Source: Gilliamella sp. Pra-s52 (GTDB lineage Bacteria; Pseudomonadota; Gammaproteobacteria; Enterobacterales; Orbaceae). Taken from it: a DNA stretch of 64,000 bases. Positions within the stretch are counted from its first letter, which is position 1. Each line of letters begins with the position of its first letter. Below the pieces are notes generated by a model, which saw nothing but the letters and a program-made list of their open reading frames with translations, did no database searches and was not told where the DNA came from. The DNA is taken from assembly GCF_009795805.1 (NCBI RefSeq), contig NZ_WTEY01000002.1, positions 248,001 through 312,000 of the forward strand, in the 5' to 3' direction. Shown piece by piece: positions 1 to 64,000 of this stretch. Made by a program: the position numbers and the translations under genes.

Positions 1-1
1 C

Positions 2-1936
2 AGTTTAAAAAATGCCATGCGTTGGGACGAAACGCGTTTTGGACTTGAATACGACTTAGATATCTTTATGATTGTTGCGGTTGATTTTTTCAATATGGGC
101 GCGATGGAAAACAAAGGTTTGAATATCTTTAATTCAAAATATGTACTTGCCAAACCACAAACCGCAACAGATGATGATTATCTTGGTATTGAAGGCGTGA
201 TTGGTCATGAATATTTCCATAACTGGACAGGCAATCGAGTCACTTGCCGAGACTGGTTTCAACTCGGTCTAAAAGAAGGCTTAACTGTATTCCGTGATCA
301 AGAGTTTAGTGCCGACCTAGGTTCAAGGGCCGTTAAACGAATTGATGACGTAAAACTGATGCGAACCGTGCAATTTGCCGAAGATGCTAGCCCGATGTCT
401 CACCCTATTCGCCCCGATCAAGTTATCGAAATGAACAATTTTTACACGGTTACAGTGTATGAAAAAGGTGCTGAAGTTATTCGCATGATGCATACATTAT
501 TAGGTGAAGACAAATTCCAAGCAGGCATGAAACTTTATTTTAAGCGCCATGATGGTAGCGCCGCAACTTGTGATGATTTTGTTTCTGCCATGCAAGATGC
601 TTCTGGTATCGATTTAAGTCAATTTAAATTGTGGTATAGCCAATCAGGTACTCCTGAATTAACGGTAACTGATAGTTATGATGAAAAAACTCAACAATAC
701 ACCTTAACAGTTGAGCAATGTACAAAGCCAACACAAGATCAGCAGCAAAAACAAGCCTTACATATTCCTCTTGATATTGAATTATACAAAAAAAATGGCG
801 ATATTATTGCATTGCAACATCAAGGTAAGCCTGTTCAGCATGTTTTAAATGTAACCAAGGAAAAACAGCAGTTTGTATTTGACAATGTCAGTGAAAAACC
901 AATTATTTCATTATTACGTGATTTTTCAGCTCCTGTAAAATTACACTATGATTACCAAGATAATGACCTAATTTTTTTAATGCAACATGCCACTAATGCA
1001 TTTAGTCGCTATGATGCAGCACAAATGTTACTGGTCAAATATGTCAGAATAAATGTCCACAATTACCAACAAAATAAAAAGCAAATATTGCCAGAAGTTG
1101 TCATTGACGCTTTTAGAGCTGTGTTACTTTCTGATTCAATCGATCCTGCATTAATTGCTCAAATATTAACGCTCCCATCTGAAAACGAATTAGCGAATTT
1201 ATTTACTGTGGTTGATCCGATTGCTATTCATCAAGTACGTTTGTTTTTCTTAACACAATTTGCCAATCAACTTTATGATGAGTTATTAGCAGTTTACTAC
1301 CACAATAAAACAACACAATATCATATTGAACATATTGAAATTGCCAAACGCTCACTTAAAAATTGTTGTTTATCTTTACTTGGATATGCTGATAATAAAA
1401 CGCAAATTAATTCACTTGTTACTCAACAATATCACCAATCCAATAATATGACCGATTGTTTAGCTGCCTTGAGTATAGCTGTAAAAGCTGAACTTGATTG
1501 TCGAACTGAGTTATTGGTTAACTTTGATGACAAATGGCATCAAGATGGACTTGTTATGGACAAATGGTTAACACTAAACGCAACAAGCCCAGAAAAGAAT
1601 GTTCTTGCTACCGTGAAAAAATTATTAACTCACCGCTCATTTACACTCAGTAACCCAAATCGGATTCGTGCATTAATTGGAGCTTTTGTAAATAATAATC
1701 CTGTGGCATTTCACGCTGAAGATGGCAGTGGTTATCAATTTTTAGTTGAGATTCTCATTGAGTTAAACCAAAAAAACCCTCAAGTTGCCGCAAGACTTAT
1801 CGATCCATTGATTCGATTAAAACGTTATGACGAAAATCGCCAAAAACAAATGCGACAATCACTCGAAGCATTACTAAAAATCGAAAATCTTTCTAAAGAT
1901 TTATATGAAAAAATCAATAAAGCGTTAGAGGCATAA
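2..1936 (+). CDS. pepN: Aminopeptidase N (5' end missing)
   Basis: M1-family zinc aminopeptidase that removes N-terminal residues from peptides in the cytoplasm. The gene starts before the window; the frame is open from base 2 and 644 codons remain of about 870 in E. coli. The GAMEN substrate-binding motif comes early, followed by the zinc motif HEYFH at 206-220 and the downstream glutamate in LKEGLT. The C-terminal helical domain is complete and ends as in E. coli (DLYEKINKAL). The long, near-collinear match makes the identity secure. A hairpin follows the stop codon. Confidence 0.97.
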   Translation, partial: SLKNAMRWDETRFGLEYDLDIFMIVAVDFFNMGAMENKGLNIFNSKYVLAKPQTATDDDYLGIEGVIGHEYFHNWTGNRVTCRDWFQLGLKEGLTVFRDQEFSADLGSRAVKRIDDVKLMRTVQFAEDASPMSHPIRPDQVIEMNNFYTVTVYEKGAEVIRMMHTLLGEDKFQAGMKLYFKRHDGSAATCDDFVSAMQDASGIDLSQFKLWYSQSGTPELTVTDSYDEKTQQYTLTVEQCTKPTQDQQQKQALHIPLDIELYKKNGDIIALQHQGKPVQHVLNVTKEKQQFVFDNVSEKPIISLLRDFSAPVKLHYDYQDNDLIFLMQHATNAFSRYDAAQMLLVKYVRINVHNYQQNKKQILPEVVIDAFRAVLLSDSIDPALIAQILTLPSENELANLFTVVDPIAIHQVRLFFLTQFANQLYDELLAVYYHNKTTQYHIEHIEIAKRSLKNCCLSLLGYADNKTQINSLVTQQYHQSNNMTDCLAALSIAVKAELDCRTELLVNFDDKWHQDGLVMDKWLTLNATSPEKNVLATVKKLLTHRSFTLSNPNRIRALIGAFVNNNPVAFHAEDGSGYQFLVEILIELNQKNPQVAARLIDPLIRLKRYDENRQKQMRQSLEALLKIENLSKDLYEKINKALEA

Positions 1937-1946
1937 TCTAAAACCG

Positions 1947-1975
1947 ATCATCCTGTTAATTACTAACAGGGTGAT
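1947..1975 (+). terminator. Hairpin after pepN
   Basis: A 12-pair stem with one T-G wobble and a 5-base loop starts 10 bases after the pepN stop. It is followed by CTTTATC rather than a clean T run, so it may terminate weakly. Confidence 0.5.
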
Positions 1976-2072
1976 CTTTATCATAGAAAACAGTTGCCAA
2001 ATTCAACCGGTATTTTTTTAAGCGCAGATACTACCAAACACTTTTTGACAACTATTTTGAAGGCTGATCATT

Positions 2073-2405
2073 ATGGCAACAATAAAAGAAATAACCCCAA
2101 CCAAACTAGCACAAAAATTAAACCAGTCCAATGATATTTTTTTACTTGATGTACGCGAAGCTAACGAAGTTGCAATTTGCAACATTCATGGTTCAACACA
2201 TATTCCAATGAATCTAATTCCTCTTTATTTAGACAAAATTCCAGATGAAGTCGATATTGTTATTTATTGCCATCATGGTATAAGAAGCCTTAATGTCGCC
2301 AATTATTTAGCTGAAAATGGCTTTGATAGCGATTATCTTTACAATCTTACAGGTGGAATTGATGCTTGGGCTTTAACGGTTGAAAAACAGATGGCAAGGT
2401 ATTAA
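2073..2405 (+). CDS. Single-domain rhodanese-like sulfurtransferase
   Basis: A 110-residue protein made of one rhodanese domain, probably cytoplasmic because it has no signal peptide or membrane segment. It has the LLDVREANEV strand-loop near residue 24 and the active-site loop CHHGIRS, whose cysteine would carry the persulfide. The end has the GGIDAW motif typical of the fold. The gene is a monocistron between pepN and the convergent metQ. The physiological sulfur acceptor cannot be deduced; GlpE-like and thiosulfate-using roles are both possible. Confidence 0.85.
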   Translation: MATIKEITPTKLAQKLNQSNDIFLLDVREANEVAICNIHGSTHIPMNLIPLYLDKIPDEVDIVIYCHHGIRSLNVANYLAENGFDSDYLYNLTGGIDAWALTVEKQMARY

Positions 2406-2432
2406 ATCGCCCGTAATAAAACGGGTGATTTA
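2403..2432. terminator. Bidirectional terminator between rhodanese gene and metQ
   Basis: A 12-base-pair stem (one G-T pair) with loop AATAAA overlaps the stop codon of the rhodanese gene and precedes the end of convergent metQ. T-rich sequence lies on both exits. Confidence 0.75.
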
Positions 2433-2439
2433 TCTAAAA

Positions 2440-3288
2440 TTATTCTTGTGGCATCACCCAATAGCCATTTTGATTATGCGTTTTCATATAATCTTTAAAT
2501 GATTGGGATTGATAAATACGTTTAATATCTTGTGCCCATTGGCTATTTTCATTCCCCTCATTAACAACAACCATAATTTCTAAGTCTGGGATGATGGTTT
2601 CTGAAAGAAGAGCTCTATTTGAATCAATATTGGCAGAATAAACAATACTGCCAGGAATTACCGCAAAATCTAGCTCATCTAATACACGAGGAATATTAGC
2701 AGAATCCATTTCAATAATATCAATCCCTGCGATATTTTCAGCTATATCATTTTTGCTAGCGATAATAGGATTTGTACTCGTTTTTAATTTTATCCACCCC
2801 GCTTTTTCTAATAAATTATATGAACGAGCAGCATTAGAGGCATCTTGTGGAATTGCAACTTTAGCGCCAGAAAAAACTTGCTTTAATGAGGTATATTTAT
2901 TCGAAAATACTGCAGCAGGCACCGATGGTACATGTACAACTGATTTTAAATGTGCTTTGCGTTGTGCATTAAATACATCCATATAAGCGGTATGTTGTGC
3001 AACGGTCAAATCAATACTGCCCTCGGTTAAAGCAATATCTGATTCAAGCAAGTGTGGGAAACTAACTAGTTTAACTTTATAACCCTCAGATTCAAGTATT
3101 GGTTTAACCGCATCATTAAATAAATCATTATAAGGTCCAGGTGATACGCCCATGCTAATTTCTTTTTTAGTTTGATTATTCGCTTGGGTTGTTGAGCTAT
3201 CACAAGCCGTAATTAAGCTTGTCGAGCTAACTGCTAAGATAAGAACTATATATCTAAAAAATTTCTGTTCAGTAAAAAATGCTTTCAT
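2440..3288 (-). CDS. metQ: Methionine ABC transporter substrate-binding lipoprotein
   Basis: NlpA/MetQ-family lipoprotein that binds D/L-methionine in the periplasm and delivers it to MetNI. The 282-residue protein begins with a hydrophobic signal ending in the lipobox LITAC, so the cysteine near residue 29 would be lipidated. The body has family features such as VGVSPGPYNDL-like sequence after the linker and the central DASNAARS segment. AGAGG sits 9 bases before the ATG. It is transcribed away from metNI, whereas E. coli has metNIQ as one operon. The ligand is inferred from family and neighbours. Confidence 0.88.
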   Translation of the reverse strand: MKAFFTEQKFFRYIVLILAVSSTSLITACDSSTTQANNQTKKEISMGVSPGPYNDLFNDAVKPILESEGYKVKLVSFPHLLESDIALTEGSIDLTVAQHTAYMDVFNAQRKAHLKSVVHVPSVPAAVFSNKYTSLKQVFSGAKVAIPQDASNAARSYNLLEKAGWIKLKTSTNPIIASKNDIAENIAGIDIIEMDSANIPRVLDELDFAVIPGSIVYSANIDSNRALLSETIIPDLEIMVVVNEGNENSQWAQDIKRIYQSQSFKDYMKTHNQNGYWVMPQE

Positions 3289-3451
3289 AAAAAATACCTC
3301 TATAAATTGTAAACACTAATCACTGTAGCACAAAAAAAGCAGTTCATTTATTCCAAGTTATTCTATCTTATAACTTTTAGGAATAAGATATAAAAAACGA
3401 TTATTAGAGCCAAAAACTAACCTATGCTACTGTTAAAAAAACTACATCGTT

Positions 3452-3475
3452 AGTTGATTATCTAAATAGTCAACT
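3452..3475. promoter_or_regulatory. Palindrome between metQ and metN
   Basis: A 24-base near-palindrome (AGTTGA, one T-G pair, TAT, loop CTAA, then the complement) lies in the 213-base divergent region, 27 bases before metN. It could be an operator or a short leader hairpin. It does not resemble the MetJ box found elsewhere in the window. Confidence 0.3.
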
Positions 3476-3501
3476 CAAATTAAACAAATAGGTTACAAAT
3501 A

Positions 3502-4533
3502 ATGATTAGGTTTGAAAATGTCTTTAAACAATATAAGCGAAATGGCGTCACTACCCAAGCATTAAATAATATTAATTTAACCATTGGTAAAGGTGATATT
3601 TTCGGTATCATCGGTTATAGCGGTGCAGGTAAAAGCACATTAGTTCGATTAATTAACTTTATTGAAAAACCAACCCAAGGTAATGTCATTATTCAAAATC
3701 AAGTTCTTAACCAATTATCAAATAGTGAATTACGTAAAATAAGACAAAAAATTGGCATGATTTTTCAGCATTTTAATTTATTAGAAACAAAAACTGTATT
3801 TGAAAATATTGCAATGCCACTAATTTTACTTCGAGAAAATAGACAAACCATCAAAAAAAGAGTCAACGAGCTTTTAGCGTTTGTTGGATTAAGTGAAAAA
3901 GCAAATAACTACCCTAAAGAGCTATCAGGCGGACAAAAACAACGAATAGGTATTGCTCGGGCTTTAGCAAATAACCCCGATATCTTATTATGTGATGAAG
4001 CAACTTCAGCGCTTGATCCTCAAACCACGCAAGATATTTTAGATTTAATAAAAAAAATTAATGAAGAATACCAAATAACAGTGGTATTAATCACCCATGA
4101 AATGCATGTCATTGAACAAATTTGTCATAAAGTCGCTGTCATGGAAAACGGCAAAATGATTGAACATGGTAATGTGCTCGAAGTATTTGGTCACCCAAAA
4201 CATCAAACTACACAAAATTTTGTCAGTACCATTATCAACGATCAGATTCCTGCGGGTGTAGTCAAAAATTTGCTAGCACTAGAAAAAACAAAAAACAATA
4301 TTCGCTTATTCAAACTTGAATTTTTAGGAAGCTCGGCATCTGAACCAGTGGTTAATTTATTAATACTTCAACAAAAAGTTGTGGTTAATATTTTATTTGC
4401 ACATATGTCTGAGATTCAAAACACGATATTAGGTAGCATGTTTGTGCAACTAAAAGGAAGCGATGATAGTATCAACGATTCAGTACACTACCTACATCAT
4501 CATGGGGTACAAGTCACCGAAATTAATCATTAG
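3502..4533 (+). CDS. metN: Methionine ABC transporter ATP-binding protein
   Basis: Cytoplasmic ATPase of the methionine importer. At 343 residues it equals the E. coli length. Walker A GYSGAGKST is near residue 38, the ABC signature LSGGQKQR near 140, Walker B ILLCDEATSALD near 160, and the switch histidine in ITHEM. The last about 100 residues form the C-terminal NIL regulatory domain that binds methionine in family members. metI follows 13 bases after the stop. Confidence 0.94.
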   Translation: MIRFENVFKQYKRNGVTTQALNNINLTIGKGDIFGIIGYSGAGKSTLVRLINFIEKPTQGNVIIQNQVLNQLSNSELRKIRQKIGMIFQHFNLLETKTVFENIAMPLILLRENRQTIKKRVNELLAFVGLSEKANNYPKELSGGQKQRIGIARALANNPDILLCDEATSALDPQTTQDILDLIKKINEEYQITVVLITHEMHVIEQICHKVAVMENGKMIEHGNVLEVFGHPKHQTTQNFVSTIINDQIPAGVVKNLLALEKTKNNIRLFKLEFLGSSASEPVVNLLILQQKVVVNILFAHMSEIQNTILGSMFVQLKGSDDSINDSVHYLHHHGVQVTEINH

Positions 4534-4546
4534 GAGATCAACTAAA

Positions 4547-5245
4547 ATGAAACAATTCAATACCATTATTGACTACTTAAGTTCTTGTTTTTCAACATCA
4601 GTTACAACAATACAATTTATTCAGGCTTGTTATGACACCTTTATTATGGTTCTTTTCTCTCTAAGTATGGGGGGGATATTTGGTATTTTGCTGGGCATCT
4701 GTTTAGTCACAACAAGACCAACAGGGCTATTAGAAAACTCACTAATTTATCGAATATTAAATCCAATCATAAACACACTCCGATCGCTTCCTTTTATTAT
4801 ATTACTTGTTGCCATTGTTCCATTAACAAAACTGATTGTTGGTAGTTCTTTTGGTACATTAGCGGCTATTGTACCTTTAACCATTTATGTAGCCCCTTAT
4901 ATTGCCCGATTAGTTGAAAACTCGTTACTTGAAGTTGATAATGGCATTATTGAAGCAGCCAAATCTATGGGAGCAACACCATTACAAATTATTTGGTATT
5001 TTATGTTACCCGAAGCCTTTAGTTCGTTAGTCTTAACCATAACAACCGCCACCATTGGCTTAATTGGTGCAACAGCAATGGCTGGTGCAATTGGCGCTGG
5101 CGGAATTGGTGATTTAGCTATTTCGTATGGTTATCAACGTTTTGATACAACCGTTACCATTATTTGCGTGATCATTTTGGTTATTGTTATACAATTTATT
5201 CAAAGTTTGGGGAACTACTTGGCACGAAAAGCAAGACATCAATAA
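4547..5245 (+). CDS. metI: Methionine ABC transporter permease
   Basis: Inner-membrane permease of MetNIQ with about five membrane segments. The EAA coupling motif is seen as EAAKSMGATPLQIIWYFMLPEA. I start it at ATG 4547, preceded by TAGGAGA, which gives 232 residues. The frame is open further upstream to 4463, but that extension lies inside metN and has no family match. It forms an operon with metN. The 209 bases to the next gene show no clear terminator. Confidence 0.92.
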   Translation: MKQFNTIIDYLSSCFSTSVTTIQFIQACYDTFIMVLFSLSMGGIFGILLGICLVTTRPTGLLENSLIYRILNPIINTLRSLPFIILLVAIVPLTKLIVGSSFGTLAAIVPLTIYVAPYIARLVENSLLEVDNGIIEAAKSMGATPLQIIWYFMLPEAFSSLVLTITTATIGLIGATAMAGAIGAGGIGDLAISYGYQRFDTTVTIICVIILVIVIQFIQSLGNYLARKARHQ

Positions 5246-5454
5246 TACACAATATAAAAAAACTTAAGGTGATGATACTAAAAAAGACAAAAAAGATTTT
5301 GCTTTTCTTTACTATTATTTATCCTGAGTAAGATGGGTACGTTATATCGATAATTAGCATCATTATGATAAACAATAACTTTAATACATTTCCTTTATTC
5401 TCAATTATCAAGTAAAATAGCGACAACTTTAGATCAGTAGTGTAGGGAATCACT

Positions 5455-6270
5455 TTGACAAACGCATTACAGCAAAATTTGGTTGAAATTCACGACATGT
5501 CTTTTTATCGTGGAACGCGGCCTATTTATAAAAATATGAGTTTGAACGTTCCTAAAGGCAAAGTCACCGCTATAATGGGGCCATCAGGAATTGGTAAAAC
5601 AACGCTACTACGACTCATTGGTGGTCAATTAAAACCACAATCAGGGAAAATTCTATTTGATGGCGAAGATGTGCCAAGCATGTCGCGCTCAAGGTTATAT
5701 GAAGTCCGCAAACGAATGAGTATGCTATTTCAATCAGGGGCTTTATTTACCGATCTAAATGTATTTGATAATGTTGCTTATCCGTTACGTGAACACTTCA
5801 AATTACCTGACCCTGTATTACATAATTTGGTCTTAATGAAATTACAAGCTGTTGGCCTACGAGGTGCAGCTAAAATGATGCCATCAGAGCTTTCAGGAGG
5901 TATGGCAAGGCGTGCTGCTTTAGCTCGAGCTATTGCGCTTGATCCTGATCTAATTATGTTTGACGAACCTTTTGCGGGGCAAGATCCTATCTCAATGGGA
6001 GTTATTGTTAAGCTGATATCTGAAATAAACCAATCATTAGGGTTAACCTGCATTGTTGTCAGCCATGATGTAAACGAAGTGTTAAGTATTGCAGATTATG
6101 CCTATATTGTAGCTGAACAACATATTATTGCAGGCGGTACATCACAACAATTACGTGATAATGATGACTTACGAGTAAAACAGTTTCTTGACGGATTGGC
6201 AGATGGTCCAGTGCCTTTTCATTATCCTGCTGATGATTACAAACTAGACCTAAGCAGAGGTATAAAATAA
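5455..6270 (+). CDS. mlaF: Phospholipid transport ATPase MlaF
   Basis: ATP-binding subunit of the inner-membrane MlaFEDB complex that moves phospholipids between the outer and inner membranes. Walker [10 protein letters not shown], signature LSGGMARR and Walker [14 protein letters not shown] are intact. The 271-residue length and N terminus fit E. coli MlaF when the TTG at 5455 is used; GTAGGGAA lies about 7 bases upstream, and no in-frame ATG is near. The stop overlaps the mlaE start by one base, so the genes are translationally coupled. Confidence 0.96.
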
Positions 6271-7049
6271 TGTTGAATTTATTGGCAAAATTAGGACAAT
6301 GGATTATTAATATCATTGCGATGATTGGCCGTTCTGGTGTTATGCTTTTTGGAGCATTAATTGGTAAACCACAATTTAAAAAACAGTTCCCTTTACTGAT
6401 TAAACAATTTTACTTTGTTGGCGTTCAATCCTTAACCATTATTATGGTATCAGGTCTTTTTATTGGCATGGTTTTAGCCCTGCAAGGTTACTTTATTCTA
6501 ACCACCTTTGGTGCCGAAGCAAGTTTAGGGATGATGGTTGCCCTTGCGCTACTTCGTGAATTAGGCCCTGTTGTTGCCGGCCTACTATTTGCTGGTCGTG
6601 CTGGTTCAGCCTTAACCGCTGAAATTGGTTTAATGAAAGCTACTGAACAACTATCAAGTTTAGAAATGATGGCAGTTGATCCGTTAAGACGCATCATTGC
6701 GCCACGCTTTTGGGCTGGATTTTTTTGCATGCCATTTCTAACAGCTATTTTTGTTGCGGTTGGCATTTTAGGCGGTATGTTGGTTGGGGTTGATTGGAAA
6801 GGTATTGATTCAGGATTCTTTTGGTCATCGATTCAAAGCAATGTCGATTGGTGGCATGACTTAGGAAACTGTTTTGTTAAAAGCTTTGCATTTGCCATTG
6901 CAAGCACTTGGATTGCACTGTTTAACGGTTATGATTGCGTACCAACATCAGAAGGAATTAGTCGAGCAACAACAAATACTGTTGTTTATTCATCATTAGT
7001 TATTTTGGGGTTAGATTTTATTTTAACCGCATTAATGTTTAGTCATTGA
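6270..7049 (+). CDS. mlaE: Phospholipid transport permease MlaE
   Basis: Membrane permease of the Mla system, 259 residues with about five hydrophobic segments. It carries the family-defining stretch [25 protein letters not shown] and the [17 protein letters not shown] coupling region. It overlaps mlaF by one base, with a GAGG ribosome site in the mlaF end, and mlaD begins 10 bases later. In E. coli it pairs as a dimer with MlaF and the MlaD hexamer. Confidence 0.96.
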
Positions 7050-7059
7050 GGTCATAGAC

Positions 7060-7650
7060 ATGAATCGTAAAGTTGAAATTACCGTTGGATTATTTATGGT
7101 GCTGGTTATTTGCTCAGTGCTATTTTTGTGTTTTAGAGTTACTGATCCAACATCATTTGCTAGCCATAACACTTATCGTGTCTATGCTGTGTTTGAAAAT
7201 ATCGGAGGATTAAAAGCTCGCTCACCTATCAAAATTGGTGGGGTAGTCATTGGTCGCGTCAATAATATTTCGCTAAATTCGTCGAATGGTAATCAATACA
7301 AACCTTATGTAGCAATGGATATCGATACACAATATAACAAAATTCCAAGTTCAAGTTCACTTGCAATTAAGACATCTGGAATACTTGGAGAACAATTTAT
7401 TGATATCAATATAGGCGTTGATAGAGAAACAGAATTTAATGTTGACGCAATAGGCGTTGACCCTGCTGTTGTAGCTAAAGCAGAAAAAAATAAAACTCCG
7501 CCATACTTACTCGAAGGTTTTGTTGTGCAAAACACCACACCAGCCATCATTTTAGAAGATCTTATTGGTAAATTCCTTTACAGCATAGGTGGCTCATCAG
7601 ATAAAGACAAAGCTACCAAAGATAAAAAAGAAGATACAACTGAAAACTAA
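7060..7650 (+). CDS. mlaD: Phospholipid-binding MCE protein MlaD
   Basis: Membrane-anchored MCE protein whose hexamer forms the periplasmic lipid channel on MlaE. It has one N-terminal membrane segment (about residues 7-27) and one MCE domain with the signature FENIGGLKARSPIKIGGVVIGRV, followed by the central pore helix VLEDLIG-like segment (ILEDLIGKFLYSIGG). The tail is lysine/aspartate-rich and low in complexity. At 196 residues it is slightly longer than E. coli MlaD (183). Confidence 0.95.
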   Translation: MNRKVEITVGLFMVLVICSVLFLCFRVTDPTSFASHNTYRVYAVFENIGGLKARSPIKIGGVVIGRVNNISLNSSNGNQYKPYVAMDIDTQYNKIPSSSSLAIKTSGILGEQFIDINIGVDRETEFNVDAIGVDPAVVAKAEKNKTPPYLLEGFVVQNTTPAIILEDLIGKFLYSIGGSSDKDKATKDKKEDTTEN

Positions 7651-7659
7651 GGAGTTAAC

Positions 7660-8304
7660 ATGTTAAACAAATTTAAAACAACCATTCTTTTAGTATTAGC
7701 TTTATTGTTTAGTTCTACAGCCTTTGCTGAAAACGATCCCTATAAAGAAATGCAAGTTTCTGCTGATAAACTTTTTAGCACTATGAATTCACAATCTACT
7801 GCACTAAAATCAAACCCTAATAAACTTAAAGAGATTGTAAGAAAAGATTTATTACCTTATGTGCAAGTAAAGTATGCTGGCGCATTAATTTTAGGTAATT
7901 ACTATAAAAGCGCTACAGAAGCACAACGTACAGCTTACTTTACTGCTTTTGAAAACTACCTAGTACAAGCATTTGCTCAAGCGTTATCTATGTATAATGG
8001 TCAAACTTATCAAGTTGAATCTCCTAAAGATTTAACTGGAAAAACACTTATTTCTATTCGTGTTTTATTAAATCAACCAGATAAAAATCAACAACCATTG
8101 CGTATTGATTTCCAGTGGCGTAAAAATTCAGTGACTGGCGAATGGAAAGCGTATGATTTAATTGCCGAAGGCGTTAGCATGATAACAACCAAACAAAATG
8201 AATGGTCAACAATTTTACGTCAAGATGGTATTGATGCATTAACCAAACAATTAAATGAACTTTCAAATCGCAATATAGACCCAAACGCTAAACCTAAAGG
8301 CTAG
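7660..8304 (+). CDS. mlaC: Periplasmic phospholipid carrier MlaC
   Basis: Soluble periplasmic shuttle that carries phospholipid between MlaA-porin and MlaFEDB. The 214-residue protein has a Sec signal peptide (hydrophobic core, cleavage likely after STAFA near residue 23). The mature part has the family motif around VLNQPDKNQQPLRIDFQWRKN and DLIAEGVSMITTKQNEWSTILR. TAAGGAG precedes the start by 6 bases. The gene sits fourth in the mla operon. Confidence 0.95.
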   Translation: MLNKFKTTILLVLALLFSSTAFAENDPYKEMQVSADKLFSTMNSQSTALKSNPNKLKEIVRKDLLPYVQVKYAGALILGNYYKSATEAQRTAYFTAFENYLVQAFAQALSMYNGQTYQVESPKDLTGKTLISIRVLLNQPDKNQQPLRIDFQWRKNSVTGEWKAYDLIAEGVSMITTKQNEWSTILRQDGIDALTKQLNELSNRNIDPNAKPKG

Positions 8305-8309
8305 TGATA

Positions 8310-8582
8310 ATGTCGCGAATAAAAACAGAAAAACAACAAGAAGTATTGTCTTTACAGGGTGAACTTGATGTTCACTCTTTAAATGATTTATGGTCAACAC
8401 AAAGCACCATTCTAAATGGTGTAAAATACATTGATGTAGCGCAACTGACTCGGGTTGATTCTTCAGGGCTCGCGACTTTAATTTATTTTTGCAATAAATA
8501 TCATGTCAAGCTCAAAGGTATCAATCCTCAGTTACAAACATTAATTACCTTGTATGATCTACAACCCGTAATCAACATTTAA
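8310..8582 (+). CDS. mlaB: STAS-domain protein MlaB
   Basis: Small cytoplasmic STAS-domain subunit that stabilises MlaF in the Mla complex. The core LQGELDVHSLNDLW ... IDVAQLTRVDSSGLATLIYF is typical, with the conserved threonine/serine region before the helix. A GTG at 8304 overlaps the mlaC stop, but AAGG at 8297-8300 is only 3 bases from it and 9 from the ATG at 8310, so I use the ATG (90 residues). It ends the mla operon. Confidence 0.88.
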   Translation: MSRIKTEKQQEVLSLQGELDVHSLNDLWSTQSTILNGVKYIDVAQLTRVDSSGLATLIYFCNKYHVKLKGINPQLQTLITLYDLQPVINI

Positions 8583-8695
8583 AATATGTCAGGTTTCGTA
8601 TGAAATATCATGCAAAAAACGCACCACAATACAGCGTTACCTAGAACCTTTTAACAAAAATAGCCCTACATTTATATTAATGATGAGTATTACTA

Positions 8696-8953
8696 ATGAA
8701 TAAACAAGAAATTATAGACAAATTAAACAGCTCACTCGAACTTGATGATATTCATGTTTTAACTGACGATGGCAGTCACTTTCAAGTTATTGCAGTGGGA
8801 GAATTATTTGCTGATTTAACTCGAGTAAAAAAACAACAAGCAATCTATGCTCCTTTGGCTGAATTTATTAGCGATAACCGTATCCACGCACTTTCTATAA
8901 AAACATATACACCTACTGAATGGCAACGCGAACGTAAATTGATGGGATTATAA
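8696..8953 (+). CDS. ibaG: BolA-family iron-sulfur protein IbaG
   Basis: An 85-residue BolA/IbaG-type protein, known in E. coli to form [2Fe-2S] complexes with monothiol glutaredoxin. The middle carries [27 protein letters not shown] with the conserved histidine, and the C terminus [10 protein letters not shown] matches E. coli. The gene follows mlaB as in enterobacteria, but murA, normally next, is replaced by prlC here. Confidence 0.94.
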
Positions 8954-9045
8954 ATATTCCCTAAAACAACATCCCTTGAATTAACAGCATTTGCCACCAT
9001 ATTATGTTTAATCAACAAACTCCATTTGTATAAAGGTATTGCAAC

Positions 9046-11073
9046 ATGACCAATCCATTATTAACAGAAGCCCCATTACCCCTTTTTTCACAAATTAAGC
9101 CCGAGCATGTTTTGCCTGCTATACAAGAAACCTTAAAAAACTGCAAAAATACCATTGAAACAGTATTAAAGCAAAACAGCCAATATACTTGGGATAATTT
9201 AATTCAACCTATTGACGAAATGGACGAAAAGTTCAGTCGCGCTTGGTCACCTATTAGCCATCTTAATTCGGTTAAAAACAGCCCTGAATTACGAGAGGCT
9301 TATGAAGCTTGCTTACCACTACTATCTGAGTACAGCACATGGGTTGGACAGCATAAACCTTTATATCAAGCTTACAAACAAATCAAAGAAGGCCAACACT
9401 ATGCTACTTTAAGCAAAGCGCAAAAAAAAGTTATTGACAATGCATTGCGTGATTTTGAATTATCGGGAATTGGATTGCCTGATGATAAACAAAAACGCTA
9501 CGGTGAGATAGTTGCAAAACTATCAGAATTATCATCACAATATAGCAACAACGTATTAGATGCGACCATGGGATGGTCAAAATTAATTACCGATATTAAA
9601 GCACTTTCTGGTATGCCTGAAAGTGCTCTTGCAGCAGCAAAAGAACAAGCAAAAATGAAAGACAAAGAGGGATGGTTGCTTACCTTAGATATACCAAGTT
9701 ACCTACCTGTCATGACCTATTGTGATAACCGTGATTTACGTTTTGAACTTTATCAAGCTTATAACACTCGAGCATCGGATCAAGGTCCTAATGCGGGTAA
9801 ATGGGACAACACCGAAATCATCAAACAAATATTAACATTACGTGATGAACTAGCCCAATTACTTGGATTCAATACCTATGCGGATAAATCCCTAGCCACA
9901 AAAATGGCCAAATCAACTACTCAAGTTATCGAATTTTTAACGGATTTAGCAAACAAAGCCAAACCACAAGGTGAAAAAGAGTTAGCGGAACTTAAACGTT
10001 ATGCCTATGAATTTTTTGGTGCAAGCGACATCAAACCATGGGATGTTGCTTATTATAGCGAAAAACAAAAACAATACTTATACACCATCAACGATGAAGA
10101 ATTACGTCCTTATTTCCCTCAGCAACGAGTGATAAATGGTCTATTTGAAGTAGTACACCGCATTTTTGGCATTACAGCCAAAGAACGACAAGGTGTTGAA
10201 GTTTGGGATCCTGAAGTCAAATTCTATGATCTATATACAGCTAATGGTGAATTAAAAGGTAGCTTTTATCTTGACTTATATGCACGAGAACATAAACGCG
10301 GTGGCGCATGGATGGATGACTGCATTGGTCGTATGCGCTTTACTGACGGTCATGTACAAACTCCCGTTGCTTATTTAACCTGTAACTTCAATCGCTCTGT
10401 TGGCGACAAGCCTGCCTTATTTACTCATGACGAAGTAACAACCCTATTTCATGAATTTGGTCATGGCTTGCACCATATGCTAACCGAAATTGATGTATCC
10501 TCTGTAGCAGGAATTAATGGCGTTCCTTGGGATGCTGTTGAGTTACCGAGTCAATTTTTAGAAAACTGGTGTTGGCAACCTGAAGCCCTTGCTTTTATTT
10601 CAGGACATTATCAAACTGACGAACCACTCCCTACTGAAATGTTAGAAAAAATGCTAGATGCTAAAAACTATCAAGCAGCGCTATTTATTCTACGTCAATT
10701 AGAATTTGGGCTTTTTGACTTTAAATTACATACCCAACAAAACCCCGATATTTTAAACACATTAGCTGAAGTCAGAAAACAAGTTGCCGTTGTGCCAACT
10801 GTTGAATGGGGACGATTCCCTCATGCCTTTAGCCATATTTTTGCAGGTGGTTATGCGGCAGGTTATTACAGTTATTTATGGGCCGAGGTACTCTCTGCCG
10901 ATGCATTTTCCCGCTTTGAAGAAGAAGGCATTTTTAATGCCAAAACAGGTAATGCGTTTCTTGATAACATCTTGTCACAAGGTGGTAGCGATGAACCAAT
11001 GACATTATTTAAAAACTTCCGAGGTCGTGAACCACAACTAGAGGCATTACTTCATCATTATGGCATCCGCTAG
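9046..11073 (+). CDS. prlC: Oligopeptidase A
   Basis: Cytoplasmic M3-family zinc metallopeptidase that degrades short peptides, including cleaved signal peptides. The 675-residue protein matches E. coli PrlC (680). The zinc site HEFGHGLHH lies near residue 470, with the third ligand in [11 protein letters not shown] about 25 residues later. AAAGG stands before the start. The last 14 bases overlap the start of rsmJ, the same neighbour as in E. coli. Confidence 0.97.
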
Positions 11074-11788
11074 TTCTAACTTAGTTCAGCTAACACAGTT
11101 AGCTGAACTGTGGTTATCCACAAATAAAGATCTTCCCTTTACATTAACACAACAAGAAAATCATCTTGCCTTACAAAAAACCGATGAACCTAAATTAGGA
11201 GCAATAACGGTGGATTTCTTATCGGGTGTAATGGCGCATCGTCGCCAATTTGGCGGTGGGCGTGGGGAAGCTATTGCAAAAGCAGTTGGAATAAAAGGTG
11301 AGTATTTACCCACTATTGTTGATGCAACAGCAGGACTTGGACGAGACGCCTTTGTACTTGCCTCACTTGGGTGTTATGTAACAATGTTTGAAAGACACCC
11401 AGTGGTTGCGGCGTTATTAGCCGATGGCTTACAACGTGGCTATCAAGACCCTAAAATCGGAGACTGGCTACAACAACGCTTACAATTGAATTATAGTTCA
11501 AGCCAAACAGGCTTAAATTCGCAACTTGAAAAACCAGACGTAGTTTACCTTGACCCAATGTTTCCACATCGTCAAAAAAGTGCGCTTGTCAAAAAAGAAA
11601 TGCGTATTTTTCAACTATTAGTTGGTAGCGACAACGATGCTGACAGCTTATTAGAACCCGCAAGGCAACTCGCAAAAAAACGCGTGGTAGTAAAAAGGCC
11701 AGATTACGCACCCTTTTTAGCCAACCAAAAACCAACGGCAGAAATTAAAACTAAAAATCACCGTTTTGACATTTACACTCCCCTTTAA
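11060..11788 (+). CDS. rsmJ: 16S rRNA (guanine1516-N2)-methyltransferase
   Basis: SAM-dependent methyltransferase that makes m2G1516 in 16S rRNA. The 242-residue protein has the SAM-binding loop [18 protein letters not shown] (about residue 90) and the catalytic-type motif [25 protein letters not shown]-like sequence before the SAM domain ([15 protein letters not shown]) is strongly conserved. It overlaps prlC by 14 bases and is followed 25 bases later by rsuA, which modifies another small-subunit rRNA site. Confidence 0.95.
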
Positions 11789-11813
11789 TTCATAAGGATA
11801 AATGATTTAGATT

Positions 11814-12503
11814 ATGCGATTAGATAAATTTCTTGCTCATCATTTAGGCATAAGTAGAACAATTGTTAACAAAAAACTGAAAGCTAAAAAAGTCACCGTC
11901 GATGGTGAAGTAGTAAAATCAGGTGCTTACCAGCTATTACCGGAACACGTGGTTGAGTATGATGGCTATGAAATCATCCCCGTAACCAATAATCGTTACT
12001 TTATGCTCAATAAACCTCAAGGTTATGTCTGCTCGACTGATGATCCAGATCACCCAACTATACTCTATTTTATTGATGAACCCATGCCTGAAAAATTGCA
12101 TGCAGCAGGTAGGCTTGATCTTGATACGACTGGGCTTGTTTTACTAACTGATGACGGTCAATGGTCACACCGAATCACATCACCCAAACATCATTGCGAA
12201 AAAGTCTATATCGTCACAGTTGAACAACCATTACAAACTGAACTCATTGATATATTTAAAAACGGCATTCAATTAAAAAGTGAAAAATCACTGACTAAAC
12301 CCGCTAAATTAAATATTATCGATCAATACCATGCCGAACTAACCATTAGTGAAGGGCGTTATCACCAAGTTAAACGCATGTTTGCAGCAGTCAATAACCA
12401 TGTTGTTGCGTTGCATCGCAAACAAATAGGTAAAATAATTGTTGATATTCCAGAAGGCGAATATCGCCCTCTTACACAAGATGAAATTGATTCATTTAGA
12501 TAA
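11814..12503 (+). CDS. rsuA: 16S rRNA pseudouridine516 synthase
   Basis: RsuA/RluB-type pseudouridine synthase for position 516 of 16S rRNA. An N-terminal S4 RNA-binding domain ([18 protein letters not shown]) is followed by the catalytic domain with the motif [20 protein letters not shown], whose first aspartate is the nucleophile. [15 protein letters not shown] near the end is also diagnostic. The 229-residue length agrees with E. coli (231). A strong terminator follows. Confidence 0.95.
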
Positions 12504-12548
12504 GTATTGAATTTTATTATAATGACACATTGTTAAGACTATAAAGAA

Positions 12549-12573
12549 CTGAAAAGGGTTATTCCCTTTTCAG
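12549..12573. terminator. Bidirectional terminator rsuA / outer-membrane gene
   Basis: A perfect 10-base-pair stem (CTGAAAAGGG and complement) with loop TTATT lies between the convergent genes; CTTATTT follows on the plus side. Confidence 0.8.
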
Positions 12574-12590
12574 CTTATTTAGTTCATTGT

Positions 12591-13310
12591 TTAAAAGCTA
12601 TAACGAATACCAGCTAATAAATCAACTGAGCTTAAATCGCCACTTATTTTATTTTGATAATATTCATTTCGTTTCTTAATGGTAACTTTACCTGCATCAA
12701 CATAGCGAGCTGTGAAGTCAATATTTATATTATTATTAACTTTATAAGCTACACCAGCAGCAAGATTCCATGCAAATTTAGTTTTTGTTTTTGATAATGA
12801 ACGCTCGTAATCAACACCGTCAACAGAAACATTATATTTTTCTGTATGACTATTTCCTAATTTAGTGAATGCAACACCTAACCCTACACCAATAAATGGA
12901 GTAACTACTGAATCCATATCAATGTCATAATAACCATTTAACATTAATGTATTCATTCGTGCTTTAGTTTTTTGAGTAGAACGAAGAGTATAATCTTCGT
13001 ATGTATTGTGTCTATTTTCCTTTTTCTCTGCATTACCACGTAGTGTAAAAGATAATTCAGCTCGTACAGGGATATCATAATCTGAGAAATTATAACCTAA
13101 ATTCAAAGCACCTGCTAATTTAGTTTTATGCATTGAATCAAAAAGGTCATCCTTCAAAACTCCTCTACTACCATAATGCAAGCTATTTTCAAAATTACTT
13201 ACGCCTAGCACTGAAGCCCCTAATTGACCGCCAAGATAAAACCCATTTTCAGCATGAGCCAAACCAGAGAATCCCACAAGAGTTGTTAATGCAATTAATG
13301 TCTTTTTCAT
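12591..13310 (-). CDS. Outer-membrane beta-barrel surface protein
   Basis: A 239-residue predicted 8-strand-type outer-membrane barrel. The signal peptide is clear (MKKTLIALTTLVGFSGLAHA, cleaved before ENGFYLGGQLG). The mature part shows alternating strands ending in the C-terminal phenylalanine (LLAGIRYSF) recognised by the BAM machinery, and charged variable loops with lysine and asparagine. It resembles the opacity/Omp_b-brl surface protein group, not a trimeric porin. Function is unknown; adhesion or immune exposure are guesses. Its ribosome-binding region consists of three tandem decamers. Confidence 0.82.
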   Translation of the reverse strand: MKKTLIALTTLVGFSGLAHAENGFYLGGQLGASVLGVSNFENSLHYGSRGVLKDDLFDSMHKTKLAGALNLGYNFSDYDIPVRAELSFTLRGNAEKKENRHNTYEDYTLRSTQKTKARMNTLMLNGYYDIDMDSVVTPFIGVGLGVAFTKLGNSHTEKYNVSVDGVDYERSLSKTKTKFAWNLAAGVAYKVNNNINIDFTARYVDAGKVTIKKRNEYYQNKISGDLSSVDLLAGIRYSF

Positions 13311-13340
13311 TTTCTTTTACTTTCCTTTACTTTCATTTAC
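13311..13340 (-). repeat. Three tandem decamers abutting a start codon
   Basis: Plus-strand consensus TTTCNTTTAC occurs three times without gaps (13311-13320, 13321-13330, 13331-13340), differing only at the fifth base. The array touches the ATG of the outer-membrane gene, so it includes the whole ribosome-binding region; the only purine-rich Shine-Dalgarno-like core (AAAGGAAA) is inside the middle copy. Confidence 0.85.
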
Positions 13341-13815
13341 TGTTTTTAGTTTATTAAAACTAGGAAATTATAGAATAGTCTAATATAGAAGTCCATTAAT
13401 TAAACATTAATAAAAAATACTTAATTATTTCAAATTTAGTTTCTATTATACCTTCTTATATGCTTGTCAATTGTTTGATAAAACAATAAAAAGCGATACA
13501 TGCTTTAATGGAGATATTTATCATCATAAACACTTAAAAAATAGAAAACAAAAAAATTCAGCAAGTTATTAATTGTTAAAATACAGTTAAACCATATAAA
13601 GTAATTTTTAGGAAAATTTTTTATGAGTTTTTAGAAAACTATTTTAATCATAAATTAAAAACAATTCGCATTGTCATATGATTTAATGAAAACCTTGTAT
13701 TATTTAATTAATGATAACAATTAATGACGTTTTATCTTTATATTCACTCTTTGAGAGAGTGCAATTTATGATAAAATGCCCACAAATTTAATAACGACAA
13801 TGTTTAGGTACGTGT
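13341..13815. other. 475-base gene-free stretch upstream of ftsK
   Basis: Very AT-rich DNA that must hold the promoters of the outer-membrane gene and ftsK. The only structure seen is a 6-base-pair hairpin at 13745-13761 (CACTCT, loop TTGAG, AGAGTG) about 55 bases before ftsK, and a direct repeat AATTAATGA at 13706 and 13719. No open frame with family features and no lrp gene, which precedes ftsK in E. coli, was found. Confidence 0.6.
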
Positions 13816-16800
13816 TTGAAAAAGCCAAAAATTACAAGAAAACAGATTACAACTCAATTTATTTTACTAACAATAATTGGGTTAGCTGTTTGTTTATTTT
13901 TATCACAATTCACTTACGATCCATCTGATCCTGCCTGGTCTCGTACGGCTTGGCATGATCCTATTAACAATTTTGGCGGTTATATTGGTGCTTATACCAC
14001 CGATATTTTTTTCCAATTTTTAGGCTTTATTGCTTATAGCATACCTTTCATTATCATTTTTATTTGTTTACAGCTAAGCGTTTATTTTTATAAACATACC
14101 AATGATCCGATTAACTACTTTAGCTTATCGTTTCGGATTATTGGCGTTTTAGCATTTATATTTAGCGCTACTGGCTTTTTTGCGCTAAATATTGGTGATG
14201 CTGAACAATTTGAAGCGGGTGGCTACCTTGGTGCAATAGTGATTGAAAGTCTTTTACCCATTATAGATCGCTTTGCTTTATCCTTAATTCTTCTTGGAAC
14301 TTGCTTAGCCTGTGTCACGTTATTAACGGGATTATCATGGTTGAATCTAATCGAAAAATTGGGCGCTTTTGTCATGTTATTACTCTTACCAATTAGATGG
14401 TTAATGACCCCAAGAAAAACCCATAAAATAGAGCAAACAGATGCAATATCAAAAAACCCAATTGCATCAACCAATGAAGAAACAAAAGAACCGCAATTTA
14501 CCATTCCTTTCGATCAAAAAGAGGATAATTGCAATCTAATTCAATCACCATCTATCGTTAATAACGAAGCATCTCAAGCAGAATCTTTGGATAACAGCGC
14601 ATCGATACAAGATGAAACAATAACAATAAAAACAACAGACGAACTACTCAATCGCCATCAAGATGCACAATTACCAACATTAACAACATCGACCCAGACG
14701 GTAGAAACATCACCTAAAACAGATAGCCAATCAAAAAAAGAGCTCGACCCAGACGAGATCTTATCTCGCCTTGAATCAATTATTCAAAACATGAATAACA
14801 ATCAAGCAACGCCAGAGCAAGAAAAAACGCTATCTTCATCGATGGAGCAAATAAAACAAGTCATACAAACACAAAAATCAGAACAAAAATTACCATTCGA
14901 AGAATCTGAAAAGTACACAATTTCAGATGCACCAAGTAAACCCTTATTTACTTCAGTACATAATGAACCTGAAATTACATTTACTAATGAACAAACACCA
15001 TCTGAAGCAACCCTCGACGTTTCCACAATTGAAATAGCGGAAACTAAACAACCATTTATACCAGAATCAGAAGTTACAACAAACACAGAAAACTCGGCAA
15101 ATATAGAGCTTATAACAGATACCGAAACGGAAACAAACATAAACATAGAACAACAAGAATACGTTGATACCGAAGCACTCAAAAAAGAAAACCCAGTTAT
15201 CGACGACATCTACCCAGAAGAAGCGAGGATTGAAAACGCCCCAAAAAGTGAGCAATTTGAACAATTTGAACAAGTTCCAGAAATTGAACAAATTCAACAC
15301 ATTGAAGAAGATGACAAAGACAGCTTAATACACCCATTATTAAGACGTAATGACAAACCATTACCGAAACCGACCACACCACTGCCGTCTTTAAACTTAT
15401 TAACTGCACCACCAACGGCACGCATTGAAGTGGATCATGCGGCACTCAGCGCAATGTCTGAACTTATTGAAAAAAGCTTATCTGACTACCGCGTTAAAGC
15501 AAAAGTGGTTGACTACATGCCTGGCCCTGTTATAACCCGTTTTGAGATTGAACTTGCCCCAGGCATTAAAGCTGCACGAATTTCAACACTTGACCGAGAT
15601 TTAGCACGCTCACTCTCCATGCCTTCGGTACGTGTGGTTGAAGTGATTCCGGGCAAACCTTATGTTGGTATTGAATTACCGAATAAAAATCGCCAAACAG
15701 TCTATTTTCGAGAAGTCTTAGACAGCCCACAATTTAAAGACGCACAATCTCCTCTCACCGTGGTATTAGGTAAAGATATTTCTGGGCAATCAGTGGTTGC
15801 TGATCTGGCAAAAATGCCACATTTACTGGTTGCAGGTACCACAGGATCGGGAAAATCAGTCGGCGTCAATGCAATGATCCTAAGCATCTTATATAAGTCA
15901 CAACCCGAAGATGTCAGGTTTATAATGATCGACCCCAAAATGCTTGAGCTTTCTATTTATGAAGGGATCCCTCACTTACTAACTCAAGTAGTAACCGACA
16001 TGAAAGATGCTGCTAATGCGCTCAACTGGTGTGTTAACGAAATGGAACGTCGTTATCGCTTAATGTCAGCATTAGGCGTACGCAATATTGCAGGCTATAA
16101 CGAAAAAATAAAATTAGCAGAACAAATGGGCAGACCAATTCCTGATCCACTTTGGAAACCAACCGACAGCATGGATCTTAACATGCCAACGCTTGAAAAG
16201 TTACCATACATTGTCGTTATGGTTGATGAATTTGCTGACCTTATTATGGCTGTTGGTAAAAAAGTCGAAGAACTAATTGCACGGCTTGCACAAAAAGCAA
16301 GAGCGGCAGGCATACACCTTGTACTAGCAACACAACGCCCATCGGTCGATGTCATTACTGGATTAATCAAAGCCAATATTCCTACACGGATTGCCTTTAC
16401 CGTATCAAGCAAAATTGACTCACGCACTATTTTAGATCAAATGGGTGCAGAATCACTACTTGGCATGGGGGATATGCTATATTTAGCCCCGAATAGCTCT
16501 ATACCAATTCGTGTACACGGCGCCTTTGTCCGTGATGAAGAAGTGCATGCTGTTGTGCAAGATTGGAAAGCGCGTGGCACGCCAAAATATATTGAAAATG
16601 TCACTGTAGCGAGCGATGATAGCGAAAACAGCAACGCTGATATGTTAGGCGAAGAACTTGATCCATTATTTGATCAAGTTGTCGCATTTGTTGTCGAAAC
16701 CCGACGAGCGTCTATTTCTAGTGTGCAACGAAAATTTAGAATCGGCTATAACCGTGCTGCCCGAATTGTAGAACAAATGGAAGTTGAGGGCATCATTAGC

Positions 16801-16857
16801 GCCCCAAGCCACAACGGCAATCGGGAAGTACTTGCTGTATCAACTAGTGATTACTAA
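13816..16857 (+). CDS. ftsK: DNA translocase FtsK
   Basis: Septal DNA pump that clears chromosome termini and activates XerCD at dif. Four membrane segments lie in the first about 190 residues. A long linker rich in Glu, Gln, Thr and Asn (about 200-520) follows. The motor domain has Walker A GTTGSGKS and Walker [12 protein letters not shown], and the C-terminal gamma winged helix ([22 protein letters not shown]) reads KOPS sequences. At 1013 residues it is shorter than E. coli (1329), the loss being in the linker. The start is TTG at 13816 with TTAGG 7 bases upstream. Confidence 0.96.
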
Positions 16858-16864
16858 TTTTTAT

Positions 16865-16902
16865 AATAAACCAAACCATTTAAAACAATGGATTGGTTTA
16901 TT
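16865..16902 (+). terminator. Terminator after ftsK
   Basis: A 15-base-pair stem with one A-A mismatch (arms 16865-16880 and 16887-16902) around loop TAAAAC, 8 bases after the ftsK stop. It is AT-rich and has little T run after it. Confidence 0.65.
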
Positions 16903-16956
16903 ACACCATCGTAGCGCACAACATACTAACTCTCATCCCAATAGGTAAAAATAATA

Positions 16957-17868
16957 ATGAATAATTATTATCAGCAAATAGCATTATTAGAACTAAAACT
17001 CAATAATGACCCCAACCGATGTTTACCTGCAAAACTGGCAACCCAAGCGCTCATTAAAGAAATTTGTCTGTCACCTAAGCCCGGACTGGTTGACATGAAT
17101 AATAGTGGCTCCCATCGTGACATGGATTTTCAAACCTTTGTCCACAGCATCAACGCCATTAGTCACTGGTTTGAACATTTTTACAACTACGGAAAAACAT
17201 CAGCTTTACACGATAACAACCTATTTTTAGCCGGTATTAGACCTATTGGTATTGAGTGCGAACAAGCCATGTTCCAAGCTACTAACCAAATAAATACCCA
17301 TAAAGGAGGAATTTTTGCCTTTGGATTGTTGTTAGGGGCGATAGGTCGATTAGAACAACTCGGCTTGTCGACCAATGCACAAAGCATTTGTGAGCAAGTT
17401 TCAGCAATTTGCCAAGGCATCGTCCACAGCGAACTACAACAAAATAACCAAGCTAATTCAATAGGCGAAAAATTATTTAAACGCCACAAACTCTCTGGCG
17501 CACGAGGTGAAGCTGAATCAGGTTATGCGACAGTTAGAAACATTTCATTACCTATTTATCAAGAAATGCAAAATCACAGTTACGACGAAGAAACTAGCTT
17601 ATTACAAGTAATGTTACATTTGCTTGCCTTTAATCAAGATACCAACTTGGTTGCTCGAGGTGGACTTGAAGGGTTGGCTTTTGTTCAAGAGCAAGCCCAA
17701 AAACTGATCAAACAAGGCGGTATTGCTCATCCTCAAGCACGGCAGAACCTTCATCAGCTTGATATTGAATTAATTAAACGTAATTTAAGCCCAGGAGGCA
17801 CGGCGGATTTAATTGCGGTGACTTGGTTTTTGTTTCAATATAATAAAGAAAATAAGCAAAAAAAATAA
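16957..17868 (+). CDS. citG: Triphosphoribosyl-dephospho-CoA synthase
   Basis: CitG/MdcB-family enzyme that joins ATP and dephospho-CoA to make the precursor of the citrate lyase prosthetic group, which CitX then loads onto CitD. The 303-residue protein has the family motif SPKPGLVDMNNSGSHRDMD near residue 40 and GARGEAESGY near 185, and ends with the LSPGGTADLIAVTWFL segment. It stands alone next to ftsK, about 8 kb from the citrate lyase genes that need it, whereas citG is usually at the end of that operon. MdcB for malonate decarboxylase is the alternative, but no mdc genes are in view. Confidence 0.9.
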   Translation: MNNYYQQIALLELKLNNDPNRCLPAKLATQALIKEICLSPKPGLVDMNNSGSHRDMDFQTFVHSINAISHWFEHFYNYGKTSALHDNNLFLAGIRPIGIECEQAMFQATNQINTHKGGIFAFGLLLGAIGRLEQLGLSTNAQSICEQVSAICQGIVHSELQQNNQANSIGEKLFKRHKLSGARGEAESGYATVRNISLPIYQEMQNHSYDEETSLLQVMLHLLAFNQDTNLVARGGLEGLAFVQEQAQKLIKQGGIAHPQARQNLHQLDIELIKRNLSPGGTADLIAVTWFLFQYNKENKQKK

Positions 17869-17892
17869 ATTATCACTATCATTCAACCAATT

Positions 17893-17915
17893 TTGGGGCT
17901 TAATATCAGCCCCAA
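17893..17915. terminator. Hairpin between citG and the RNA-repair operon
   Basis: A perfect 8-base-pair, GC-rich stem (TTGGGGCT and complement) with loop TAATATC lies between convergent genes. T runs are poor on both sides, so termination strength is uncertain. Confidence 0.5.
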
Positions 17916-17943
17916 TGAGTATGATATAATATGAATAATAGTG

Positions 17944-19086
17944 TTATGAATTAATTAAATAACTCACCTTATGCGCTTCAGTCTGTAGTGGAACTTCCCA
18001 TTTATTTAATAACCGTTGAATGGTTTTATTTGGCAAGGTCGTATCCCGCGCAGAGTTACGGCGATACAACTCTTTTTCTGGCTGTTCAAGATAGACGATT
18101 TCCACATTCGCATGATAAGCATAAAGCAAATCCAATGCTTTTTGACGCATCTCTTGCGATAAATGAGTCGCATTCCAAATAAAAGGTTGTTTTGCTCTTA
18201 ACCACTGTTTAACCTTTGCCAGAACAAATTGAATAACAAGCCCTTCGTTTTCACCATGCTTTAATTTTAGCTCAGTTCTAGCATCATCATAAGAAGCAAC
18301 CGCCCAAGTTGGGTAATGCTGACTGATCCAACTATTTTTACCTGAAGCAGGTAAACCCGATAGCATAATCACATGAGAACCTTTTTGCGGAAACAATGGA
18401 TAATCAGGTAACACATTACTGCCTCGAAAATATTGCACTCGAGTATAATCATCAACAAATTGGCGAGGCTGATATAAACACGCCTCCTCAAGCGCCAACT
18501 GCTTGAATAATTCAACTTCATCAAGTGCTCTTTTTTTATCAGCACAAATGCGCCCTTTCATATCCACTTTTGCTTGCAGGCATAACATCCAAATAGGCAA
18601 TTGCCATGATAAACGATGAATTAAAAACTCAGGCGATCTCTTTTTTTGCGCATCACTTAATGCAAAAAAAGGCACTTGATGTACACTAATGATTCGGCAA
18701 ATTTGCTCACGTAAATCAAATGGTACACCCATTCGCCATAATAAAATACGACTACGAATCTCGCCTTTTTTGGAATGCCGTGGTTGCGTAATTTTACCTG
18801 TGTCTTCATCAATAACCGTGGTTTCAGGTTTAGCGATATCATGCAACAAAGCCGTCATAAATAATACAAACTGCTCATCTTCTGTTGCATTGGCAAATTC
18901 TTCTTCTGCCAATAATGCCCGTATCACCATTTGCGTATGAATCCAAACGTTACCCTCGCCATGGTGCGAGGGATCTTGCGGTGTAATGATTAAGTCATTC
19001 AATTCAGGAATACACGTTAACCATGGACTAAAATCATCAGTTGCCAAGGTACTTGCTATTTGCTGTTTTAATGCTTGGTAATTCAT
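17944..19086 (-). CDS. HD-Pnk: HD phosphoesterase fused to polynucleotide 5'-kinase
   Basis: Predicted bifunctional RNA end-healing enzyme of 380 residues. The N-terminal HD domain has candidate metal ligands H50, H82-D83, H104, H136 and D175 (KVDMKGR). The C-terminal P-loop kinase has Walker A GLPASGKNS at 244-252, with Asn where Ser/Thr is usual. This architecture matches Runella slithyformis HD-Pnk, which removes 2',3'-cyclic and 3' phosphates and phosphorylates 5'-OH ends. I start it at ATG 19086, overlapping the ligase stop in TGATG and preceded by GGAGG six bases upstream; the GTG at 19089 is too close to that site. Coupling to the ligase supports a heal-then-seal RNA repair role (inference). 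Confidence 0.85.
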   Translation of the reverse strand: MNYQALKQQIASTLATDDFSPWLTCIPELNDLIITPQDPSHHGEGNVWIHTQMVIRALLAEEEFANATEDEQFVLFMTALLHDIAKPETTVIDEDTGKITQPRHSKKGEIRSRILLWRMGVPFDLREQICRIISVHQVPFFALSDAQKKRSPEFLIHRLSWQLPIWMLCLQAKVDMKGRICADKKRALDEVELFKQLALEEACLYQPRQFVDDYTRVQYFRGSNVLPDYPLFPQKGSHVIMLSGLPASGKNSWISQHYPTWAVASYDDARTELKLKHGENEGLVIQFVLAKVKQWLRAKQPFIWNATHLSQEMRQKALDLLYAYHANVEIVYLEQPEKELYRRNSARDTTLPNKTIQRLLNKWEVPLQTEAHKVSYLINS

Positions 19087-19946
19087 CACTTACCTCCATT
19101 TAGGCATCGATTATTCCAATTCACCGTCAATTGTGGCGTATATAACTGAGCATTTTGAGCCAATTGGTTTGGAATAAAAGGCTGTTCACTATGGTGCTGT
19201 CCTGCATCTAAAATCGCCTGAACAAAATCTTGCCTAACCCATTTTAAGCGATCAAGCGTTTGCTCTTCCGATTCGATTTTAATATATAATCCCTCCATCA
19301 AATCAGAATCATCACATTGTTGCCAAGCTCTAGTTAAATCAAGTTTTTCACGCATTACCATCTTTTCAAAACAAGCACGCCAATTGGCGGTTTTAGCTAA
19401 AGAAGATGTAATTAACGCTAATAAATCACTTAATTTAGCGGGAGCAAGCCCTGCAAACAACACAGGTACCGATAAAATAGGACCGTCAGCTAATAACTGA
19501 TGCCGTTTTAAAGTCGATAAAAAACAGTTTTGTTGCCTATCCCAAATATCAAATTCACAAAAATAATGAGGTAATGCATCATAAAAAATAGCATGCTTTT
19601 TATGTAACCATTCACCATAAAGGATATAACGATCTTCTAAACGCTCAAGTAGCCAGTTTTCATGCACGCAAGCCCAGTGTTTTAATAGGTTAAATTGACG
19701 CTCTCTAGCTCCCCCTATCAAATAATGTCCTCGGGATTGAAGCAAAAGTTCACCACTTGCCGAAAAACTAATTGCACAGTTTGCACCATCAAGCTTTTCT
19801 TCAACAACAATATACTGACCAGTTAACTGTTTATAAGGACGCTGTCCATGTTCACTATCACCGAATTGTAAGCGTGATCCTTCTAAATGAGGTGTTCGTG
19901 GATATTTAATTAATTCTAAATTTTGAATATAAGATTCCGTTGTCAT
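19086..19946 (-). CDS. ATP-dependent RNA ligase
   Basis: A 286-residue covalent nucleotidyltransferase-type ligase. Motif I is EKLDGAN with K51 as the predicted AMP-accepting lysine; a SRG motif with R72, motif III YGEWLHKKH (110-118), motif IIIa FCEFDIWD (129-136), motif IV EGLYIKIE (218-225) and motif V LKWVR (234-238) are all in order. No BRCT, OB or zinc domain is attached, as in small Rnl-type RNA ligases rather than replicative DNA ligases. GGAGA stands before the ATG. It is the first gene of the operon, with HD-Pnk next, so it would seal the ends its partner prepares. The natural substrate, such as cleaved tRNA, is unknown. Confidence 0.87.
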   Translation of the reverse strand: MTTESYIQNLELIKYPRTPHLEGSRLQFGDSEHGQRPYKQLTGQYIVVEEKLDGANCAISFSASGELLLQSRGHYLIGGARERQFNLLKHWACVHENWLLERLEDRYILYGEWLHKKHAIFYDALPHYFCEFDIWDRQQNCFLSTLKRHQLLADGPILSVPVLFAGLAPAKLSDLLALITSSLAKTANWRACFEKMVMREKLDLTRAWQQCDDSDLMEGLYIKIESEEQTLDRLKWVRQDFVQAILDAGQHHSEQPFIPNQLAQNAQLYTPQLTVNWNNRCLNGGK

Positions 19947-19974
19947 AATGTTTTCTCCAAAAAATAAGGGAAAA

Positions 19975-20065
19975 CCGACAAGGCAAAAATCTATAGATTG
20001 AATTGCAACGAAGAAGCTTAGAAAAAACTAAGCAAAAGACAATATGATAGAAATACCAAGTCGGC
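19975..20065 (-). other. Structured leader upstream of the RNA ligase
   Basis: Read on the minus strand, CCGAC and GG at 20064-20056 can pair with CC and GTCGG at 19983-19975 around a U-U/U-U internal loop. Inside lies a perfect 6-pair hairpin GCTTAG/CTAAGC with a T6 loop (20033-20016) and the 12-base palindrome AATCTATAGATT. The element ends 28 bases before the ligase ATG. It could be a 5'-UTR control element or a small RNA; no known family was recognised. Confidence 0.45.
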
Positions 20066-20066
20066 A

Positions 20067-20093
20067 TTAAGATAAAGTGTTAATTACAGGCAT
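20067..20093 (-). CDS. Possible 8-residue leader peptide of the RNA-repair operon
   Basis: ATG at 20093 opens a frame for MPVINTLS that stops with TAA at 20067, two bases before the paired leader element begins. GAGG at 20104-20101 lies 7 bases upstream of the ATG, an ideal spacing. Its placement between a strong promoter and the structured leader is like an attenuation leader peptide, but translation is unproven and such a short frame may occur by chance. Confidence 0.35.
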   Translation of the reverse strand: MPVINTLS

Positions 20094-20140
20094 TTTGCTA
20101 CCTCGTTATAATGAAGTTATTAGATTAAAAAAACGGCGCT

Positions 20141-20169
20141 ATTATCAAGAGTTGCTAATTTATTGTCAA
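20141..20169 (-). promoter_or_regulatory. Sigma70 promoter for the RNA-repair operon
   Basis: On the minus strand, consensus TTGACA (20169-20164) is followed after 17 bases by GATAAT (20146-20141). Transcription would begin near 20134, giving a leader of about 190 bases before the RNA ligase. A near-consensus housekeeping promoter differs from the sigma54 control of the E. coli rtcBA RNA-repair operon. Confidence 0.65.
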
Positions 20170-20413
20170 GTTTAATGATAAGAAATAGTTAGTATTGTTA
20201 AAAATAATACCTTCCACTAATCACTTTTTGACCGTTAATTGGCTATTATCCAGAGTATGTTATTATTGGTTTTGTTAATTTATTAGTTGTCAGTGGGCTA
20301 CCCTAATTATGCAAACAGTTGATTTTTATGAAAAAAACAATCAAAAAAAACTTTAATAAAATCAATACCTTTCCTGACCATTTTTTTACAAAACGCCTCC
20401 TTTCCTTAAAGCC
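20170..20413. other. Gene-free AT-rich stretch with a dispersed 24-nt repeat
   Basis: No gene was found between the repair-operon promoter and the response-regulator gene. Bases 20355-20378 are identical to 52067-52090 downstream of galM, and both copies continue with one changed base and a T run. The remainder is AT-rich without clear sites. Confidence 0.6.
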
Positions 20414-21115
20414 TTACTTCCCTAACCGCTTATATAATCGTTCTGGTCGACCTATCTTCCCATGATTAAGCTCTACCGTTAGTAATTTGATTTGGACGCA
20501 ATATTCTAAATACCGCCGTGCAGTTGTTTTGCTGATGTTAGCCTTTTCTACGATTTCGTCGACGGTGAGCGCTTTATCTGTTTGCATAAATAGGTCTTTT
20601 ACTTTTTGTAATGTGATTTCTTCAATACCTTTTGAGCGGCGATTCATGTTAACAAAGTCTTTGGTTTGTAAGTTGAACAGTTCATCAATTTTGCGTTGAT
20701 TGACGTGTTTTTGTAGGCTTTGTCGGTATAAAAATAGTTCAAAACGCTCAAGCGAGTGTTTTAGCCGTTGGTAAGATACGGGCTTTATTAAGTAGTCAAA
20801 TGCGCCATAACGAATCGCTTTACTGCAAGTATCCATGTCGCTTGCTGCGGTAATAAAAATAACATAACTGTTTAGCTGATTATTGATTATATATTCAAAT
20901 AATTCAATTCCCTGACCATCAGGTAAATAGTTATCAAGCAAAATTAAAGTCGGTTTTAGTTTTTCAACCATAATTTTGGCTTCGTCTAGATTTGATGCGA
21001 TGCCTATGACTTTGACTTTGGTGTCTTTTTGAATAAATTCTGCATTTAATTCGGCTAATATTGGTTCATCTTCAACAATAAGTACTTTGATGGCGTTTTC
21101 TTGAAATTCGTTCAT
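20414..21115 (-). CDS. CitB/DpiA-type response regulator
   Basis: A 233-residue DNA-binding regulator of the CitB/DcuR class. The receiver domain has the acidic pocket (VEDEP), phospho-acceptor Asp in LILLDNYLPDG near residue 60, and the conserved lysine in YLIKPVSYQRLKHSL. The C terminus has the class helix-turn-helix (TVDEIVEKANISKTTARRYLEYC). It lies 15 bases after its kinase gene and next to a divergent transporter gene of the citrate cluster, so citrate control is the likely role. DcuR-like control of C4-dicarboxylates is the alternative. Confidence 0.88.
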   Translation of the reverse strand: MNEFQENAIKVLIVEDEPILAELNAEFIQKDTKVKVIGIASNLDEAKIMVEKLKPTLILLDNYLPDGQGIELFEYIINNQLNSYVIFITAASDMDTCSKAIRYGAFDYLIKPVSYQRLKHSLERFELFLYRQSLQKHVNQRKIDELFNLQTKDFVNMNRRSKGIEEITLQKVKDLFMQTDKALTVDEIVEKANISKTTARRYLEYCVQIKLLTVELNHGKIGRPERLYKRLGK

Positions 21116-21130
21116 ACAATTACCTTTCTA

Positions 21131-22720
21131 TTATTTGGGCATAAATACAGAAAAAATCGTTCCATATGGGGTATTATCTTCAAATGTAATGTAACCATTG
21201 GCTTTTTTTATGTAGGTTGAAACAAGATGTAACCCAATACCGTGTTCTTTACCTTCTTGAGAGGTAACTCCAGGCTCAAAAATAGAGTTACGAATATCTT
21301 GATCGACCCCACAACCTTGGTCACTAATTTCAAGGACAATTTCGTCCGTTGCGTCACTAAGATATAAATAAATTGTTTTATCGCTTTGTTCATTTTTTAA
21401 GCTAGCATTGAAAGCATTATCAAGTAAATTACCTAAAATTGACATAAATTCTGTTTCGCTAATAAGTGCCGGTAATACACTTAATTGGCATGCGGGGTCA
21501 AATATGAGTTTTAGGCCGATTTCGTGCGCTTTTGAATATTTGCCAATCAGTAATCCACAAATTGCGGGGATTTGGATATTTTCAGTAATAAAATCCAAAT
21601 TGTTTTGGTTATCAGCGGATTGTAAGGCGATAAATGATTGTGCTTCTTCATATCGTTTCATATAAATCAATCCCGATAATGTTGCCAACCAATTAAGATG
21701 TTCATGCCTAATAGCGCGCAAATTATCAACATATTGGGTTACTTGTGTTAGTTGCATACTCAATAGGTTGATATCGTTAAAATTGCGAAAAGTGATAACC
21801 CATCCTTGGATCTTTTCGTCAACAATGATACGGATTCGGTTGGCGATGACGCTGATATCGTTAAAGTAACAGATGTGGTCGTGTATATCTTGATGTTGGT
21901 TGTCACTGCCATAAATAAAATCATTAGATTTTATAAAGTCGCTTAATTTACGGTTGATTAACAATTCATCGCTATTAGTAATATCTAACATGCATCTAGC
22001 CGATTGGTTAATATTAATTATTTGATAATGAGTATCAATGGCGATAATGCCTTCAAATATGGACTCCATAATCGATTTTTGGCTTTTCACTAACAGTGCT
22101 ATTTCATTTGGTTCTAAGTTGAGCATCTGTTTTTTTATCGATTTTGAAAAGCAAAATGAGAAAATAAATAATGCCAAAAAAAGTAGCGAACAAAAAACAA
22201 TAATCGGTATAAACTGGCTGATATGTAATTCATAAATATCGTCGATCATATAGCCAACAGACACAATGCCAATAACGTTTCCGTTATCAATAATAGGTGC
22301 TTTGCCTCGTAACGCTAGGCCAAGAGATCCATGACTAATGGTAACACTGCTATTGCCATTAAGAACCTCTCGGTTATCGCCACCAACCATAGGCGAATGC
22401 AACGGACTATTTGCGGTATGAAATAGTCGATTTGCATTGGCATCACCAATAACAATATAGCTTGCATCACTTTGTTCAAATATATCGTTAATTAAATTAG
22501 CTATTTCATTTGTATCATTATTTTTGACATATTGAATTAAACTTGGTAAAACAGATAACTCTTTTGCTTGAATTTGCGCCTTTTCACCGAGGCTTCTGTA
22601 TAAATTGGTTTCTGTTGTATTCCAAATGTAGCTTTGCAATAATGCAAGAACAATCAATGAAAACAACAAAAGCGATAAAAATAGCTTTGTTGTAAACGTT
22701 AACTGGGATTTTTTTAGCAT
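21131..22720 (-). CDS. CitA/DpiB-type sensor histidine kinase
   Basis: A 529-residue membrane sensor. Two membrane segments (about 12-33 and 171-195) bracket a periplasmic PASp-type domain that binds carboxylates in CitA/DcuS; a cytoplasmic PAS follows (MESIFEGIIAIDTHYQIININ). The H-box RHEHLNWLATLSGLI carries the phospho-accepting histidine, and the ATPase domain has NLLDNAFNA, DQGCG and GIGLHLV boxes. It is cotranscribed with the response regulator and divergent from the citrate carrier gene. Citrate as ligand is inferred from context only. Confidence 0.9.
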   Translation of the reverse strand: MLKKSQLTFTTKLFLSLLLFSLIVLALLQSYIWNTTETNLYRSLGEKAQIQAKELSVLPSLIQYVKNNDTNEIANLINDIFEQSDASYIVIGDANANRLFHTANSPLHSPMVGGDNREVLNGNSSVTISHGSLGLALRGKAPIIDNGNVIGIVSVGYMIDDIYELHISQFIPIIVFCSLLFLALFIFSFCFSKSIKKQMLNLEPNEIALLVKSQKSIMESIFEGIIAIDTHYQIININQSARCMLDITNSDELLINRKLSDFIKSNDFIYGSDNQHQDIHDHICYFNDISVIANRIRIIVDEKIQGWVITFRNFNDINLLSMQLTQVTQYVDNLRAIRHEHLNWLATLSGLIYMKRYEEAQSFIALQSADNQNNLDFITENIQIPAICGLLIGKYSKAHEIGLKLIFDPACQLSVLPALISETEFMSILGNLLDNAFNASLKNEQSDKTIYLYLSDATDEIVLEISDQGCGVDQDIRNSIFEPGVTSQEGKEHGIGLHLVSTYIKKANGYITFEDNTPYGTIFSVFMPK

Positions 22721-22808
22721 GTTTACACAACTTTTGTATTAGATTAGAGTAAGTGTAACACAGCATTAAAAAACATATAGCCTTTAAAACCATAAAAACC
22801 ACAGTTAA

Positions 22809-22830
22809 TTTATGATTTATATCACAAAAA
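22809..22830. promoter_or_regulatory. CRP-like site upstream of the citrate carrier
   Basis: TATGA-N6-TCACA centred at 22818.5 matches the CRP consensus at 9 of 10 core bases. A possible -10 (TAAAGA, 22847-22852) would put the site near -41.5. It lies in the divergent region shared with the sensor kinase gene. Confidence 0.55.
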
Positions 22831-22902
22831 TTTTATTAAATTTTTGTAAAGATACGCGCCATTACGTTCGAATAAATAAAATCATTTTGGAGAAAAAAAG
22901 TA

Positions 22903-24288
22903 ATGGTGAATTTCAACTCATCTGAAAAGAACTATAACGACAAAAAATCAACAAGTAAAACTGTTGAACAAAACCTAAGTGGCTGGCCATATAATTGGTG
23001 GCGACTAATGGATAATTATAAAGTTGGTGTCATCCCACTTCCACTATTTATTATCGCCGGTATTCTTATTGGTGTAGAAGTGTTAGTAACTGGTAAATTA
23101 CCTAGCGAAATCGTTGTAATGGTCGTTACTTGTGCTTTCTTTGGCTTTCTATGTGGTGAAATTGGTAAGCGTTTACCTATCGTTGGTAAAATGGGTGCTG
23201 CGGCAATTTGTGCAACGTTTATTCCATCTGCACTAGTTTATTATGGTATTTTGCCTAAACCAGTTGTTGAAGCAACAACTAAATTCTATAAAGATACCCA
23301 TATCCTTTACTTATATATCTGCTGTATTATCGTGGGTAGTATCATGAACATGGATAAGCGAACACTTATTCAAGGCTTCTTAAGAATCTTCGCACCAATG
23401 CTTTGTGGTGAAATTGCTGGTATGATTGTTGGCGTGTCTGTTGGTTATTTTCTTGGTTTAACACCGTTTGAAACATTTTTCTTCTTAGTATTACCGATTA
23501 TGGCTGGTGGTGTTGGTGAGGGGGCGATTCCTCTTTCAATCGGTTATGCTACAATTTTAGGTATGGAACAAGGCGATGCACTTGGTCGTGTGTTACCAAT
23601 TGTTATGCTTGGTGGTTTAACCGGTATTATCTGTGGTGGTGTTCTTAACCGTATTGGTAAAGCTTATCCACATTTAACTGGTAATGGTCGTTTATTACCT
23701 GCGTCTAAAGATGATGAGTCAATGAACCAAAAAAATGCTAAAACTGAAATGGCAATTGACGTTACAACATTTGCATCAGGTGTTTTATTAGCCGCTATCC
23801 TTTATATGGTAGGTATGATTGGTCACAAATTAATCGGCCTTCCAGCGCCAGTTGGAATGTTATTTGCTGCCGTTTTTGTTAAGTTAGTATCAGGTGTTTC
23901 ACCAAAAGTATTAAGTGGTTCACAAGTTGTTTATAAATTTTTCCAAACATCTGTAACTTATCCTATTCTATTTGCAGTAGGTGTGGCAATTACTCCATGG
24001 GAAAGAATTGTTGATGCTTTCACTATTACTAACTTAATTGTTATTGTTTGTACTGTTGTGAGCTTAGTTACTACTGGTTTCTTTGTGTCAAAAGCACTTG
24101 GTATGTATCCCGTTGATGCTGCGGTTATCTCTTGTTGTCAAAGTGGTCAAGGCGGAACTGGTGACGTGGCAATTCTAACTGCTGCTGAACGTATGGAATT
24201 AATGCCATTTGCACAAATCGCAACGCGTATTGGTGGTGCAATCAATGTGTCTGTATCATTACTTATTCTGGGCAATTTCTTAGTATAG
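22903..24288 (+). CDS. 2-hydroxycarboxylate transporter, probably citrate
   Basis: A 461-residue secondary carrier of the 2-HCT family (CitS, CitP, MaeN, CimH). It has about 11 membrane segments and two reentrant-loop GGxG motifs, AGGVGEGAIPLS in the first half and GQGGTGDVAIL in the second, plus the conserved arginine in ATRIGGAINV. The sequence around these motifs looks closer to the CitP/MaeN branch than to Klebsiella CitS. TTTGGAGA precedes the start. Its place between a CitA-like sensor and citrate lyase argues for citrate uptake, although malate or citrate/malate exchange cannot be ruled out. A terminator follows. Confidence 0.88.
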   Translation: MVNFNSSEKNYNDKKSTSKTVEQNLSGWPYNWWRLMDNYKVGVIPLPLFIIAGILIGVEVLVTGKLPSEIVVMVVTCAFFGFLCGEIGKRLPIVGKMGAAAICATFIPSALVYYGILPKPVVEATTKFYKDTHILYLYICCIIVGSIMNMDKRTLIQGFLRIFAPMLCGEIAGMIVGVSVGYFLGLTPFETFFFLVLPIMAGGVGEGAIPLSIGYATILGMEQGDALGRVLPIVMLGGLTGIICGGVLNRIGKAYPHLTGNGRLLPASKDDESMNQKNAKTEMAIDVTTFASGVLLAAILYMVGMIGHKLIGLPAPVGMLFAAVFVKLVSGVSPKVLSGSQVVYKFFQTSVTYPILFAVGVAITPWERIVDAFTITNLIVIVCTVVSLVTTGFFVSKALGMYPVDAAVISCCQSGQGGTGDVAILTAAERMELMPFAQIATRIGGAINVSVSLLILGNFLV

Positions 24289-24303
24289 ATTTTACATTTC
24301 AAA

Positions 24304-24333
24304 AAACAACCTTAGTTTATACTAGGGTTGTTT
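24304..24333 (+). terminator. Terminator after the citrate carrier
   Basis: A 13-base-pair stem with one T-G pair (arms 24304-24316 and 24321-24333) and loop TTAT, followed by ATTTTAT. It would limit transcription into the citrate lyase genes, which start 45 bases later. Confidence 0.8.
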
Positions 24334-24377
24334 ATTTTATAGTTACAATTAGCACAAACAGCTTTTAAGGAGTTTTC

Positions 24378-25223
24378 ATGAAGCTTGTCAGTTATCTTGT
24401 CTCTGATAGAGCAAGTTTTGGTCTTCTTACTCACAATGGCATTGTTGATTTGAAACAAAAATTAGGTGATAAATACGCCGATTTAAAATCATTACTTGCC
24501 GATGATGAAGGTCTAGCGATGGCTAAAACCTATCTTGATGCCCCAAGCGACATTGATGAACAAGATATTACTTACTTACCGGTTATTCCAAATCCAAATA
24601 AAATTTTATGTGTTGGTATGAATTATGCTGAAAAACGAGCAGAATTTAATGAAACCAGTTCAGCACCCACTCTTTTTGTTCGCTTTCCTGATTCTCAAAC
24701 AGGAAATAAAACCAATATCATTAAACCAGCTATCACTAATGAATTAGACTATGAAGGTGAATTAGCTATTATTATTGGTAAAGCGGGTTTTCGTATTAGC
24801 CAAGAAAAGGCGTTATCTCATGTGGCAGGTTATAGCTGTTATATGGATGGTTCAATTCGTGACTGGCAATATACTTGGTTTACCGCAGGTAAAAACTGGC
24901 CAAGCACAGGTGCATTTGGTCCATGTATTACAACAAGTGATGAAATTCCTGATCCCAAAGTATTATCGTTAACGACTTATTTAAATGGTCAAGAAATGCA
25001 ACATGATTCAATCAAAAATCTTGTGCATACTGTCCCTGAATTAATTTCTTATATTAGTACATTTACCCGTTTATCACCAGGCGATGTGATCCTAACCGGT
25101 TCACCAGGTGGTGTAGGGAAAAAACGTAATCCTCCTGTATTTATGCAAGATGGTGATACAATAGAAGTTGAAATTACGGGGATTGGCCGTTTAACCAATT
25201 ATGTAGTCGCTGAAAAAAGGTAA
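24378..25223 (+). CDS. Fumarylacetoacetate hydrolase-family protein, candidate oxaloacetate decarboxylase
   Basis: A 281-residue FAH-superfamily enzyme. After an N-terminal 70-residue segment, the catalytic fold begins at NKILCVGMNYAEKRAE; metal ligands are expected in ELDYEGELAIIIG (two Glu) and YMDGSIRDWQ (Asp), with the lysine in FTAGKNW and the GSPGGVG loop near the end. The superfamily includes acylpyruvate hydrolases, oxaloacetate decarboxylases (mammalian FAHD1, Corynebacterium Cg1458) and oxaloacetate tautomerases. It sits 4 bases before citC. As citrate lyase yields oxaloacetate and no oadGAB genes are present, I infer action on oxaloacetate; activity is unproven. Confidence 0.85.
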   Translation: MKLVSYLVSDRASFGLLTHNGIVDLKQKLGDKYADLKSLLADDEGLAMAKTYLDAPSDIDEQDITYLPVIPNPNKILCVGMNYAEKRAEFNETSSAPTLFVRFPDSQTGNKTNIIKPAITNELDYEGELAIIIGKAGFRISQEKALSHVAGYSCYMDGSIRDWQYTWFTAGKNWPSTGAFGPCITTSDEIPDPKVLSLTTYLNGQEMQHDSIKNLVHTVPELISYISTFTRLSPGDVILTGSPGGVGKKRNPPVFMQDGDTIEVEITGIGRLTNYVVAEKR

Positions 25224-25227
25224 ATTT

Positions 25228-26262
25228 ATGTACGATTTGGTTGATTATACAGTTATTGATATTTCTCAATCAAAACAAGATTATCAAGGTGTTGAGCAGT
25301 TATTATCGCGAGCCGATCTTAAGCTAGATTCTCAAGTTACTATTTTTGTTGTGGCAAAATTTAACACTACAATTATTGCTTGTGCAGGTATTGATCGGGA
25401 TATTATTAAATGTGTTGCTGTTGATCCTGATTATCGTGGTAATCAACTAAATCTGACGTTAATGGATCACACCATAAAATATGCTAACGAGAATGGTTAT
25501 TTTCACCTTTTTTTATATACTAAACCTGAAAACATAGATTTTTTTAAGGGATGTGGTTTTTATCCTATTGTTGAAATCACCGATCTGGCTGTTCTGATGG
25601 AAAACACCCCAGTCGGTATTAGGCAGTATTGTAAAAAACTCAATACACAACAAAAAGAAGGGGAAAAAATCGGTAGTATTGTAATGAACGCTAACCCCTT
25701 CACAAAAGGTCATCAATATCTTATACAGTACGCAGCTAGCCAGTGTGACTGGTTGCACGTTTTTGTTGTTAATGAAAATGCGTCGCTATTTTCGTTTGAG
25801 ACTCGTTTACAATTAGTCAAAGATGGATCTAAACACATAAAAAATGTTACAGTACACGCAAGCTCGCCTTATATTATTTCAAGAGCAACGTTTCCTACTT
25901 ATTTTCTAAAAGATAAGGCAAAAATAGATCGAGCTTATATGGGCATCGATCTGCTTATATTCCGAAACTATATCGCGCCAGCACTGAATATCACCTATCG
26001 CTTTGTTGGAACTGAACCATATGATGAAGTCACTAAAGCTTATAACGAAGCAATGTCTTATTGGCTTGAAGATAAAGCTATCAGTGTACAATCAGCGATT
26101 ACTGTTGTTGAGGTTCCACGAATAACCGAAGGGGATACTATTGTATCAGCCTCATTAGTGAGGAAATTATTAGCATCTGAGCAATATGAACAGGTAAAAA
26201 AGCTAGTTCCACCAACAACGTGGAATTACCTTTCAGCTAATTTAGATAAATTTAAAATTTAA
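25228..26262 (+). CDS. citC: [Citrate (pro-3S)-lyase] ligase
   Basis: Acetylates the thiol of the citrate lyase acyl carrier using acetate and ATP, switching the lyase on. The 344-residue protein has an N-terminal GNAT-like domain (VAVDPDYRGNQLNLTLMD) and a C-terminal nucleotidyltransferase domain starting SIVMNANPFTKGHQYLI with the HxGH-type signature, then ISRATFPTYFLKD. Length agrees with E. coli CitC (352). It lies between the FAH-family gene and citD in one operon. Confidence 0.95.
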   Translation: MYDLVDYTVIDISQSKQDYQGVEQLLSRADLKLDSQVTIFVVAKFNTTIIACAGIDRDIIKCVAVDPDYRGNQLNLTLMDHTIKYANENGYFHLFLYTKPENIDFFKGCGFYPIVEITDLAVLMENTPVGIRQYCKKLNTQQKEGEKIGSIVMNANPFTKGHQYLIQYAASQCDWLHVFVVNENASLFSFETRLQLVKDGSKHIKNVTVHASSPYIISRATFPTYFLKDKAKIDRAYMGIDLLIFRNYIAPALNITYRFVGTEPYDEVTKAYNEAMSYWLEDKAISVQSAITVVEVPRITEGDTIVSASLVRKLLASEQYEQVKKLVPPTTWNYLSANLDKFKI

Positions 26263-26283
26263 TACATTTTAAAAGGTAAAAAA

Positions 26284-26574
26284 ATGAAAATACAAAAAGA
26301 AGCCATGGCAGGGACTCTCGAATCAAGTGATTTGTTAGTCAAAGTCATGCCTAATACCGGGATTGAAATTGTTATTAATAGCGATGTTAATAAGCAATTT
26401 GGTGATCAAATTCGCGCTGTGGTTGAGCAAACATTACAAGATCTGAACGTAACAGATGGCTTAATTATTATTGATGATAAAGGCGCACTTGATTGTGCTA
26501 TCAAAGCAAGAATTCAATGTGCAGTATTACGTGGCGCAGAAGAAGAAAACTTAGATTGGAGTAAATTACTATGA
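26284..26574 (+). CDS. citD: Citrate lyase acyl carrier protein
   Basis: Gamma subunit of citrate lyase, 96 residues. The conserved [13 protein letters not shown] segment carries the serine (near residue 14) that receives the phosphoribosyl-dephospho-CoA group made by CitG and attached by CitX. It overlaps citE by 4 bases (ATGA), so subunits are coupled in translation. Confidence 0.95.
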
Positions 26575-27458
26575 AAAAATTACGTCGAAGTATGCTATTT
26601 CTTCCAGGCGCAAATGCGGCAATGCTATCAACCTCTTTTGTTTATAAACCCGATTCAATTATGTTTGACCTTGAAGATGCGGTTTCAATTAAAGAAAAGG
26701 ATTCAGCTCGTTTATTAGTAGCACAAACGTTACGTCTTCCTGTTTATAAAGAGCATGGAATTGAAACAGTGGTACGAATCAATGCACTTAATACTCCATT
26801 TGGTTTAAAAGACCTTGAAGCCGTAGTAAGAGCTGGTGTTGATGTTATACGTTTACCAATGACCAACTGTGCTGAAGATATTCACGAACTAGAAGCACAT
26901 GTAGAACGAATTGAAAAAGAGTGTGGACGTGAAGTAGGCAGCACTAAACTGATGGCCGCTGTTGAATCTGCTCAAGGCGTTGTGAATGCGGTTTCTATCG
27001 CTAAATCTTCACCTCGTTTAATTGGTATTGCTCTAGCTGCATTTGACTATCTTGTCGATATGCAAACTGAACGTGGCGATGGTACTGAGTTATTTTATGC
27101 TCGCTGTGCTGTTTTACATGCCGCGCGAGTGGCTGGCATTGATGCTTTTGATGTGGTGTATTCAAATGTTAATGACGATGAAGGCTTCTTAAAAGAAGTC
27201 AGCCTAATCAAGAAACTTGGATATAACGGTAAATCACTTATTAATCCAAGACAAATTGAACTGTTACACAATGCTTATGCACCAACCGCTGCTGAAGTTG
27301 AAAACGCCCAAAAAGTGGTTGAAGCTGCTGAAGAAGGTGAAAGAAAAGGCCTTGGTGTTATTTCTCTAAATGGCAAAATGATTGATGCACCGATTATTGC
27401 TCGTGCTAGAAAAGTGATTGAGTTAGCAAAATATTCCGGTGTACGTAAAGAAATTTGA
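26571..27458 (+). CDS. citE: Citrate lyase beta subunit
   Basis: Citryl-ACP lyase that splits citryl-thioester into oxaloacetate and acetyl-ACP. The 295-residue TIM-barrel protein starts [15 protein letters not shown] and has FDLEDAV (Mg-binding region), [19 protein letters not shown], and a conserved glutamate in [13 protein letters not shown]. It forms the lyase with CitD and CitF. Confidence 0.96.
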
Positions 27459-27468
27459 TAGGATTAAA

Positions 27469-28998
27469 ATGATGACTTCTATAAATAAAAAAATTGATGA
27501 TTTGCTTAAACAGCATCCAGATCTCAAGAATATCACGCCATTTATTGACGCTAACGCTACGACTCCTTATTTAAAAGATGAGTCTAAATATACGCGTAAA
27601 TTGTGTGACTCTATTGAACAAGCGATTCATAAATGTGAATTGCGTGATGGTATGACAATTTCTTTCCATCATGCATTTCGTGAAGGCGATAAAGTTATCA
27701 ATAAAGTCGTTGAAACAATTAGCAAATTAGGCATTAAAAACTTAACATTAGCATCAAGCTCACTATTAAGTTGTAATTCAGCACTTATCCCTCATATCGA
27801 ATCGGGTGTAATTACAAAAATCTATACATCGGGTTTACGTGGTAAATTAGCTGATGCCATTTCACATGGTTTGATGGATAACCCTGTTCATATCCATTCT
27901 CACGGCGGACGTGTAAAATTGATTCAAAGTGGCGAAATTAATATTGATATTGCATTTTTGGCGGTTTCAACTGCTGATGAACAAGGTAATGCTAATGGTG
28001 TATCTGGTAAATCACAATGTGGTGCATTAGGTTATGCTATGGTTGATGCTCAATTTGCTAAGAAAGTCGTATTACTTACTGAAGATATTGTTGGTTACCC
28101 AAATCATCCAGCAAGTATTCGCCAAGATCAAGTTGACTATATTGTTAAAGTTGATGAGGTTGGTGATCCAACTAAGATCAGCGTTGGTGCTGCACGTATC
28201 ACTAGTAACCCTCGTGAACTGATGATTGCGCGTTATGCAGCAGATGTTATTGAATATTCAGGCTATTTTAAAGATGGTTTTTCTATTCAAACTGGTTCTG
28301 GTGCGTCTTCAACCGCAGCAACACGTTTCCTAGAAAATCGTATGCGTGCTAAAAATATCACCGCATCATTTGCTTTAGGTGGTATTACGGCTAGTATTGT
28401 TGATCTTCATGAAAAAGGTTTAGTAAAACGTTTACTTGATACTCAAAGCTTTGATGGTACAGCTGGACAATCTTTAGGTCGAAATAAAGATCATATTGAA
28501 GTTTCAACTAATGTCTATGCAAATCCAGCCTCTAAAGGTGCTAGTGTCGATGAGTTAGATATTGTGATCCTTAGTGCGTTAGAAATTGACCTTGATTATA
28601 ACGTTAACGTGTTAACCGGTTCTGACGGTGTTATGCGTGGCGCATCAGGTGGTCACTGTGATACAGCTGCTGGTGCAAATTTAACTATTATTGTTGCGCC
28701 ACTCATTCGTAGCCGAATCCCTACTGTAATTAAGAAAGTTACAACGGTTGTGACACCGGGTGAAAGTGTCGATGTTCTTGTTACTGACCATGGTATAGCG
28801 GTTAACCCTGCTCGTCCTGAAATTGCAGAACGATTAAAAGCGGCTAATTTACCAGTCATGAGTATTGAAGAGCTATATCAACGTGCTGTTTCGTTAACGG
28901 GTGAACCAAAACCAATTGAATTTAATGATAAAATCGTTGGTGTTGTTCATTTCCGTGATGGTTCAATCATTGATGTGGTTCGTCAAGTTAAGGACTAA
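27469..28998 (+). CDS. citF: Citrate lyase alpha subunit
   Basis: Citrate:acetyl-ACP transferase that exchanges acetate for citrate on CitD. I start at ATG 27469 after AGG at 27460-27462, giving 509 residues against 510 in E. coli; the frame is open upstream to 27439 but only inside citE. Family features include TISFHHAFREGDKVIN, SGLRGKLADAISHGL, and the glycine-rich GSDGVMRGASGGHCDTAAGA loop near residue 400. A terminator-like hairpin begins 10 bases after the stop. Confidence 0.96.
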   Translation: MMTSINKKIDDLLKQHPDLKNITPFIDANATTPYLKDESKYTRKLCDSIEQAIHKCELRDGMTISFHHAFREGDKVINKVVETISKLGIKNLTLASSSLLSCNSALIPHIESGVITKIYTSGLRGKLADAISHGLMDNPVHIHSHGGRVKLIQSGEINIDIAFLAVSTADEQGNANGVSGKSQCGALGYAMVDAQFAKKVVLLTEDIVGYPNHPASIRQDQVDYIVKVDEVGDPTKISVGAARITSNPRELMIARYAADVIEYSGYFKDGFSIQTGSGASSTAATRFLENRMRAKNITASFALGGITASIVDLHEKGLVKRLLDTQSFDGTAGQSLGRNKDHIEVSTNVYANPASKGASVDELDIVILSALEIDLDYNVNVLTGSDGVMRGASGGHCDTAAGANLTIIVAPLIRSRIPTVIKKVTTVVTPGESVDVLVTDHGIAVNPARPEIAERLKAANLPVMSIEELYQRAVSLTGEPKPIEFNDKIVGVVHFRDGSIIDVVRQVKD

Positions 28999-29008
28999 TT
29001 AACCACAA

Positions 29009-29040
29009 AGTAGCATGACATTAGCTGATGCCATGCTACT
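29009..29040 (+). terminator. Terminator-like hairpin between citF and citX
   Basis: Nine pairs (AGTAGCATG and complement), one A-C mismatch, then three more pairs close a 6-base loop. TATCTTTTTC follows. It lies inside the operon, 13 bases before the citX start, so it probably lowers citX expression relative to the lyase subunits. Confidence 0.7.
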
Positions 29041-29053
29041 TATCTTTTTCATT

Positions 29054-29611
29054 ATGAATGATATATTAATTAAATTTGATGATGGCACCCCCATCACACT
29101 TGAACAGATGTTATTGGCTAAAGAAAAACGTGTACAAAGCCAACAAGAAGCAATAAAACGTTATCATTATCCACTTATTTCGTTAAGTTTAGTTATCCCC
29201 GGACCAATAAAAAATAGTAGTGGCGCGAATCGATTATTTAAAGAGGCCATTGCCACTATACACAGTACCCTATCAAAAAATGATATTTCATTAATACATG
29301 AAACCCATTTTCATCACATTACTGGCTGTGAAGCCATTATTGTCGCAAAATGCTCAGCCGATATACTAAAGCAATGCTGTATTAATATCGAAGATAATCA
29401 TCCTTTAGGTCGCCTATGGGATATTGATGTTATTGACCCAATAACCCAACAAAGTATTTCTCGCGCTAAATTTGATCACCACTCAAGGCAATGTTTAGTC
29501 TGCCAAGAAATGGCCAAAGTATGTAGTCGAAGCAGAAAACACACTATTGATGAGGTCTTTTCTGCCATTAAAAAAATAACAAACGACTATTTTAGCTTGC
29601 CAATGTATTAA
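29054..29611 (+). CDS. citX: Apo-citrate lyase phosphoribosyl-dephospho-CoA transferase
   Basis: Transfers the 2'-(5''-triphosphoribosyl)-3'-dephospho-CoA group to CitD. From ATG 29054 the protein has 185 residues, near E. coli CitX (183). The diagnostic stretches are YPLISLSLVIPGPIKNS, the motif NHPLGRLWDIDVIDP, and the C-terminal CLVCQEMAKVCSRSRKH with three cysteines. An upstream in-frame ATG at 29015 lies within the terminator-like hairpin and encodes a non-family segment, so I rejected it. No strong ribosome site precedes 29054. Confidence 0.92.
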   Translation: MNDILIKFDDGTPITLEQMLLAKEKRVQSQQEAIKRYHYPLISLSLVIPGPIKNSSGANRLFKEAIATIHSTLSKNDISLIHETHFHHITGCEAIIVAKCSADILKQCCINIEDNHPLGRLWDIDVIDPITQQSISRAKFDHHSRQCLVCQEMAKVCSRSRKHTIDEVFSAIKKITNDYFSLPMY

Positions 29612-29629
29612 GGAATATAAAAACCAATA

Positions 29630-29661
29630 GGATTAACGAAATAAATCTATTTCATTAATCC
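29630..29661. terminator. Hairpin between citX and metB
   Basis: Thirteen pairs with one C-A mismatch and loop AATC. On the minus strand, downstream of metB, TTGGTTTTTAT follows, so it best serves metB but may also stop citX transcription. Confidence 0.6.
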
Positions 29662-29694
29662 AAATAGCTAAATATAGATGCGCAAAAATAGACA

Positions 29695-30861
29695 CTACAC
29701 TTTTGCCAATGCTTGTTCTAAATCAGCAAGTAAATCGGCAATATCTTCCAAGCCGACAGAAATACGCAATAACTGATCTGAAATCCCTGCTGTTTTTCGA
29801 GCCTCAGCACTAATGCCTGAGTGAGTCATCGTTGCAGGATGGCATACAAGGCTTTCAACACCGCCAAGTGATTGAGCTAAGGTGAAAATTTTAAGCGACT
29901 CTAAAAACGTTGGCATGGTATCAGCATCACCTACTAATTCAAAACTAAGTAATGAGCCAAAGCCTTTTTGCTGTTTTTGGGCGATATCGTGCCCAAGGTT
30001 TGACGGTAAAGATGGATGATAGACTTTAGCTATTTTTGGATGATTAGCTAAGTATTGAACAACTTTTTGTGCATTGTCCTGCTGTAGTTTTACTCGCGCT
30101 GAAAGTGTTCTTAATCCACGCAACAGAAGATAGCTATCAAATGATGACGTCATCGTACCAATATTATTAGCCCACCATAAAACATCTGTAGCTAGTTGCT
30201 GATCTTTAAAGACTAAAATTCCCGCTAATAAATCTGAATGTCCGTTTAAAAATTTAGTACAAGAATGGCTAACAATATCGGCACCAAGTTCTAGCGGTTT
30301 TTGTAATATCGGGGTCATAAAGGTGTTATCAACTAAAACTAATGCCCCAACTTGATGAGCTTGCTCTGCAATTTTTTGAATATCAACAACACGTAATAAA
30401 GGATTACTTGGTGTTTCAATTAATACTAATTTTGGGCGTAAACTAAGCGCTTCTTTTAATGCAACAGGATCGGATTGATCAACAAATTTGGCTTTAAAAT
30501 AACCACGTTGACTTAAGCTATTAAAAAGGCGATAGCTACCTCCATAGCAATCATGTGGTGCAACAACTAAATCATTAGGAGCTAATAATGCAACACTGAT
30601 CAAATGAATTGCCGACATACCACAATTAGTTAAAATGGCATCAATGCCTCCTTCTAATTTAGCAATCGTTTGCTCTACCAAGCGACGGCTAGGATTGGCT
30701 TTTCGACCGTAGTCAAACTCTCTTGGTTTTGCAAAAGCCTCATAGCGATAACAAGTAGATGGTGTGATAACTGGAACAACACTGCCATATTGATCGTCGG
30801 TATTTAATCCACCGCGAACAGCAATCGTCCCTTGACTTAAGTTTTCAGTTTGAATAGTCAT
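29695..30861 (-). CDS. metB: Cystathionine gamma-synthase
   Basis: PLP enzyme that makes cystathionine from O-succinylhomoserine and cysteine in methionine synthesis. ATG 30861 has GAGGG 7 bases upstream and gives 388 residues (E. coli 386); the upstream TTG at 30879 is not needed. The Cys/Met metabolism PLP family is shown by YGRKANPSRRLVEQTIAKLEGG, NCGMSAIH, and the PLP lysine in SHSCTKFLNGHSDLLAG. Divergence from metJ across a MetJ operator favours MetB over other gamma-family lyases. Confidence 0.93.
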   Translation of the reverse strand: MTIQTENLSQGTIAVRGGLNTDDQYGSVVPVITPSTCYRYEAFAKPREFDYGRKANPSRRLVEQTIAKLEGGIDAILTNCGMSAIHLISVALLAPNDLVVAPHDCYGGSYRLFNSLSQRGYFKAKFVDQSDPVALKEALSLRPKLVLIETPSNPLLRVVDIQKIAEQAHQVGALVLVDNTFMTPILQKPLELGADIVSHSCTKFLNGHSDLLAGILVFKDQQLATDVLWWANNIGTMTSSFDSYLLLRGLRTLSARVKLQQDNAQKVVQYLANHPKIAKVYHPSLPSNLGHDIAQKQQKGFGSLLSFELVGDADTMPTFLESLKIFTLAQSLGGVESLVCHPATMTHSGISAEARKTAGISDQLLRISVGLEDIADLLADLEQALAKV

Positions 30862-30928
30862 GATAATGCCCTCAAACAATATTTTATTTAATATAAGATT
30901 AGTCTTGTAAGCATAACATATAAAAAAA

Positions 30929-30976
30929 AGACGTCAACATGTCTAGACGTCTAACTGTCTTGATGTGTAGATTGCA
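30929..30976. promoter_or_regulatory. MetJ operator: tandem met boxes
   Basis: Adjacent 8-base units follow the met-box consensus AGACGTCT: AGACGTCA, ACATGTCT, AGACGTCT (exact), AACTGTCT, then weaker TGATGTGT and AGATTGCA. The array lies between divergent metB and metJ, as in E. coli, and should bind successive MetJ dimers with S-adenosylmethionine to repress both. Confidence 0.92.
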
Positions 30977-31038
30977 GTAATATGAAAAAAAAGATAAAAT
31001 TAACCACATTATTTGTGATGTAATTTTGGTGAACAATA

Positions 31039-31353
31039 ATGGAATGGAACGGCGAATACATAAGCCCTTATGCAGAGCATGGTAAAAAAAGTGAGCAAGT
31101 AAAAAAAATCACAGTATCAATTCCACTTAAAGTATTAAAAATACTAACTGATGAGCGTACTCGCAGACAAGTGAATAATTTGCGTCATGCCACAAATAGT
31201 GAATTATTGTGCGAAGCTTTTCTTCATGCTTACACAGGTCAACCTTTACCATGTGATGAAGATTTGCAAAAAGACCGAGAAGATGGTATCCCAATAAAAA
31301 CACAAAAAATGATGCGAAAATTAGGCATCGATCCAGATTTAATTGATGAGTAA
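31039..31353 (+). CDS. metJ: Methionine repressor MetJ
   Basis: Ribbon-helix-helix repressor of methionine genes with S-adenosylmethionine as corepressor. At 104 residues it is collinear with E. coli MetJ, and about residues 5-70 are almost identical. The DNA-contacting strand [15 protein letters not shown] and the [16 protein letters not shown] helix are intact. The last 30 residues diverge. The operator in front of it suggests autoregulation. Confidence 0.98.
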
Positions 31354-31389
31354 AAAATTATTTTTCAATATTAATTTTTCTTAAATAAT

Positions 31390-31414
31390 AAAAAGGCGCA
31401 CTAAGCGCCTTTTT
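31390..31414. terminator. Bidirectional terminator metJ / rpmE
   Basis: AAAAAGGCGC, loop ACTAA, GCGCCTTTTT: a perfect 10-base-pair stem with an A run on one side and a T run on the other, between convergent genes. Confidence 0.92.
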
Positions 31415-31433
31415 ATTATTGCTTATCGCAATA

Positions 31434-31649
31434 TTATTTTTTACCACCAACCATAGCAAAACGTTGTTTAAATTTATCTACACGTCCGCCAGTTGCAACA
31501 TCACGTTGTTTACCTGTATAAAACGGATGGCATTCACCACATACGTCAAGATGAATATCATGGCCAATAGTTGAATGCGTTTTAATTACGTTACCGCAAG
31601 AGCAAGTTGCATTAATTGCAGTATATTCTGGATGGATACCTTCTTTCAT
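31434..31649 (-). CDS. rpmE: 50S ribosomal protein L31
   Basis: Zinc-binding ribosomal protein of 71 residues. It is the cysteine-containing form, with CSC near residue 16 and CGEC near residue 37, in contrast to the zinc-independent paralogue YkgM. FYTGKQ and [11 protein letters not shown] are the conserved core. It is a single gene with its own terminator. Confidence 0.97.
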
Positions 31650-31790
31650 AATAAACCTCTAAAGTTTGTTCGTATCGCTATATAAACGGCTATAAAAGCA
31701 AAATCTATACACCATACGAGTGTTAAAAAACATGATAAGGTTGCGAATTATATGCCTTAAAGCTTAAATAATCAAGCGACAAAAAACTAA

Positions 31791-32843
31791 TTAAACAGGT
31801 AACAACCCTATTGTTACTTGTAACTCAACCTTTTCACCATTTCGCAATACAATAATGGGGACAGTCGTACCCGGTTTCAACTCAGCAATTTGATCCATTG
31901 TTTCAACTATTGATTTAACAGGCTTATTATTTACCATAATCAAGATATCATTAGTTTGTATGCCCGCCTGTAATGAAGGACCTTCAGTATTGGTAACTAA
32001 AATACCTAATACCACGGGTATATCACTTGGATTTTGAGTGGGCGCAAACTCTAAACCATCAATCCCAATATAACCACGAATAACTTTTCCATCCTGAATT
32101 AATTTATTCATAATTTTTACAGCCAAAGAAGTTGGAATTGCAAATCCAATGCCTTCAGGAACATCATTACCTAAATTTTTTGCAAAAGTGAGTGTATTAA
32201 TTCCCATCAATTCACCTTTAGTATTAACGAGTGCTCCACCAGAATTACCATGATTTATTGATGCATCAGTTTGAATAAAATTTTGTCGTCGATAAGGACT
32301 TAACCCATCACGACCAGTAGCACTAATAATACCTTGTGTAATGGTTTGACCTATATTGTAAGGATTACCAATTGCTAAAACTACATCACCAATTTGGGGC
32401 TCACGATTTGGGTTTATGGATATAGTTGGAAGATTAGTTGCTTCAATTTTTAACACTGCAATATCCACTAACTTATCAGAACCAACAGGCAGCGCTTCAA
32501 AAATCCGCCCGTCTTGTAATGCAACAATAATTTGTTCTGCACCGTCAACAACATGATAATTAGTAACAATATAACCTTGCTCACTCATAATTACTCCTGA
32601 ACCAAGCGGAGTTATTGCGCTAGCTTGTGATTCTTTAGATAAAGAATTAATTGAGCGACTATAAATATTAACCACTGCAGGAGCTGCTATTTTAACTGCA
32701 CTAGAATAACTTAATGGGTTATCACTAAAAATTGAACTTGGAAAATTTGATTGATTCCCTTTTTGCAAAGAAGGAAAAATAATCAATAAAACAATAGCTA
32801 AAACCGTACCAATTAATATTGGCCATAAAAATTTTTTAAGCAT
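31791..32843 (-). CDS. degS: Inner-membrane serine protease DegS
   Basis: Membrane-anchored sensor protease that starts the sigmaE response by cutting RseA when its PDZ domain binds misfolded porin C termini. From ATG 32843 it has 350 residues: one membrane anchor (about 4-24), a trypsin-like domain with His (TNYHVVDGA), Asp (LVDIAVLKI) and Ser (INHGNSGGALVN), and a single PDZ domain. The frame extends upstream to 32891, but this start aligns with E. coli. It lies downstream of degQ, as in E. coli. Confidence 0.94.
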   Translation of the reverse strand: MLKKFLWPILIGTVLAIVLLIIFPSLQKGNQSNFPSSIFSDNPLSYSSAVKIAAPAVVNIYSRSINSLSKESQASAITPLGSGVIMSEQGYIVTNYHVVDGAEQIIVALQDGRIFEALPVGSDKLVDIAVLKIEATNLPTISINPNREPQIGDVVLAIGNPYNIGQTITQGIISATGRDGLSPYRRQNFIQTDASINHGNSGGALVNTKGELMGINTLTFAKNLGNDVPEGIGFAIPTSLAVKIMNKLIQDGKVIRGYIGIDGLEFAPTQNPSDIPVVLGILVTNTEGPSLQAGIQTNDILIMVNNKPVKSIVETMDQIAELKPGTTVPIIVLRNGEKVELQVTIGLLPV

Positions 32844-32917
32844 TTGTGGGTTATTTGGGTAGTAATAAGATGATAGATGAAATTCTACCATATCTAATCA
32901 AAGCTTAATATGAGAGT

Positions 32918-32943
32918 TTTCGCCGATAAAGATATCGGCGAAA
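32918..32943 (-). other. Stable hairpin between degQ and degS
   Basis: An 11-pair perfect inverted repeat (core CGCCGATA/TATCGGCG, loop of 4) lies between the degQ stop and the degS start. No T run follows on the minus strand, so it is better seen as an RNA stabiliser or attenuator than a simple terminator. Confidence 0.5.
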
Positions 32944-32957
32944 TTGAGGCTTCATAA

Positions 32958-34331
32958 TTAGCGTAAAATAAGGTAAATTCGACTATTACCTCGTATAATA
33001 TTCAAAGCAATAGCTGATGGTTTACTATCAATGATTTTACGCAACTCGGCAATATTATTCACTCTTTCTTTATTAACACCAGTAATAAGATCACCTTCTT
33101 GTAAACTTAAACGAGATGCAGGAGAGTTTTTAGCAATGCTTTCAATTAACACACCTTTTTGTCCTTTTACTTCACCATTACTTAAATTTGCGCCATCAAG
33201 GGCTGCATGAAGAGATTTGGCTTCAGTAGACGACTCATCGCTATTTTTTAATTTAACATTAACAGTTATCTCTTTTCCATCGCGAATTAATCCTAATTTT
33301 ACTGTTCGTCCAGCACCTGTTGTTGCAATCTTAGCTCTTAATTCAGCAAAACTATCTACTGGTTTACCATCCATTGAAACAATAACATCCCCAGACTTAA
33401 TTCCAGCCGCTTTTGCCGCAGAATCATCTAGAACTTCACTGACAAATGCACCTTTTTGTATATCTAGATCAAATGCCTTTGCAATATCAGATGTTAACTC
33501 GTTACCTTTTATACCAAGCACACCGCGTTTAACCTCACCATATTCAATAAGTTGAGAAGTTAAACTTTTCACCATATTACTCGGAATTGCAAAACCGATA
33601 CCAACATTTCCTCCGCTAGGTGCAATAATTGCAGTATTTACACCGACTAATTCACCATTCAAATTAACCAGTGCCCCACCGGAGTTACCCTGATTAATTG
33701 ATGCATCAGTTTGGATAAAATTCTCAAAACCATTCATATTAAGACCAGTTCGAGCAAGTGCTGAAATAATTCCTGAAGTGACAGTTTGCCCAATGCCAAA
33801 TGGATTTCCAATTGCAACCACATAATCACCAACACGTAGCTTATCTGAATCAGCAAGCTTAATTGCGGTTAATTTTTTTGCATCTTCGACTTTAAGTAAA
33901 GCAATATCACTTTGTGGATCTTTGCCAATAAGTTTTGCTTTGTATTCATGTCCGTCATTTAATGAAACCGTTATTTTATCAGCATTATCAATAACATGAT
34001 TATTAGTAACAACATATCCTTTTTCAGCATCAATAATTACACCTGATCCTAGCCCAGAAAAGGCTCTTGATTGACTATCAGGATAACCAAAAAATCGTCT
34101 AAATTCCTCTGGCATATCATTTTGCATTTGCGCAGTACCCTCAACTTTAATACTGACAACTGAAGGTAATACTGTTTCAAGCATAGGAGCTAAACTTGGT
34201 TGCTGTGCGTTATTATCAGTTGGGATGGAAGGAAAAGAAGCATAAACATTCAGCACTGAAGACAGGCTTAGTCCCAAACCTAATGCCCAAATACTTAACA
34301 ATTTTTTTTGTTTTCTTAATGAATCAATCAT
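32958..34331 (-). CDS. degQ: Periplasmic serine endoprotease DegQ
   Basis: HtrA-family protease/chaperone of 457 residues with a signal peptide (cleavage likely after NVYA). The protease domain holds the triad His (TNNHVIDNA), Asp (SDIALLKV) and Ser (QGNSGGALVN), followed by two PDZ domains (VLGIKGNEL... and GVLIESIAKNSPA...). The short LA loop and the yhcB-degQ-degS order favour DegQ over DegP, which has a longer loop. GAGA before the ATG fits initiation. Confidence 0.92.
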   Translation of the reverse strand: MIDSLRKQKKLLSIWALGLGLSLSSVLNVYASFPSIPTDNNAQQPSLAPMLETVLPSVVSIKVEGTAQMQNDMPEEFRRFFGYPDSQSRAFSGLGSGVIIDAEKGYVVTNNHVIDNADKITVSLNDGHEYKAKLIGKDPQSDIALLKVEDAKKLTAIKLADSDKLRVGDYVVAIGNPFGIGQTVTSGIISALARTGLNMNGFENFIQTDASINQGNSGGALVNLNGELVGVNTAIIAPSGGNVGIGFAIPSNMVKSLTSQLIEYGEVKRGVLGIKGNELTSDIAKAFDLDIQKGAFVSEVLDDSAAKAAGIKSGDVIVSMDGKPVDSFAELRAKIATTGAGRTVKLGLIRDGKEITVNVKLKNSDESSTEAKSLHAALDGANLSNGEVKGQKGVLIESIAKNSPASRLSLQEGDLITGVNKERVNNIAELRKIIDSKPSAIALNIIRGNSRIYLILR

Positions 34332-34435
34332 TTTAAAATCTCTCGCCTTTACAAAAAATTAATCTCTATAAAAATGCTTTGCCATGAAATAATGGTGAAT
34401 AAATCGCTAATAATTAAGATTTATTTCCATCTGCT

Positions 34436-34822
34436 TTATAAATTAGAAGGATTATCAGAATAATCTCTAGGTTGTTTACCAAGTGTAATTTCGTCTGTTC
34501 CGTCCAATTTTAAATCAGAGCTAGAATCGAAATCCAAAGACTGGATACTATCATTATCCACAAATTGACTAGAATTTTCAGCCATATGTTGATAAAGACG
34601 ACGAAAATCTTTCGCCATATTATCTAATATCTCTGCACTATGTGAAAAGTGTTTAGCAATCATTTGTTTTTGTGCTACTAATTCATCTTTCGTTTGCTCT
34701 AACTCTTGTTTAACTTTGGCATATTTACGAGCTTTAGGGCTAATAATGCTCGTAAAAATAAAACCAACAACAAAACCAATTGCTAACCCAATTATAAGAT
34801 AAATCAACATATCTTTATCCAT
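34436..34822 (-). CDS. zapG: YhcB/ZapG inner-membrane protein
   Basis: DUF1043 protein of 128 residues: one N-terminal membrane helix (about 5-25, with GxxxGF-type spacing), then a coiled coil (residues 33-60, KQELEQTKDELVAQKQ) and an acidic disordered tail. The E. coli homologue YhcB affects cell-envelope growth and division. AAGGAG precedes the start. It sits upstream of degQ exactly as in E. coli. Confidence 0.9.
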   Translation of the reverse strand: MDKDMLIYLIIGLAIGFVVGFIFTSIISPKARKYAKVKQELEQTKDELVAQKQMIAKHFSHSAEILDNMAKDFRRLYQHMAENSSQFVDNDSIQSLDFDSSSDLKLDGTDEITLGKQPRDYSDNPSNL

Positions 34823-34884
34823 AATCCACTCCTTGTATTTTTAAGATATATAATTTTATAAAATTGAAACTCGATTATCAGTAT

Positions 34885-35346
34885 TTATTTTGCATGGTTA
34901 GCAAGTTTTATCAATTGTTTTTTCAATTTATCTGGCGCATTTTCTGCTAACTCATATAAAAACATTGCACTTTTTTCGGTCATCAAACTTGAGCCTAAAG
35001 GTAATTTAGAAACATTAAAATGGCACTGTGACAATGTTACCGAAATGTTTGGATTAATCCGATATTGGATAGAGGATAGTGACGGTAAAATGTTTTTCCG
35101 TATCTCAGAGATTAAATTGCTTTGTTCATATTTCAATCTAGTTAACCAACTTGCTGAACTAACTTCAAGAACAAGAACCCCTTGGCGATAATTAGCCACT
35201 CGGCACTGTTGTTTCAATGGCGATGGTAACAACTCATTGATAACATGACTTAATTTACTCAATGCAAATGTTCTATCTTTTATCTCAGATAAACATGATT
35301 CCTGAGATAATATTGATGATAACATTTGAGGCTCATTATAGCGCAT
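34885..35346 (-). CDS. dciA: DciA-like (DUF721) replicative helicase loader
   Basis: A 153-residue protein with an N-terminal DUF721 domain (about 25-110): helix LSHVINELLPSPLKQQC, then strand YRQGVLVLEVSSASWLTRLKYEQSNLISEIR and the loop leading to INPNI. In bacteria without phage-derived DnaC/DnaI, DciA assists DnaB. Enterobacterales typically use DnaC, so its presence suggests a lineage outside that group, or coexistence. In many gammaproteobacteria dciA is beside secM-secA; here they are 25 kb apart. Sequence identity is moderate. Confidence 0.75.
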   Translation of the reverse strand: MRYNEPQMLSSILSQESCLSEIKDRTFALSKLSHVINELLPSPLKQQCRVANYRQGVLVLEVSSASWLTRLKYEQSNLISEIRKNILPSLSSIQYRINPNISVTLSQCHFNVSKLPLGSSLMTEKSAMFLYELAENAPDKLKKQLIKLANHAK

Positions 35347-35590
35347 ATTTTGTTTTTACCTTTACTTCTTAATAAAAATAGGTCAATTAATTCGGTATAA
35401 ATGAACAATTCAATATTAAATAATTTACCTCATTTCATTAAAAATGTCCTGTTTAAAAAATATATTTACAGTTTGATAACGATTACTTTATTAAGTTAAA
35501 TTTTAAACTTTAATTAAAGATAATAGATAAAAATAATAAAAAAAGACTAACTGTAAATTATAGCGGTTAATCTTTTTAGAAAGGTCACTA

Positions 35591-36934
35591 TTAAGCAATA
35601 AGACTAATAACAAGAACAACAATTAAACCGACAATTGAATTAACTAATTCTAACAGTCCCCATGTTTTTAAAGTATCTTTAATCGATAAATCAAAATAAC
35701 CTTTAAATAACCAAAAAGACGCATCATTGATGTGTGTTAATGTATTAGAACCAGCTGCAGTAGCAAGCACAAGTAATGCTGGATTAACTCCATTCATAAC
35801 ACCTGTTGTTGGATCAATAACAGCAGCACCAATAATACCAGCCGCTGTCATTGCAGAAACAACTCCTTGCCCTGTTGCTAAACGAATTAGCACAGTAATT
35901 AACCACGCCATAATATAAGGTGAGACCCCTCCCGTTGACATCAATTGTCCAATAGTATCACCAATTCCAGTATCAATAATAATTTGTTTTAATGCACCGC
36001 CGGCACCAATAATTAATACAACCATTGCAATACCTTTTACTGCATTGTCAAAAGAATGCATAACCCATTCCATTGAATGATTAAGTTTTTTTCCAAATAA
36101 TATAAATGCAACAATCATAGCAATAAACATTGAAATTTGAGATGAGCCAATAAAATTAAGAACTGAGTAAACAGTTGTTCCTTTTTCTAACCATATATTT
36201 GCTATTGTCGTTGCAATCATAATGTAAGCCGGAATCAAAGGAACAGTAATGGATGAAAAAAAAGAAGGAAGATTATTTTCATCAACAGGCGCTTCAGATT
36301 GTAAAAATTGAGGTGTTGGTCTTTCTAAATTACCTAAAATTTTAGGAAGAATCAATCCAGCAAAAATGACCGAAGGAATCGCAACAATTAACCCATAAAT
36401 ATAGACCATTCCCATATCGGCGTTATATGCATTTACTAGAGCTACGGGTCCTGGTTGTGGTGGGAATAAAGAGTGAGCGGTTGTTGCCGCTGCAACTCCA
36501 GGAATAGCTAATTTCAAAAATGGAATTTTTGCTTCTTTTGCTAATGCAATGACTAACGGAGCTAATATGATAAATGCAGCTTCATAAAACATTGCTAGAC
36601 CAAATATAAGCCCCATAATAATGATCGCTAGTTTTACATATTTAATTCCAAGTTTTTTTAATAATGTTTGAGCAATTTGATGAGCAGCACCAGAATCAAC
36701 CATTAATTTGCCAATAACTGCCCCAAAAACAACAATAATAGCTAATTCACCAAGAGTTCCACCAAATCCTGATTTAATCGTTTTAAGAATACTTAATAAA
36801 TCCATTTTAGCCATCAAGCCAACAAATATTGCGGCAGCTAATAATGCAACCATTGAGTTTATTTTAAAACGAATATTTAATATTAACATTAATCCTATTC
36901 CAAGGATAACCCAAAGAATATTTAAAAATTCCAT
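35591..36934 (-). CDS. gntP: GntP-family gluconate/fructuronate:H+ symporter
   Basis: A 447-residue permease, equal to E. coli GntP, with about 12 hydrophobic segments. Family sequences include [33 protein letters not shown] and [17 protein letters not shown] near residue 155. GGGGAG stands 9 bases before the start. E. coli gntP also neighbours uxuAB and imports fructuronate. It follows the broken uxuB by about 45 bases on the same strand, so it is probably cotranscribed and under UxuR and CRP control. Confidence 0.9.
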
Positions 36935-36980
36935 GAAGAATAACTCCCCTATTTTAGATTTTATTTTTATTAGTTAAAAA

Positions 36981-38463
36981 TTAATTAGATAAAACATAAT
37001 GGTGAACTGTTTGTTTTGCGCCGTAGTTCTTTAAAGAAAGATAGTGCTCAGTAACCTTTTCTTTAAATAATTTATTATTAAGTAAATCTGAACCAAAAAC
37101 AGCATCCAAACTTAGTAATGAATTTACTCGCTCAATACCTTCTCTACTAGAATTAACAATAGCTCTTAGTTGCTTACTCATTGGATCGCACACATCTATT
37201 GGCTGATTGTTATCATTAATTCCACCAACATAGCGCATCCACCCAGCAACGCCCAATGCCAATAATGAAAAATCTGAACCATTTTTGATATGCCAACGGA
37301 TTGAATCCAGCATTCTTTGAGGCAATTTTTGAGTACCATCCATCGCAATTTGCCATGTTTTATGTTTTAGTGATGGATTGCTAAAACGTTCAATAAGTTT
37401 GTTTGCATATTCTTGCAAATTAACATGATTAGGGACATTGAGTGTTGGTGCTTGTTGTTGCATCATCAATGCTAGAGTTGCTTTTTTATAATTAATATCA
37501 TTCATGCAATCATTAATGTGCTCGTAACCAGCCAAATAACCTAAGTAGGCTAAAAAAGAATGACTACCATTTAGCATACGAAGTTTCATTTCTTCATATG
37601 GAACAACATTATCAACAAATTCAGCACCAACTTCATTCCAATTAGGGCGGTTAGTCACAAAATTATCTTCTATGACCCACTGAATAAAAGGTTTACAAGC
37701 AATACCACATGGATCAAACATACCGCCTAATGTATTTTCAATTTCAGTTAAGGTTTCGGTTGATGCAGCAGGAACAATGCGATCAACCATAGTACATGGG
37801 AATGTTGTATTAGACTCAATCCAATTTGCTAATTGTGGATATCGAGCGTTAGCTAATCCTAATATTGCTCTTTTTAAAACTAATCCATTTTCGGGGATAT
37901 TATCGCATGATAAAGCAGTAAATGACTTTATCCCTCGTTGCATTCTTCTATAAAGTGCCTCGACAATAACACCTGGAGCAGATATAGGCTTTGTTGGATT
38001 CGCTAAGTCAGCTTTAATTAATGCATTATTCAAATCTAACTCTGCTCTCTGCTCCACCTGGAAACATACAATAACCCTTCTCCGTTACTGTTAATGAAAC
38101 AATTTCAACTACTGGATCTGCCATCTTTTCTAAAATTACATCTATACCATCTGTTAGTGTTAACAATGATTCTTTTACACTACCAATAATAAATGCTTCT
38201 TTTGATGTTGCACCTTTTTCTAACACAGTATACAAATGGTCTTGTTTACGAATTTCATTAATTAATTCTTCACCACCAACAATATTAACTTCACAAATAC
38301 CCCAGTCACAATTTCCTTTGTTAAGTAAACGATCCGTCAATAACGCTTGATGACCGCGGTGAAAAGCTCCAAATCCCAAATGGACAATTCGTGAGGTTAT
38401 TTTTTTCCTGTCATACAAAGGTTTATGCAGGATTGATTCAGGAAGGTTTAATAAATTTAACAT
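36981..38463 (-). pseudogene. uxuB: Fructuronate reductase, split by a 7-bp tandem duplication
   Basis: UxuB reduces D-fructuronate to D-mannonate with NADH. The N-terminal part (RIVHLGFGAFHRGHQALLTDRLL, ending in VSLTVTEKGYC) and the C-terminal part (LDLNNALIKADL to the end, including KLRMLNGSHSFLAYLGYLAGYE) lie in different frames. The shift is at 38041-38054, where TCTGCTC occurs twice in tandem. Deleting one copy restores a protein collinear with E. coli UxuB, with the same seven-residue spacing between GYC and LDLNN. The start is ATG 38463 with GGTGA upstream. Neither half alone would be a complete enzyme. The rest of the gene has no other lesions. Confidence 0.9.
38041..38054. repeat. 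Frameshifting 7-bp direct repeat in uxuB
   Basis: TCTGCTC at 38041-38047 is repeated exactly at 38048-38054. The copy number of two shifts the uxuB frame by +1; one copy would restore it. Confidence 0.92.
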
Positions 38464-38550
38464 TTTATTCACCATGATTATCTGTTTATCTACCCTATTG
38501 GTTAGACATATTTTCATTTGCTGATAAATATTTCATCTCAATTTTTTCTT

Positions 38551-38572
38551 TTTTGTGACTCGTATCACGTTT
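38551..38572. promoter_or_regulatory. CRP site in the uxuB-uxuR divergent region
   Basis: TGTGA-N6-TCACG centred at 38561.5 matches the CRP consensus at 9 of 10 core bases, with T-rich flanks. It lies about 99 bases upstream of the uxuB start and 180 before uxuR. Confidence 0.7.
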
Positions 38573-38624
38573 TTTGGTTTATTTCATATAAAATATTCAA
38601 AAAACCTCTATAATAAAAAATTAT

Positions 38625-38638
38625 ATTGGTATCCCAAT
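38625..38638. promoter_or_regulatory. UxuR/ExuR-type operator
   Basis: The near-palindrome ATTGGTATCCCAAT matches the ATTGGTATACCAAT type of half-sites used by the UxuR/ExuR regulators, with one change at the centre. It lies between divergent uxuB and uxuR, so it could control both. Confidence 0.65.
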
Positions 38639-38741
38639 CATAAAGTAAAATGCATTTATACCATAATTGACTTATAGTCCTTGTAATAATTAGCGTATAA
38701 TTATCCAAATTAGACCAAAATTAGAATGAGGATTATAAATA

Positions 38742-39503
38742 ATGCTAGCGGTTAATCGGCTATATCAAGAAATTGGTAATGAACTCAAATCATTATTAAA
38801 AAGTGGCACCTATAAAATTGGTGACCGATTACCACCAGAAAGAGATATTGCAGAGGCATTTAGTGTAAGTCGAACCGTAGTGCGAGAAGCGCTAATTATG
38901 CTAGAACTCGAAAATCTAGTCACAGTAAAAAAAGGTTCTGGCGTATATGTAATTGGTTTACCAAATGAAATATTATCAGAAAAAGATAAAAAAATAGAAG
39001 AAGAGGATTTTGGTCCGTTCGAATTATTACAAGCTAGGCAATTAATTGAAAGTAATATTGCCGCTTTTGCCGCTTCACAAATTGTAAAATCAGATATTAT
39101 TGAATTAAGAGCGATTTTGGAACAAGAACGACAAATTTTAGAACAAGGTATGTTAGACGATTACAGTGCAGATGAAATGTTTCATATTGCGATAGCAAGA
39201 GCGACCAAGAATTCAATACTTGAAAGTTTGTTAGATGATTTATGGCAAAAACGTTCCGTTAGCAAAATGTGGGGGCAATTACACAGTCGAATTACCGATC
39301 ATAGTTATCGAAAAAAATGGCTTTATGATCATGAAAAAATTTTACAAGCATTACAGGTAAAAGACGCAATGTCAGCACGTCATGCTATGTGGCAACATTT
39401 AGAAAATGTTAAACAAACATTAATGGCAGTTTCTGATAGCGAAGATCCAAATTTTGATGGTTACTTATTTGACTCAATTCCGGTTAACATTGTTAATCAA
39501 TAG
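38742..39503 (+). CDS. uxuR: GntR/FadR-family regulator of hexuronate use
   Basis: A 253-residue FadR-subfamily regulator. The winged helix is YKIGDRLPPERDIAEAFSVSRTVVREALIMLE, then the wing GSGVYVI. The all-helical C-terminal ligand domain includes FELLQARQLIESNIAAFAA and AMWQHLENVKQTL, and the end FDGYLFDS matches E. coli UxuR closely. Its position between uxuB and uxuA and an operator-like palindrome upstream support the assignment. ExuR is a close paralogue. Confidence 0.9.
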   Translation: MLAVNRLYQEIGNELKSLLKSGTYKIGDRLPPERDIAEAFSVSRTVVREALIMLELENLVTVKKGSGVYVIGLPNEILSEKDKKIEEEDFGPFELLQARQLIESNIAAFAASQIVKSDIIELRAILEQERQILEQGMLDDYSADEMFHIAIARATKNSILESLLDDLWQKRSVSKMWGQLHSRITDHSYRKKWLYDHEKILQALQVKDAMSARHAMWQHLENVKQTLMAVSDSEDPNFDGYLFDSIPVNIVNQ

Positions 39504-39581
39504 GTAATAATAATCAGCATTGTTTATAGATCTTTATTATTTTAAGAAAAATAAATAAATTAAATCGTTAAGGAGATTTAT

Positions 39582-40763
39582 ATGGAACAAACGATGCGTT
39601 GGTTTGGACCAAATGATCCAGTATCATTAGATGATATCAAACAAGCTGGAGCGACTGGAATTGTTACAGCTTTACACCATATTCCAAATGGTGAAGTGTG
39701 GACAATTGAAGAAATTCAAAAACGAAAAAATATTATTGAAGAAAAAGGCCTAACTTGGTCTGTCGTTGAAAGTATTCCTGTTCATGAAGAGATAAAAACA
39801 CATTCAGGTAACGTTGAACAACATATTGCAAATTACCAACAATCTATTCGCAATTTAGCCGCTTGTGGCATTGATACTGTTTGTTACAATTTTATGCCCG
39901 TTTTGGATTGGACTCGTACTGACCTTGCTTATGAGTTACCTGATGGCTCAAGAGCGTTACGTTTTGACCAAACTGCTTTTGCCGCATTTGATCTCTACCT
40001 ATTACAAAGACCTAATGCAGAAAAAGATTACTCAAAAGAAGATATCGCTTTAGCTAAGTCTTATTTTGAAAAAATGACACAAGCAGAAAAAGATAAGCTT
40101 ATTGCCAATATCATTGCAGGCTTACCAGGTGCAGAGGAAGGCTATTCTCTCGATCAATTTAGAGCACATCTTGCAACCTATGATGGTATCGATAAGGCTA
40201 AATTACGCGAAAATTATGCTTATTTTTTAAAAGCTATTGTCCCAGTTGCTGAAGAGGTTGGTGTAGTGTTAACAGTGCATCCTGATGATCCTCCAAGACC
40301 AATTTTAGGTTTACCTCGTATAGTTTCAACTATCGAAGATATGCAATGGATTAAAGATACAGTTGACAGTATTCATAATGGTTTTTGTTTTTGTACTGGC
40401 TCTTATGGTGTCCGCAATGATAATGATTTAGCAACAATGGCCGAAAAATTTGCCGACCGCGTTCATTTTATTCACTTACGGGCAACAGTTAGAGAAGACA
40501 ATCCCCTCTCTTTCCATGAAGGCGATCATTTAGCGGGTGATGTCGATATGTATGCAGTAATTAAAGCATTAGTCACAGAAGAAGAACGACGCAAAAAAGC
40601 AGGTATTAAACGCTCTATACCAGTTAGACCAGATCATGGACACCAAATGTTAGATGATCTTACCAAGAAAACTAACCCAGGTTATTCTGCAATTGGCCGT
40701 TTAAAAGGTTTAGCTGAAATTCGTGGTGTTGAGTATGCAATTCGTCGAGCTTTTTTCAATTAA
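39582..40763 (+). CDS. uxuA: Mannonate dehydratase
   Basis: Converts D-mannonate to 2-keto-3-deoxygluconate in hexuronate breakdown. The 393-residue protein (E. coli 394) begins [16 protein letters not shown] and has [12 protein letters not shown], the metal site [27 protein letters not shown] and [16 protein letters not shown] is 8 bases before the start. With uxuB broken, its substrate would have to come from outside or from a paralogous reductase. Confidence 0.96.
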
Positions 40764-40817
40764 TTGAACGAATGTAATCAATTATAATTAATCTAGACAA
40801 CAATACTAACAGTTTCA

Positions 40818-40842
40818 ATGCCCTTCTAAGGGCATTTTTTTT
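40818..40842 (+). terminator. Terminator after uxuA
   Basis: ATGCCCT, loop TCTA, AGGGCAT, then a run of seven T. A classical intrinsic terminator about 55 bases after the uxuA stop. Confidence 0.92.
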
Positions 40843-41021
40843 ATAAAAAACCAACCTAACAAGAAGATAAGAGTCACAATAATAATTAATAAATATTACA
40901 CGGTAATACATAAAATGCTATTGAAGAATAACTGCTTTGACATTTCTAATTTCTAGGCGTTATATATGTATTAGTTTCTACATCGAAATAGTTCAACAAT
41001 TAAAACAGTGGAGAGTGTAAT

Positions 41022-41453
41022 ATGGGTATTTTAAATAATATTTTTTCAAAAGTATTTCCTAGCGCTCAAGCAGCAGTAGGCCATGCCGTTGATACAGTGA
41101 AAGATAAAGTTGAAAATATAACCAACTCAGTCAAAGATACAGTATCAAATGGTTCAGAGCAAGTTAAAGAAAAGGTAGAACAAAGCTCATCTGCAGCTAA
41201 TGTTGATGTGACATCTATTCTTGATGGTTTAGCTAAAAAACATCCTGAGGTTCTCAACTGGAAAACATCTATCGTCGATTTATTGAAATTACTAGGCATT
41301 GATAGTAGTTTAGATGCGCGTAAAAAATTGGCTCATGAGCTAAATTATACTGGTAGTACTGATGATACCGCAGCCATGAATACATGGTTAATCAAAGAAG
41401 TGATGAAAAAAATAGCTGAAAAAGGTGGTAATGTTACTCATCTATTTTCTTAA
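41022..41453 (+). CDS. DUF3597 family protein
   Basis: A 143-residue soluble protein. Residues 1-17 can form an amphipathic helix, residues 20-58 are a lysine/valine/glutamate repeat (VKDKVENITNSVKDTVSNG, QVKEKVEQ) like LEA-type helices, and the C-terminal domain (about 62-143) matches DUF3597: NWKTSIVDLLKLLGIDSSLDARKKLAHELNY and AAMNTWLIKEVMKK. Function is not known; the terminal domain resembles the peptidoglycan-associated or envelope-stress type only in wording of annotations, so I assign none. GGAGAG precedes the start. Confidence 0.8.
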   Translation: MGILNNIFSKVFPSAQAAVGHAVDTVKDKVENITNSVKDTVSNGSEQVKEKVEQSSSAANVDVTSILDGLAKKHPEVLNWKTSIVDLLKLLGIDSSLDARKKLAHELNYTGSTDDTAAMNTWLIKEVMKKIAEKGGNVTHLFS

Positions 41454-41475
41454 TATTAAAAACTAAAAGTAGAAT

Positions 41476-41504
41476 AATCCACCTGATTTTCGGGTGGATT
41501 TTTT
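41476..41504. terminator. Bidirectional terminator DUF3597 gene / pth
   Basis: AATCCACC and GGTGGATT form 8 pairs around loop TGATTTTCG; TTTT follows on the plus strand. It lies between convergent genes. Confidence 0.85.
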
Positions 41505-41511
41505 ATATAAA

Positions 41512-42099
41512 CTACGCCTTAAAAGCATGTAACTGATTCATCGCAGCTTCAATACTTTGAGAAAACAAAACATTAATAGATCGCACTGATTCGTCAATAG
41601 CTTTATCAATTAATTCTTGCTCTGGTTTAGAAGGTTTATTAAGTACATAACCAACAACTTTATTTTTATCGCCAGGATGGCCAATGCCAATTCTTAATCG
41701 ATAAAAATTCAAATTATTGCCCAATTTATTGGCAATATCTTTTAGCCCATTATGTCCACCATGACTACCACCGAATTTAAACTTGGCTATACCAGGATTA
41801 AGATCTAACTCATCATGAACAACTAATATTTCTTCTGGTTTAATTTGGTAAAATGTAGCCATTGCCTGCACAGCTTTGCCACTTAAATTCATGAAGGTAG
41901 TTGGAACTAACAACCGCACATCATGGGCTAAAATACTAACTCTTGATGTATAACCAAAAAACTTAGGCTCATTTTTTAATGGTTGATTATAACGTTCAGC
42001 CAATTGTTCAACAAACCATGCACCTGCATTATGTCTTGTTGCAGCATATTCATTTCCTGGATTGGCAAGGCCTACAATAAGTTTTATCGTTGTTGTCAT
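41512..42099 (-). CDS. pth: Peptidyl-tRNA hydrolase
   Basis: Frees tRNA from drop-off peptidyl-tRNA. The 195-residue protein has [25 protein letters not shown] with the catalytic histidine near residue 22, [40 protein letters not shown] and [10 protein letters not shown]. It lies downstream of prs but is separated from it by a terminator. Confidence 0.97.
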
Positions 42100-42131
42100 A
42101 ATAATATGTTTATTGTTAAAGATTTTATTGC

Positions 42132-42152
42132 AAAAAAGCCCCTAAAAGGGGC
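42132..42152 (-). terminator. Terminator after prs
   Basis: On the minus strand, GCCCCT and AGGGGC close a 3-base loop and are followed by six T. It starts 23 bases after the prs stop. Confidence 0.9.
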
Positions 42153-42174
42153 ATTTAAATCAATAATAAATAGA

Positions 42175-43122
42175 TTATTGGTGAAACATTGCCGAAATTG
42201 ATTCTTCGTTACTAATTCGACGAATAGCTTCAGCAAGCATGCCTGATAGCGTTAATTGACGCACATTTTTTAATGCTTTTACTTCCGGCGTTAATGGAAT
42301 AGTGTCACAAACAACAATTTCATCAATAGAACAGTTTTTAATGTTACTAACTGCTTTACCTGAAAAAATTGGATGCGTTGCGTAGGCAAATACTCTTTTT
42401 GCTCCACGAGCTTTTAAAGCATCAGCGGCTTTACAAAGCGTTCCTGCTGTATCGATCATATCATCAACTAAAATACAATCTCTATCAGCAACATCTCCAA
42501 TGATATTCATTACTTCTGCTTCATTAGCACGCTGACGACGTTTATCAATAATCGCCATATCTGTGTCATTAAGAAGTTTGGCTATCGCTCGAGCACGTAC
42601 TACACCACCAATATCAGGAGAGACTACAATTGGTCTTTCAAAATCACGCTGTAACATATCTTCTAAGATCACAGGACTTGCAAATACATTATCCACAGGA
42701 ACATCAAAAAAGCCCTGAATTTGTTCAGCATGGAGATCAACGGTTAATACCCTATCAACACCAACTGTTGATAAAAAGTCAGCAACAACCTTAGCAGTAA
42801 TAGGCACACGAGCAGAACGAACTCGACGATCTTGTCTTGCATAACCAAAATAAGGAATAACGGCAGTAATACGACCAGCAGATGCACGGCGCATCGCATC
42901 GATCATTACAAGCAATTCCATCAAATTATCGTTAGTCGGAGCACAGGTTGATTGAATAATAAAAACATCTTCACCACGGACATTTTCATTGATTTGGACA
43001 TTAACTTCACCATCACTAAAACGGCTTACGACAATGTCGCCAAGAGAGGTATAAAGACGATTAGCTATACGTTTTGCTAGCTCTGGTGTGGCATTGCCAG
43101 CAAAAAGCTTCATATCAGGCAC
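42175..43122 (-). CDS. prs: Ribose-phosphate pyrophosphokinase
   Basis: Makes PRPP from ribose-5-phosphate and ATP for nucleotide, histidine and tryptophan synthesis. The 315-residue protein is nearly identical to E. coli Prs: [33 protein letters not shown] and the PRPP loop [15 protein letters not shown]. The start codon is GTG (MPDMKLF), as in E. coli. The 263 bases upstream, shared with divergent trmB, show no recognised sites; ispE and lolB are not adjacent. Confidence 0.98.
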
Positions 43123-43385
43123 GAGAAATCCTCAAGCATGTTATCATGATTACTTATAAGTAATCGGTTAAATCGGGGTGACAATTATATAATCATTTAC
43201 AGATTATGCTCAACAACATTATAGAAATTTATTAAAAATATTTTACATGTATCACAATAATAAATAGAAAATAAACAGATAATATGTTTTTTTGAAGTGG
43301 CACAAAAATCGGGTAAACTACTATTCATTATTAGCTATAGTAAACAATTAATTTCACAGATTATTAAACATAAACAGATAACACA

Positions 43386-44087
43386 ATGAACGAACAATTA
43401 AAAACTAATGACCCAAATACCAACCCTAAAAGAACCATTCGTAGTTTTGTTTTAAGGCAAGGTCGTTTAACCAAAGGACAAGAGCAAGCATTAATCAATT
43501 TATGGCCTATATTTGGTATTGAATATAATGCAAATTCTCCTATTACTTTTGACACTAACACACCAGCAGTGCTAGAAATCGGTTTTGGTATGGGAGCTTC
43601 GCTAATTGAAATGGCAAAAAATGCACCTAATAAAAATTTTTTAGGCATTGAAGTACACAAACCAGGGGTTGGCGCTTGTTTAATGGCAATTGAAGAAAAC
43701 CAATTATCAAACTTAAAAGTAATGTGTCATGATGCAGTGGAAGTATTAGAAAACATGATTCCTAATCATTCACTAGATAAAGTACAAATCTTTTTCCCTG
43801 ATCCTTGGCATAAGGCAAGACATAACAAGCGTAGAATTATTCAGCCAAAATTTGTGCAATTAATTTACAAAAAATTAAAATTGGGCGGCGTTTTACATCT
43901 TGCAACAGATTGGCAACATTACGCAGAACATATGTTAGAGGTTTTAACCCAAGCTGAAGGATTTGAAAATTTATCACCAACGGGAGATTACATACCAAGA
44001 CCTGATGATAGACCGATTACGAAATTTGAAAAACGAGGGCAAAATCTAGGTCATGGCGTATGGGATTTACAATTTATAAAAAAATAA
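43386..44087 (+). CDS. trmB: tRNA (guanine46-N7)-methyltransferase
   Basis: Methylates G46 in the variable loop of tRNAs. The 233-residue protein has an N-terminal [18 protein letters not shown] segment, the SAM loop [15 protein letters not shown], and the family signature [19 protein letters not shown]. The end [14 protein letters not shown] matches E. coli. nfsA follows 31 bases later with its own AAGGAG. Confidence 0.97.
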
Positions 44088-44118
44088 TGGATAAATAACA
44101 ATCCATTAAGGAGCCATT

Positions 44119-44844
44119 ATGCAAAATGAAATAATTGATTTGATTTGTCGCCACCGTTCTATTCGAGCTTATAAATCAACCCCGTTAACACAGGTACAAA
44201 TAGAATCTATTATTCAAGCCGCACAATCGGCTTCTAGTTCCAATTTTTTACAATGCACGACAATTATTCGTATTACCGATACAAGTATACGAAAACAACT
44301 TGCTCACTATGCAGGCGATCAAAGCTACATAAATCAAGCCCCCGAATTTTGGGTATTTTGTGCTGATTTTAACAGACATTATCAGATTGAACCTAGCATA
44401 CCACTTGAAAAAGCAGAACAACTTTTAGTCGGTTGTATTGATACAGCAATTATGGCACAAAATACGGTAATTGCAGCGGAATCTTTAGGTTTAGGTACTG
44501 TATATATAGGTGGATTACGCAATAATATCGATAAAGTAACTGAATTACTAACGCTACCTAAATATGTTATTCCACTTTTTGGGCTTTGCATTGGTTATCC
44601 AGATCAAAATCCTGAAATAAAACCACGATTGCCAAAAGAACTCGTCTTTTTTGAAAATAATTATCAACCGATTAATCATGCGCTACTTGCACAATATGAT
44701 ACTCAAATGAATACTTATTATCAGCAACGCAGTACTCATCCCAAAGCTGGTGGTTGGAGTGATAAAATCGCTCATACCATTATTAAAGGCCAGCGCAGTT
44801 TTATTTTAGATTATCTACATAAACAAGGTTGGATCAAAAAATGA
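44119..44844 (+). CDS. nfsA: NADPH nitro/quinone reductase
   Basis: FMN-dependent, oxygen-insensitive reductase of the NfsA group, 241 residues (E. coli 240). Key stretches are CRHRSIRAYKSTPL (FMN contacts), SASSSNFLQCTTIIRI, AAESLGLGTVYIGGLRNN and LFGLCIGYPDQNPEIKPRLP. TAAGGAG lies 7 bases before the ATG. Its stop overlaps the following phosphatase start in ATGA. Confidence 0.94.
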   Translation: MQNEIIDLICRHRSIRAYKSTPLTQVQIESIIQAAQSASSSNFLQCTTIIRITDTSIRKQLAHYAGDQSYINQAPEFWVFCADFNRHYQIEPSIPLEKAEQLLVGCIDTAIMAQNTVIAAESLGLGTVYIGGLRNNIDKVTELLTLPKYVIPLFGLCIGYPDQNPEIKPRLPKELVFFENNYQPINHALLAQYDTQMNTYYQQRSTHPKAGGWSDKIAHTIIKGQRSFILDYLHKQGWIKK

Positions 44845-46004
44845 TAAATAGGCACTACCAATTAGATAAAGTGGTTATATTAAGTCGTCATGGTATTCGC
44901 ACACCGTTACAAAATACACTTGAGTTTCTTGAACAAGCGACACCTTTTAAATGGCCTAAATGGCGACATCCTTATGGTTATTTAACAACCCGAGGGGGTG
45001 CTTTAGAAGTCTATTTTGGACACTATTTATCACAATGGCTTGAAACTCATAATATTAAACCATCGCTAACTACCCCAAAAATATTTGTTTATGCTAATAG
45101 CCTACAACGAACTGTCGCAACCGCACAATTTATTATCGCTGGTGCTTATGCAGGTTATGATATAGCAATTAACCACAAATACCCAATCGAAAAGATGGAT
45201 CCTATTTTTGATCCCAGCCTAAGGGATGATTCACCAGAACTAAAACAAGCGGTATTACATGACATTGAACAAACCAATCAAGCAGAGTCCATTTTTAAAA
45301 ATTTAGCACCCGCTTATGAAATTTTATCAGATATTTTAGATTATCGACATTCAACGTTATATGCTAAACACCAATGCCCATTAGCTGATATTCCGCTTAA
45401 GCTTTATATGGAAAAAAATGAAGAGCCGGCATTACTTGGCGCACTAGCGATAGGCGCATCAGCAGTTGATGCCTTTTTATTACAATATTATTCAGCATTT
45501 CCTAAAGAACATATTGCATGGGGTAGAATAAATGACTTAGCCCAGTGGCAACAAATTGTTCAGCTTCGTAATCAATATGTTAATTTGATATGCCACACTA
45601 AAACACTGGCAAAACATTCAGCTACCCCCATCATCAATACTATAGACAGTCTTATGCAACAAGATAATACAGTGAACTTACTTGTAGGGCACGATAGCAC
45701 AATTGCATCATTGCTAGGGGCATTAGAGTTTGAAACTTATCAACTACCAAAACAATTTGAAAGCACACCAATTGGTGGAAAAGTCGCTTTACAACGTTTT
45801 CGACACTTATCTACTGGAGAATACTTTTTTAAGGCTGAATATATTTATCAAAGCTTTGAACAACTCCATAACGGACACGTTCTTGATGTTGATAATCCAC
45901 CAGAACATTATCAACTTCAACTAAAAAATTCGGCTATCAATAGTGATGGTTATCATAATTGGTCAGATTTTGAAAAACGAATAAAATCTTTCAAAACAAA
46001 CTAG
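44841..46004 (+). CDS. Histidine acid phosphatase, Agp homologue without signal peptide
   Basis: A 387-residue homologue of periplasmic glucose-1-phosphatase (Agp) of E. coli. The catalytic RHGIRTP motif is at residues 16-22 and the acid/base motif is VGHDST near residue 285; YANSLQRTVATAQF and TPIGGKVALQRF are shared with Agp. It starts at ATG 44841, overlapping nfsA, so only 15 residues precede the active site and no signal peptide can be found. The cysteines that Agp uses in disulfides are almost all replaced, for example GCD by GYD. A cytoplasmic phosphatase is therefore likely. Glucose-1-phosphate as substrate is inferred. Confidence 0.85.
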   Translation: MINRHYQLDKVVILSRHGIRTPLQNTLEFLEQATPFKWPKWRHPYGYLTTRGGALEVYFGHYLSQWLETHNIKPSLTTPKIFVYANSLQRTVATAQFIIAGAYAGYDIAINHKYPIEKMDPIFDPSLRDDSPELKQAVLHDIEQTNQAESIFKNLAPAYEILSDILDYRHSTLYAKHQCPLADIPLKLYMEKNEEPALLGALAIGASAVDAFLLQYYSAFPKEHIAWGRINDLAQWQQIVQLRNQYVNLICHTKTLAKHSATPIINTIDSLMQQDNTVNLLVGHDSTIASLLGALEFETYQLPKQFESTPIGGKVALQRFRHLSTGEYFFKAEYIYQSFEQLHNGHVLDVDNPPEHYQLQLKNSAINSDGYHNWSDFEKRIKSFKTN

Positions 46005-46114
46005 TTAACATTTAGATTATTTGATTTCGCCTGAAATTAACAACCTAATAATAAATCAAACTAAGGTTATATTATCAAATAATTTTTGTGTTTCAGTATA
46101 AAATAAGCAATAAA

Positions 46115-46128
46115 TGTAATCGATTTCA
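46115..46128. promoter_or_regulatory. GalR/LacI-family operator, distal
   Basis: TGTAATCGATTTCA fits the TGnAAnCGnTTnCA consensus of GalR/GalS at every fixed position. It is 182 bases centre-to-centre upstream of the second operator, suitable for DNA looping. Confidence 0.75.
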
Positions 46129-46296
46129 AAAAGCAGTGTTTTATTGGCTTAAACTCATTATAACTAATCATTCCAAATACTCTTTTAATAAAAAACTTAT
46201 TAATTAGTAATTTTATCTATCATAAAAATATGTGGTTATACTAAAAAAACATACTTTCTGTAAATTTTTTTTACACAGCAACATAGCGCTTTTCAA

Positions 46297-46310
46297 TGTA
46301 AACGATTTCA
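46297..46310. promoter_or_regulatory. GalR-type operator, equivalent of gal OE
   Basis: TGTAAACGATTTCA fits the GalR consensus at every fixed position. Its centre is 19 bases upstream of the CRP site centre, the same spacing as OE and CRP in the E. coli gal promoter. Confidence 0.82.
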
Positions 46311-46311
46311 T

Positions 46312-46333
46312 AAATGTTATCTAGATCACTTTT
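46312..46333. promoter_or_regulatory. CRP site of the lacY-gal promoter
   Basis: AAATGTTATCTAGATCAC differs from the ideal CRP sequence by one base over this stretch; TGTTA-N6-TCACT is centred at 46322.5. Confidence 0.82.
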
Positions 46334-46351
46334 TATAACATTTTTTAATGT

Positions 46352-46357
46352 TATTAT
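46352..46357 (+). promoter_or_regulatory. Predicted -10 element of the lacY-gal promoter
   Basis: TATTAT would place the start of transcription near 46364. That puts CRP at -41.5 and the GalR-type operator at -60.5, exactly the E. coli galP1 arrangement. No good -35 is needed for such a class II CRP promoter. Confidence 0.5.
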
Positions 46358-46391
46358 TACTTTCATAAATAACTGACCTGTCCAAAAAAAG

Positions 46392-46405
46392 TGTAGACGA
46401 TTTCT
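46392..46405. promoter_or_regulatory. Imperfect GalR-type operator inside the transcribed leader
   Basis: TGTAGACGATTTCT matches the GalR consensus except at two positions. It lies 95 bases downstream of the OE-like site, in the position of an internal operator. Confidence 0.45.
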
Positions 46406-46450
46406 AAGTGGTTGCGTTAATCATTTAAAACCTAGCAAAGGAAGTTCATC

Positions 46451-47725
46451 ATGAATCAAAAAATAAAGTTATCGCTAAGTAATAAGAATTATTGGGTATT
46501 TAGTATCTACTTCTTTCTTTACTTTTTTATTATGGGCGCATATTTTCCATTTTTTCCTGTTTGGCTAAAAATGAATGGTTTAAATGAAGCAAATACTGGG
46601 TATGTTTTTTCATTTATTTCATTATTTGCACTTTTTTTCCAACCTTTATTTGGGTTAATTTCTGATAAACTAGGATTAAAAAAACACCTTCTTTGGATAA
46701 TCACACTACTTCTTGTGTTATTTGGCCCATTTTTCATTTTCATTTTAGGTCCTTTACTTCAATTTAATGTCACTTTAGGCGCCATTGCTGGTGGATTTTA
46801 TCTTGGTATGGTGTTTAGTGGAGGAGCACCAGCTATTGAAGCTTTGGTTGAAAAAATAAGTAGACGTAGTGATTTCGAATTTGGTCGTTGCCGTATGTTT
46901 GGTTGTTTGGGATGGGCAATTTGTGCTTCATTTGTTGGAATTATGATTTCTAAAGATGTCAATACTGTTTATTGGCTATGTTCTGGATTTGCATTGATTC
47001 TTCTATTTCTAGTTAAAATTGCCGATCCCGCCAAAACGTCAACAACCGAAGTTGTTGATAAAATGGGATTAAATAAACCTGAACCATTTAATCTAAAACT
47101 TGCTATTAATTTACTTAAAATGCGTAAAACTTGGTTCTTTATGCTTTACATAGTTGGGGTTGCTTGTACTTATGATGTATTTGATCAACAGTTTGCTAAC
47201 TTTTTTACCTCATTTTTTTCTAGCGAACAAGTGGGTCGAGAAGCATTCGGGTATGTCACAACGCTTGGTGAATTTTTAAATGCAACAGTAATGTTTTTTG
47301 CACCATTAATTGTAATGAAGATAGGTAGTAAAAATACCTTACTTGTTGCTGGTGCCATTATGTCTATTCGTATCACTGGTTCAGCATTTGCAAGTACTGC
47401 TGTTGAAGTTGTTATATTAAAAACGTTACATATGTTTGAAGCACCACTACTACTTGTTGGCGCATTTAAATATATTACGACACACTTCCCTATTCGTTTA
47501 TCAGCAACTGTTTACTTAATTGCATTTTGTTTTGCAAAACAGTTATCGATTATGTTTATGTCCATATTTGCAGGTCTAATGTATGTTAAAATAGGTTTTG
47601 AAGGAGCATATCTAGTTCTTGGTTTTATCGCATTTAGTTTTACGCTGATTTCTTCCTTCACATTATCGGGCCGTGGACCATGGGATCTATGGAAACATAA
47701 CAACAGTGAAAAATCTGACAATTGA
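46451..47725 (+). CDS. lacY: Lactose permease
   Basis: Lactose/H+ symporter of the major facilitator superfamily, 424 residues and 12 membrane segments. It aligns end to end with E. coli LacY. The essential residues are all kept: the Glu and Arg of the sugar site ([20 protein letters not shown]), the [13 protein letters not shown] segment, Glu in TTLGEFLNA, Arg in SIRITGS, and Lys-His-Glu in ILKTLHMFE. It heads a galETKM operon; no lacZ or lacI is adjacent, so beta-galactosidase must be encoded elsewhere, or the carrier serves galactosides or melibiose. Confidence 0.94.
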
Positions 47726-47769
47726 CAGAAAATTACATCACTATTATTTTAAAAAAACAAAGGTTTATC

Positions 47770-48786
47770 ATGAAAATATTAGTAACGGGAGGCTGTGGAT
47801 ATATAGGTAGTCACACCTGTGTCCAATTAATTCAATCAGGTTATACACCAATTGTGATTGATAATTTATTTAATAGCAAAGCATCAGTATTAGATAGAAT
47901 ACAAAAAATTACAGGAAAAAAAGTTGAATTCTACCAAGGTGATGTTTGTGATGCGCAATTATTGGCAAAGATCTTTGCTGAACATAGCATTAGCGCAGTT
48001 ATTCACTTTGCAGGACTTAAAGCAGTCGGAGAATCAGTACATAAACCACTTGAATATTATGAAAATAATGTTTACGGCAGTATTGTACTAATGAAAGCAA
48101 TGCGCAATGCAGGCGTTAAACAGTTAGTATTTAGCTCATCAGCAACAGTTTACGGTGAGATTGCGCCAGTACCTTATGTTGAAACGTTACCGCAAGGTTT
48201 ACCAACTAGCCCATATGGTAAAAGTAAGTTAATGGTTGAACAATGCATTATGGATTTAGCGATTGCTGAACCTGATTGGTCATTAACTTTACTTCGTTAT
48301 TTTAATCCCGTTGGGGCTCATCCTAGTGGTTTAATGGGCGAAGACCCACTTGGTATTCCCAATAATCTTATGCCATATATCACACAAGTTGCTGTTGGCA
48401 AACGTGAATCATTAGCCGTTTTTGGTAATGACTATCCAACAACAGATGGAACTTGTGTTCGTGATTTTATCCATGTTGTTGATTTGGCTGATGGACATAT
48501 TGCCGCACTCAAAGCCGATCATAACCAACATGGTGTACATATTTACAATTTAGGTTCAGGTGTTGGTTACAGTGTATTACAAGTTATCACCGCTTTTGAA
48601 AAAGCATCAGGAAAACCACTCAATTGGCACTTTGCGCCAAGACGTGCAGGGGATTTACCCGCTTTTTGGGCTGATGCAAAAAAAGCTGAACAAAAATTGG
48701 GTTGGAAAACCAAACTAACACTAGATGATATGGTAAAAGACTCATGGAATTGGCAATCAAATAACCCTCAAGGTTATCCTGATTAA
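47770..48786 (+). CDS. galE: UDP-glucose 4-epimerase
   Basis: Interconverts UDP-galactose and UDP-glucose. From ATG 47770 (after AAAGG) it has 338 residues, the E. coli length. The NAD-binding loop GGCGYIGSHT is at the N terminus, with the catalytic SSSATVYG serine/threonine and SPYGKSK (Tyr-Lys). The frame is open upstream to 47722 but adds nothing conserved. It follows lacY in the operon. Confidence 0.97.
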   Translation: MKILVTGGCGYIGSHTCVQLIQSGYTPIVIDNLFNSKASVLDRIQKITGKKVEFYQGDVCDAQLLAKIFAEHSISAVIHFAGLKAVGESVHKPLEYYENNVYGSIVLMKAMRNAGVKQLVFSSSATVYGEIAPVPYVETLPQGLPTSPYGKSKLMVEQCIMDLAIAEPDWSLTLLRYFNPVGAHPSGLMGEDPLGIPNNLMPYITQVAVGKRESLAVFGNDYPTTDGTCVRDFIHVVDLADGHIAALKADHNQHGVHIYNLGSGVGYSVLQVITAFEKASGKPLNWHFAPRRAGDLPAFWADAKKAEQKLGWKTKLTLDDMVKDSWNWQSNNPQGYPD

Positions 48787-48831
48787 ATGATATAAATCAA
48801 TAAATTCAGCAAAATCAAAAAAGAGGTAAAA

Positions 48832-49881
48832 ATGGCTAATTTTGACCCTGTTGATCATCCTCATCGACGTTATAACCCATTAACAGGCCAATGGGTATTA
48901 GTTTCGCCACACCGTGCGAAACGACCTTGGCAAGGTCAACAAGAAACGTTAAACGAAGAACAAAAACCAAGTTACGATCCAAACTGTTTTTTGTGCCCAA
49001 GTAATCGACGTGTAACAGGTGATATCAATCCCAATTACACGGGAACGTTTGTTTTTACCAATGATTTTGCTGCATTAATGGAAGATACGCCAAAATCGCC
49101 ACAACACCAAGACCCGCTGTTTCAGATGCAAAGCGCAAAAGGAACGAGTCGGGTTATCTGTTTTTCCCCCGATCACAGTAAAACACTACCTGAACTTAAT
49201 TTACTCGCTATTGAAGGAGTCATTAAGACTTGGATCGAGCAACTACAAGAACTTAGCCAACGCTACCCTTGGATACAAATATTTGAAAACAAAGGCTCGG
49301 CGATGGGCTGCTCTAACCCTCACCCCCATGGGCAAATTTGGGCTAATAGTTTTTTACCAAATGAAATTACGCGTGAAGATCTAAACATGCGGAATTATTT
49401 TGAAAAATACCATCGCAATTTATTGGTTGATTATGCCCAAAAAGAACTCATTAATCGTGACCGCATCGTTGTAGAAACTAAGTATTGGCTTGCCGTTGTT
49501 CCTTTTTGGGCAATTTGGCCATTTGAAACCTTATTATTACCTAAAATTCATATTCCACGCTTAAACCTATTAACCAATGAACAACAAAAAGATTTAGCGG
49601 TCGCATTAAAAAAGTTAACAAGCCGTTATGATAATTTATTTCATTGCTCTTTTCCTTATTCAATGGGATGGCATGGAGCACCCTTTATGGAAAATAAAGT
49701 TGACTATTGGCAATTACATGCACATTTTTATCCCCCTTTACTTCGCTCAGCAACAGTAAAAAAATTTATGGTCGGTTATGAAATGTTAGCTGAGGTGCAA
49801 AGAGACTTAACACCAGAACAAGCAGCTGAAAAACTACGCAACGTCAGTGATGTGCATTATAAAGATAAAAAGGATGAATAA
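48832..49881 (+). CDS. galT: Galactose-1-phosphate uridylyltransferase
   Basis: Leloir enzyme swapping UMP between UDP-glucose and galactose-1-phosphate. The 349-residue protein has the zinc-binding [27 protein letters not shown] with the catalytic HPH, and the C-terminal [15 protein letters not shown]. galK starts directly after its stop codon. Confidence 0.97.
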
Positions 49882-51039
49882 ATGAAAGCATTAATCAATA
49901 AAACTAAGCAAGCTTTTGAAAATGAATTTGGCTATCAACCTGATACTATTATACAAGCACCTGGGCGAGTTAATCTAATAGGTGAACATACCGATTATAA
50001 TGATGGATTTGTATTACCTTGTGCTATTGATTATCAAACAGTAATCAGTTGTCACAGACGTTCAGATAATGTAATTCGTATTATTTCTATTGATTATAAT
50101 AACGAACAAGATGAATTTTCTTTAGATTCACCTATTGAAAAACACCCCAAATATCAATGGGCAAACTATGTCCGTGGCGTAATAAAACACCTTAAAAAAT
50201 ACGCTAATAATATTCATGGTGTTGATTTAGCAATTAGTGGCAATATACCTCAAGGGGCTGGATTAAGCTCATCAGCATCACTTGAAGTTGCTGTAGCGAA
50301 GATGTTTCAGATTTTATATGATTTACCATTAGATGGCACTCAGTTAGCATTGATCGGTCAAGAAGCTGAAAACCAATTTGTTGGTTGCAATTGCGGTATT
50401 ATGGATCAACTGATATCCGCCCTTGGGAAAGCACAACATGCATTGCTAATTGATTGCCGCTCATTAGAAGTTAAACCCGTTTCAATTCCTAAAAATTTTG
50501 CAGTTGTGATTATTAACTCTAATATCAAACGCGGATTAGTTGATAGCGAATATAATACACGACGCAAACAATGCGAGGCAGCAGCTAAAGTGCTTGGCGT
50601 AAAAGCACTGCGTGATGCATCGTTAGATGATTTAAAACAAATTGAAAGTACGCTCGATCCAATTGTTTATAAACGTGCTCGCCATGTGATAACTGAAAAC
50701 GAACGGACAACAAAAGCAGCTCAAGCGCTAGTTAATGGTGACTACACATTATTATCAAATCTAATGGCTCAAAGCCACAATTCCATGCGCGATGATTTCG
50801 AAATTACCGTACCTGCTATTGATTACCTTGTTGAAATTATCCACAATGTTATTGGTGAACAAGGTGGTGTACGTATGACAGGGGGAGGCTTTGGTGGTTG
50901 TGTGGTCGCTTTAGTGTCGAAAGATAAAATTGACGATGTTAAAGCTATAGTTAACCACAATTATGCTAAAAAATTTGGTATTAAAGAAGACTTCTATATC
51001 TGCCACCCAAGTGAAGGAGCTAACGTAATATGCCTATAG
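49882..51039 (+). CDS. galK: Galactokinase
   Basis: GHMP kinase that phosphorylates galactose at C1. The 385-residue protein shows the galactokinase signature [23 protein letters not shown], the ATP-binding [19 protein letters not shown], and [14 protein letters not shown]. The start abuts the galT stop without a gap, and the last 10 bases overlap galM. Confidence 0.97.
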
Positions 51040-52028
51040 AAAAGATAATAACACTTTCAAACAAGCACGGTATGAAAATTAAACTATCAAACTGGGGAGC
51101 CACCTGGCTCTCTTGTATATTGCCTGTTAATGGACTAAATCGTGAAGTATTACTTGGTTGCCAAACCTTAGAACAATATAAAAAGCAAAGTGCTTATTTA
51201 GGTGCTACAATTGGTCGATATGCTAACCGTATTGCCAATGCGACAATTGATATTGGCGATAGACACTATCCACTTGTGGCGAATCAAGGTGTGAATCAAT
51301 TACATGGAGGCAAGTTAGGTTTTGATAAACAATTATGGCACATCCAATCTCAATCTGACCAACAAATTATATTTACTTTAACGTCACCTGATGGCGATCA
51401 AGGTTTCCCTGGAAAACTTAATGTTCAAGCAATATATAAATTGACAGATGACAATGAAGTCGTTATAAAATTTAAAGCAACAACTAACAAAACAACACCA
51501 GTTAACTTAACCAATCATGCTTACTTTAATCTAGATGGAGAAACTAGCAAGGATATCCTTAATCATACCTTACAAGTTAATGCTAACTTATACCTACCTG
51601 TTGATAGCAATGGCATACCAAGTAATGATTTAGTTTGTGTCACCAAAAACAATATGGACTTACGCAAACCAAAACGAATATCTGACAGGTTATTGGTAAG
51701 TCTTGAGCGACAAATTACAGGTGGTTATGATCATGCTTATCTTTTGGATAAAAATCAACCAATAGCTGCTCAACTCATTTCATCTGATAAAAAAGTAATA
51801 ATGAATATCACAACAACCAAATCATCTTTACAAGTGTATACTGGGAATTTTTTACAACATACACCGAATCGTCATAACGGTGAATATGATAATTTTGCAG
51901 GGATCGCATTAGAAACGCAATTTTTGCCTGATAGCCCTCATCACCCTAAATGGCCACAAGAAAGTTGTTGGTTGCAACCAAATCAGATTTATAGCCATCA
52001 AACAACCTATCAATTTATTGTCAAATAA
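51030..52028 (+). CDS. galM: Galactose mutarotase
   Basis: Aldose 1-epimerase that converts beta- to alpha-galactose for GalK. The 332-residue protein has [27 protein letters not shown] with the catalytic histidine, and the base glutamate in [19 protein letters not shown]. It is last in the lacY-galETKM operon and overlaps galK. It is slightly shorter than E. coli GalM (346). Confidence 0.95.
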
Positions 52029-52066
52029 AGGTTAAAATTGCCTAAAGAACAATAAATAAAAAATTC

Positions 52067-52164
52067 AATAAAATCAATACCTTTCCTGACGATTTTTTAT
52101 GTATTCATTTTTCATACAATTGTTTTCACATAATTGTTTTCTTCATAAAAAATTGCAGGAAAGG
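52067..52164. repeat. Dispersed repeat with long inverted arms after galM
   Basis: Bases 52067-52090 are identical to 20355-20378. The segment 52080-52101 (CCTTTCCTG, three bases, ATTTTTTATG) is complemented by 52144-52164 (CATAAAAAAT, two bases, CAGGAAAGG), giving 19 pairs across a small internal loop and a 42-base loop that itself has ATTGTTTTC twice. It lies in the 240-base space between galM and coaD, which otherwise shows nothing. Confidence 0.7.
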
Positions 52165-52268
52165 AGACATTTAAAAACAAAACAATGCGGAATTTATAAG
52201 GTTGAACTAACATTCATTTATAAAATTAGGTATCATATAAAAATCAAACCTAATGGATAACATCACTC

Positions 52269-52757
52269 ATGAAAAGTAAAGCTTTAACCGCAATATTTCC
52301 TGGCACGTTCGATCCCATCACGAATGGGCATATCGATCTTATTGCTCGTGCTTCGTTACTCTTTCCTCACTTGATTATTGCCGTTGCTGAAAATCCTAAT
52401 AAAAATACACTTTTTACATTAGAAAAACGAGTTAACTTAGCTTCAACTGCTGTTGAACATTTACTTAACGTTGAAGTTATTGGTTTTAACAATTTAATGG
52501 CCAATTTTGCGTTGGCACACAATGCCACGGTTATCGTTCGTGGCGTACGCACCACAAATGACTTTGAATATGAACGACAACTGGCTGAAATGAATCGCGC
52601 GTTAAAATCAGATTTAGATACGATATTTTTAATGCCATCAATCGCAATGGGATTTATTTCATCAACAATAGTTAAGGATGTTGCTTACCATGGTGGTGAC
52701 ATTTCAAACTTAGTTCCTTTGCATGTACAAACAGAACTATTAAAGCGCTTAGCTTAA
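52269..52757 (+). CDS. coaD: Phosphopantetheine adenylyltransferase
   Basis: Coenzyme A synthesis enzyme (phosphopantetheine to dephospho-CoA). The 162-residue protein has the nucleotidyltransferase motif FPGTFDPITNGHIDLI, VRGVRTTNDFEYERQLAEMNR and the PSIAMGFISSTIVKDVA end. rlmD starts 18 bases later, an unusual pairing relative to E. coli. Confidence 0.97.
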   Translation: MKSKALTAIFPGTFDPITNGHIDLIARASLLFPHLIIAVAENPNKNTLFTLEKRVNLASTAVEHLLNVEVIGFNNLMANFALAHNATVIVRGVRTTNDFEYERQLAEMNRALKSDLDTIFLMPSIAMGFISSTIVKDVAYHGGDISNLVPLHVQTELLKRLA

Positions 52758-52775
52758 CATAAATTTAAAACGTAT

Positions 52776-54113
52776 ATGGTTAATTTTTATACTCCACAGA
52801 AAAAGAAGCTCAAACCACAAAAATTGACAGTAACAGTCTCATCCTTAGATACCTTTGGACAGGGTGTTGCTAATCATAACGGTAAAACAATTTTTGTTAA
52901 ATCAGCCTTACCTAATGAAACCGTTGATATTGATGTAACTGAAAATAAAAAAAATTATGCTAAAGCCAAAGTTATTAAATATCATAATTTAAGTAAAGAC
53001 CGTGTTAAACCACAATGTGAATATTATCAAAAATGTGGTGGTTGTGAATTGCAACATATTTCGCCCCATTTGCAACAACAAGCAAAGTATGATGCATTAA
53101 TCAAACTGTTACAAAAAGAAACAGGACAACCATTAACCCATATTACTCAAAATACCCCCCTCATTATTGCCGATCAGCCTTACCACTATCGTCGACGGGC
53201 GAGACTTTCGATCAATATTGTAAAAGGCGAATTGGTGATTGGGTTCCGTCAAGCTGAATCAAACCAAATAACCAATATTAAGCATTGTCCTGTATTAGTT
53301 GTTGAGTTAGATTTTTTGCTAGCACCCTTACAAAACGTACTAAACCGTATCAAACAGAAAAAAGCGCTTGGTCATATTGAATTAATTTCAGTCGATAGTG
53401 GCATAATTATCGTCTTAAGACACACCATGCCATTAACCGATCATGATAGCAATTTATTAAAACAATTCGCTGAAGATAACAATATTTCACTTTATTTTCA
53501 TGGCAAAGATTTAGTGCATATTACAGGTAATACTGAACATTTTTATTTAATTAATAATCTAAAATTAACGTTTAGTCCTCTCGATTTTATTCAAGTAAAT
53601 TGTAAAATAAATCAAAAAATGATTAATCAAGCGCTTGAGTGGCTAACGTTAAAGTCAACAGATCAAGTTTTAGATCTTTTTTGTGGTATGGGTAATTTTT
53701 CATTACCTATGGCAACATTATGTAAAACTGTAACGGGGGTTGAAGGCGTTGATGCACTGGTTGCAAAAGCGAAATTAAATATTCTATTAAATAATACAAA
53801 AATTTGTGCTGAAACCAATTTTTTAACTAGCAACTTAGATGATAACCAACAATTTTCAATATGGTGTCAATCACAATTTAATAAGGTATTATTAGATCCT
53901 GCAAGAGCAGGAGCGCTTAATGCAACAATAGAAATTGCAAAATTGGCCCCGACAAAAATTGTTTATATATCGTGTAATCCTGCAACTATTGCCCGAGATA
54001 GCAAACAGCTTATCCAAGCAGGATACCAAATAGAGCAAGTTGCAATTTTAGATATGTTTCCACAAACTAAGCACATTGAATCAATGTTGTTGTTAACGAA
54101 ATCAGGAACATAA
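52776..54113 (+). CDS. rlmD: 23S rRNA (uracil1939-C5)-methyltransferase
   Basis: SAM-dependent m5U methyltransferase. The 445-residue protein has an N-terminal TRAM domain, an iron-sulfur cluster site with CEYYQKCGGCELQH, the SAM site LDLFCGMGNFSLP, and the catalytic cysteine in VYISCNPATIARD. relA begins 3 bases after its stop, as in E. coli. Confidence 0.96.
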   Translation: MVNFYTPQKKKLKPQKLTVTVSSLDTFGQGVANHNGKTIFVKSALPNETVDIDVTENKKNYAKAKVIKYHNLSKDRVKPQCEYYQKCGGCELQHISPHLQQQAKYDALIKLLQKETGQPLTHITQNTPLIIADQPYHYRRRARLSINIVKGELVIGFRQAESNQITNIKHCPVLVVELDFLLAPLQNVLNRIKQKKALGHIELISVDSGIIIVLRHTMPLTDHDSNLLKQFAEDNNISLYFHGKDLVHITGNTEHFYLINNLKLTFSPLDFIQVNCKINQKMINQALEWLTLKSTDQVLDLFCGMGNFSLPMATLCKTVTGVEGVDALVAKAKLNILLNNTKICAETNFLTSNLDDNQQFSIWCQSQFNKVLLDPARAGALNATIEIAKLAPTKIVYISCNPATIARDSKQLIQAGYQIEQVAILDMFPQTKHIESMLLLTKSGT

Positions 54114-54116
54114 ATT

Positions 54117-56375
54117 ATGGTATCGATTAGAGGCGCACACCAACATAGCGAAGAACATTATCCACTTACCCAGTTTGATGTTGAACGATGGGCAAAACAA
54201 GAATTATTACTAACTAACCCCGCATCTTATACAAAATTTAGAGAAGTCTGGGACTTCTGTTTTGAAAGTAGCGCAGGTGAAGCAGAGCAAGTCTATTGTT
54301 TCCAAAATTCAATAGAAATGGTTGAGATATTAACGACACTTAATATGGACATCAATAGCTTATGTGCGGCTTTATTACTTCCTTTTGTTGATAGTAAAAT
54401 AATTCGCCGAGAAGATATTCCTGAAGATTTCGACCGTGAAATTTCTCATATCATTTCTAGCATTGTCAGAATGAAAGAAATCCGTCAACTCCGCGCAATT
54501 CGTAACGGCAGTGCAACCACTGAACAAATTGATAGTATTCGCCGCATGTTATTGGCAATGGCAAATGACTTCCGCAGTGTTATTATAAAATTGGCTGAAC
54601 GTATTACCTATTTGCGCAATTTAATCAATGCACCGCAAGAAGAACAGGTGCTAGCAGCTAAAGAGTGTTTTAACATCTATGCACCTTTAGCCAATCGCTT
54701 AGGTATAGGGCAATTAAAATGGGAGCTAGAGGATTTTTGCTTCCGCTATTTACACCCTAATGAATATCACTTTATTGCTAAAAAATTACAAGAAAAGCGA
54801 TTAGATCGTGAACTATATATCAACCAATTTGTTCGCCATTTACAGAATCTAATGAATCAAGATCACGTTCGTGCCGAAGTTTATGGTCGCCCTAAACATA
54901 TTTACAGTATATGGCGAAAAATGGAACGTAAACACCTTAAGTTCGAAGAACTCTATGATATTCGAGCAGTACGTATTATCAGCGATAGTATTGAAGATTG
55001 TTATAATGCATTAGGTATTGTGCACAGTCATTATAAACATATCGCTAAAGAATTTGATGATTATGTTGCTAACCCTAAACCGAATGGTTATCAATCGATC
55101 CATACGGTTGTTTATGGTCCGCAAGATAAAACAATCGAAATTCAAATCCGTACTGAACAAATGCACAATGATGCTGAACTAGGCGTTGCCGCTCATTGGA
55201 AGTATAAAGAAGGCAGTACTGACAAAATGACCGCCTATGATCAGCGAATCTCTTGGCTGCGTAAATTATTAACATGGCAACAAGAAATGTCAGAAAGTGG
55301 CGAAATCCAAGAAGCTGTCCGTAGTCAAATTTTTGATGACCGAGTCTATGTATTTACGCCTAAAGGTGATGTAGTTGACTTACCAGCCGGTTCAACACCG
55401 CTTGATTTTGCTTACCATATCCACAGCGATGTTGGACACCGTTGTATTGGTGCGAAAGTAAGTGGACGAATTGTACCATTTACCTACCGTTTAAAAATGG
55501 GTGATCAAATCGAAGTTATTACCCAAAAACAGCCCAACCCAAGCCGTGATTGGTTAAATCCTAACACAGGATTTGTAAACAGTAGCCGAGCCAGAGCTAA
55601 AATTCAAACTTGGTTTAAAAAACAAGATCGACATAAAAATATCGCCGCCGGTCAACAAATTTTAGAGCATGAGCTTGAACCATTAAATATTAGTATAAAA
55701 AGTGTTGAAAAGGTCTTAATCAACAAATATAACGCGCATTCGTTTGACGAAGTACTTGCGGGTATTGGTAGTGGTGATGTAAGAATTAATCAATTAATTA
55801 ACTTCATCAATGCACAATTTAATAAACCCACAGCAGAAGAAGCTGACGAAGCAGTATTAAAACAAATTGCTCAAAAATCAAACACACAAACTAAAAACAC
55901 CAATAAAACTAATAATAAAAAAGGAAGTGAAATTATTATTGAGGGTGTGGGCAATTTAATGTACACCATTGCAAACTGCTGTCGCCCTATTCCTGGTGAT
56001 CCCATCGCTGGATTTGTTACCCAAGGACGAGGGATCTCAATTCATCGCGCTGATTGTGAACAGTTACAAGAGCTTAAAAATCATGCTCCTGAGCGTATTA
56101 CCCATGCCGTTTGGAGTGATAACACCCTTTCAAGCTACACCATGGTAGTACAAATTATTGCAAACGATCGAAGTGGTTTATTACGAGATATCACAACAAT
56201 TTTAGCTAATGAAAAGGTAAATGTTCTAGGACTAATTAGTCGCTCAGATACGAAACAACAACTAGCAACAATCGATGTTGATATGGAAATATTTGACCAA
56301 GACTCGTTAAATCGAGTACTCAATAAAATCAAACAACTGCCAGATGTTGTTGAAGCAAAACGTTTTCAAGGCTAA
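54117..56375 (+). CDS. relA: (p)ppGpp synthetase RelA
   Basis: Ribosome-associated stringent-response synthetase, 752 residues (E. coli 744). Domains in order: N-terminal pseudo-hydrolase (no HD pair; LLLPFVDSK replaces it), synthetase (YGRPKHIYSIWRKM, DIRAVRII, NPKPNGYQSIHTVV), TGS (VYVFTPKGDVVDLPAGSTPLDFAYHIHS), zinc-finger region (ANCCRPIPGDPI) and C-terminal ACT (VVQIIANDRSGLLRDIT). Lack of the HD motif marks it as RelA, not SpoT. A short Asn/Lys/Thr-rich insert lies before the zinc-finger domain. Confidence 0.97.
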   Translation: MVSIRGAHQHSEEHYPLTQFDVERWAKQELLLTNPASYTKFREVWDFCFESSAGEAEQVYCFQNSIEMVEILTTLNMDINSLCAALLLPFVDSKIIRREDIPEDFDREISHIISSIVRMKEIRQLRAIRNGSATTEQIDSIRRMLLAMANDFRSVIIKLAERITYLRNLINAPQEEQVLAAKECFNIYAPLANRLGIGQLKWELEDFCFRYLHPNEYHFIAKKLQEKRLDRELYINQFVRHLQNLMNQDHVRAEVYGRPKHIYSIWRKMERKHLKFEELYDIRAVRIISDSIEDCYNALGIVHSHYKHIAKEFDDYVANPKPNGYQSIHTVVYGPQDKTIEIQIRTEQMHNDAELGVAAHWKYKEGSTDKMTAYDQRISWLRKLLTWQQEMSESGEIQEAVRSQIFDDRVYVFTPKGDVVDLPAGSTPLDFAYHIHSDVGHRCIGAKVSGRIVPFTYRLKMGDQIEVITQKQPNPSRDWLNPNTGFVNSSRARAKIQTWFKKQDRHKNIAAGQQILEHELEPLNISIKSVEKVLINKYNAHSFDEVLAGIGSGDVRINQLINFINAQFNKPTAEEADEAVLKQIAQKSNTQTKNTNKTNNKKGSEIIIEGVGNLMYTIANCCRPIPGDPIAGFVTQGRGISIHRADCEQLQELKNHAPERITHAVWSDNTLSSYTMVVQIIANDRSGLLRDITTILANEKVNVLGLISRSDTKQQLATIDVDMEIFDQDSLNRVLNKIKQLPDVVEAKRFQG

Positions 56376-56379
56376 TAAA

Positions 56380-56412
56380 AAATCGCCACTTTTATAAAAT
56401 TAGTGGCGATTT
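56380..56412. terminator. Bidirectional terminator relA / folA
   Basis: Eleven perfect pairs (AAATCGCCACT and complement) with an 11-base AT loop, starting a few bases after the relA stop, A/T-rich on both sides. Confidence 0.88.
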
Positions 56413-56423
56413 AATTACAATAC

Positions 56424-56933
56424 TTAACCTTTAGGCTTTCTTTCTAAAATTTCAAATCGACATAAATAACGATTTTTATCATCGGGTTGATGACTTTCTT
56501 GATGAATAACTTGCCACTGTTCAGGCAAATAATCAGGAAAATAAGTATCGCCCTGCAATTTAGCATCAATATGAGTCAAATAAAGCCGATCGACTAAAGG
56601 TAATGCCTGATGATAAATATTCCCACCACCAATAATAAACGCCTCATCAACATGCTGTGTTTGTGCTAACAATATAGCTGCATCTATCGATTGTACCCAA
56701 CTCACGTTTGGAACTAAATTAGCTTCTGGCGAAGCTTGCCTTGAAATAATAATATTGTGCCGAGCAGGTAACGGACGTCCAATAGACTCAAATGTCTTTC
56801 GCCCCATAATAACAGGTTTATTAAGCGTATTTTTTTTAAACCATGCCAAATCTGCGGGCAAATGCCAAGGCATTTGATTATCTAAGCCAATTACACGGTT
56901 ATCAGCCATGGCTACAATAATACTTAATATCAT
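56424..56933 (-). CDS. folA: Dihydrofolate reductase
   Basis: Reduces dihydrofolate with NADPH. From ATG 56933 it has 169 residues: MILSIIVAMADNRVIG, the substrate-loop MPWHLPADLAWFKKNTLNKPVIMGRKTFESIGRPLP, GGGNIYHQALP and YLTHIDAKLQGDTYFPDY. The aspartate of LPADLAW is the catalytic acid. An upstream ATG at 56951 overlaps the preceding gene and adds six non-conserved residues. GGAA lies 8 bases before the chosen start. Confidence 0.94.
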   Translation of the reverse strand: MILSIIVAMADNRVIGLDNQMPWHLPADLAWFKKNTLNKPVIMGRKTFESIGRPLPARHNIIISRQASPEANLVPNVSWVQSIDAAILLAQTQHVDEAFIIGGGNIYHQALPLVDRLYLTHIDAKLQGDTYFPDYLPEQWQVIHQESHQPDDKNRYLCRFEILERKPKG

Positions 56934-56943
56934 ATTCGTTCCG

Positions 56944-58008
56944 TCACACATACCCTAAAGATTTTATTTTCTGATTGACATTATCGGGAAAGATAGTTTG
57001 GCTCCAAAGCCGCTCACTTAAAGAGAGCAATGATTCTTTTTGACCAGCAACAATCCAGTTAGCTAGTGCTGTCGCCACATCGGGATAAACAATGGGCATT
57101 GGTGATGGTAAATCAAGCCAATACTTAAGTTTGATACTGTTTAAATTTTCCATCACAGTTGCCATATCAAGTGACTGCAAACATTGCGCATTATAAATTT
57201 GTTCAAATTGCCCCGAAACTGGTTTAGTAAGAATCTTTTTGCCAAGCGTTAATGCTTCAGAAATCAATGCAAAACCTGTATTTGAAATAATACCAGAACA
57301 ACTCACTAACGCTTTGGTAAAATTATCACGACCAAGGGGCTGAAAATGAATATTGCCTTGTTGTGATTCTAACTTTATATCAGGATGAAAACAGATAAAT
57401 TGATGATGCTGAAATTGTTTTAACATCGCAATGATTTTATCTAAGCTCTCAAATGGCAAATAAACCACAATATTGCCATCTTCTGTTGGTATTGCTTGGA
57501 ATGAATCGATCATTGGTGGTAACAACTTATGCCCAAAATGAAACCAGTGTAGACCAATTGGCTTAGTAACAGGCGCATAATATTTCATAATAACATTAGC
57601 GACTAATCCATATTCTTTAGGTTTCAGATATTGGCATACAGCTTGATTGCTTATTCCTAAACATTCACGATTCTGGTGATGCGCTGCCCAAGCACTAACT
57701 GGCTCAAAATCACTAATAATGCAATCATACTTCGACAAATCAAGCTCACGCACATCTTTTATCAACCTAAAAGCTCGAATTCGTTGCACAGTTTTACGAA
57801 AATTTATTTTACCATTAAGCGTAGCAAAGGTGACGCCACGATAAGTCTTATAATCGCCAAAGTCTTGCATATCAAAATAGTCTTTAGGATCACGACCACT
57901 AAAAATATAATCAACGTCAGCTCCAACCTTTTTCAGTGCTTTAGCTAAAGTTCTACAACGACTGACATGGCCATTTCCTGTTCCTTGAACACCAAAAAGA
58001 ATTTTCAT
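56944..58008 (-). CDS. MJ1255/VC2487-type glycosyltransferase-like protein
   Basis: A 354-residue protein of the conserved MJ1255 family with a GT-B, MurG-like fold. The N terminus KILFGVQGTGNGHVSRCRTLAKAL and the C-terminal nucleotide-sugar site (SCSGIISNTGFALISEALTLGKKILTKP) support a glycosyltransferase fold. Substrate is unknown. I start at ATG 58008 instead of a TTG at 58026. It lies 10 bases upstream of folA on the same strand and probably shares its transcript. Confidence 0.78.
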   Translation of the reverse strand: MKILFGVQGTGNGHVSRCRTLAKALKKVGADVDYIFSGRDPKDYFDMQDFGDYKTYRGVTFATLNGKINFRKTVQRIRAFRLIKDVRELDLSKYDCIISDFEPVSAWAAHHQNRECLGISNQAVCQYLKPKEYGLVANVIMKYYAPVTKPIGLHWFHFGHKLLPPMIDSFQAIPTEDGNIVVYLPFESLDKIIAMLKQFQHHQFICFHPDIKLESQQGNIHFQPLGRDNFTKALVSCSGIISNTGFALISEALTLGKKILTKPVSGQFEQIYNAQCLQSLDMATVMENLNSIKLKYWLDLPSPMPIVYPDVATALANWIVAGQKESLLSLSERLWSQTIFPDNVNQKIKSLGYV

Positions 58009-58214
58009 ATCAATATTATTTACCAATTATTACTGATAAATATCATACCAGAACACTTTATAATTATCTTATTTTTTTGCCACATAAACTTAAAATTTTA
58101 ACATTATTTAATGATTGATAGATAAATCGACAAACTGATACAATTAAATTAAACTACTTACATTAAAGTGATGTTCAAACTTTAAGTAGAACAGTTATTT
58201 ATTTTACGAAAATA

Positions 58215-58604
58215 GTGAGAGCTCAAGTGCCCATAAACCTTAAAAATAAATCAATTTGCTTAATAGTTGTATTGGCGTCAATACTATTTTGGTTTATTTA
58301 CTCTTCATGGCACTTATCTAATTTATCATTATCATCGCCTTTAACTTGTCATACTGCTTGTTCCTCATCTGTAGTAACGACCAAACACACATCCCTTTCT
58401 CATCAGCAAGATTTGATTTTGCAAAAAAAACCAGTTATGTCGGCTTGTGCTTTATTTTATCAATGTTCAACATGCAGTATTTTAGATTCTAATTTCCCTC
58501 TAAAACTTTATATCTCGTCTGGCAGTGAACGATATCTGCCTATAAAGCCTATTCCACAATATAACGAATTTGTTCCAGAGTTAAGACCACCGCAAACTGT
58601 TTAA
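58215..58604 (+). CDS. Cys-rich membrane-anchored protein next to multicopper oxidase
   Basis: I do not recognise this 129-residue protein. It starts at GTG 58215 (another GTG at 58227 is possible). One membrane segment spans about residues 13-33. The outer part has five cysteines in CHTAC and CALFYQCSTC and a His/Ser-rich stretch (TKHTSLSHQQD), then a proline-rich end. Such spacing could bind metal, and it lies 122 bases upstream of a multicopper oxidase gene, so a role in copper handling is possible but unproven. Confidence 0.6.
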   Translation: MRAQVPINLKNKSICLIVVLASILFWFIYSSWHLSNLSLSSPLTCHTACSSSVVTTKHTSLSHQQDLILQKKPVMSACALFYQCSTCSILDSNFPLKLYISSGSERYLPIKPIPQYNEFVPELRPPQTV

Positions 58605-58657
58605 TTGATTTATGTAAATAAAAGCAGTAAGTAACACAACACACAATCACCGAAATG

Positions 58658-58682
58658 ATGTTGATATTTGTTTTATCAACAT
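58658..58682. other. Palindrome upstream of the multicopper oxidase gene
   Basis: ATGTTGATA and TATCAACAT form nine pairs around TTTGTTT, 45 bases before the oxidase start. It lacks a T run; it may be an operator. It does not look like a CueR site. Confidence 0.35.
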
Positions 58683-58726
58683 AATCATTAAGTTATTGTT
58701 AAATTTAACTATTTTTGAGGAATATT

Positions 58727-60265
58727 ATGAAACGTCGAAATTTTTTGATGAATATTACCGCGGCTATCGGTGGACTGGTCGCAACTAAAGCTATAGCCAA
58801 AATAGATCACAACAACATGCATAACATGGTGTGCGATATTAATTCTGATGAATGTCAAAAAGGGGATGGTACGCACCAACACATGAACATGAATAACAAT
58901 CAAATGCCACAAAAACTCCTACCGACTTCAGCACTACCACAAGGAATGGATTTACCAACTTTGACCAACTTAAAAAATGACAGCAACCAAAAAGGATTTT
59001 TTGAAGCAACATTATATCTAAAACCAACAAAAATAGCCTTAACTCCGAATTTAATCACGGAATTTTGGACCTATAATGGAATGACACCCGGCCCTAAAAT
59101 CGAAGTATTTGAAGAAGATCATGTCAAAATCACTGTGAAAAATGAACTAACTCAACCAACGACAGTTCATTGGCATGGTTTGCTCATTCCATCCGATCAA
59201 GACGGCAACCCACAAAACGAAATTCCAGCAGGAGGCAGTCGAACTTATGAATTTACCATTCCTAAAGGGTCTGCAGGCACTTATTGGTACCATCCTCACG
59301 GGCACAATACAGTAGCCGAACAAGTTTATCGCGGTTTAGCCGGCACATTTATTGTTCGCAGCAAACACGATCCACTAACACCAATCCCTGAACAAAATTG
59401 GTTCTTTTCGGATCTAAAATTAACCGACAAAGGTCAAATTGCTGATAACTCAATGGTCGATTGGATGAATGGACGTGAAGGCCAATTTGTATTGATCAAC
59501 GGCAGTTACCGCCCAAAAATCAAAATAGGTTCAGCCACACGTATCCGAGTATGGAATGCGTGTTCAGGTCGATATCTTAATCTTTCTATCCCTAATTGCG
59601 ATGTCTATTTAGTGGGCACTGATGGCGGACTATTAGCAAAACCTTATCTACTGACCAAACCCTTATTATTAACACCCGCTGAACGTGCTGAATTAGTCAT
59701 CATGCCAAAACAAACTGGTACTGTCTATCTGCAATCAATCGGATACGATCGCAATAAAATGGGCAATGTACCACCAGAACAAGATATAATACTGGGCGAG
59801 TTAGTACTGACTAAATCCGATCCGATCACCTTACCAAACACATTAAACCAACTACCTAACATGGGGCCGGCTGTCGCCCATAAATTACTGGAATACACCG
59901 AAGTAATGGACATGAAACAGCCACATGGTGGTATGTTGTTTTTAATTAATGGCAAACGTCATGATATGTCGCGAATTGATCTAAAAAGCAAAATTCACGA
60001 TATTGAAGAATGGACAATATTCAATAACTCCCATATGGATCACAACTTCCACATCCATGGCGCACAGTTTATTGTACAAACACACGAATTAAATGGTAAA
60101 AAAACTCAGCCAGACTATATTGCCTTAAAAGATACCATTAATTTACGACCACACGAAAAACTCACCATCAAAATACAGCAAAACCTTCCTGGGCTTCGCA
60201 TGTATCACTGTCACATTATTGAACATGAAACACTCGGCATGATGGGGCAATTAATGGTGGAATAA
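58727..60265 (+). CDS. Tat-exported multicopper oxidase (CueO-like)
   Basis: Predicted periplasmic cuprous oxidase of 512 residues. The twin-arginine signal KRRNFL opens the protein, started at ATG 58727 after GAGGAA. Copper motifs are HWHGL, WYHPHGH, HNFHIHGAQF and HCHIIEHETLGMM, covering the type 1 and trinuclear sites. E. coli CueO has a long Met-rich insert before the third copper motif; here it is absent, while the first 60 residues of the mature protein are rich in His, Met, Asn and Cys. Copper tolerance is the likely role; the exact substrate is uncertain. Confidence 0.88.
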   Translation: MKRRNFLMNITAAIGGLVATKAIAKIDHNNMHNMVCDINSDECQKGDGTHQHMNMNNNQMPQKLLPTSALPQGMDLPTLTNLKNDSNQKGFFEATLYLKPTKIALTPNLITEFWTYNGMTPGPKIEVFEEDHVKITVKNELTQPTTVHWHGLLIPSDQDGNPQNEIPAGGSRTYEFTIPKGSAGTYWYHPHGHNTVAEQVYRGLAGTFIVRSKHDPLTPIPEQNWFFSDLKLTDKGQIADNSMVDWMNGREGQFVLINGSYRPKIKIGSATRIRVWNACSGRYLNLSIPNCDVYLVGTDGGLLAKPYLLTKPLLLTPAERAELVIMPKQTGTVYLQSIGYDRNKMGNVPPEQDIILGELVLTKSDPITLPNTLNQLPNMGPAVAHKLLEYTEVMDMKQPHGGMLFLINGKRHDMSRIDLKSKIHDIEEWTIFNNSHMDHNFHIHGAQFIVQTHELNGKKTQPDYIALKDTINLRPHEKLTIKIQQNLPGLRMYHCHIIEHETLGMMGQLMVE

Positions 60266-60333
60266 TATTCCCCCCTACTTTCTTTCCTTAATTCAACGCT
60301 TAATATGATTGGATTAAGGGAAGATAAATGAAC

Positions 60334-60375
60334 AAAAACTCGCTTATTACTACCGAAAAAAGCGAGTTTTTATAA
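60334..60375 (+). terminator. Terminator after the multicopper oxidase gene
   Basis: Twelve perfect pairs (AAAAACTCGCTT and complement) around a 14-base loop, ending in TTTTTAT. Confidence 0.85.
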
Positions 60376-60396
60376 GCCTATCCACTTATTAAAATT

Positions 60397-60435
60397 CCTT
60401 TTATTAAATTATTCCCCTTGTAATAAAGGTTTTTT
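60397..60435 (+). terminator. Second terminator-like hairpin before secM
   Basis: CCTTTTATTA and TAATAAAGG pair with one bulged base around a 14-base loop, followed by a T6 run. It may insulate secM-secA from the oxidase gene. Confidence 0.55.
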
Positions 60436-60467
60436 ATTTTGCTAAAAAATGCTAAAATGCGCGGATT

Positions 60468-60812
60468 ATGGTCGTCATTAATTATTGGCAAAAACTCAGC
60501 AAACGGTTGATTATCAAAACCGCTTTATCGCACTTATTATTAGGTGTGATTGCTGCTGGATTTGGTTTATGTCAAAACGAAGCGCTGCCGTCAGAATCGG
60601 ATGTTTCTCAAAGTGGAATCATGACAATTACATCAATTGTACAAGATCACCAAGAAACAGCCCCAAAACAGTCACAAACGCTAGCACATACCCAAAAACA
60701 GCATATTACAGCATTTTTAATAACGCCTAATTATGATGATCTTTCCCCTAGCAAAGCAATCCGACTATCTCCTTACAACGGCATACGCGCTGGGCCAAAA
60801 ACGACCTGTTAG
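60468..60812 (+). CDS. secM: SecM-like secretion monitor / arrest peptide
   Basis: A 114-residue exported protein directly upstream of secA. The N terminus has a signal sequence with HLLLGVIAAGFGL, which resembles E. coli SecM (HLLLGMVAASLGL). The C terminus ends NGIRAGP and five more residues, retaining the ribosome-arrest core GIRAGP. The E. coli upstream arrest residues differ: W155 aligns with Arg and F150 with Pro, and I156 with Leu. The protein is 56 residues shorter than E. coli SecM. Stalling when export is slow would expose secA for translation (known for E. coli, inferred here). Confidence 0.88.
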   Translation: MVVINYWQKLSKRLIIKTALSHLLLGVIAAGFGLCQNEALPSESDVSQSGIMTITSIVQDHQETAPKQSQTLAHTQKQHITAFLITPNYDDLSPSKAIRLSPYNGIRAGPKTTC

Positions 60813-60889
60813 AATTTACACTCAAATAAAACTAATTTTTATACAAGACGAATGCCTTAAAATCCGTATTAAAAAACAAGAGAAAAGTT

Positions 60890-63619
60890 ATGTTATTAAA
60901 GTTATTAACAAAAGTATTTGGTAGCCGCAATGAGCGCGTATTAAAAAACATGCGTAAGCGAGTAGAAAGAATCAACGCCCTTGAACCTGCAATGGAAGCA
61001 TTATCAGATGCTGAGCTTAAAGCCAAAACCACAGAATTCCAACAAAAGATTGCAGAAGGAACTCAATTAGACGATATTTTAGAAGAAGCCTTTGCCGTAG
61101 TGCGTGAAGCAAGTAAACGTGTATTTGGTATGCGTCATTTTGATGTACAGCTAATCGGCGGTATGGTATTAAACGAACGTTGCATTGCTGAAATGCGTAC
61201 TGGTGAAGGTAAAACCTTAACAGCAACATTACCAGCTTATTTAAATGCTTTAACAGGCAAAGGGGTACATGTCATTACCGTTAATGACTATTTAGCACAA
61301 CGCGATGCTGAAAATAACCGCCCGTTATTCGAATTTTTAGGGTTAACCGTTGGCATCAACCTACCAAACATGCCGCCACACGAAAAACGTGATGCCTACA
61401 ATGCTGATATCACCTATGGTACCAACAACGAATATGGCTTTGATTACCTACGTGATAACATGGTATTTAACAAAGAATCACGCGTACAGCGCCCACTACA
61501 TTACGCTTTAGTCGATGAGGTTGACTCAATTCTTATTGACGAAGCCAGAACGCCACTGATCATTTCAGGACAAGCAGAAGACAGCTCAGACAAATACATT
61601 AGTGTCGACAAAATAATTCCACACCTAGTTCGACAAGAAAAAGAAGATTCTGAACAATTTCAAGGCGATGGCGACTTTTCGATTGACGAAAAATCCCGTC
61701 AAGTTAACTTAACAGAGCGTGGATTAATTAAAGTTGAAGAATTGCTCATAAAACAAGGCATCATGAAAGGTGAAGAATCACTTTATGCACCAAGCAACAT
61801 CGTATTAATGCATCATGTCAATGCCGCCCTACGCGCCCATCACCTATTCCACCGAGACGTTGATTATATTGTTAAAGACAATGAAATTATCATTGTTGAC
61901 GAACATACTGGCCGGACCATGGATGGTCGTCGTTGGTCTGATGGCTTACACCAAGCGGTTGAAGCCAAAGAGCACGTTAAAATCCAAAACGAAAACCAAA
62001 CACTGGCTTCAATCACCTTCCAAAACTATTTCCGCTTATACGAAAAACTAGCTGGAATGACAGGTACAGCAGATACTGAAGCATTTGAGTTTAACCAAAT
62101 TTATGGTTTAGATACCATCGTTATCCCAACCAATCGCCCAATGCAACGAAAAGATCAATCCGATCTTGTCTACATGACCGAAAAAGAAAAAATCAATGCA
62201 ATTGTGGCTGATGTACAGGAATGTGTAAAACGCGGACAACCTGTCCTTGTTGGTACCGCCTCGATCGAAAAATCAGAGCTCGTATCGCAAGCGTTCAAAA
62301 AAGCAGGCATTAAACACAATGTTTTAAATGCTAAATTTCACGCTCAAGAAGCTGAAATTATTGCTAATGCCGGTAGCAAAGGCGCAGTCACCATTGCCAC
62401 CAACATGGCTGGGCGTGGTACCGACATTATGCTAGGCGGAAACTGGCAAAACGAAATAGCAAAACTAGAAAACCCAACGCCAGAAGACATTGAAAAAGCC
62501 AAACAAGCTTGGCAAGCAAGACACGAAGAAGTGATTGCACTAGGAGGGCTATATATTTTAGGTACTGAGCGTCATGAATCACGTCGTATCGACAACCAAT
62601 TGCGTGGTCGTGCTGGCCGTCAAGGTGACCCTGGGGCTTCACGTTTTTACCTATCGCTTGAAGATCCATTAATGCGAATCTTTGCATCAGACCGCATTGG
62701 CGGCATGATGCGAAAACTAGGCATGAAAGAAGGCGAAGCCATTGAACACCCATGGGTAACCAAAGCCATTGCCAACGCACAAAAGAAAGTTGAAAGTCGT
62801 AACTTTGATATTCGTAAACAACTTCTAGAATATGACGATGTTGCCAACGATCAACGTAAAGTAATCTACCAAGAGCGAAACGGATTACTTGATAACAGCG
62901 ACATAAAAGAGACCATAGACTCGATCCGAGGTGATGTATTTAACGCCTTAATCGACCAATACATTCCACCACAATCGATTGAAGAAATGTGGGATATTCC
63001 GGGGCTGGAATCGGCACTAAAAACAGACTTTGACTTAGATTTACCTATAGCAAAATGGTTAGATGAAGAGCAAAATCTGCATGAAGAAACCCTGCGTGAA
63101 CGTATTTTACAAATGGCGCAAGACCGATACCTAGAAAAAGAAAACACCGCAGGCGCTGAAGCATTTAGACATTTTGAAAAAAGCGTCATGCTACAAACGC
63201 TTGATACACTATGGAAAGAGCATTTAGCCTCGATGGATTACTTACGCCAAGGTATCCACTTACGCGGTTACGCACAAAAAGATCCAAAACAAGAATATAA
63301 ACGAGAATCATTTAATATGTTTGCTAGCATGTTAGAATCGTTAAAATATGATGTTATTGGTATTTTAAGCCGTGTACAAATTCGCTCACAAGAAGAAGTC
63401 GACGAAGCAGAACGCCAACGCCTTGCCGAAATGGAAAAATTAATGGCTAAACAGCAAGCTAACCATGAATCACTAGCAGGCATGAGTGGTGAAAGTGAAG
63501 CGCAGCCAACTGGAGCACCACAACCCATGGTGAGAGCACAAGCCAAAGTAGGACGCAACGATCCATGCCCTTGCGGTTCAGGTAAAAAATATAAACATTG
63601 TCATGGCGCTGTTAATTAA
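60890..63619 (+). CDS. secA: Protein translocase ATPase SecA
   Basis: Motor of the Sec pathway, 909 residues (E. coli 901). Walker A MRTGEGKT and the DEAD-like [13 protein letters not shown] are in the first nucleotide domain, followed by the preprotein cross-linking region, the second nucleotide domain ([34 protein letters not shown]) and the C-terminal zinc site [14 protein letters not shown] that binds SecB. It lies 77 bases after secM and is probably controlled by it. Confidence 0.98.
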
Positions 63620-63654
63620 GACAAAAATTTAGTATTATCAAATAAATTGATGTT

Positions 63655-63682
63655 TAAATCACCGATGAAAGTCGGTGATTTA
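63655..63682 (+). terminator. Hairpin after secA
   Basis: Eleven perfect pairs (TAAATCACCGA and complement), loop TGAAAG. It is followed by an A-rich, not T-rich, sequence, so termination may be partial and mutT may be read from the same transcript. Confidence 0.6.
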
Positions 63683-63736
63683 ATAAAAAGGAAAAATGCT
63701 CTCTTTCCCTAAATTTATAGATAAACAGACAGAATT

Positions 63737-64000
63737 ATGAAAAAACATACTGAAATTGCTGTAGGTATTATTCGTTCACAAAATTGTCAAATTTTTATTA
63801 CCCAACGCGGTGAAGATTCTCATCTTGCTGGTTTTTGGGAATTCCCCGGAGGGAAAATAGAAGCCCACGAAACCCCATATCAAACCTTACAACGAGAAAT
63901 CGCCGAAGAAGTTGACATCCATATTCATCAAGCCCAGTTTTTAAAAGTTTTTGAGCACAGTTATGAAGACCGAGATATCACCATTCATGCCTATTTGGTT
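63737..64000 (+). CDS. mutT: 8-oxo-dGTP diphosphatase (3' end missing)
   Basis: Nudix hydrolase that removes oxidised GTP precursors. Eighty-eight codons are in the window, out of about 130. The start MKKHTEIAVGII and QRGEDSHLAGFWEFPGGKIE match MutT. The Nudix box reads GKIEAHETPYQTLQREIAEE, then VDI, where the usual final Gly is Asp. The secM-secA-mutT order is that of E. coli. Confidence 0.93.
   Translation, partial: MKKHTEIAVGIIRSQNCQIFITQRGEDSHLAGFWEFPGGKIEAHETPYQTLQREIAEEVDIHIHQAQFLKVFEHSYEDRDITIHAYLV

Follow-up and report, generated by a model that had tools for sequence, protein, structure and literature searches.

It is still an open question how bacteria sense cuts in their RNA, and the one well-studied case, that of RtcR, uses a protein sensor. 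The question is raised anew by a locus of Gilliamella sp. Pra-s52, a bee-gut bacterium, at which an RNA ligase and an HD-Pnk are encoded behind a strong promoter: what decides when these enzymes are made? The locus lies in a stretch of 64,000 nucleotides of contig NZ_WTEY01000002.1, here called the window, to which all positions refer. The enzyme pair is itself of a kind already known, a unit that heals and seals RNA/DNA ends. What is new here is the leader ahead of the pair, with an upstream open reading frame (uORF) of eight amino acids, and this leader looks to be a device that turns on the repair enzymes upon ribosome stalling, as, for example, when tRNAs have been cut.

An RNA Ligase and an HD-Pnk Encoded as a Unit

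The first-pass annotation of the window had proposed two coupled genes, for an RNA ligase and an HD-Pnk, within 17944-20169, and had described all of the ligase motifs and HD ligands as visible. Both reading frames were recovered in a check of the open reading frames of the window (ligase, 19086-19946; HD-Pnk, 17944-19089; both on the minus strand), and their domains were confirmed. The two genes are as follows.

19086..19946, minus strand: Rnl2-like ATP-dependent RNA ligase of 286 aa, with nucleotidyl-acceptor K51 (PF09414, E=2.5e-34; motifs; folds)
17944..19086, minus strand: HD-Pnk of 380 aa, with an N-terminal HD phosphoesterase and a C-terminal polynucleotide kinase (domains, motifs, predicted fold)

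All of the nucleotidyltransferase motifs expected of an Rnl2-like member of PF09414 (I [KxDG], Ia, III, IIIa, IV, and V) are present in the ligase, and in an alignment of 18 homologues K51-x-D53-G54, R72-G73, E112, E218-G219, K235, and R238 were invariant or nearly so. The HD-Pnk has the His/Asp metal ligands of an HD domain in its N-terminal part and, in its C-terminal part, a P-loop kinase with a GxxGxGK-type loop and DxxR, as is characteristic of the family. Among 18 homologues its HD residues (H82-D83, H42, H50, H104, H136, and D175) and its kinase residues (GxPxxGK at 244-250, D267xxR270, and R343/R347) were likewise invariant or nearly so. A Pfam-type domain search identified the kinase domain as AAA_33 (E=1.9e-17), and the HD domain scored 21.6 bits, just under the cut-off of 22. 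The junction of the two genes reads GGAGGTAAGTGATG, in which the ligase stop codon overlaps the probable ATG of HD-Pnk. Because this stop/start overlap, TGATG, sits behind GGAGGTAAG, the HD-Pnk likely starts at the ATG at 19086, giving 380 aa, and not at the GTG at 19089.

A search of the PDB by sequence gave no match for either the ligase or the HD-Pnk, and we therefore used predicted folds for both proteins (plasmid rows were left out of the alignments behind the structure predictions). The AlphaFold2 model of HD-Pnk had a mean pLDDT of 92.8, and its fold matches the kinase of C. thermocellum Pnkp, mammalian PNKP, and T4 Pnk. The model of the ligase was weaker (pLDDT 69.0), falling below 50 at residues 252-286, where a T4 Rnl2-type C-terminal domain was sought; its closest solved folds are the Naegleria gruberi RNA ligase, REL1, and T4 Rnl2. 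Motifs, invariant pairing, and predicted folds together make it well supported, as a prediction of activity, that HD and Pnk heal RNA ends that are then sealed in an ATP-dependent manner, which is the enzymatic reading that the first-pass annotation had offered.

The pairing holds up far from Gilliamella. A search with the ligase, by which alone the loci were fetched, yielded 51 loci from Gilliamella, Frischella, Snodgrassella, Pseudomonas, Pantoea, Wohlfahrtiimonas, Ralstonia, Chitinimonas, Uliginosibacterium, Aquabacterium, and one member of the Eremiobacterota, and HD-Pnk was directly downstream in 51/51, a pairing far beyond chance. Such a search of related genomes, with a comparison of neighborhoods, had been recommended at the outset; beyond the pair itself, the neighboring genes were not conserved between lineages, and neighbor clustering revealed no conserved third partner gene outside close relatives, the pair being a unit by itself. 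Neither protein matched any PADLOC model of anti-phage defense.

A Conserved Promoter and Leader Precede the Pair

The region upstream of the ligase contains the following features.

20141..20169, minus strand: sigma70-type promoter TTGACA-17-GATAAT (11/12 consensus matches; conserved in relatives)
20140-20135, minus strand: G+C-rich discriminator AGCGCC, resembling that of stable-RNA promoters as judged by eye
19947..20134, minus strand: conserved 5' leader RNA of the operon (transcription start placed at ~20134 from the promoter)
20100..20104, minus strand: Shine-Dalgarno (SD) sequence GAGGT of the uORF (SD-like GGTGA, GGAG, or GAGG at equal spacing in all lineages)
20067..20093, minus strand: uORF ATG CCT GTA ATT AAC ACT TTA TCT TAA (MPVINTLS*), the proposed sensor (start and stop conserved)
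20060..20065, minus strand: segment 2, GCCGAC (CCGACGAC in other lineages), directly 3' of the uORF stop (CCGAC invariant)
19975..19981, minus strand: segment 3, TTGTCGG (GTCGTCGG in other lineages), candidate partner of segment 2 or of the ligase start region (pairing tests)
19954..19958, minus strand: SD sequence GGAGA of the ligase (sequence, alignment)
19937..19983, minus strand: predicted hairpin of segment 3 with segment 4, hiding the ligase SD and start codon (shuffle test)

The window as a whole shows no excess of promoter-like sites (9 seen against 14.1 expected from shuffles). The promoter of the operon, however, is a genuine one and is conserved: 19/19 listed Orbaceae and Snodgrassella loci keep TTGACA, a 17-nt spacer, and xATAAT, and in an alignment of upstream regions conservation begins at the -35 box, the sequence 5' of the promoter being unrelated among the Orbaceae loci. 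The near-consensus sigma70 promoter of the first-pass annotation therefore stands, but the suggestion drawn from it, that the operon may be expressed in normal growth rather than induced, is incomplete and probably misleading, as it overlooked a leader of ~190 nt. Because the promoter feeds this conserved leader, which contains a uORF and pairings that close the ligase start, the step at which expression of the operon is controlled most likely comes after transcription has initiated.

In both Gamma- and Betaproteobacteria the leader is kept over the whole distance between promoter and ligase start codon; the leaders of Pseudomonas and Betaproteobacteria are far more diverged, yet their design is unchanged. 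In an alignment of 27 leaders, the invariant columns were the uORF start and the next base, the uORF stop, CCGAC, parts of GTCGG, one SD base, the ligase start codon, and one T in the middle, and the stretch of 80-180 nt between segments 2 and 3 varied freely in sequence and length. The leader matched no Rfam family on the operon strand.

Across 65 loci (a count that includes some genomes reached twice), the uORF has 7-9 codons, starts with ATG, GTG, or once TTG, and has its own SD at normal spacing, lying directly 5' of the switching helices. The gap between its stop codon and CCGAC is exactly 2 nt in 64 of the 65. The peptides, in contrast to this fixed geometry, fall into 26 peptide/start combinations; codon 2 is Pro in nearly all loci, and at the 65 loci we found no conserved regulatory codons or arrest peptide and no codon beyond the start that is common to all lineages. 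The position of the uORF, rather than its peptide, thus appears to be under conservation, and a nascent-peptide arrest sequence was rejected on account of the variation of the peptide. To judge from these features, the leader is built like a leader-peptide translational attenuator, and translation of the uORF is predicted. Two findings count against this model: no sensor codon is common to all lineages, and at one Pseudomonas locus (L028) the uORF stop is lost.

Two Pairings Compete for Segment 3

The sequence CCGAC(GAC) that follows the uORF stop (segment 2) pairs with GTC(GTC)GG near the ligase start (segment 3). This 2:3 duplex surpassed dinucleotide shuffles (P<=0.05) in at least 17 of 20 representatives, and 93% of cells were paired, as compared with 13-64% in controls in which the partner was slid. 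The alignment contains changes on both sides of the helix at two pairs, and in Wohlfahrtiimonas the helix is largely substituted by GACAGCAATT:AATTGTTGTC. The core CCGAC:GTCGG pairs hardly vary, so that covariation comes from flanking pairs and from Wohlfahrtiimonas, which counts against the attenuator.

The GTCGTC strand of segment 3 can alternatively close a hairpin over the SD and AUG of the ligase, as the 5' arm of the lower stem in a hairpin that buries the SD, the AUG, and the next codons (AGUCGUC:GACGACU in Chitinimonas and GCGUC:GACGC in Ralstonia, for example). This two-part hairpin was predicted in most of 17 representatives despite their differing sequences, with the SD paired in 17/17, and it reached P<=0.05 relative to shuffles in 15 of the 17. 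The 3:4 pairing by itself is weak in single species, which counts against an attenuator. In our models, the use of segment 3 with segment 2 would compete with its use with segment 4, giving two alternative helices of which one closes the downstream start; in Wohlfahrtiimonas the overlap between them is partial only.

Ribosome Position and the Direction of the Switch

We set the leading edge of the ribosome at the first nucleotide of the A site +12. When the stop codon occupies the A site, the edge falls at +36, counted from the uORF start. Segment 2 extends from +29 to +36, and CCGACGAC is exactly what a ribosome at the uORF stop would cover. The loss of 2:3 pairing with the ribosome at that place is built into the mask by construction. 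When the nascent RNA ended after segment 3 and the ribosome stood on codons 1-2, in contrast, 2:3 formation was near-complete in 16/16 leaders, and 0/400 shuffled controls reached the observed value. Pairing without a ribosome was less in Pseudomonas and Betaproteobacteria (0.70 and 0.62, against 1.29 and 1.08, respectively; means in units of eight pairs), a modelled behavior that resembles a three-state attenuator.

We consider it probable that the operon is a mobile two-gene RNA-repair cassette and that its translation is under a leader-peptide attenuator responsive to how translation in the cell is proceeding. In the best-supported logic of such a switch, a completed uORF would mean off and an early stall would mean on. 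The strong, stable-RNA-like promoter would supply an mRNA in which segment 3 could partner either segment 2 or segment 4, the latter comprising the SD hairpin, the AUG, and the next codons. When the uORF is completed, the ribosome at its stop would mask segment 2, segment 3 would shut the ligase start, and little enzyme would be made. When the ribosome stalls within the first codons, as might follow from a shortage of charged or intact tRNA after tRNA cleavage, segment 2 would be available to segment 3 ahead of the transcription of segment 4, exposing the ligase start codon and allowing translation of the ligase and the coupled HD-Pnk. We infer the loss of tRNA as the signal, and the enzymes would heal and seal broken RNA, for which tRNA is most plausibly the substrate.

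Some results of the modelling count against this attenuator. The change in start-codon accessibility modelled for the window leader is modest (0.38 to 0.50), and at equilibrium the full-length leaders of Pseudomonas favor the closed form for nearly every ribosome state, such that any switch in Pseudomonas would have to be kinetic and settled during transcription. A thermodynamic test of SD pairing alone gave no switch, the SD stem persisting in both states; the competing part is the lower stem over the AUG.

Could the switch have the opposite sign? The 2:3 helix, stacked on the SD hairpin, would then be the closed state; a ribosome that reaches the uORF stop would break it and open the ligase, so that the enzymes would be made in healthy translation. 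This is unlikely. The survival of the SD stem in the 2:3 state and the formation of 2:3 by default in ribosome-free Orbaceae leaders fit such a scheme, but the 3:4 hairpin buries the AUG together with codons 2-4, and it is this lower stem that 2:3 removes. Moreover, the modelled accessibility of the AUG in Orbaceae falls when the ribosome is at the stop (mean of 0.38 versus 0.59).

That the repair proteins or a small ligand control the leader (autoregulation or a riboswitch), the uORF being incidental, is in our estimate quite improbable. The retention of CCGAC in Wohlfahrtiimonas, where its two C's are unneeded for pairing, hints at a second role for this sequence. However, we found no conserved aptamer-like core independent of translation, the middle of the leader being the freely varying stretch described above, and no Rfam riboswitch match, whereas the start, SD, stop, and spacing of the uORF are the most constant features. 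There is little likelihood, too, that the operon is constitutive, with a leader that affects only mRNA stability or fixes the level of translation: the near-consensus, conserved promoter would suit it, but the exact placement of the uORF stop and the two competing helices, maintained across two proteobacterial classes, would be needless for a fixed level.

It is very unlikely that the enzymes mainly repair DNA, a role proposed for the HD-PNKP/ligase operon of Deinococcus radiodurans, which radiation induces. Although the HD-PNKP of that organism phosphorylates DNA 5' ends (PMC1997131), the Deinococcus ligase gave no DNA sealing (PMC1997131), the Gilliamella ligase belongs to the RNA_ligase family (PF09414) with RNA ligases as its closest solved folds, and a leader that reads translation would suit RNA damage better than DNA damage. 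Finally, a transcription attenuator, with the 2:3 helix and the 4-5 T's that follow GTCGTCGG in Pseudomonas and Orbaceae as an intrinsic terminator, is scarcely credible and was rejected, since the T run is absent in most Betaproteobacteria (GGCTCC) and a scan of the window found no terminator-like site at that place.

A Transferable Cassette

The attenuator that we favor would travel with the enzymes that it controls.

17903..20203, minus strand: extent of the transferable unit (the sole part of 9 kb common with Snodgrassella gandavensis L003, at 91% identity)

S. gandavensis is a betaproteobacterium from a habitat of like kind. In other Snodgrassella the cassette is at a different site, with more G+C-rich flanks. 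Given that only 17903-20203 is common and that site and flanks differ, the promoter, the leader, and the two genes move as a cassette of ~2.3 kb, with transfer between Gilliamella and Snodgrassella included.

The ligase is rare, being present in 5/369 genomes sampled from the class (several of these being distant relatives) and in 7/399 genomes of the order centered on Ralstonia sp. A12. We searched for the leader by a sequence-only covariance model, independently of the search for the ligase protein. The leader model R1 matched once in the Gilliamella sp. Pra-s52 genome itself (E=1.6e-22), and its sole strong match among 339 genomes of the class was the Gilliamella operon. Among 199 Pseudomonas genomes, the leader and ligase searches matched the same 14, the two always being adjacent; six Pseudomonas genomes with only a distant ligase (35-40% identity) were without the leader. 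The only matches of the leader on plasmids were two P. aeruginosa plasmids, both of which carry the ligase. Several homologous operons outside the leader-bearing group are without the leader (those of Variovorax, Sphaerospermopsis, Methylorubrum, Bosea, Eremiobacterota, and one diverged proteobacterial genome [L054/L073]); this counts against the attenuator, and the idea that the leader is ancestral to all HD-Pnk operons was accordingly rejected.

Because the Gilliamella sp. Pra-s52 genome, which also has two RtcB genes, contains no PrrC/RloC-type anticodon nuclease gene above the cut-off, the trigger is more likely to be a toxin from outside, or a loss of translation at large, than a resident nuclease of this type. 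The more specific proposal of a self-contained, horizontally mobile RNA-damage switch, which would act by stalling on a nonconserved uORF when tRNAs are cut and would need no protein regulator, seems to us evenly balanced between true and false.

Relation to Known Systems

The HD-Pnk of Runella slithyformis, reportedly described by Munir and Shuman in 2017 along with homologues that are often encoded with an ATP-dependent ligase, is like that of Gilliamella in its domain order (HD, then Pnk), its catalytic residues, and its ligase partner. No solved structure matches the Gilliamella HD-Pnk by sequence, and we know of no report of a leader of the Gilliamella type for the R. slithyformis HD-Pnk. 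Another likeness is to DRB0098-DRB0100 of D. radiodurans, in which an HD-PNKP and a ligase are encoded in one operon (PMC1997131); unlike the Gilliamella pair, this operon has a third gene, for a macro-domain-like protein, and is radiation-induced, and for its ligase adenylation was seen but sealing was not (PMC1997131). The bacterial Pnkp-Rnl-Hen1 complex, which combines kinase, phosphatase, and ligase for ribotoxin-cleaved RNA (PMC4411300), appears similar in the functions brought together but differs in its type of phosphatase and in having a methyltransferase. The Gilliamella kinase scored 24 bits against the Pnkp model, whose cut-off is 750, and no conserved hen1 is adjacent.

Phages have HD-Pnk proteins and RNA ligases of the same families (PHROG 6931 and 24030), and jumbo phages have RNA ligases with end-healing enzymes, HD-like domains among them. 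The nearest phage ligases are, however, only 25-31% identical, no close relative was found on viral contigs, and cassettes of the Gilliamella type are chromosomal or plasmid-borne.

As for regulation, RtcBA/RtcR is an example of RNA-repair genes under RNA-damage-responsive control (PMC7790460), as the Gilliamella genes would be. The chemistry of RtcB is unrelated, however, and RtcR is a protein sensor at a sigma54 promoter, whereas the Gilliamella operon would rely on a cis RNA and a sigma70-type promoter. The leader is more reminiscent of the attenuators of ermC, trp, and PA5471.1-armZ, in which a short uORF lies beside alternative RNA helices. By analogy, the closest precedent for the proposed switch is PA5471.1-armZ of P. 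aeruginosa: when the tRNA-repair enzyme Cca is missing, expression of armZ rises via the leader peptide PA5471.1, and more of the PA5471.1 leader mRNA is found on ribosomes (PMC13041342). The Gilliamella leader differs from all three in having an RNA-repair operon as its target and in the lack of conservation of its peptide and codons, and what it would sense is translation as a whole, not a single drug or amino acid.

If this interpretation is correct, then cut RNA would be sensed in these bacteria by an mRNA leader and the ribosome, with the loss of translation capacity as the suggested natural signal. The leader is a new, uncatalogued RNA element of Pseudomonas, bee-gut bacteria, and Betaproteobacteria, P. 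aeruginosa plasmids included, and it marks a transferable repair cassette that has been exchanged between co-resident gut symbionts.

The Cassette in Snodgrassella

The ligase/HD-Pnk cassette is found at two different insertion sites in Snodgrassella, a betaproteobacterium (loci L002, L003, L008, and L009). The Snodgrassella and Gilliamella copies exhibit protein identity of up to 94%, whereas outside the cassette the loci of the two genera have only short low-complexity matches in common (9 kb compared). High identity within the cassette and unrelated flanks indicate, as judged by sequence comparison, that the cassette has passed between these bee-gut symbionts.

Promoter Discriminator and L31 Leader

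The cassette promoter of Orbaceae, Wohlfahrtiimonas, and Pseudomonas contains a G+C-rich discriminator (GCGC/GCGCC), which by eye resembles that of growth-rate-controlled stable-RNA promoters. The window also contains a ribosomal protein leader.

20135-20140, promoter discriminator (matching sites in loci L004-L048, L042, and L024)
31655-31718, minus strand, L31 ribosomal protein leader (Rfam match)

Other RNA Ligases

Besides the ligase/HD-Pnk operon, the window's genome encodes two RtcB RNA ligases (G000:C55:55470-61043; loci L074 and L075), whose genes lie on opposite strands with about 3.2 kb between them. A distant second RNA ligase family is represented by the third gene of an operon that also encodes a HEC-03B-like ATPase and a HEC-03A-like protein, HEC-03 being a PADLOC candidate defence system. 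This operon is borne by Aeromonas and Tistrella plasmids, and its ligase had no match in PADLOC.

L064:2224-4684 and L065:2062-4690, distant-ligase/HEC-03-like operon (also L055 and L057; perhaps L107-L112)

Variants of the Operon and Its uORF

In Variovorax plasmids, a small ORF (L060:4957-5301) that by eye looks like an HNH nuclease, and for which Pfam returned no match, lies between the ligase and HD-Pnk genes; these operons are without the leader. In one Gilliamella MAG, a frame break splits the ligase gene (L050:915-1714), leaving HD-Pnk intact, and the upstream ORF (uORF) of the leader starts with TTG. Finally, the uORF stop codon TGA is replaced by TGG in Pseudomonas sp. PA15(2017) (L028:5852-5890), the sole locus at which the uORF reads on past the usual stop position. 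This stop-less uORF is a natural variant that could serve to test the attenuator model.

Follow-up and report, generated by a model that had tools for sequence, protein, structure and literature searches.

A probable young uxuB pseudogene in Gilliamella sp. Pra-s52, split by a 7-bp tandem duplication

The fructuronate reductase gene uxuB of Gilliamella sp. Pra-s52 is broken by an exact 7-bp tandem duplication. Our preferred reading, to which we give a probability of about three in four, is that this duplication, probably a product of slippage, made uxuB a young pseudogene and that the loss was tolerated as the pathway was redundant or unused. The genome (G000) is a 2.49-Mb draft in 65 contigs with 99.97% completeness, and the window is the 64-kb stretch of it that was analysed here (G000:C24:248001-312000). 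We compared it with a genome collection containing one genome per species, in which the genus is represented by 35 genomes. A literature search found no papers on uxuB in Gilliamella.

Direct sequence inspection located both copies of TCTGCTC claimed by the initial annotation, at 38041-38047 and 38048-38054, with uxuB divided there into two overlapping open reading frames (ORFs):

38040-38054, minus strand: perfect period-7 run of 15 nt (2.14 copies, i.e., two copies and one base), the frame-breaking duplication
38026-38517, minus strand: N-terminal uxuB fragment, matching positions 12-136 of the 486 of profile NF011611 and 2-90 of the 199 of Pfam Mannitol_dh
36981-38057, minus strand: C-terminal uxuB fragment, an open frame, matching NF011611 139-484, Mannitol_dh 91-198, and Mannitol_dh_C

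The N-terminal ORF starts at 38517 or, more likely, at 38463 and runs to an out-of-frame stop at 38026; the two ORFs overlap at 38026-38057. They cover neighbouring stretches of NF011611 (fructuronate reductase UxuB) and, scored separately, reach 507 and 146 bits, both below the curated cut-off of 603 bits. Since Mannitol_dh is split between the two fragments, the break lies inside the Rossmann domain. The C-terminal fragment carries the stretch KLRMLNGSH (K-x4-N-x2-H), which we take to be the catalytic motif of this enzyme family. No other stop or frameshift was found in the remaining uxuB coding sequence. The gene thus shows the features of a pseudogene: orthologous sequence and position (the latter backed by synteny with uxuR-uxuA-pth-prs), a frame cut within a domain, and 22 intact orthologues in relatives. 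Judging from the split gene, UxuB enzyme activity is probably lost and the inactivation is probably real.

A working enzyme could still be made if both ORFs were translated through +1 ribosomal frameshifting or re-initiation, and this would be allowed by the overlap of the frames and by a GTG and a TTG codon that the downstream frame has close to the break. We consider this exceedingly improbable, because the split cuts through the Rossmann domain midway and the stop of the first ORF overlaps an ATG (TAATG) that opens a third frame, which soon stops; moreover, no orthologue is a split gene. Re-initiation at TAATG was rejected, as its ATG is in the wrong frame.

The telling feature is the frame break together with a clean 7-nt difference from every orthologue, not the repeat itself. 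Across the genus, the site is exactly 7 nt shorter in all 22 full-length uxuB orthologues, and none of them has the repeat at this position. The UxuB homologues of Escherichia and Budvicia present the same protein spacing as these orthologues. Thus, the 7 nt are an insertion in this genome, and the earlier statement that one copy less gives a full-length UxuB with exact E. coli spacing agrees with the comparison. No nucleotide match was found in E. coli genomes, which is expected for a host so divergent. The identity of uxuB is about 90% to Gilliamella sp. Choc5-1 and about 78-79% to G. apicola and G. mensalis, which places the genome with the bee-gut genus Gilliamella.

In single-copy form, the unit has one base of microhomology behind it, and this fits a slipped-strand origin. 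Slipped-strand replication would have duplicated the 7 bp at this stretch, and the resulting frameshift would have produced a null mutation in this strain or lineage. Precise reversion is possible in principle, as with any small tandem duplication.

The initial annotation had proposed an exact 7-bp duplication as the inactivating lesion, recent or reversible. Inactivation by this duplication and its recent age are supported: the 7 nt are private to this genome, and no second lesion accompanies them. Among the 267 positions that are invariant in the 22 orthologues, five are changed in this uxuB, within the range of the other orthologues (0-8). The lesion is considered recent because of this range and the lack of any further stop or frameshift. 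What remains of the coding sequence showed no strong decay. The ratio of unique replacement to silent codon changes in uxuB is 20:26 here vs. 13:36 in five relatives (p = 0.09), a non-significant difference that gives a hint, without proof, of relaxed constraint.

A private insertion in a nearly undecayed gene from a 65-contig draft is also what an assembly or sequencing error would leave, with a single copy and an intact uxuB in the true genome. However, the exact duplication sits mid-contig in non-homopolymer sequence, where such a change is atypical of short-read error, and the long intact ORFs that flank it argue against a frameshift-ridden assembly. The isomerase gene uxaC is missing too, consistent with real pathway loss. 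Overall, we regard an error as unlikely.

The broken uxuB lies among genes that remain open:

35591-36934, minus strand: gntP, an intact GntP-family permease directly 3' of uxuB (NF007459, 801 bits, cut-off 647)
38742-39503, plus strand: divergent, open gene for a GntR-family regulator of the uxuR/exuR type (best match UxuR, below the equivalog cut-off)
39582-40763, plus strand: uxuA, an intact mannonate dehydratase (TIGR00695, 662 bits, cut-off 200)

All three had been described as functional in appearance, and the open frames and family matches are in line with this. Unique replacement and silent changes number 3:27 in gntP, 2:10 in uxuR, and 0:18 in uxuA, and 6:95 in total for the neighbouring genes of this genome. 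From these ratios gntP, uxuR, and uxuA look constrained, which speaks against decay of the entire locus and is a point against our preferred reading. Their role may be in taking up fructuronate or mannonate, together with a paralogue of uxuB described below. Elsewhere in the window, an Rfam match marks a gammaproteobacterial L31 ribosomal protein leader at 31655-31718 on the minus strand.

Most close relatives have their genes in the order uxuB-uxaC-MFS transporter-gntP. Here, as in G023, gntP comes straight after uxuB without uxaC, and the two junctions are closely similar; G023 has an intact uxuB and another uxaC 31 kb away, this genome neither. G018 (L161:9649-10318) and G034 (L160:8918-9091) show signs of rearrangement at the locus, namely a degraded 58-aa piece of uxuB and incomplete second copies of the 3'-end of uxuR.

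At the pathway level, no PF02614 match to uronate isomerase (uxaC) was found anywhere in this 99.97%-complete genome, and the same search recovered uxaC from 25 of the 35 genomes of the genus. KduI (kduI) gave no match in the genome either; KDPG aldolase is present. A functional glucuronate (hexuronate) pathway requires uxaC, whose product, the first enzyme, converts glucuronate to fructuronate. Since it was not found, glucuronate would be barred from UxuB via the standard route, whether uxuB is intact or not, and the genome is predicted to lack glucuronate use. The presence of uxaC was read from PF02614 searches and ORF lists.

Across the 35 Gilliamella genomes, uxaC is present in every genome with an intact uxuB (22/22) vs. 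3 of the 13 without one, this one included. The Fisher test gives p = 1.6e-6 for this co-occurrence (3.8e-6 for the better assemblies only); it ignores the shared ancestry of the genomes, and so overstates the significance, but the direction is clear. Because uxuB is intact only in genomes that have uxaC, loss of the glucuronate branch seems to proceed piece by piece. G018, likewise without uxaC, keeps gntP, uxuR, and uxuA, and its uxuB is reduced to the 58-aa remnant; by comparison, the uxuB of Pra-s52 appears to be at a less advanced point of this loss. In G024, which has no uxuB orthologue, one uxuA match contains a single in-frame TAA (G024:C16:208686-209864), and a second uxuA match is interrupted (G024:C11:29617-30678). 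A single case such as the one described here matters little, and it adds one more data point to the pattern of bee-gut Gilliamella, in which uxuB is intact only where uxaC is present.

The genome also encodes a second enzyme of the UxuB type, located on another contig beside a mannonate dehydratase:

G000:C13:273640-275067: second UxuB-type fructuronate reductase, full-length, 493 aa (NF011611, 634 bits, cut-off 603)
G000:C13, beside the UxuB-type paralogue: D-mannonate dehydratase ManD (733 bits, cut-off 550)

The cluster (L117:3922-9965) comprises ManD, an rspB-like Zn-dehydrogenase, an MFS transporter, the second UxuB-type reductase, and a GntR-family regulator. The paralogue is of the UxuB/YdfI type and is probably able to reduce fructuronate. 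In Haemophilus influenzae, fructuronate is made from L-gulonate and reduced by UxuB, with no need for UxaC (PMC5788505). By analogy, an L-gulonate route through the ManD/UxuB-type cluster is plausible.

A further putative sugar-acid cluster, on the contig of the window (L118:3800-10280, G000:C24), lies 4-10 kb past its right edge, some 30 kb on from uxuB and in roughly the place that uxaB-uxaC occupy in G023. It encodes an MFS transporter, a regulator, a tagaturonate reductase, a Zn-dehydrogenase, and a UxaA/galactarate-dehydratase-type protein, and this gene content would fit the use of an aldonic acid, possibly L-galactonate. Near the contig end, at L118:13063-16450, three ORFs of 365-367 aa that closely resemble one another stand in tandem.

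In sum, uxaC is absent, and an intact paralogue and an intact uxuA are present. Under our preferred reading, the loss of uxuB would have been tolerated under relaxed selection, the pathway having already become redundant or fallen out of use, with uxaC missing and the intact paralogue probably reducing fructuronate. An intact uxuB evidently persisted until recently; therefore, the loss of uxaC did not end selection at once.

The initial annotation had also raised the idea of an on/off switch for hexuronate use, and this part did not hold up. On this view, the 7-mer would slip between one copy and two and so toggle UxuB within the population. In its favour, dropping one copy would restore the frame, and uxuB shares one feature with reversible-duplication phase variation of the pneumococcal cap3A type, a tandem duplication within an ORF that breaks the frame. 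In pneumococcal capsule genes, reversible in-ORF duplications are known to underlie phase variation (Waite et al. 2001 and 2003, cited in PMC4243769).

A contingency locus would be expected to present a many-copy tract above chance and a copy number that varies among relatives. However, the tract at uxuB has two copies only, and perfect two-copy 7-mers number 7 in the 64-kb window vs. about 6 expected from Markov simulations, so an excess over chance was rejected. A second perfect two-copy 7-mer (ATGTTTT) is found in the same gene at 37355-37369, where the frame is unbroken, and shows that such repeats are ordinary. Copy number does not vary either, as no relative carries the repeat at the site (22/22 orthologues). 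UxuB is a cytoplasmic catabolic enzyme, whereas most of the contingency loci described so far encode surface structures. Moreover, with uxaC missing, even the "on" state would not allow glucuronate to be used through the standard route, and the genome has its second intact fructuronate reductase.

In the insect-associated Xenorhabdus, the lrp mutations described include tandem duplications of 26-116 bp, and these were interpreted as plain mutations because phenotypic revertants never regained the original lrp sequence (PMC6786866). Altogether, we consider a switch very unlikely. A metabolic form of bet-hedging, with UxuB lost and regained by 7-bp slippage and a minority of cells using fructuronate or mannonate from other gut bacteria, seems extremely unlikely. 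An ordinary recent loss is most likely, ahead of a genetic on/off switch. More generally, the case shows that finding a two-copy perfect repeat in a disrupted gene says little for switching until relatives and the chance rate have been checked.

Regarding known systems, the locus has the same families as the uxuAB-uxuR-gntP hexuronate/fructuronate system of E. coli (uxuA, uxuB, an uxuR/exuR-type regulator, and gntP). Unlike in E. coli, uxuB-gntP and uxuR-uxuA point away from each other, the genome yielded no uxaC, and uxuB is disrupted. The cluster on the other contig resembles the L-gulonate pathway of H. influenzae (GulD, UxuB, and UxuA) in grouping an rspB-like dehydrogenase, a UxuB-type enzyme, and ManD; the H. 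influenzae pathway uses a TRAP transporter and UxuA (PMC5788505), and L-gulonate is a putative substrate of the Gilliamella cluster.

The duplication itself is comparable to those of cap3A, cap8E, and tts in Streptococcus pneumoniae, in which a spontaneous in-ORF tandem duplication breaks the frame and is in principle precisely removable. According to the titles cited in PMC4243769, high-frequency switching was demonstrated for these genes, which are surface-polysaccharide genes. In contrast, uxuB has a unit of only 7 bp, encodes a cytoplasmic dehydrogenase, and gives no sign of switching. The likeness is greatest to the ordinary frameshift pseudogenes of host-associated bacteria, with no substantive difference: one small indel, a few bases long and private to one genome, disrupts a catabolic gene that is intact in all other respects, with linked pathway genes lost nearby or elsewhere.
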